Positions 1 to 17,735 of a stretch of 17,735 nt of DNA are shown here, piece by piece. Below the pieces are notes generated by a model. That model made no database searches. It worked only from the letters and a program-made list of their open reading frames with translations, and was not told the origin of the DNA. Origin of the DNA: Candidatus Poribacteria bacterium (GTDB lineage Bacteria > Poribacteria > WGA-4E > WGA-3G); the NCBI GenBank assembly GCA_009835515.1, contig VXXH01000638.1, positions 1-17,735 on the forward strand, written 5' to 3'. Position numbers and translations under genes: made by a program. Each line of letters starts with the position of its first letter. Position 1 is the first letter of the stretch.

Positions 1-2
1 TT

Positions 3-488
3 ATTACATGGGTACAAACCACAGACACTCCGGTAAACCGCACAGGACTTGTCGGACAGAACGATTCGCCTGAGTTCGGATTTATTACGGCACAAGCGGT
101 CAACCTCTGGACACCTACTGCGGGTGGGACACAGAAACCTTGGGAACACAAACACGGTAACGGTGAATGGCATCATGTCGGGTGTGTCGCTACGACGGAA
201 TACGTCCATACCTATATTGATGGCGAATACGTTGAGAAAAAGGGAGGTTGGGCAAATCACGGAACATCTGCCTTTAACGTCAATATCGGTGGGTGTGGTG
301 TTTGGGATCCAGCTGGAAACTTTTTCCCAGGTCTAATGGATGAAGTCGCTATTTTCCACTCGGCACTGGAACAGGAAGATATTCAAGAATTGATGGACAA
401 AGGGTTTCAGCAGTATTTGGCTGTTGACCCCAAAGGCAAACTCGGTACAACTTGGGGACGTATTAAGGCAACTCACCATTTTAAGTAA
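3..488 (+). CDS. Secreted LamG-domain protein, C-terminal part (5' end outside window)
   Basis: This is an open frame with no start codon in the window, entering at the left edge and ending in TAA at 486-488. About 161 residues are visible. They match the downstream LamG protein (563-1333) nearly residue for residue, including TGLVGQN, EFGFIT, GNGEWHHVGCVA, YVHTYIDGEY, NVNIGGCGVWD and GLMDEVAIFHSALEQEDI. These are the strands of a LamG/concanavalin A-like jellyroll (Laminin_G_3 type), a fold that usually binds carbohydrate or protein. The C-terminal tail LAVDPKGKLGTTWG is shared with the neighbour. By analogy with that copy, the missing N-terminus should carry a signal peptide. Ligand and role are unknown. 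Family assignment is firm; function is inference. Confidence 0.85.
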   Translation: MTWVQTTDTPVNRTGLVGQNDSPEFGFITAQAVNLWTPTAGGTQKPWEHKHGNGEWHHVGCVATTEYVHTYIDGEYVEKKGGWANHGTSAFNVNIGGCGVWDPAGNFFPGLMDEVAIFHSALEQEDIQELMDKGFQQYLAVDPKGKLGTTWGRIKATHHFK

Positions 489-514
489 TAACTATTTTTA
501 TTTGCAACGCACAT

Positions 515-536
515 GGGCGCGCTTTCCGGGCGCGCT
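515..536. repeat. Short GC-rich direct and inverted repeat between the LamG genes
   Basis: GGGCGCGCT occurs twice (515-523 and 528-536), separated by TTCC. Because GCGCGC is its own reverse complement, 517-522 can pair with 530-535 as a 6-bp hairpin with a 7-base loop. It lies 26 bases after the first LamG stop and 27 bases before the next start. No T-run follows, so a factor-independent terminator is not supported. It may be a pause, mRNA-stability or processing site in a LamG transcript. Confidence 0.35.
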
Positions 537-562
537 CGCGGTAAATATCGGAAGGAAAAATT

Positions 563-1333
563 GTGAAAAAACTTTTATTAACCTTAGGCATCATCTGTTT
601 CACTCTCATGGCTGTTCACATCAGCACTGCCGAGATTGATTTCGATACTGCGGTCGGTATCTGGCTCTTTGATGAAGGCAAAGGTGCGGTCGCTAAAGAC
701 ATATCAGGTGAAGGAAACGATGGTGAAGTCGTCAAAGCCCCATGGGTGGATGGAAAATTCGGCAAGGCACTCGACTTTGATGGAAAAGCTGGCTGTGTCA
801 AGACTGAAGAGAAACTGCTTGAGGCTCTCGAAGAATTCACGATTCTTGCATGGATACAAAGCACGGACGATCCACCCGCTCGGACTGGACTCGTCGGACA
901 GAACAATGCCCCTGAGTTTGGCTTTATTACGACGAATGAACTTAGTCTCTGGACCCCTGCAGCGGGTTTAACGAATAATCCTTGGAAACACAAACACGGT
1001 GATGGTGAATGGCATCACGTCGGGTGTGTTGCCACGACAGATTACGTCCATACCTATATTGATGGCGAATACGCTGAGCAGAAAGGCAAATGGGCAAACC
1101 ATGGCGCAGCTAACTTTAACGTTAATATTGGCGGTTGTGGGGTCTGGGATGCAGGTGGCAACTTTTTTCCGGGTCTAATGGACGAAGTCATGATTTTCCA
1201 TTCAGCTTTGGAACAAGAAGATATTCAGGAGCTGATGGACAAAGGCTATCAAAATTATTTGGCTGTTGACCCCGCAGGTAAACTCGGTACAACCTGGGGA
1301 CATATTAAGGCTACGCATCATATCAGGCAATAG
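563..1333 (+). CDS. Secreted LamG-domain (concanavalin A-like) protein
   Basis: A complete 256-residue protein. The GTG start is supported by GGAAGG seven bases upstream (550-555) and by the signal peptide that follows it: KK, a hydrophobic core LLLTLGIICFTLMAV, and a likely cleavage after STA near residue 23. The mature part is one LamG/Laminin_G_3 jellyroll: AVGIWLFDEGKG and DISGEGNDGEV at the entry, GKALDFDGKAGCV, FTILAWIQS, DGEWHHVGCVA, THTYIDGEY-like strand 'YVHTYIDGEY', and the closing GLMDEVMIFHSALE. The short tail after about residue 235 (LAVDPAGKLGTTWG) recurs in the upstream copy. LamG domains bind glycans or proteins, so an exported glycan-binding or matrix protein is a reasonable guess; no catalytic residues are evident. 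It is a tandem duplicate of the gene ending at 488 and converges on the TPR gene. Confidence 0.9.
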   Translation: MKKLLLTLGIICFTLMAVHISTAEIDFDTAVGIWLFDEGKGAVAKDISGEGNDGEVVKAPWVDGKFGKALDFDGKAGCVKTEEKLLEALEEFTILAWIQSTDDPPARTGLVGQNNAPEFGFITTNELSLWTPAAGLTNNPWKHKHGDGEWHHVGCVATTDYVHTYIDGEYAEQKGKWANHGAANFNVNIGGCGVWDAGGNFFPGLMDEVMIFHSALEQEDIQELMDKGYQNYLAVDPAGKLGTTWGHIKATHHIRQ

Positions 1334-1350
1334 CCTTTCCTTTTTTCAAC

Positions 1351-1399
1351 ACTCGTAGACGGACTGGGTTATCGTAAATTCCATAGTGCGTCTACGAGT
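1351..1399. repeat. 11-bp perfect inverted repeat in the convergent gap
   Basis: ACTCGTAGACG (1351-1361) and CGTCTACGAGT (1389-1399) are exact reverse complements separated by 27 bases. They lie between the stop of the + strand LamG gene (1333) and the stop of the minus-strand TPR gene (1444). No T-run follows on either strand, so a classical intrinsic terminator is not supported, though the position fits a bidirectional 3'-end structure. It could also be one more dispersed palindrome of this genome. Confidence 0.45.
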
Positions 1400-1443
1400 A
1401 ACTTACCCGTTGATCTCCCTACGCCTCACACATACCGACACCC

Positions 1444-3024
1444 CTACTTTAATTTATGCAGTTCCCTGAGTTTGTCTAACACAACCTTATTCCCCGGTTC
1501 CAATTCCAAAACCCGTTCAAAAGCACCAATCGCCTCCGGAATATTTCCAAGTTCCTGATAAGCAACGCCTAATGCACCGTATGCGCGAACGTGCGTCGCC
1601 TCAATTGCGATCACCTTTTTAAACAGTGAGATGGCTTCGAGATAATCCTTCTTTGTCAGAAAAATTAAGCCGAGTCTGTAAATGGCTTGGACGTCCGTTG
1701 CGTCATGGGTGATGACCTGTTTGTAGTGTGGCTCGGCTGCTGTATAACGTTGTTTTTTCCAATAGACACCGGCAAGCGCGCGATGCGCCGACAGTTGAGA
1801 TGGCACGAGTTCAAGTGCTGCCTGATAGTGCCGAATTGCCTCGCCAAGCTGTCCTGTGTTCTCATACACTGTCGCAAGATTCGCGTGTACATTTGAAAAA
1901 AACGTGGCGTAATCTGAAGGGTTTAACTGTCCGTGAGATTCGCTATCTGTTATATTTTTTTTAAACTGAAGTGCCATTCGGCAAGCACGGATCGCTGCAG
2001 CGGTCTGTCCGGTTTCATAATAGATCTGTCCTATATAGTTATGCGCCTGCGCTTTCAAGTAGGCTCTCTCGTCTGTACTTCTCTGCTTCTGAATCTCTAT
2101 ATCCTTGTCGAGTAGCAACAGGAGATGTTCTAACACCGCTAAGGCTTCGTGGTGCTGTGCTGTGTAGAGGAGTGAAACGCCATAGTCGAACCAGACCTTT
2201 ATATCTTTCTGTTCGTCTGAGATAAGCGTCTCAAATTCAGCGACAGCACTTGTATAATCGCCTTCTGACATATAACGTCTACCGCGTTCGGCGTACAACG
2301 CTGCAGTGACACCCGCCTGCAGCACATCCCACCACAGCGGGTCCGATAACTCGCCATATTGACTCGGAGAGCGTGCTGCTTGTGCGTGTCGTTTTGCCGC
2401 TTGCTTATCCCCTAATGCTGTAACAATCTGTGCCATCAATGCGTGCGCTTCACTTTGCCTCGGATTCAGGCGGAGTGCGTTCTCTAAATGTCTTTTGGCA
2501 AGTTTCAATTGTTGTCTTGCAAGTGCGATTTCGCCGAGCCAGAGTTCAGAAAACGGGTTGCTCGGTTGCAGGTGTTTCGCGCGTTCCAAGTGATGTCTCG
2601 CATCTTCAAGCTTCCCTAAAATTCGGAGCGCAGAAGCAAGGTAGAGATGCGCGGGCGCGTATTCAGCGTTCAACATAAGTGCTCGCGTGAGATGTTTGAC
2701 TGCTTCCTCCGGTTGACGCTCCTTCGTCAAACGTCCCAAAAAGTAGAACCATCTGAATTCCTTAGGCGCGAGTAGACTCGCTCGACGATAACACGGTATC
2801 GCTGGTGTCTCCCAACCGTGGATGAGATAGACGTGCGCCAATTGACCCCAGACATCCGCGTCATCAGGAAAATTCTGGACAGCCTCTTGTGCAATTTCAA
2901 TTGCCTCCAAAAGCAATTTCTCCTCAACTAAGTCGAGGTCTGCAGGTTGTGGAATATCAATATTACGATCCGCAAATACAAAGCTACTCGTCAGAATTAG
3001 GAGAAGATAGAGAATCTGTTTCAT
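1444..3024 (-). CDS. Exported tetratricopeptide (TPR) repeat protein
   Basis: A 526-residue protein. I start at ATG 3024 because GGAGA lies eight bases upstream; an in-frame TTG one codon earlier (3027) is less well placed. The N-terminus KQILYLLLILTSSFVFA is a signal peptide, cleaved near residue 19. The rest is helical TPR: an N-terminal array (about residues 30-220, e.g. ADVWGQLAHVYLIHGW, APAHLYLASALRILGK), a central segment with SEGDYTSAVAEFETL, and a C-terminal array to the end (HANLATVYENTGQLGEAI, VQAIYRLGLIFLTKKDYLEA, VRAYGALGVAYQELGN). I count roughly ten to eleven repeats. TPR solenoids are protein-protein scaffolds. The start lies inside the end of the FG-GAP/ASPIC gene (41-base overlap), so the two are probably translationally coupled and work together outside the cytoplasm. 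Partner and role are unknown. Confidence 0.88.
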   Translation of the reverse strand: MKQILYLLLILTSSFVFADRNIDIPQPADLDLVEEKLLLEAIEIAQEAVQNFPDDADVWGQLAHVYLIHGWETPAIPCYRRASLLAPKEFRWFYFLGRLTKERQPEEAVKHLTRALMLNAEYAPAHLYLASALRILGKLEDARHHLERAKHLQPSNPFSELWLGEIALARQQLKLAKRHLENALRLNPRQSEAHALMAQIVTALGDKQAAKRHAQAARSPSQYGELSDPLWWDVLQAGVTAALYAERGRRYMSEGDYTSAVAEFETLISDEQKDIKVWFDYGVSLLYTAQHHEALAVLEHLLLLLDKDIEIQKQRSTDERAYLKAQAHNYIGQIYYETGQTAAAIRACRMALQFKKNITDSESHGQLNPSDYATFFSNVHANLATVYENTGQLGEAIRHYQAALELVPSQLSAHRALAGVYWKKQRYTAAEPHYKQVITHDATDVQAIYRLGLIFLTKKDYLEAISLFKKVIAIEATHVRAYGALGVAYQELGNIPEAIGAFERVLELEPGNKVVLDKLRELHKLK

Positions 3025-4774
3025 CAAAATGGTCTCCCTTTCCTTGATAAACTTTTACACGTCGATTCGCAGGTGTCCCTGGGAATCTTTCGCGGCTTCC
3101 GTCTTGCCAATACACGTCAATCGCTTGAATTTCACTGATCGTTCCCAACCCGAAATGCACATTCGGTTCGCTACTACTCAGATAACTCGTTCCAGACAGC
3201 ACATAGCCTGTCAATGTCCGTGATTCAGTTTGGAGCGTTACTTGTGCACCGAGTGCGTCTCGATTTTCGGTGATAGCTTGCACAAATAACCAATGATGCT
3301 GAGGCGGCGGTGCGTCGTTTCGGAAAACGCGAAGCCGATTATCAAGACTGCTCACCACCATATCAATATCGCCATCCCGGTCAATATCACCGAAAGCCAT
3401 TCCACGGCTCACCTCAACCCGTTCTGTAAAGTCAGGCGCACGTGAACTCACATCGCTGAAATGGGCTGTCGGAAACCCTCGGCGACCTTCAGTGGTCGTA
3501 GGGGTTGGGTTGCCCCCCCCATGCGGACGAGGCAACCTCACCCCTACGACGGCTGATTGCTGATTGCTATTTTGAAAGAGGAGATTGGGTTCGGCATAAA
3601 AATTCCAGAATTCGCCAACATCTGCGCCATCCAAGATCTCCCCGCGCTTCACCCTCCCATTAACGAGCGCGATGTCAAGATCGGCATCGTTGTCGAAATC
3701 AAGGAAACCGCATCCAAAGCCTGTCCAACGCAGGTCGCGTCCGGCGAAACCTGCTATTTCAGTCATATCAGTGAATACAGAGTGCTTAGCGGCGATATAA
3801 AGGGTATTTGTCTCGCCGGATAAGTGCGTTGCGAACAGGTCAGGAAGTGTATCACCGTTGATATCCCCGACAGCGATGCCCATGCTGCCTTCAGGGTGTC
3901 CGTAAGCGTTAAACGCAAGCCCATGCAATATGGCTTCCTCAGCAAAAGTGCCGTCGGTCTGGTTTACCCAGAGATAGTTCGCTTCGCCATCGTTGGCAAC
4001 AAAAAAATCCGCCCAACCATCACCCGTCAGATCCAGGCACACCACACCGAGACCTCTGCCGGACATTGCGGCGATACCTGTCTGCTCGGTCACATCTGTG
4101 AAAGAACCGTTGCCGTTATTTTGGAACAGACGATCTGTTGCAGGCTCGAAGACTTTTGGATTACAATAATCTGGCGCGCTGTGTTTCCCGCGACACACCA
4201 TTTCTGGATCAAATTGAACGTAGTTCGCAACATAGAGATCGAGGTCTCCATCCCTGTCGTAATCACCAAAGGTTGCGGATGTTCCCCAAGCCTCATTTGA
4301 GAGACCTACCTCTTCTAATATGAATGTACCGTCCCCCTTGTTTCGATAGAAAACATCGGGACCGTAATTCGTCACATAGACATCTACGTCGCCATCATTA
4401 TCAACATCACCGATTGCCACGCCTTGCCCGTAGCCTTCGTGTCCGATGCCAGCGGTTTCCGTGACGTCAACAAACGTTCCATCGGATTGTTGTTGAAAAA
4501 GCAGATTCGGGGCAGGTGAGTCCTCTTTGCCGGGTGGTGGAAATCGGATGTGTAGGACATCCAGCGCGCCATCATTATTGTAATCAAAGAGTGCAACTCC
4601 GCTCCCGATGACCTCAGGTAGGGCATGCGTGCCTGCAGCCCAAGAAGCCTCCGTCTGTGAGAAACCGAGCGCAGCCGTCACTTCCGTAAATAGGGGTTTG
4701 TCGGCCTCTGCTTGTGCTGTCCACAGAAGGCCGATTACAACGGAGAGCGTAATAACGTATAGTTTCGTAAACAT
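2984..4774 (-). CDS. Secreted FG-GAP/VCBS beta-propeller with C-terminal ASPIC/UnbV domain (CRTAC1-like)
   Basis: A 596-residue protein with a signal peptide (TKLYVITLSVVIGLLWTAQA, cleaved near residue 22). Seven calcium-binding DxDxDG-like loops can be read: DYNNDGALD, DVDNDGDVD, DYDRDGDLD, DLTGDGWAD, DINGDTLPD, DFDNDADLD and DIDRDGDID. Seven loops fit a seven-bladed propeller of the integrin-alpha/FG-GAP type. The last ~85 residues form an ASPIC/UnbV domain (DALGAQVTL, SGTSYLSSSEPNVHFGLG, IDVYWQDGSRERF), the architecture of CRTAC1 proteins. The family is extracellular and thought to bind protein or glycan; no enzyme activity is established. Residues about 402-426 come from a palindromic repeat inserted in frame (see 3495-3550), between blades six and seven. 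The gene follows the ATP-grasp gene by 28 bases and overlaps the TPR gene downstream. Confidence 0.92.
   Translation of the reverse strand: MFTKLYVITLSVVIGLLWTAQAEADKPLFTEVTAALGFSQTEASWAAGTHALPEVIGSGVALFDYNNDGALDVLHIRFPPPGKEDSPAPNLLFQQQSDGTFVDVTETAGIGHEGYGQGVAIGDVDNDGDVDVYVTNYGPDVFYRNKGDGTFILEEVGLSNEAWGTSATFGDYDRDGDLDLYVANYVQFDPEMVCRGKHSAPDYCNPKVFEPATDRLFQNNGNGSFTDVTEQTGIAAMSGRGLGVVCLDLTGDGWADFFVANDGEANYLWVNQTDGTFAEEAILHGLAFNAYGHPEGSMGIAVGDINGDTLPDLFATHLSGETNTLYIAAKHSVFTDMTEIAGFAGRDLRWTGFGCGFLDFDNDADLDIALVNGRVKRGEILDGADVGEFWNFYAEPNLLFQNSNQQSAVVGVRLPRPHGGGNPTPTTTEGRRGFPTAHFSDVSSRAPDFTERVEVSRGMAFGDIDRDGDIDMVVSSLDNRLRVFRNDAPPPQHHWLFVQAITENRDALGAQVTLQTESRTLTGYVLSGTSYLSSSEPNVHFGLGTISEIQAIDVYWQDGSRERFPGTPANRRVKVYQGKGDHFDETDSLSSPNSDE
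3495..3550. repeat. Palindromic element inserted in frame in the FG-GAP gene
   Basis: The arms GTCGTAGGGGTTGGGTTGC (3495-3513) and GCAACCTCACCCCTACGAC (3532-3550) pair at 17 of 19 positions around an 18-base loop. A 7-bp direct repeat (TGATTGC, twice at 3553-3566) adjoins. On the coding strand it is read without stops as VVGVRLPRPHGGGNPTPT, low in hydrophobic core residues and unlike any propeller strand. A run of eight C (3513-3520) sits in it, a slippage-prone tract. The same GTAGGGGTTGGG motif recurs in the ATP-grasp gene, read in the same frame. Confidence 0.75.
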
Positions 4775-4791
4775 AGCGTCGTTCCAAAAGA

Positions 4792-4816
4792 AATCGGGGT
4801 TACTAATCCCTCCTAC
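4792..4816. repeat. Palindromic element supplying the ATP-grasp stop codon
   Basis: AATCGGGGTTACTAATCCCTCCTAC. The arms GGGGTT (4796-4801) and AATCCC (4805-4810) surround ACT. It shares AATCGGGGTTAC and CCCTCC with the copy at 5496-5520. On the coding strand it encodes the last residues CRRD of the ATP-grasp protein and its TAG stop (4803-4805), then continues into the 28-base gap before the FG-GAP start. Confidence 0.6.
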
Positions 4817-6113
4817 ACGGCAAAATCACAAACTCCAATTGCCGATGAGCTTCACGTAATGCCGTTTCTACTAACGCTGGCGTCTCGGCACGCGCGAAGA
4901 TGAAACCGAGATAGCGCGCCCCCTCTGGTAACGGCACCACTTCCCCACCAATCGGAATTGTGATACTGACTTCTACAATACCGTCTACGCGATGCGCATC
5001 TGTTTTGCCGCGGACTTCACCGAGAATACCAGCCTTCGGTACCGGAATCATCATAACCCCCGCGGCTTGCTGTTCTCGCTGTAACATCTCTACGGGTTGC
5101 CCAATGGCGTGTCGGATAACGAGTTCCTCCAGCGACATACCGGTTCCAAACCGAAGCGTCCTTGCACAGAGTCCGCCAATCGTCCGTGCCGCAATTTCGA
5201 TAAGATGTGCCCCGTTGTCATTATAACGCAACTCGGCGTGGACGGGGCCGTGTTGCAGTCCTAAGGCAGCGGCTGCCTCTGCTGTGGCGCGATGCAGCGC
5301 ATCCTGGACATTCATCGATAAACGAGAAGGTGTAACATAGAGCGTCTCCTCAAAAAAAGGACCTTCGAGCGGATCGGGTTTATCAAAGAGCGCGAGCACT
5401 TTAAGTTCACCGTCTAAGAGGATACCTTCCAATGCCACCTCTATTCCCGGAATATAGTCCTCAACAAGCAGATATTGTGAAGCGTGCACCAAGGAATCGG
5501 GGTTACAAACCCCTCCCCCGTTGGTATCATCCTTCAAAGTGTGGAGCAGTTTCGTTGTCCGCTGAAAGGCTTCGATAAATTCGGTAGGTGTGTCTGCACG
5601 GATGACGCCACGGCTTGCGGAAAGAGAGAGGGGTTTGATGACACACGGCAAACCGACTTGTGTATCCGTAGGATTGGATGACCCAACCCCTACGATTTCA
5701 GCGGGGTCATCATAGATAGAGAAGCGTTGGTAAGCGAGTACCGATACCCCATTTGCTGCCAATGTGTCGCGTAAGAGATATTTATTGCGCGTGGCTTTTG
5801 CTGAAGCGACAGGGTTATGTGGCAGCCCTAAAGCCTGTGATGCAGTCGTCGCAAGCAGGGTTGTATCGTCATCGACACCGACAATTGCCGCCAGCGGATA
5901 TGTATCATCAAATTCGAGGATGGCCTGTGTTGCAACGGTTGGCGCGCTGAAGTCTAACACAAGGGTATGGCGCGGCGAGAGGTCTGCTGTCGTTGCGGCT
6001 TCTTCCGATGCCACGACGACCTCCACATCAAGTTTCGAGGCAGCATCAAGGAAATCAGCGGCTCGATATGTGCGTGTTGGCAGGAGCAGGAGGATACGCG
6101 ATTTATCAGTCAT
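4803..6113 (-). CDS. ATP-grasp domain ligase, substrate unknown
   Basis: A 436-residue member of the ATP-grasp superfamily (carboxylate-amine ligases and relatives), soluble, no signal peptide. Visible signatures are the N-terminal Rossmann-like part (RILLLLPTRTYRAADFLDAA, VVVASE, AIVGVDDDTTLLAT), the nucleotide-binding part GLPCVIKPLSLSASRGVIRA, LLVEDYIPGIEVALEGIL, and the metal/ATP-binding HAELRYNDNGAHLIEIAARTIGGL. A C-terminal domain with GARYLGFIFARA resembles those of L-amino acid ligase-like and CARNS-type enzymes. Two in-frame palindromic repeats lengthen surface loops near residues 140-150 and 199-207, and a third sets the C-terminus. The start ATG lies in a heptad repeat (TCAGTCATCAGTCATCA) with no visible ribosome binding site, so the true start could be slightly different. 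The substrate cannot be told from sequence. Confidence 0.85.
   Translation of the reverse strand: MTDKSRILLLLPTRTYRAADFLDAASKLDVEVVVASEEAATTADLSPRHTLVLDFSAPTVATQAILEFDDTYPLAAIVGVDDDTTLLATTASQALGLPHNPVASAKATRNKYLLRDTLAANGVSVLAYQRFSIYDDPAEIVGVGSSNPTDTQVGLPCVIKPLSLSASRGVIRADTPTEFIEAFQRTTKLLHTLKDDTNGGGVCNPDSLVHASQYLLVEDYIPGIEVALEGILLDGELKVLALFDKPDPLEGPFFEETLYVTPSRLSMNVQDALHRATAEAAAALGLQHGPVHAELRYNDNGAHLIEIAARTIGGLCARTLRFGTGMSLEELVIRHAIGQPVEMLQREQQAAGVMMIPVPKAGILGEVRGKTDAHRVDGIVEVSITIPIGGEVVPLPEGARYLGFIFARAETPALVETALREAHRQLEFVILPCRRD
5496..5520. repeat. Palindromic element inserted in frame in the ATP-grasp gene (copy 1)
   Basis: GGGGTT (5499-5504) and AACCCC (5508-5513) form a perfect palindrome around ACA, with flanking AATC and TCCC as in the copy at 4792-4816. 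On the coding strand it reads GGGVCNPD at about residues 200-207, between the helix ending KLLHTLKDD and the strand YLLVEDYIPG, where family members usually have a short loop. Confidence 0.6.
5667..5694. repeat. Palindromic element inserted in frame in the ATP-grasp gene (copy 2)
   Basis: CGTAGGATTGG (5667-5677) and CCAACCCCTACG (5683-5694) form an imperfect palindrome of the same GTAGGGGTTGGG family as 3495-3550. The coding strand reads VGVGSSNPT at about residues 141-149, the same frame (VGV...NPT) used by the copy in the FG-GAP gene. It lies in a loop just before GLPCVIKP. Confidence 0.6.
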
Positions 6114-6248
6114 CAGTCATCAATTATTGGTTATCAAAGTAATTAGTTTTCAGTCATCAGTTATCAGAAGTTGAAAGTTGAGAAGTTGCGAAGTTGTGCC
6201 TTACTTTCTAACTTTCGCACACTTCCTAACTTTCTGATTGTTCTCACT
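6104..6248. repeat. Heptad repeat and inverted-repeat region upstream of the ATP-grasp gene
   Basis: Starts with TCAGTCATCAGTCATCA across the ATP-grasp start, followed by TTTTCAGTCATCAGTTATCAG (period 7). It continues into an imperfect inverted repeat made of AAGTTG units on the left (6170-6200) and CTAACTTTC units on the right (6208-6238). No coding sequence is supported. This fills the 162-base gap to the aldolase stop. Confidence 0.6.
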
Positions 6249-6275
6249 GCGAAGCATACTGACTGCTGAAAGCCA

Positions 6276-7235
6276 CTAATTCGGTCGGGAACCTCTCAAC
6301 AACTTTTGATAGGATGCATGTGCATTCTGTGCATCCTCCTCACCATCAAGGACACGCCGCAGGCATTGCACGAAGCCGATCGGATCCTCTTCACCAAAGA
6401 TGGTACGTCCGAACAGAATCGCGCGCCCACCGTTGCTGACGACATTGTGCGCTAAGGCGAAGGTGCTACGTGCATTTTGACGAGGACCGCCCAACGCACC
6501 AATGACCAACGTCGTATCGAATTGGCACAACTCAGCCCAGACCTCAGCGGTTGTGTAGGCGGTTTTAATAAAGCGCGGGCGTTGGTGTTTGCGGAGATAA
6601 CTCATCGTCCGGACAATAGAATCGGCGACATACATGCCTCGTTTTTCTTCATCCATTCCGGGCAGTTTAATGTTCGGCAAAAACACCTCTAAGAGATGAT
6701 CGAATCCTTCGATTTCACCAACAACATGTGCGAATTGGACATACGCCTGTAACATCCGCTCATCAGCGATGGGATCGTTATTGAGCGTAATGGAGTACAG
6801 CCCAAGGTTAACGCGACATTCAAGTGCGGGACCGATGAGTGCCTCACAATAGCGTTGCATATCCTCTGGAAATACCGTCTGAAACGGCATCGACAAGCTT
6901 GAGGTGTAGACACCAAACCGTGGGTTCCAGATAGCGGTTTCCGAGTTCATCCGGACGATTGGCGTAATCGGCGTGTTTTCAAAAAGGTTTTCTTCGAGTG
7001 CAAGCGTTTCTGCATCAGCGGGTGTCATCAGAAGTCCATCTAATTGTCCATCAGCGACAAGGTCGCGTTGCAGTTGCAAAAACTCTGCATGTGTGCGGTA
7101 GTGAGGTTTTGGGTGCTGCACCTGTCCGAGTCCTTTAATCCCTGCGGATGCAAGTGGATCCGCAGCGAAAACCAGAATCGGGTTCTGTGCAAGCAGGGCT
7201 GTATCAGCAAGTTTATCAAATATCCGGTTGCCCAT
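6276..7235 (-). CDS. Probable class I aldolase of the DhnA/FbaB/LsrF type (TIM barrel)
   Basis: A 319-residue cytoplasmic protein. The best clues are RFIKTAYT (residues 221-228), where Lys224 fits the Schiff-base lysine of DeoC/FbaB-like aldolases, and the late barrel segment LVIGALGG (243-250) with GGRAILFGRTIFG (269-281), which matches the phosphate-binding GG...GRNIF end of COG1830 aldolases. Further features are LDGLLMTPADAE and the acid-rich VVGEIEGFDHLLEVFLP. These enzymes cleave or form C-C bonds on phosphorylated sugars or related substrates; which one is not clear. The ATG start has AAGGAA 12 bases upstream, a loose spacing. It lies between priA and the ATP-grasp gene with repeat-filled gaps of 269 and 162 bases, so co-transcription is uncertain. 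Confidence 0.65.
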   Translation of the reverse strand: MGNRIFDKLADTALLAQNPILVFAADPLASAGIKGLGQVQHPKPHYRTHAEFLQLQRDLVADGQLDGLLMTPADAETLALEENLFENTPITPIVRMNSETAIWNPRFGVYTSSLSMPFQTVFPEDMQRYCEALIGPALECRVNLGLYSITLNNDPIADERMLQAYVQFAHVVGEIEGFDHLLEVFLPNIKLPGMDEEKRGMYVADSIVRTMSYLRKHQRPRFIKTAYTTAEVWAELCQFDTTLVIGALGGPRQNARSTFALAHNVVSNGGRAILFGRTIFGEEDPIGFVQCLRRVLDGEEDAQNAHASYQKLLRGSRPN

Positions 7236-7324
7236 TTTTTTTAAATTTCCTTGCGGTTAAACCAAGTGGGTTGTTACTTCAAATGCCTTTCCGTAGAGCC
7301 GTCCTCCAAATGTAAAGCTAAGAC

Positions 7325-7350
7325 AAATTATGCCATTTAAGGCATAATTT
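7325..7350. promoter_or_regulatory. 26-base inverted repeat upstream of the aldolase gene (possible operator)
   Basis: AAATTATGCC (7325-7334) and GGCATAATTT (7341-7350) are exact reverse complements around ATTTAA. It lies 90 bases upstream of the aldolase start. No T-run follows on either strand, so it is not a standard terminator. The symmetry suits a dimeric regulator site or an RNA hairpin; it may equally be a dispersed repeat. Confidence 0.35.
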
Positions 7351-7370
7351 CATTACGGACTACGGTTTTA

Positions 7371-7500
7371 GTTATCAGTTATCGGTCATCAGTTTGCCTC
7401 ACAGTGAGAGTTACAAGAGGTTTTTGATAATTCCAACATCTCCTGTAACTGATGACTGAAAGGATTTTTTGAAAAAAATCCGTACTGACAACTGAGAACT
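7371..7500. repeat. MITE-like repeat R1 between priA and the aldolase gene
   Basis: The left end GTTATCAGTTATCGGTCATCAGT and the right end ACTGATGACTGAAAG...ACTGACAACTGAG are inverted relatives of each other. The core 7390-7470 aligns without gaps to 16472-16552, at about 70 of 81 positions by hand, with most differences transitions. A near-perfect A/T hairpin (GGATTTTTT at 7462-7470, AAAAAATCC at 7473-7481) sits near the right end. No open frame is supported. It ends four bases from the priA stop. Confidence 0.7.
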
Positions 7501-7504
7501 ATCC

Positions 7505-9622
7505 TTAGAGTGTATTTGTTGGGTCAATATCTATCACAAATTCAATAGCCTTTGATTTTATGATGCTTGGTGGTTCGTCAGTAAAACGCTTAAAGAGTCT
7601 CCCTATCTTTTCAGCATCGGTACTTCGGAGCAAGAGATGCCACCGAAATTTCCCTTCAATTTTTGAGAGTGGTGCCGGTGCGGGTCCGAGGATCTCCACC
7701 GATGTATCTTCAACAGTGGGAACCTGTGAAGCGTGTTCTCGGGCCTCCTGCCAAATTTCGAGTTGATCTCGTGCAGCATGTGCGGCATCAATAACGGCTT
7801 GTTCGTCTTTGCCTCGGAGTAAGAGGGTCGCAACGTGAGCGAAAGGTGGATACCGTAGCGCGTCCCGTGCGACGACCTCCTGGGCATAGAAATCGAGGTA
7901 GTCGTGTTTCTGTGCTGCCTCTATACAGTAGTGCTCAGGCATATAGGTTTGGATGACGACCTTGCCTTCAAGTTCCGCGCGTCCAGAACGTCCTGCAACT
8001 TGTGTGAGTAGGCTGAACGTCTGTTCGCTTGCTCGGAAATCAGGAAGATTCAAGCCGGTATCCGCTGCGATAACCCCGACAAGAGTGACGTTCGGGAAGT
8101 CCAACCCCTTCGACACCATCTGTGTGCCTATCAGGATATCAATTTTCTGCTGTTCAAATTCCGCTAAAATCTGTTGATGCGCGTTTTTCCGCGCCGTTGA
8201 ATCCGCATCAAACCGTTTCACACGTGCTTTCGGATATGCTTTGCGTACCTCTTGTTCAACTGCCTCCGTCCCTGCGCCAAAAAAGCGAATCGCATCACTA
8301 CTACACTGCGGACATGACTGTTGTGTCGGACGTTTGCTGCCGCAATGGTGGCAGACGAGCTGCTGCGTTTCACGGTGATAGGTGAGTGAGATAGAACAGT
8401 TGTTGCACCGTTCGACATAGCCACAGGTGCGGCAGAAGACATAAGTGGAGTGCCCACGCCGGTTAAGAAACAGGATAATTTGTTCTCGCCGCACCAGCCG
8501 CTCCTCAATGGAGCTTCGGAGCAGATCCGAGAAGATCGTCCGGTTCCCTTTTTTAAACTCGGTTCGCATATCAACGATGTGAACATCGGGCATTTTTCTA
8601 TTAAAAACACGGTCGGGTAGGTTGAGGAGTTGATAACGCCCGTTTCGTGCCCGATGGAAACTTTCAAGGGAGGGTGTCGCGCTTCCGAGTAGAACGGGGC
8701 ATTTTGCGAGGTCGCTCCGCTTCTGTGCGACTTCCCGTGCATGGTAGCGCGGCGCAGTATCCGATTTATAGGAATCCGAATGCTCCTCGTCCATAATCAG
8801 CATCCCAAGTTTTTGGACCGGGGCAAAGATAGCAGAGCGCGGTCCAATGACAATATCGGCTTCGCCCTTCTGGATGCGATGCCACTGGTCATAGCGTTCG
8901 CCGTCACTCAATCGGCTATGCAGCAAGGCGACACGCTCACCGAACCGCCCCACAAATCGAGAGGCAGTCTGCGGTGTGAGCGAAATCTCTGGGACCAATA
9001 CAATGACAGATCTGCCATTTTCAAGGACATCTGCCATCGCCTGCATATAGACCTCTGTTTTCCCGCTTCCGGTTACACCGTGAAGTAAAAAGGTTGGTGG
9101 TTGTTTAATACCGTTGTCCGAGACGGCTGCTGTGGTGTGTGATACCAGTACGTTTTTAATTTCCGTGAAGGCTGCGGATTGCGCGGAATTCAAGAGGAGT
9201 GGTTGCGTCGGCGCGACAGGTTCAAGACTCAATGGGTTCCGTACCGTTTCTGCCTGTACGATATGAATAAACCCGTGTCTTTCAAGGGTCCGTAGCAGCG
9301 AAATACTGGCGTTTACTCGCTTCATTAAGTCTGTTGTTGCCAAAGGTGCCCCTTCATCAAGAAGGAATTGCAGAATCTCTGCCCGCTTGACATCGGCAGC
9401 ATGGAGGCGGTTAGCTGAACGCTGTGGGTCCGCATTGTCGTGAACGTCCGAGGTTTCATTTTTGAGCTGCTGAATCGCCATCTCAACATCAGCAGTTGGT
9501 AAAGCTAATTGCGCGACAGTGGTTTTTTGTGTGGTAGCCTTCGGTTTATGCGTAACATTGGTCTCAACAACACCTTTTTCGCGGAGTCTCCTGATTCGCG
9601 AACGGACATCTTGAGCGCTCAA
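7505..9622 (-). CDS. priA: Primosomal helicase PriA, C-terminal part (helicase and zinc domains)
   Basis: PriA is the 3'-5' DNA helicase that restarts stalled replication forks. This 705-residue frame holds its helicase part: Walker A GVTGSGKT (182-189), Walker B DEEH (278-281), GSATPSLES (313-321), and eight zinc-ligand cysteines in the PriA pattern (CRTC, CNNC, CHHC, CPQC, residues 397-440). The late motifs GTQMVSKGLDFPNVTLVGV and QVAGRSGR follow. TTG 9622 is only the first possible start and has no ribosome binding site. The same frame runs on upstream as FNQIARRTG before meeting TAG (9650-9652) and TAA (9656-9658), beyond which it continues as the N-terminal part. Either the gene is broken, the stops are read through, or the parts are made separately. 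Length with both parts, about 855 codons, is slightly long for PriA. Confidence 0.9.
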   Translation of the reverse strand: MSAQDVRSRIRRLREKGVVETNVTHKPKATTQKTTVAQLALPTADVEMAIQQLKNETSDVHDNADPQRSANRLHAADVKRAEILQFLLDEGAPLATTDLMKRVNASISLLRTLERHGFIHIVQAETVRNPLSLEPVAPTQPLLLNSAQSAAFTEIKNVLVSHTTAAVSDNGIKQPPTFLLHGVTGSGKTEVYMQAMADVLENGRSVIVLVPEISLTPQTASRFVGRFGERVALLHSRLSDGERYDQWHRIQKGEADIVIGPRSAIFAPVQKLGMLIMDEEHSDSYKSDTAPRYHAREVAQKRSDLAKCPVLLGSATPSLESFHRARNGRYQLLNLPDRVFNRKMPDVHIVDMRTEFKKGNRTIFSDLLRSSIEERLVRREQIILFLNRRGHSTYVFCRTCGYVERCNNCSISLTYHRETQQLVCHHCGSKRPTQQSCPQCSSDAIRFFGAGTEAVEQEVRKAYPKARVKRFDADSTARKNAHQQILAEFEQQKIDILIGTQMVSKGLDFPNVTLVGVIAADTGLNLPDFRASEQTFSLLTQVAGRSGRAELEGKVVIQTYMPEHYCIEAAQKHDYLDFYAQEVVARDALRYPPFAHVATLLLRGKDEQAVIDAAHAARDQLEIWQEAREHASQVPTVEDTSVEILGPAPAPLSKIEGKFRWHLLLRSTDAEKIGRLFKRFTDEPPSIIKSKAIEFVIDIDPTNTL

Positions 9623-9655
9623 ACCAGTTCGTCTGGCAATCTGATTGAACTATAG

Positions 9656-10072
9656 TTAACCCTCAGCTTCCAAAAGTGCGACGATTTTTTTTTGCACGTT
9701 TCCGAGGGATCCTGAAAATTCAGGTAGGAGTCGGACCTGTTCCGTTTTCTGGGTCCGGACAGCGGCTGGTACTGCACAATAAAGCGCGACCCCCCACGAA
9801 CAGACATAATAGTCCGCCATCCATTTCGTAAGGGTGAGCATCTCAGGCGAGAACATCGGTGTTTCATCGAGACACTCGGAGACATTCTTGATAAGGTTGG
9901 GGGCGAGGTCAGTTTCATCAAACCGTTCAACGACGACACCCTCCTGCTTCGTTCTGCGAAACGGTGCTAATACTCGGACACCGGGTTGTAAAACCGGGTC
10001 CAGCTGCGGCGGTACGCCGTAGGTAAATACTTGATCTACTGATAGCGGAAAAGCAACGTTTGCATAACGCAT
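9656..10072 (-). CDS. priA: Primosomal helicase PriA, N-terminal DNA-binding part
   Basis: 138 residues matching the PriA 3'BD domain: the opening YANVAFPLSVDQVFTYGVP, GVRVLAPF, the family motif LAPNLIKNVSECLDETPMFSPEMLTLTKWMADYY in pieces, and YYVCSWGVALYCAVPAAV, then the start of the winged-helix segment NVQKKIVALLEAEG. The frame stops at TAA, leaves one sense codon (CTA), meets TAG, and then reads straight into the remaining PriA sequence. By itself this fragment would bind fork 3' ends but lacks the helicase. The ATG is preceded by GACAACTGACAACTAATT, a heptad repeat with no ribosome binding site. Confidence 0.88.
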   Translation of the reverse strand: MRYANVAFPLSVDQVFTYGVPPQLDPVLQPGVRVLAPFRRTKQEGVVVERFDETDLAPNLIKNVSECLDETPMFSPEMLTLTKWMADYYVCSWGVALYCAVPAAVRTQKTEQVRLLPEFSGSLGNVQKKIVALLEAEG

Positions 10073-10074
10073 AA

Positions 10075-10254
10075 TTAGTTGTCAGTTGTCAGGACGATTT
10101 TTTTCTCCGAAAAAAATCTTTCAGTTGTCAGTTTTAGGAGTTTCCAGTTTTCGGAAAAGAGGGTGTTTTTGCTTCGGTGTTTCCCCATGATTAACAAAAG
10201 TTTCCCTTCTTAACTGGCCACTGGTTACTGATACACTGACAACTATTCTCACTT
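10075..10254. repeat. Heptad-repeat region with a perfect A/T hairpin, between the glycosylase gene and priA
   Basis: TTAGTTGTCAGTTGTCAG at the priA end, TTTCAGTTGTCAGTTTTAGG in the middle, and ACTGATACACTGACAACTA at the other end are direct and inverted forms of one heptad. A perfect 10-bp stem GATTTTTTTC (10096-10105) and GAAAAAAATC (10109-10118) encloses TCC. No gene is visible in these 180 bases. Confidence 0.65.
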
Positions 10255-10974
10255 CTATCCTTGCGCCAAAAATGTGAGTACCTTTTTTATGTCTTCCCAC
10301 ACCTCACGTTTGGCATTTGGATTTCTGAGGAGGTATGCGGGATGATAGGTTGGCATAATAACCGGTGGCTTTTTATGGGGAAGGACGTGCAGCCCAGCGA
10401 CCTTGCACTCATGGAACTCACCGCGAAGTTTTGTAATCCCTATCTTCGTATCAAGCAACATCCGTGCAGCAAAACTCCCAAGTGCCACAATCACCTTCGG
10501 TTGAATCAGTTCGATTTGGCGCATTAAATATGGACTACAGGTTGCGACCTCGTCCGCTTCAGGATTTCTATTGCCGGGCGGGCGGCATTTAAGTACATTG
10601 GCGATATAGACATCGGCGCGTTTAAGTTTCATCCCGGACTCTATGATCTGCGTCAGCAATTGACCGGCGCGACCGACAAAAGGTTCTCCCTGCCTATCCT
10701 CGTCAGCCCCGGGTGCTTCACCGATGAACATAAGGTCAGCGTTCGTATTCCCGACCCCAAAAACGACACTATTCCGTGTCTCGTGTAACGGACATTTCGT
10801 GCAATTCCCGGCATCTGTTGCCAATGCAGGTAGGTCGAAATCCGCATAAGGCGACTGCTGTTCAGGTTCGCGTAGTTCTGCTTCTATGAAACCGAGTTGA
10901 AGTTGCTCTTCCATGTATTCCCTCACGCTTGCAACGAGTTCTATGTACTCTTTTCTGAAGTTGTCGGTATCCAT
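10255..10974 (-). CDS. Uracil-DNA glycosylase, family 4 (iron-sulfur type)
   Basis: Removes uracil from DNA to start base-excision repair. From ATG 10974 the protein has 239 residues; GTG 10986 is an alternative, but GGTGA lies at a suitable distance before the ATG. Four cysteines of the 4Fe-4S cluster are present: CTKC (58, 61), KCRPP (130) and ATCSPY (146). Motif A is [23 protein letters not shown] (residues 85-107 in pieces), with the water-activating segment GEAPG characteristic of family 4 rather than family 1. The substrate pocket [13 protein letters not shown] and motif [10 protein letters not shown] (211-219) are intact. An extra ~50-residue acidic N-terminal segment precedes the first cysteine, as in several bacterial homologues. 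It lies between rseP and priA, each side separated by repeat-filled gaps, so any shared transcript is unproven. Confidence 0.93.
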
Positions 10975-10977
10975 TTT

Positions 10978-11062
10978 AATAGTCACCAGTTGGCAGAGGA
11001 ACGGTTATAAGTTATGAAGGTTTTTCGGCGAAAAACCGATCTGAAAACTGACAACGATTCCC
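10978..11062. repeat. Heptad-like repeat with hairpin between rseP and the glycosylase gene
   Basis: A degenerate copy: AGTCACCAGTTGG at the left, CTGAAAACTGACAAC at the right. The perfect 8-bp stem GGTTTTTC (11019-11026) and GAAAAACC (11030-11037) encloses GGC. Arrangement and hairpin class match the copies at 10096 and 14926. No gene is visible. Confidence 0.55.
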
Positions 11063-11066
11063 CTGA

Positions 11067-12752
11067 TTAATTTCTGAGATCGTAAATCAGGGTCATACCA
11101 TCGAACCAAGTGACGTACAGGAAGAAGGCAATCAGAAGGACAACGCTGACTTGTTGAACAATCTCCTGTGCCTTTCGAGGCATCGGCTTGCCACGAATCT
11201 TCTCAACAGCAAAAAAGAGCAGCTGCCCGCCATCAGCAATCGGAATCGGTAACAGATTGACAATCGCGAGATTGATACTGATAAACCCGACAAAAAAGAT
11301 GAGGCTGCTCAAACCGAGACGGCTGAATTTGCCCGTCATGTGGGTAATACCCACGGGACCGGCGAGGAGTTTTGGTGATACCTCACCGCCTATCAACTGT
11401 TGCAGCGTTCTGCCGATAGCGGTAAACGTTAGCCATGTCGCTTCAACACCTTTCCCGAACCCAGTTAAAAGGTTGTATTCCGGCAAAGGTGCTGTTTTGG
11501 GAGCCAGTTGCATGCCGCTGAGGGTGGACTGCCACATCAATCCGAACATGACTGCTTCTGGGTCTACCTCTGCGCTTTGCGTTTCGCTTGAAAGGGTTAC
11601 TTGTTTCGGGTCCCCCTCCCGCATCAACCCGATTTGCACCGGTTGGTCCGCCGCTGCCATGAGTTGCGAGTAGAGTGTCGTCTTATTTATGGACGCTCCG
11701 TTAACCGTAAGCAGCATATCTCCATTCTGAATGCCTGCCTCTTCAGCGGTGCTCCCCTTTTGAACACCTGCGATCACCTGCCAATCGACGGGCAGTTGAA
11801 GCGTGAAGACCTCATCACCTCGGCGAATGCCAAGCGTTAATGCCTCTCGATGCTCGTTAATGTTATTATAGAGTGCCCTATACTTTTCATCCATCCAGTC
11901 CGCTGACCGACGCCACACCCCGGAACCAAAGTACGGGACACTATAGAGTCTCTCGCCGTTGATGCTCTCAATAATATCCCCGACTTGAAGACCGGCTTCT
12001 GCCGCGAGACTCCCTTTTTCAATATGGCTCACGATTGTTGTGTGTCCACTACTCACCCGAATTTCGCCGATATCACCTCTAACACTCGGTATCGCAGCCG
12101 GTTTGACAGAGAGGGTTTGGTGGACACCCTCTCGCTCTACAACGAGTTCCAACGTTTTATTCGCACTTGTGAGAATTCGGTTTTGGAAGGTAGACCAATG
12201 ACGGATTGAATCCCCATTGATTGAAACAAGTTTGTCGCCGGGCATAATTCCGCCTGCAGCACCAGGTCCATCGTCAGCGACCCACCCTACTTGAACCGCC
12301 TCCGACTCACCGATCGGTCTGCCGGTAAAACTACTGATGAGATTGGCAGACCCACTGTCAAGGCCAGTTGCGAAGACAGCCCCATAGACCAAAACACCAA
12401 ACAAAAGATTAATAGCGGGCCCCGCGGCAACAACAAAAGCGCGGCTGCCGAGCGATGCGCTCGCAAATTCGCCAACGGCACCGGTCTGCTCGCTTGGGTT
12501 CTCACCTTCCATCTGGACATAGCCGCCAAATGGGAATACGGAGATTTTATATTCCGTCTCACCTCGCTGAATCCCGACAATTTTTGGACCGAAACCGATA
12601 GAAAAAGTGTTCACCTTGATACCGCACCGTTTCGCGGCATAAAAGTGGCCGAGTTCATGAATAAAAATAAGAAAACCGAGAGAAACAATTGCAAGAAACA
12701 CCGTCCTGAAGTGCGGAAGGACAGAGTTTATGAGATCAATCAAGAATTCCAT
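11067..12752 (-). CDS. rseP: Site-2 zinc metalloprotease RseP (M50) with three PDZ domains
   Basis: An intramembrane protease that cuts membrane-anchored anti-sigma factors and remnant signal peptides. The zinc site HELGH is at residues 32-36 in the first membrane helix, followed by GFGPKIVG, FPFGGYVQMEGE and GPAINLLFG (111-119). The second catalytic motif is NLLPIPIADGG (499-509), keeping the metal-ligand aspartate but with A where L is usual. Between them lie three PDZ-like units: about 152-218 (GIMPGDKLVSINGD), 228-320 (GLQVGDIIESINGE) and 322-388 (GIQNGDMLLTVNGA); E. coli RseP has two and is about 450 residues, this one 561. SPKLLAGPVGI (459-469) is family-typical. The start overlaps the end of dxr by 17 bases, so translation is probably coupled to dxr. 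Confidence 0.95.
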   Translation of the reverse strand: MEFLIDLINSVLPHFRTVFLAIVSLGFLIFIHELGHFYAAKRCGIKVNTFSIGFGPKIVGIQRGETEYKISVFPFGGYVQMEGENPSEQTGAVGEFASASLGSRAFVVAAGPAINLLFGVLVYGAVFATGLDSGSANLISSFTGRPIGESEAVQVGWVADDGPGAAGGIMPGDKLVSINGDSIRHWSTFQNRILTSANKTLELVVEREGVHQTLSVKPAAIPSVRGDIGEIRVSSGHTTIVSHIEKGSLAAEAGLQVGDIIESINGERLYSVPYFGSGVWRRSADWMDEKYRALYNNINEHREALTLGIRRGDEVFTLQLPVDWQVIAGVQKGSTAEEAGIQNGDMLLTVNGASINKTTLYSQLMAAADQPVQIGLMREGDPKQVTLSSETQSAEVDPEAVMFGLMWQSTLSGMQLAPKTAPLPEYNLLTGFGKGVEATWLTFTAIGRTLQQLIGGEVSPKLLAGPVGITHMTGKFSRLGLSSLIFFVGFISINLAIVNLLPIPIADGGQLLFFAVEKIRGKPMPRKAQEIVQQVSVVLLIAFFLYVTWFDGMTLIYDLRN

Positions 12753-13935
12753 GTCTATTACCCTTTTTCTTTGTGTGATTTTTTATGAGTGAATTTGCTG
12801 TTGCTTTTGCCCACCGATCTGCCTCAAGGATATCCGTGAGTGTTGGGTCTGGAACGACTGTGTGCTTATCCATCACATGTCCGAGGATAACCGGTATATC
12901 CATAAACCCGATGTCCGCGTTAAGAAACGCCTCGACGACGATCTCATCTGCGCTGCTTAATACCACGGGGAGTGTGCCACCAACGTCTGCGGCGGTATAA
13001 GCCAGCGAGAGACACGGAAACTTTTCAAAGTCAACAGGTTCAAAGTGTAGTGTGCGCGCCTCCTGTAGATCCAGACGTGGCACTGGTGCGGAGAGTCTAC
13101 GCGGATAAGTTAAAGCGTATTGAATCATAATACGCATATCTGTAGGACCTAATTGTGCGAGTGTAGAACCGTCTGCCCACTCTACCATAGAATGAACGAT
13201 ACTCTCCGGGTGGACAACAACGTCAATTTTTGAGAGTTCTATATTAAACAACCATTTCGCTTCGATGACCTCCAGCCCTTTGTTCATCATCGTTGCGGAA
13301 TCAATAGTAATTTTCGGTCCCATCTTCCAATTCGGGTGCTGGAGTGCTTGTGCTGGCGTTACAGAATAGAGTTCGGCTTTCGGCACCTTTCGGAAGGGGC
13401 CGCCAGAAGCCGTAATCAGGAGTCGATGGATATCTGCCTGTTGGTCGCGTGCGCCTTCCAAACATTGGAAGATAGCACTCATTTCGCCATCTATCGGTAT
13501 TAAGTTAACGCCATTTGTTTTAACCGCTGCGTTAACAAGCGGTCCCGCCATGACCATTACCTCCTTATTAACGAAAGCGATGTCTTTCCCCGCGTTGATC
13601 GCTGCCAAAGTTGGTAACAAGCCTGCGCTACCGCCCATCCCCTCCAAAATTTGGGAGGCTTGTGGCATTGTCGCTACGGCTTGAAGCCCCTCGGTGCCAG
13701 CGAGTATTTCTGTCCCATTGATGTCCCGAATACGCGCTCGAAGTATCCCCGCCGCGGTAGGTTCATTTACCGCCACCAACGCCGGACGATACCGCCGAAT
13801 CTGTTGTTCAAGGGTATCAACGTCTCGGTTCGCTGCGATGCCGACGACTTTAAATTCGTCAGCATGCGTTTCAACAACGCTGAGGGCGTTCTTTCCAATA
13901 GAACCCGTGCTACCGAGTATGGCGATATGCTTCAT
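12736..13935 (-). CDS. dxr: 1-deoxy-D-xylulose 5-phosphate reductoisomerase
   Basis: Second step of the MEP isoprenoid pathway: DXP plus NADPH to MEP. The 399-residue protein opens with the NADPH-binding GSTGSIG (8-14). Active-site features visible are K124 in VNKE, SGGPF (177-181), H200 in HPNW, DSATMMNKGLE (212-222) with E222 and E225, and VHPESIVHSM (241-250). Oddities: the metal-binding motif normally written DSEH is DGEM here (149-152), keeping the acidic ligands but losing the serine and histidine; and the usual NAANE near the C-terminal domain is SSADE. All other key positions look intact, so an active but slightly atypical enzyme is likely. The ATG is three bases from a heptad-repeat tract and lacks a ribosome binding site. 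Its end overlaps rseP. Confidence 0.95.
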   Translation of the reverse strand: MKHIAILGSTGSIGKNALSVVETHADEFKVVGIAANRDVDTLEQQIRRYRPALVAVNEPTAAGILRARIRDINGTEILAGTEGLQAVATMPQASQILEGMGGSAGLLPTLAAINAGKDIAFVNKEVMVMAGPLVNAAVKTNGVNLIPIDGEMSAIFQCLEGARDQQADIHRLLITASGGPFRKVPKAELYSVTPAQALQHPNWKMGPKITIDSATMMNKGLEVIEAKWLFNIELSKIDVVVHPESIVHSMVEWADGSTLAQLGPTDMRIMIQYALTYPRRLSAPVPRLDLQEARTLHFEPVDFEKFPCLSLAYTAADVGGTLPVVLSSADEIVVEAFLNADIGFMDIPVILGHVMDKHTVVPDPTLTDILEADRWAKATANSLIKNHTKKKGNRHGILD

Positions 13936-13937
13936 TA

Positions 13938-14052
13938 GTTGTCAGTTGTCAGTTGTCAGTTATCAGTTATCAGTCACTTTTAAAAATCCACTCCAACTTG
14001 GCGCGCCTCAAGAATTAGTGAATTGTTACATCAAAACCGCCTCACTGAAAAC
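13938..14052. repeat. Heptad repeat tract between cdsA and dxr
   Basis: Five consecutive 7-bp units on the + strand, GTTGTCA three times then GTTATCA twice (13938-13972), begin three bases upstream of the dxr start codon. The inverse form CACTGAAAACTGAGG lies at the far end (14043-14057). No gene or ribosome binding site is visible in the 125-base gap. Confidence 0.75.
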
Positions 14053-14060
14053 TGAGGGTC

Positions 14061-14891
14061 CTAAAAGTGTCTCATCAATTCCCAATAGTAGTAGAGGGCG
14101 GGCGTGCTAAAAATTAGGCTGTCACATCTATCAATAAAGCCGCCGTGTCCAGGAATAACGTCTCCTGAGTCCTTGACCCCAGCCGTCCGTTTCATAAGCG
14201 AGGCACTGAGGTCCCCAAGTTGTCCGAGTACACTTAACAACAGCCCAATAAAAGCAGCGTCCAGCCAAGAGAAAGTGTCTTTGAGGAGAAGGACACCGAG
14301 TCCAAAGCCGATCAAAGTGCCGACAACCAATCCACCGATGGTCCCCTCCACTGTTTTGCGAGGGCTGACAGGGGTGCCGAGTTTATGTTTACCGATGGCT
14401 CTCCCGACAAGATACGCGCCGGTGTCGCTACACCAAACCGTTCCACATAACAGGAAAATGAGAGGCATACCGATTGATTCAGCGTTCCGCAGCAAAATGA
14501 GATGGTATCCTAATACCCAACCGATTGTTAAAATACCAGTTAATTTCAGCGTGACAGTGATCAACTCACCATCAACTTTCGCTCTAAAGATACTTTCAGC
14601 GAAGACGTAAATGAACACGAAAGTCAAGAAACTGAACATTATCGCTGAATCAGGTACCGTCTTTGTCAAGGTAGGTAGAAGATACGCTAATAAGCAGAAC
14701 ACACCTGTTAGGAGTGCTGGCATCACAGGATTCAATTTTTCAGTGAAATGCTGCGCCAGACGGCAGTACTCAACTTGCATCATCAACATAGCGATTAATA
14801 CAAGTGACAAATAGAGCCAATCCCCCCAATAAATAATCAGGACGACTAACGGCACCAGCACAACCGCACTCAGGACTCTCCGCCAAAACAT
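14061..14891 (-). CDS. cdsA: Phosphatidate cytidylyltransferase (CDP-diglyceride synthase)
   Basis: An integral membrane enzyme making CDP-diacylglycerol from phosphatidate and CTP, the branch point for bacterial phospholipids. The 276 residues contain about eight hydrophobic helices (e.g. VVLVPLVVLIIYWGDWLYLS). The C-terminal family signature reads GQLGDLSASLMKRTAGVKDSG followed by PGHGGFIDRCDSLIF (about 222-258), with the expected KR, KDSG and GHGG-DR-D elements. CSDTGAYLVGRAIGKHKL and SPRKTVEG upstream are also typical. Length is normal. In most bacteria uppS directly precedes cdsA; here the gene ahead is frr, 157 bases away, and the gap is repeat. dxr follows after 125 bases of repeat. 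Confidence 0.95.
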   Translation of the reverse strand: MFWRRVLSAVVLVPLVVLIIYWGDWLYLSLVLIAMLMMQVEYCRLAQHFTEKLNPVMPALLTGVFCLLAYLLPTLTKTVPDSAIMFSFLTFVFIYVFAESIFRAKVDGELITVTLKLTGILTIGWVLGYHLILLRNAESIGMPLIFLLCGTVWCSDTGAYLVGRAIGKHKLGTPVSPRKTVEGTIGGLVVGTLIGFGLGVLLLKDTFSWLDAAFIGLLLSVLGQLGDLSASLMKRTAGVKDSGDVIPGHGGFIDRCDSLIFSTPALYYYWELMRHF

Positions 14892-14914
14892 AGGTTCTGT
14901 ATCCCACTTAAATA

Positions 14915-15046
14915 GTTTTCAGTTCGGTTTTTCTGCGAAAACCTTTCAGTTATCGGCTATCAGTTAAGAGGCATGCTGCGGCAAGTCCAACAAAAACAAC
15001 TGCTACGAGTAGTTGACTAACAACTGATAACTGATAACCGAGAACC
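14915..15046. repeat. Heptad-repeat element with hairpin in the uppS slot between frr and cdsA
   Basis: TTTTCAGTTCGG and TTTCAGTTATCGGCTATCAGTTAAG (14939-14967 region) on one side, and AACAACTGATAACTGATAACCGAG (15019-15042) inverted on the other. The hairpin GGTTTTTC (14926-14933) with GAAAACC (14937-14943), one base bulged, belongs to the same class as those at 10096 and 11019. No open frame is present. Confidence 0.65.
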
Positions 15047-15048
15047 AC

Positions 15049-15636
15049 TTAAGTTTCCAATAATTCCGTTTCTTTCGCCTCCGTTAATACGTCAATTTGG
15101 TTGATATATGTATCTGTGAGCTGTTGCACAGGGTCTGCGGTAGCCTTTCCGCGTTTTTTATCCCCGCCGCGACCTCGACTTTTACCGCCGCCGCCCCCTG
15201 AATCGCCGTCAAGTTTTTTCACAGCGTCATTGGCATCCCGGCGGATATTTCGAATGGCGACTTTCCCCTCTTCAGCGAGTTTACGTACGACCTTGGTTAG
15301 CTCAGTCCGTCGCTCTGTCGTGAGTTCGGGGACCAGGATTCGGATAACGTTCCCGTCGTTGTTCGTTGAGAGCCCCAAATCCGAATGGGCTATAGCCTTC
15401 TCAATCTCTGTAATTAGCGTCTTATCCCAGGGTTGAATGACAAGCAGGCGCGGTTCAGGTGTCGTAATCGTACCGACCTGACTCAGTGGACTTTTGGTAC
15501 CGTAGTAGGTAACAGTAACCTGATCCAAGAGTGCCGGTGTCGCGCGCCCGGTTTGCACATGCGACAATTTTGTCGCTGTTACTTCAATGGTTTTCTTCAT
15601 CCGGGATTCAGTTTCTTGAAGTATCCTCTGTTGCAT
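15049..15636 (-). CDS. frr: Ribosome recycling factor with a Gly/Arg/Lys-rich insert
   Basis: Splits post-termination ribosomes together with EF-G. I start at ATG 15636 (195 residues): GAGGA lies nine bases upstream and the protein then opens as the family does. The longer frame upstream adds LSFVVPHRYPRCLRGKN, unlike any RRF. Family landmarks are HVQTGRATPALLDQVTV (26-42), YYGTKSPLSQVGTI, EPRLLVIQPWDK (61-72), IRILVPELTTERR (98-110) and RNIRRDANDAVKKL (129-142), then LTDTYINQIDVL. Between residues 143 and 168 the usual acidic helix-turn (around KDGEISEDE in most homologues) is replaced by DGDSGGGGGKSRGRGGDKKRGKATAD, basic and glycine-rich, about ten residues longer. pyrH, usually upstream, is absent. 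Confidence 0.95.
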   Translation of the reverse strand: MQQRILQETESRMKKTIEVTATKLSHVQTGRATPALLDQVTVTYYGTKSPLSQVGTITTPEPRLLVIQPWDKTLITEIEKAIAHSDLGLSTNNDGNVIRILVPELTTERRTELTKVVRKLAEEGKVAIRNIRRDANDAVKKLDGDSGGGGGKSRGRGGDKKRGKATADPVQQLTDTYINQIDVLTEAKETELLET

Positions 15637-15757
15637 CTGATTTTTTCCTCTAAGACATCGCGGATACCTGTGGGGCACTACAAAACTCAGCAAGGGTATT
15701 GCCCTTCAATGACAAGGCATCGCGACGGAAGCTGCGCTTCTGCCTCTTAGCTTATCA

Positions 15758-15830
15758 CCATTTCGTCTTATGGCAGCCTCAATCCCCGACGCTGCGGGTG
15801 CGATCTCTACGCACATTCGAGACGAAATGG
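15758..15830. ncRNA. Foldable spacer between tsf and frr, three-stem structure
   Basis: An 11-bp perfect outer stem (CCATTTCGTCT at 15758-15768 with AGACGAAATGG at 15820-15830) encloses two hairpins: GCAGC (15773-15777) with GCTGC (15791-15795), and GTGCG (15798-15802) with CGCAC (15810-15814). It starts ten bases after the tsf stop. The hairpin GAAGC, TGC, GCTTC (15728-15740) follows on the transcript. It occupies the slot where pyrH is usually found. It may be an untranslated regulatory or processing structure, or a palindromic repeat; the RNA label is inference from pairing only. Confidence 0.4.
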
Positions 15831-15840
15831 GTGTGTATCA

Positions 15841-16434
15841 TTACTGTCCAAGCACATAAAGAACAAAACGTTTGACGACGATATTCTCACCCAATTGGGC
15901 AATAGCGTCCTTGACAAGGATCTCAATGGTCTTATCTGTATCGCGAATATAGGGCTGCTGTAGGAGACATGTCTCTGAGTAAAATTTAGAGATGCGTCCC
16001 TCAACGATCCGTTCAGCGATATGCGGAGGTTTACCTTCTTGTTCGGCCTGTGCTTTTAGGATCGCTTTTTCAGTTTCAAGATCCTCGGCAGGTACATCTT
16101 CGGATTTAACATATTTTGGTTTAGCGGCTGCCACCTGCATCGCGATCTCTTTCGCTAACTCTTGGAACTGTTCCGTCCGCGCGACGAAATCGGTTTCACA
16201 ATTCAGTTCGACTAACGTGCCGACGCGACTTCCAGGGTGGATATAGGAGACAATCAGCCCCTCTTCTGCTGCCCTGCTGCCTTTGAGTTCGGAAGCTTTC
16301 AAACCTTGCTCCCGTAGTTTCTGAATTGCTACGTCGATATCTCCGTTCGTTTCGGTTAGCGCCTTTTTGCATTCCATAATCCCCGCCCCCGTACGCGAAC
16401 GGAGTTCGCTAACCATCTTTGCTGTAATTGCCAT
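15841..16434 (-). CDS. tsf: Elongation factor Ts (short form)
   Basis: The guanine-nucleotide exchange factor for EF-Tu. The 197-residue protein begins ITAKMVSELRSRTGAGIMEC (family N-terminal helical domain), has KKALTETNGDIDVAIQKLRE, and carries the EF-Tu-contacting TDFVAR at 81-86. Length matches the short EF-Ts of Thermus-type bacteria, with one core subdomain, not the ~280-residue E. coli form. The C-terminal QQPYIRDTDKTI and DAIAQLGENIVVKRFVLY are typical. AGGAGG lies four bases before the ATG, a strong but close ribosome binding site. It follows rpsB, as is nearly universal, but with an unusually long 269-base gap filled by a MITE-like repeat and pairing elements. Confidence 0.97.
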   Translation of the reverse strand: MAITAKMVSELRSRTGAGIMECKKALTETNGDIDVAIQKLREQGLKASELKGSRAAEEGLIVSYIHPGSRVGTLVELNCETDFVARTEQFQELAKEIAMQVAAAKPKYVKSEDVPAEDLETEKAILKAQAEQEGKPPHIAERIVEGRISKFYSETCLLQQPYIRDTDKTIEILVKDAIAQLGENIVVKRFVLYVLGQ

Positions 16435-16452
16435 CCATCCTCCTTGTAATTG

Positions 16453-16580
16453 GTTGTCAGTTATCAGTTGTCAGTTTGCCTCGCAGTGAGAGTTACAAGA
16501 GGTTTTTGGTAATCCTAACATTTCTTGTGACTGATAACTGAAAGGACTTTGAAAAAAGCACACTGATGGCTGACGACTTA
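16453..16580. repeat. MITE-like repeat R2 between rpsB and tsf
   Basis: Begins with three heptads GTTGTCA, GTTATCA, GTTGTCA (16453-16473), continues with the 81-nt core shared with 7390-7470, and ends with the inverse heptad form GTGACTGATAACTGAAAGG followed by CACTGATGGCTGACGAC. The A/T hairpin seen in R1 is decayed here. No open frame is supported. It starts 19 bases upstream of the tsf start codon, just beyond its ribosome binding site. Confidence 0.7.
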
Positions 16581-16636
16581 TTTTCGTTTTCAGCAAGCAC
16601 GGTTATAATATAAATAACGCGTTATACGGTTTTGAC

Positions 16637-16692
16637 CGCGCCAAAACTGGTAAGTATTTATGGCGCGATTGCTAATTAAGAAGCAACCGCGC
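16637..16692 (-). promoter_or_regulatory. Mutually exclusive stems after rpsB (possible attenuator or processing site)
   Basis: On the rpsB transcript, bases 16692-16682 can pair with 16673-16663 (10 of 11 pairs, loop of 8), starting 11 bases after the rpsB stop. Bases 16667-16661 can instead pair with 16643-16637 (TGGCGCG with CGCGCCA, 7 bp, loop of 17). Both use 16663-16667, so they exclude each other. A 12-bp palindrome ATAACGCGTTAT (16614-16625) lies further on. No U-run follows either stem, so an antiterminator role is only a possibility; a 3'-end stabiliser is as likely. Confidence 0.35.
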
Positions 16693-16703
16693 GTAAAAGT
16701 CTC

Positions 16704-17606
16704 TTATTGGGATTGCCGCCGTGGGGGTCTTCCTCTCCGTCGCTGGCGAGGGGCACGCGCTTGACGTTGCTCCCCGTCGCCAATAGCTTCGGGTTCCGCG
16801 GACAACTGTGCTTCTTCAAGAATCGCGGCACTCTCTTCCTCATGTCGTTCGGCTTCAAGCACGGCATCTACGGGGCGAGCGGCATCAGGTTGCGCCACCT
16901 CGTCTGAGACCTCTGCACCTTCTGATGCACCACCGCGTCCTTGAATGACCGACTCCGCTAAAACGGAGCAGATAAGCCGGATTGAACGGATTGCATCGTC
17001 ATTTCCGGGGACCGGCAGATCAATCGGGTCAGGATCGCAGTTCGTATCCACAATTGCGATGATCGGGATACCCAATTTATTCGCCTCGGCAATAGCCGTA
17101 TGCTCCTTACGTGTATCCGTTACGACGACAACTTCAGGGAGCCTCTTCATTTCTCTGATGCCACTGAGGTTATTGTCAAGTTTGCCTTTTTCACGTCGTA
17201 GGCGTATTACCTCTTTTTTCGGCATCTGTTCAAAGACACCATTTGTCTCATCGGCATCCAATTTATCCAAACGGTTGACACTCCGACGGATGGTCTGGAA
17301 ATTAGTGAGCATGCCGCCAAGCCAGCGGTGGTTCACGTGGTACATCTCACATCGAACAGCCTCGCCGCGTACAGCTTCTTGGGATTGACGTTTTGTACCG
17401 ACAAATAGCACCCCGCCGCCCTTTGAAGCGATGTCTTGCACGAACTCTGCTGCGGTTTCAAGCATCCGTAACGTCTTTTGTAGATCAATGATATAGATCC
17501 CATTTCGCTCGGCGAAAATGTACTCTGCCATCTTCGGATTCCAGCGACGGGTCTGATGTCCAAAATGAACTCCACATTCAAGGAGCTCTTTCATTGTAAC
17601 AGCCAA
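16704..17606 (-). CDS. rpsB: 30S ribosomal protein S2 with extended acidic/basic C-terminus
   Basis: Structural protein of the small subunit. The TTG start at 17606 is chosen because AGGAGG lies seven bases upstream and the protein then begins [20 protein letters not shown], as in homologues; ATG 17594 is too close to the motif. Landmarks: [20 protein letters not shown] (21-40), [17 protein letters not shown] (63-79), [14 protein letters not shown] (92-105), [20 protein letters not shown] (162-181), [20 protein letters not shown] (184-203). The family normally ends soon after residue ~225. Here about 74 more residues follow: an acidic stretch ([20 protein letters not shown]) and then a very basic end ([14 protein letters not shown]). 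It heads the minus-strand cluster. S2 represses its own operon in E. coli, so the foldable leader upstream is of interest. Confidence 0.96.
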
Positions 17607-17612
17607 AAAAAA

Positions 17613-17735
17613 CCTCCTACGGTTCGCAGAAGCGACACTGCTTCCGCTGGGTTTCTGCGTCCACCTCCTTCACATCTGCATCAGACTCTCAGCACGAGAG
17701 AACCCGCTGTGCAAATCGAGAGGTGTGTTGTATTT
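17613..17735 (-). promoter_or_regulatory. rpsB leader with two hairpins and two Shine-Dalgarno sequences
   Basis: Reading on the transcript: CTCTC, loop GTGCT, GAGAG (17700-17686); then AAGGAGGTG (17670-17662), a full-strength ribosome binding sequence about 50 bases from the gene; then GCGGAAGC, loop AGTGTC, GCTTCTGC (17647-17626, eight pairs including one G-U); then the working AGGAGG (17618-17613) and the TTG start. A 15-codon frame from GTG 17664 ends in TAG exactly where the second AGGAGG begins. A promoter may lie beyond the window edge. Regulation by S2 is inferred from position and from E. coli knowledge only. Confidence 0.4.

Follow-up and report, generated by a model that had tools for sequence, protein, structure and literature searches.

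The locus raised the question of whether mobile palindromes within genes are a rare accident or a recurrent source of new protein sequence, a question that is difficult to answer unless one gene can be compared with and without its insert. The window, that is, the whole 17,735-nt stretch of Candidatus Poribacteria DNA that was analysed (contig VXXH01000638.1), comes from a genus in which 37 other genomes supply filled and empty loops, several repeat families per site and a test of reading frame, so that the rate, target choice and cost of such insertions become measurable. The host Poribacteria are sponge-dwelling. It was concluded, with good though not full confidence, that the palindromes are short non-autonomous GTAG-type REPs, probably moved by RAYT-type Y1 transposases and retained in permissive protein loops when the frame stays open.

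Palindromes of the window and their dispersal

The initial annotation had placed one set of related palindromes in two genes. All four were found close to the coordinates given there, but they belonged to two families, F1 (copies A and B) and F2 (copies C and D). The features are as follows.

2984..4774, minus strand: FG-GAP_3/UnbV_ASPIC gene, host of copy A (Pfam)
3498..3547, minus strand: copy A, 50-nt composite palindrome in the FG-GAP/UnbV_ASPIC protein, read VGVRLPRPHGGGNPTPT (sequence)
4796..4816, minus strand: copy D, F2 element over the 3' end of the ATP-grasp gene (sequence)
4803..6113, minus strand: ATP-grasp ligase gene (ATP-grasp_4, LAL_C2, ATPgrasp_N; Pfam)
5499..5519, minus strand: copy C, F2 element with a mutated GTAG foot, giving GGGVCNPD within the ATP-grasp protein (orthologue comparison)
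5668..5693, minus strand: copy B, F1 palindrome giving VGVGSSNPT within the ATP-grasp protein (orthologue comparison)
7505..9622, minus strand: PriA helicase ORF (window)

F1 is a 27-nt GTAG palindrome, CGTAGGGGYTGGGT n ACCCARCCCCTACG, and F2 is GTAGGAGGGGTTTnTAACCCC; the cores measure 21-27 nt and the composite 50 nt. Copy A is of the form GTAG..CTAC, its 50-nt hairpin has a folding energy of -37.7 kcal/mol (as RNA), and it joins the left half of F1 to a right half that belongs to a sister palindrome, GTAGGGACGAGG..CCTCGCCCCTAC. The sister palindrome stands alone in contig C619 of the same genome, and a composite of the same kind as copy A lies in contig C329. Copy B has 26 nt and a damaged 3' arm on the coding strand. 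As had been annotated, the frame ran open straight through copies A, B and C, and copies A and B were read in the same frame from a common start, GTA GGG GT, giving VGV..NPT. The further copy at the 3' end of the ATP-grasp gene was also recovered: the F2 element of copy D encodes the last residues (..CRRD*) and the TAG stop, and it was classed as frame-changing, with a stop.

When the window was scanned for inverted repeats with arms of 11 nt and no more than 1 mismatch, 11 were found versus 0-8 in 20 Markov controls, and copies A-D were not singled out. The palindromes were nevertheless confirmed as real dispersed repeats, beyond chance. With at most 3 mismatches, the F2 19-mer had 39 matches in the own genome versus 0 for the reversed pattern, and the F1 27-mer gave 11 palindromes versus 0 in controls, at a threshold exceeded by the difference between copies A and B themselves. 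The F1 14-mer alone (24+23 matches versus 10+12 in the control) was weaker evidence. Across the genus, F1 was present in 34 of 38 genomes and F2 in all 38, with reversed-pattern controls of 0 in every genome. Compensatory stem changes were seen among the listed copies, for example TTCGGT..ACCGAA and GGGATTTGTAATCCC. The GTAG foot belongs to the consensus of both families, although the search patterns themselves contain GTAG, and the bases 5' of the foot were pyrimidine-biased (TC/CC in F1; mainly T at both places in F2).

Insertion into protein loops

The solved structure nearest by sequence to the ATP-grasp ligase is the L-amino acid ligase BL00235 (3vot). At site B the filled loop reads GAA ATC [27 nt] AGC ACG versus GAA ATT AGC ACA in the sister-genus loci L091-L093, and the insert was absent from all of L091-L098. 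A fuller copy, GTAGGGGTTGGG..ACCCAACCCCTAC, occupies site B in L078 and L080, with one centre change in L080; the stretch of copy B is 6 nt shorter than in these two. Site C holds GTAGGAGGGGTTTCTAACCCC in L071 and no insert in L073, L074 and others. In the AlphaFold model (mean pLDDT 82), copy B corresponds to residues 141-149 within a predicted coil of residues 141-156, and copy C to about residues 199-206 in a segment (198-208) of pLDDT below 50 that is modelled as coil to residue 204. Both sites are gaps in the alignment with 3vot, in agreement with the annotated loop position. The two more distant relatives examined, L145 (Poribacteria, 61% identity) and L146 (Acidobacteria), have the loop without the peptide, so that shared loop peptides in distant phyla, which the initial annotation had named as a refutation, were not seen in these two.

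The FG-GAP stretch with copy A measures 216 nt here versus 129 nt in a nearly empty orthologue, L127, and this loop is hypervariable among orthologues. At the level of sequence, orthologues with and without the insert prove insertion, of 27 nt in frame in the ATP-grasp loop, and insertion in the hypervariable FG-GAP loop. The existence of insert-free orthologues bore out the proposal of the initial annotation that mobile palindromes enter unrelated proteins, working in the manner of the Rickettsia elements.

Two further loops were followed in other genomes. Among 30 LarA_N orthologues fetched, the loop read LVExxYELI in 20, (L/I)VGAGxPSPYELI in 6 and a longer variant in 4, and in 13 of the 20 insert-free genomes the codons at the exact position already spelled the GTAG foot. 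The PriA linker before Walker A carries F1, F2 or F8 in other species, and in the PriA of the window it holds no recognisable F1 or F2. In LarA_N, and in the PriA of genome G074, the host gene had some 15 nt replaced rather than simply interrupted, which counts against the mechanism proposed below, since plain transposition does not predict replacement. No short direct duplication, as would mark a MITE with target-site duplication, was seen by eye at the ATP-grasp and LarA_N empty sites. One candidate, L178, was ruled out as the same gene as L329 and L358.

Apparent repeated occupancy of the same loops

The occupancy changes needed on the gene trees numbered 6 for ATP-grasp, 7 for LarA_N and 6 for F2 in PriA (tree without G077 and G069, whose linker was not parsed). 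A single-clade origin was rejected by AU tests with p = 2e-62, 7e-4 and 9e-76, respectively. On these two grounds the same loops appear, from their sequences, to have been filled or emptied repeatedly in different species. The clustering of LarA_N carriers was not unusual against shuffled labels (73 of 500 shuffles were as low), so the LarA_N tree goes no further than rejecting a single origin. Builders of gene families and phylogenies are warned that a shared loop insertion in Poribacteria is unreliable evidence of common ancestry.

It could be argued that each site received one old insertion, which was inherited vertically and then lost in some lineages or moved by short-tract recombination, with no repeated insertion. 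We consider this possible but rather unlikely. Most insert-bearing ATP-grasp alleles do share the flanking codons D-P-x-E-I-V, while D-A-x-E-I-A is found in several main-clade alleles that lack the insert, and in LarA_N the residues NHRL are confined to carriers and variants, in 4 genomes. However, the LarA_N carriers G051, G052 and G075 branch next to relatives that lack the insert (the forks of G051 and G052 are starred, that of G075 has 80/94), and their flanking codons are mostly those of these relatives, G051 differing at two (HR for RH). Further, an old insert passed on vertically would be expected to diverge no less than its flanks, yet 4-fold sites were far more alike in the inserts, being identical in 90/90 comparisons versus 1205/2083 in flanks for LarA_N and in 186/220 versus 4135/8300 for ATP-grasp (permutation p 2e-4 to 7e-4); these comparisons used inserts found by orthology only and are still conditional on the residues VGVG or VGAG. 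A synonymous-site comparison of pattern-found orthologous inserts (62/64 versus 1428/2231) was discarded as biased, since a match to the consensus had served to find both copies. Excision of a single old insert was rejected at site B, since it would not be expected to leave AAKLGT, the main-clade allele that lacks the insert.

A stronger proposal than repeated insertion was also weighed, namely that certain Poribacteria loops are standing landing sites, where RAYT-driven REPs, along with three or more further repeat families, insert repeatedly with target preference, naturally diversifying the length and sequence of loops, even in PriA. We regard it as unlikely and offer it as speculation.

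Intragenic fraction and reading frame

Both families were met mostly outside genes. In-frame intragenic copies made up 32/131 for F1 and 18/103 for F2 (non-edge copies at loci fetched by pattern), versus 1637 of 3000 random G081 positions that fell inside genes with an open frame under the same settings. The genes with such copies include PriA, PurH and ValRS. In 800 kb of G081, none of 49 copies from seven REP families was intragenic in frame, which speaks against a general intragenic habit; it varies by genome and family.

The unique intragenic F1 sites comprised 19 read as VGxG, 4 as RGWVTQPL and 2 with TAG mutated. The frame VGxGxPxPY was therefore preferred 19:4, a bias beyond chance (19/23, p = 0.0036 allowing for target bias; 8e-6 when centre stops were counted too). 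A stop within an otherwise continuous coding signal was found at 5 F1 copies and 1 F2 copy, and 5 F1 and 11 F2 copies lay between coding signals in different frames. The initial annotation had suggested an element tuned to be a harmless peptide. The Gly/Pro frame of F1 speaks for the harmless peptide, but tuning is opposed by the stops, and selective retention is enough to account for the frame bias.

The same bias, together with how little the inserts diverge at synonymous sites, would also be expected if inserts were kept for a function of the peptide or hairpin (for example, loop flexibility or mRNA structure) under purifying selection on the DNA sequence. This was judged quite improbable. 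In the ATP-grasp copies the 5' arm persists but the 3' arm degrades, which means that the hairpin is not maintained; moreover, the same loops have accepted repeats unrelated to each other (F1, F2, F4, F8, F9 and TCAG repeats), and many species have no insert.

Association with RAYT genes and the proposed mechanism

Y1/RAYT transposases (PF01797) numbered 4 in the own genome and 2-12 in five relatives; some members in G081 may be ordinary IS200 transposases. Among the 29 Y1 loci scanned, the RAYT genes of 2, L260 and L261, from two genomes, are bracketed by inverted F2-like copies, which have up to 3 mismatches and in many cases GTGG in place of GTAG. The RAYT loci L256 and L066 carry a related GTAGGTGCGGTTTnTAACCGC form, and the RAYT of L265 is bracketed by an F1-like sister palindrome family, GTAGGGGCGAGG. 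Bracketing by F1 proper was not seen among the 29 Y1 loci, where it stood on one side only, at L250 and L268. By the look of the elements, F1 and F2 look like RAYT-type GTAG REPs.

We proposed that RAYT-kind Y1 transposases of the same genomes mobilise the elements and that most landings would occur between genes. A copy landing in a gene would be kept only if the frame stayed open and the loop was permissive. A whole 27-nt F1 core would then add 9 codons, VGVGLPNPY, and a whole 21-nt F2 core 7 codons, VGGVxNPD or GVTNPSY, so that the added peptides would be rich in Gly and Pro. The insert-bearing proteins are presumably made and working, and selection against the other open frame would produce the frame bias. 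As far as nucleotide comparison reaches, the dispersed families, the RAYT link of F2-like copies, insertion relative to empty orthologues, the open frames and repeated gain or loss were each shown.

Palindromic elements like those of Rickettsia, with no relation to REP/RAYT, would have the same outcome, namely in-frame palindromes in unrelated proteins (PMC2229807). They are a very improbable source here, given lengths of 21-27 rather than 105-146 nt, the GTAG foot and the RAYT genes bracketed by F2-like copies. That Gly/Pro-rich loop codons merely resemble palindromes by chance, short as the motifs are, is practically refuted by the existence of empty sites, by 27-nt identity with intergenic copies and by controls of 0.

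Comparison with known systems

The REPINs and RAYTs of Pseudomonas and E. coli have a GTAG foot and a Y1 transposase flanked by its own REPs, and both traits are shared by the F2 and F2-like copies of Poribacteria. We know of no recurrent insertion in coding loops in those systems.

Rickettsia palindromic elements, of 105-146 nt, are translated in frame as part of proteins that are unrelated to one another and often conserved (PMC2229807). In-frame translation, predicted here from sequence, is common to both, whereas F1 and F2 have neither that length nor the long stem, and the consulted part of that paper gives no link to GTAG or RAYT. The coding palindromes of Nematomorpha mitochondria are likewise inverted repeats within coding sequence, but they are mitochondrial, reach 284 bp (PMC6649704) and differ in origin.

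The elements had been annotated as an unrecognised group; they bear the marks of the GTAG REPs, a superfamily already described (BMC Genomics 2013, 14:522, PMC3733652). Like F1 and F2, these are dispersed, mostly intergenic, RAYT-linked palindromes of 20-40 nt with a GTAG foot. In that paper, some copies are translated in ORFs, including DNA replication and repair genes, as is predicted here; their termini sometimes give a TAG stop, as in copy D; and recB of two Xanthomonas species was struck at about the same site. The paper has no mention of 'Poribacteria', and the sections consulted hold no comparison of filled and empty orthologues over dozens of species, no recurrence test and no frame-bias test. 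A literature search listed no paper on REP elements in Poribacteria among its matches, which is not proof of absence; in one Poribacteria paper the 'rayt' match was an author name only. In-frame intragenic GTAG REPs are thus already known from PMC3733652, and what is new here is the phylum, the recurrent occupancy of loops and the frame bias.

Two palindrome families

Four palindromes were located in the window, where the identified genes of this part lay on the minus strand:

3498-3547, minus strand: copy A, within the FG-GAP/UnbV_ASPIC gene
4796-4816, minus strand: copy D, at the end of the ATP-grasp ligase gene
5499-5519, minus strand: copy C, in the ATP-grasp ligase gene
5668-5693, minus strand: copy B, in the ATP-grasp ligase gene

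Copy B belonged to family F1 (27-nt consensus GTAGGGGYTGGGTnACCCARCCCCTAC), and copy A was a composite, 50 nt long, joining an F1 half to half of a sister palindrome, which occurred alone in contig C619 of the same genome; contig C329 held a composite similar to copy A. Copies C and D belonged to family F2 (21-nt consensus GTAGGAGGGGTTTnTAACCCC). The initial annotation had taken all four as related, which was only half right: the relationship held within the pairs A/B and C/D, but F1 and F2 were separate families.

The proposed search of the source genome (4.85 Mb, 881 contigs, the window being contig C264) and its relatives revealed dispersed copies of both families. By pattern, F1 was found in 34 and F2 in 38 of the 38 genus genomes (0 to 54 and 11 to 210 copies per genome, respectively), and the reversed patterns, used as a control, gave 0 matches in each. 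The listed copies of both families carried compensated stem changes.

Association with Y1 transposases

The source genome contained four Y1 transposase genes (L065-L068), each near different hairpins. A hairpin scan revealed GTAG hairpins near three of them; none was found at L065, yet CCCCGTAGGGGTG repeats were visible in the sequence on either side. The hairpin beside L067, GTAGGAGCGAGCTGTGCTCGCGAT, presumably resembles a Pseudomonas REP. In genomes G065 and G073, a Y1 gene was bracketed by F2-like copies (<=3 mismatches, many with a GTGG foot) in inverted orientation, and a second Y1 gene of G065 was bracketed by the F1 sister palindrome. F2 was thus linked to the REP-associated transposase (RAYT, PF01797) with variants allowed, and F1 solely through its sister. 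Both families begin with GTAG, described as the foot of REPs in PMC3733652. On sequence grounds, it was concluded that the F1 and F2 elements are GTAG REPs.

Inserts in the ATP-grasp and FG-GAP genes

ATP-grasp orthologues were matched in 56 of 84 genomes and 30 loci were fetched; of the 20 named loci of relatives, 19 were recorded as Candidatus Poribacteria and the other as Acidobacteria. Both filled and empty states were found at site B and site C, the loops in which copies B and C sit. At site B, L078 was filled (GAA ATC [GTAGGGGTTGGG TTA CCCAACCCCTAC] AGC ACG, insert bracketed) and the sister-genus loci were empty (GAA ATT AGC ACA). Other orthologues carried fuller or decayed versions of the L078 insert; that of L085 was longer, its middle resembling the source-genome copy L021, L074 had a partial tandem, and in L076 a different palindrome (F9) was nested inside. 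At site C, F2 was present in part of the window's own clade and absent elsewhere. Judged against the empty orthologues, the palindromes were inserted.

When the protein sequence was aligned with BL00235 (3vot), both sites coincided with gaps. In an AlphaFold model (18 sequences, mean pLDDT 82, pTM 0.83), site B lay within a coil (141-156), and site C in residues 198-208, where model confidence was lowest (pLDDT under 50), in agreement with the suggested loop location of the ATP-grasp copies.

The FG-GAP stretch, parsed in 27 of 30 loci, was shortest in L127 (129 nt) and longest in L117 (258 nt), in multiples of three by construction because parsing was done in translation. Its repeat type differed between species: four genomes had the copy A palindrome, whole or decayed, five had ETPKQKH-like peptides (F4), and AATCAGCAATCAGCC-like repeats were read inside the loop of many relatives. 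Similar TCAGTTATCAGTT-like runs, mostly intergenic, were seen in the window at 6105-6169, 7367-7394, 13934-13975, 14938-14965 and 16449-16476. A 108-nt element occurred there twice beside TCAG runs (7368-7475 and 16450-16557, 84% alike), and two adjacent genes (3-488 and 563-1333) were 79% alike across 300 nt.

Frequency within genes

Among loci fetched by pattern rather than by gene, 32 of 131 F1 and 18 of 103 F2 copies were intragenic with an open frame, genes being defined by hexamer coding score instead of annotation and 7 F1 and 6 F2 copies too close to a locus end being left out. Random positions in genome G081 were scored intragenic in 1637 of 3000 cases; thus genes were avoided, though not forbidden. 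A stop was placed in otherwise continuous coding signal by 5 F1 copies and 1 F2 copy, and 5 F1 and 11 F2 copies lay between coding signals of differing frames. The hosts of inserts included PriA, PurH (AICARFT/IMPCHas), a valyl/class I tRNA synthetase, an Omp85 protein, an aminotransferase, a hydantoinase, and WD40 and HEAT proteins; 4 of 21 F1-bearing proteins compared with Pfam had no match at the threshold applied.

Seven REP families had 49 copies in 800 kb of G081, none of them in frame inside a gene. Translated copies of other repeats amounted to 0/26 for F4 in G081 and 5/54 outside it, 6/10 for F8 and 3/11 for F9, fractions that are not unbiased because part of the loci was fetched by gene. 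The palindromic F8 repeat, ATCACGATGATCGTGAT, encoded EARHHDDxDR or a similar peptide in several proteins (L002, L087, L131, L379). Similar F1 inserts with an in-frame central stop (TAQTTV[GE]AG*PSPYKEEIR) were noted in L329 and L358, in genomes G051 and G052, which may reflect read-through, a split gene or a pseudogene; L178 was rejected on comparison as the same gene. At one place with an open frame, F2 was single in one species and a tandem double in another (L196 and L204, SGLQTPPTGRSGLQTPPTG).

Reading frame

Two of the three F1 frames are usable, VGxGxPxPY and RGWVTQPL, the third containing TAG; the VGxGxPxPY frame is closed when the central base gives TAA or TGA. The 32 intragenic copies were reduced to 25 sites by merging orthologous sites by eye, backed by flank clustering. 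Of these, 19 used VGxGxPxPY, 4 used RGWVTQPL and 2 used the TAG frame with TAG mutated. The target preference for pyrimidines before GTAG predicts a share of 0.53 for VGxGxPxPY, or 0.37 counting centre stops, against which 19 of 23 sites gave p = 0.0036 and 8e-6, respectively. For F2, counted unmerged, the single open sense frame was used by 8 of 8 copies, and the 10 antisense copies were read as GVTNPSY (4) or SGLQTPPT-like peptides (6), with 0 in the remaining frame. The F1 bias is most simply read as selection favouring Gly/Pro loops above a Trp-/Arg-bearing peptide; an insertion bias is possible.

Repeated occupancy of the same loops

For LarA_N, 30 of 35 orthologues were fetched; the loop held F1 in 6 and a related longer variant in 4, and was empty in 20. 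On a gene tree built without the loop, occupancy required 7 changes, a count blind to gain versus loss, as were those below, and a single clade of carriers was rejected (AU p = 0.0007). Shuffled labels gave 8.5 changes on average and were as low as observed in 73 of 500 shuffles, hence the carriers hardly clustered. In G051, G052 and G075, F1 was present beside empty relatives, with flanking codons mostly as in those relatives. The PriA linker, which precedes the helicase core (alignment with 4nl4 begins at residue 170), was parsed in 28 of 30 fetched orthologues (36 found); F2 was present in 11, F8 in 6 and F1 in one, which had an empty sister. Occupancy required 6 changes for PriA F2 (AU p = 9e-76) and 6 for ATP-grasp site B, filled in 13 of 30 (AU p = 2e-62).

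Four-fold sites were identical at 90/90 in the LarA_N insert versus 1205/2083 in the flanks, and at 186/220 versus 4135/8300 in ATP-grasp (permutation p 2e-4 to 7e-4). Patchy occupancy and young-looking insert DNA point to repeated insertion at the same loops. Short tract exchange between species possibly explains some shared occupancy, NHRL and DPxEI residues being shared in some cases.

Of the 20 empty LarA_N genes (among L407-L436), 13 already carried GTAG precisely where the insert begins in others, and 5 carried GTAG-N7-CTAC; 15 nt were replaced by a 27-nt REP, which the PriA pair G074 and G066 likewise fits. Rather than simple insertion, the sequences hint at recognition of the target or at template switching where feet match.

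Proposed mechanism and comparison with known REPs

We proposed that the REPs are most likely mobilised by RAYT and would land after pyrimidines, and that within genes only in-frame copies in loops would survive. RAYT-driven movement, expression and neutrality of the inserts are what we infer.

PMC3733652 describes GTAG REPs that lie in frame inside genes, many of them in genes for replication and repair. Relative to the literature found, apparently new are the occurrence of intragenic GTAG REPs in the phylum Poribacteria, the demonstration of insertions against empty orthologues in many species, the recurring presence of one or several families at the same loops, and the bias in reading frame among the intragenic copies.
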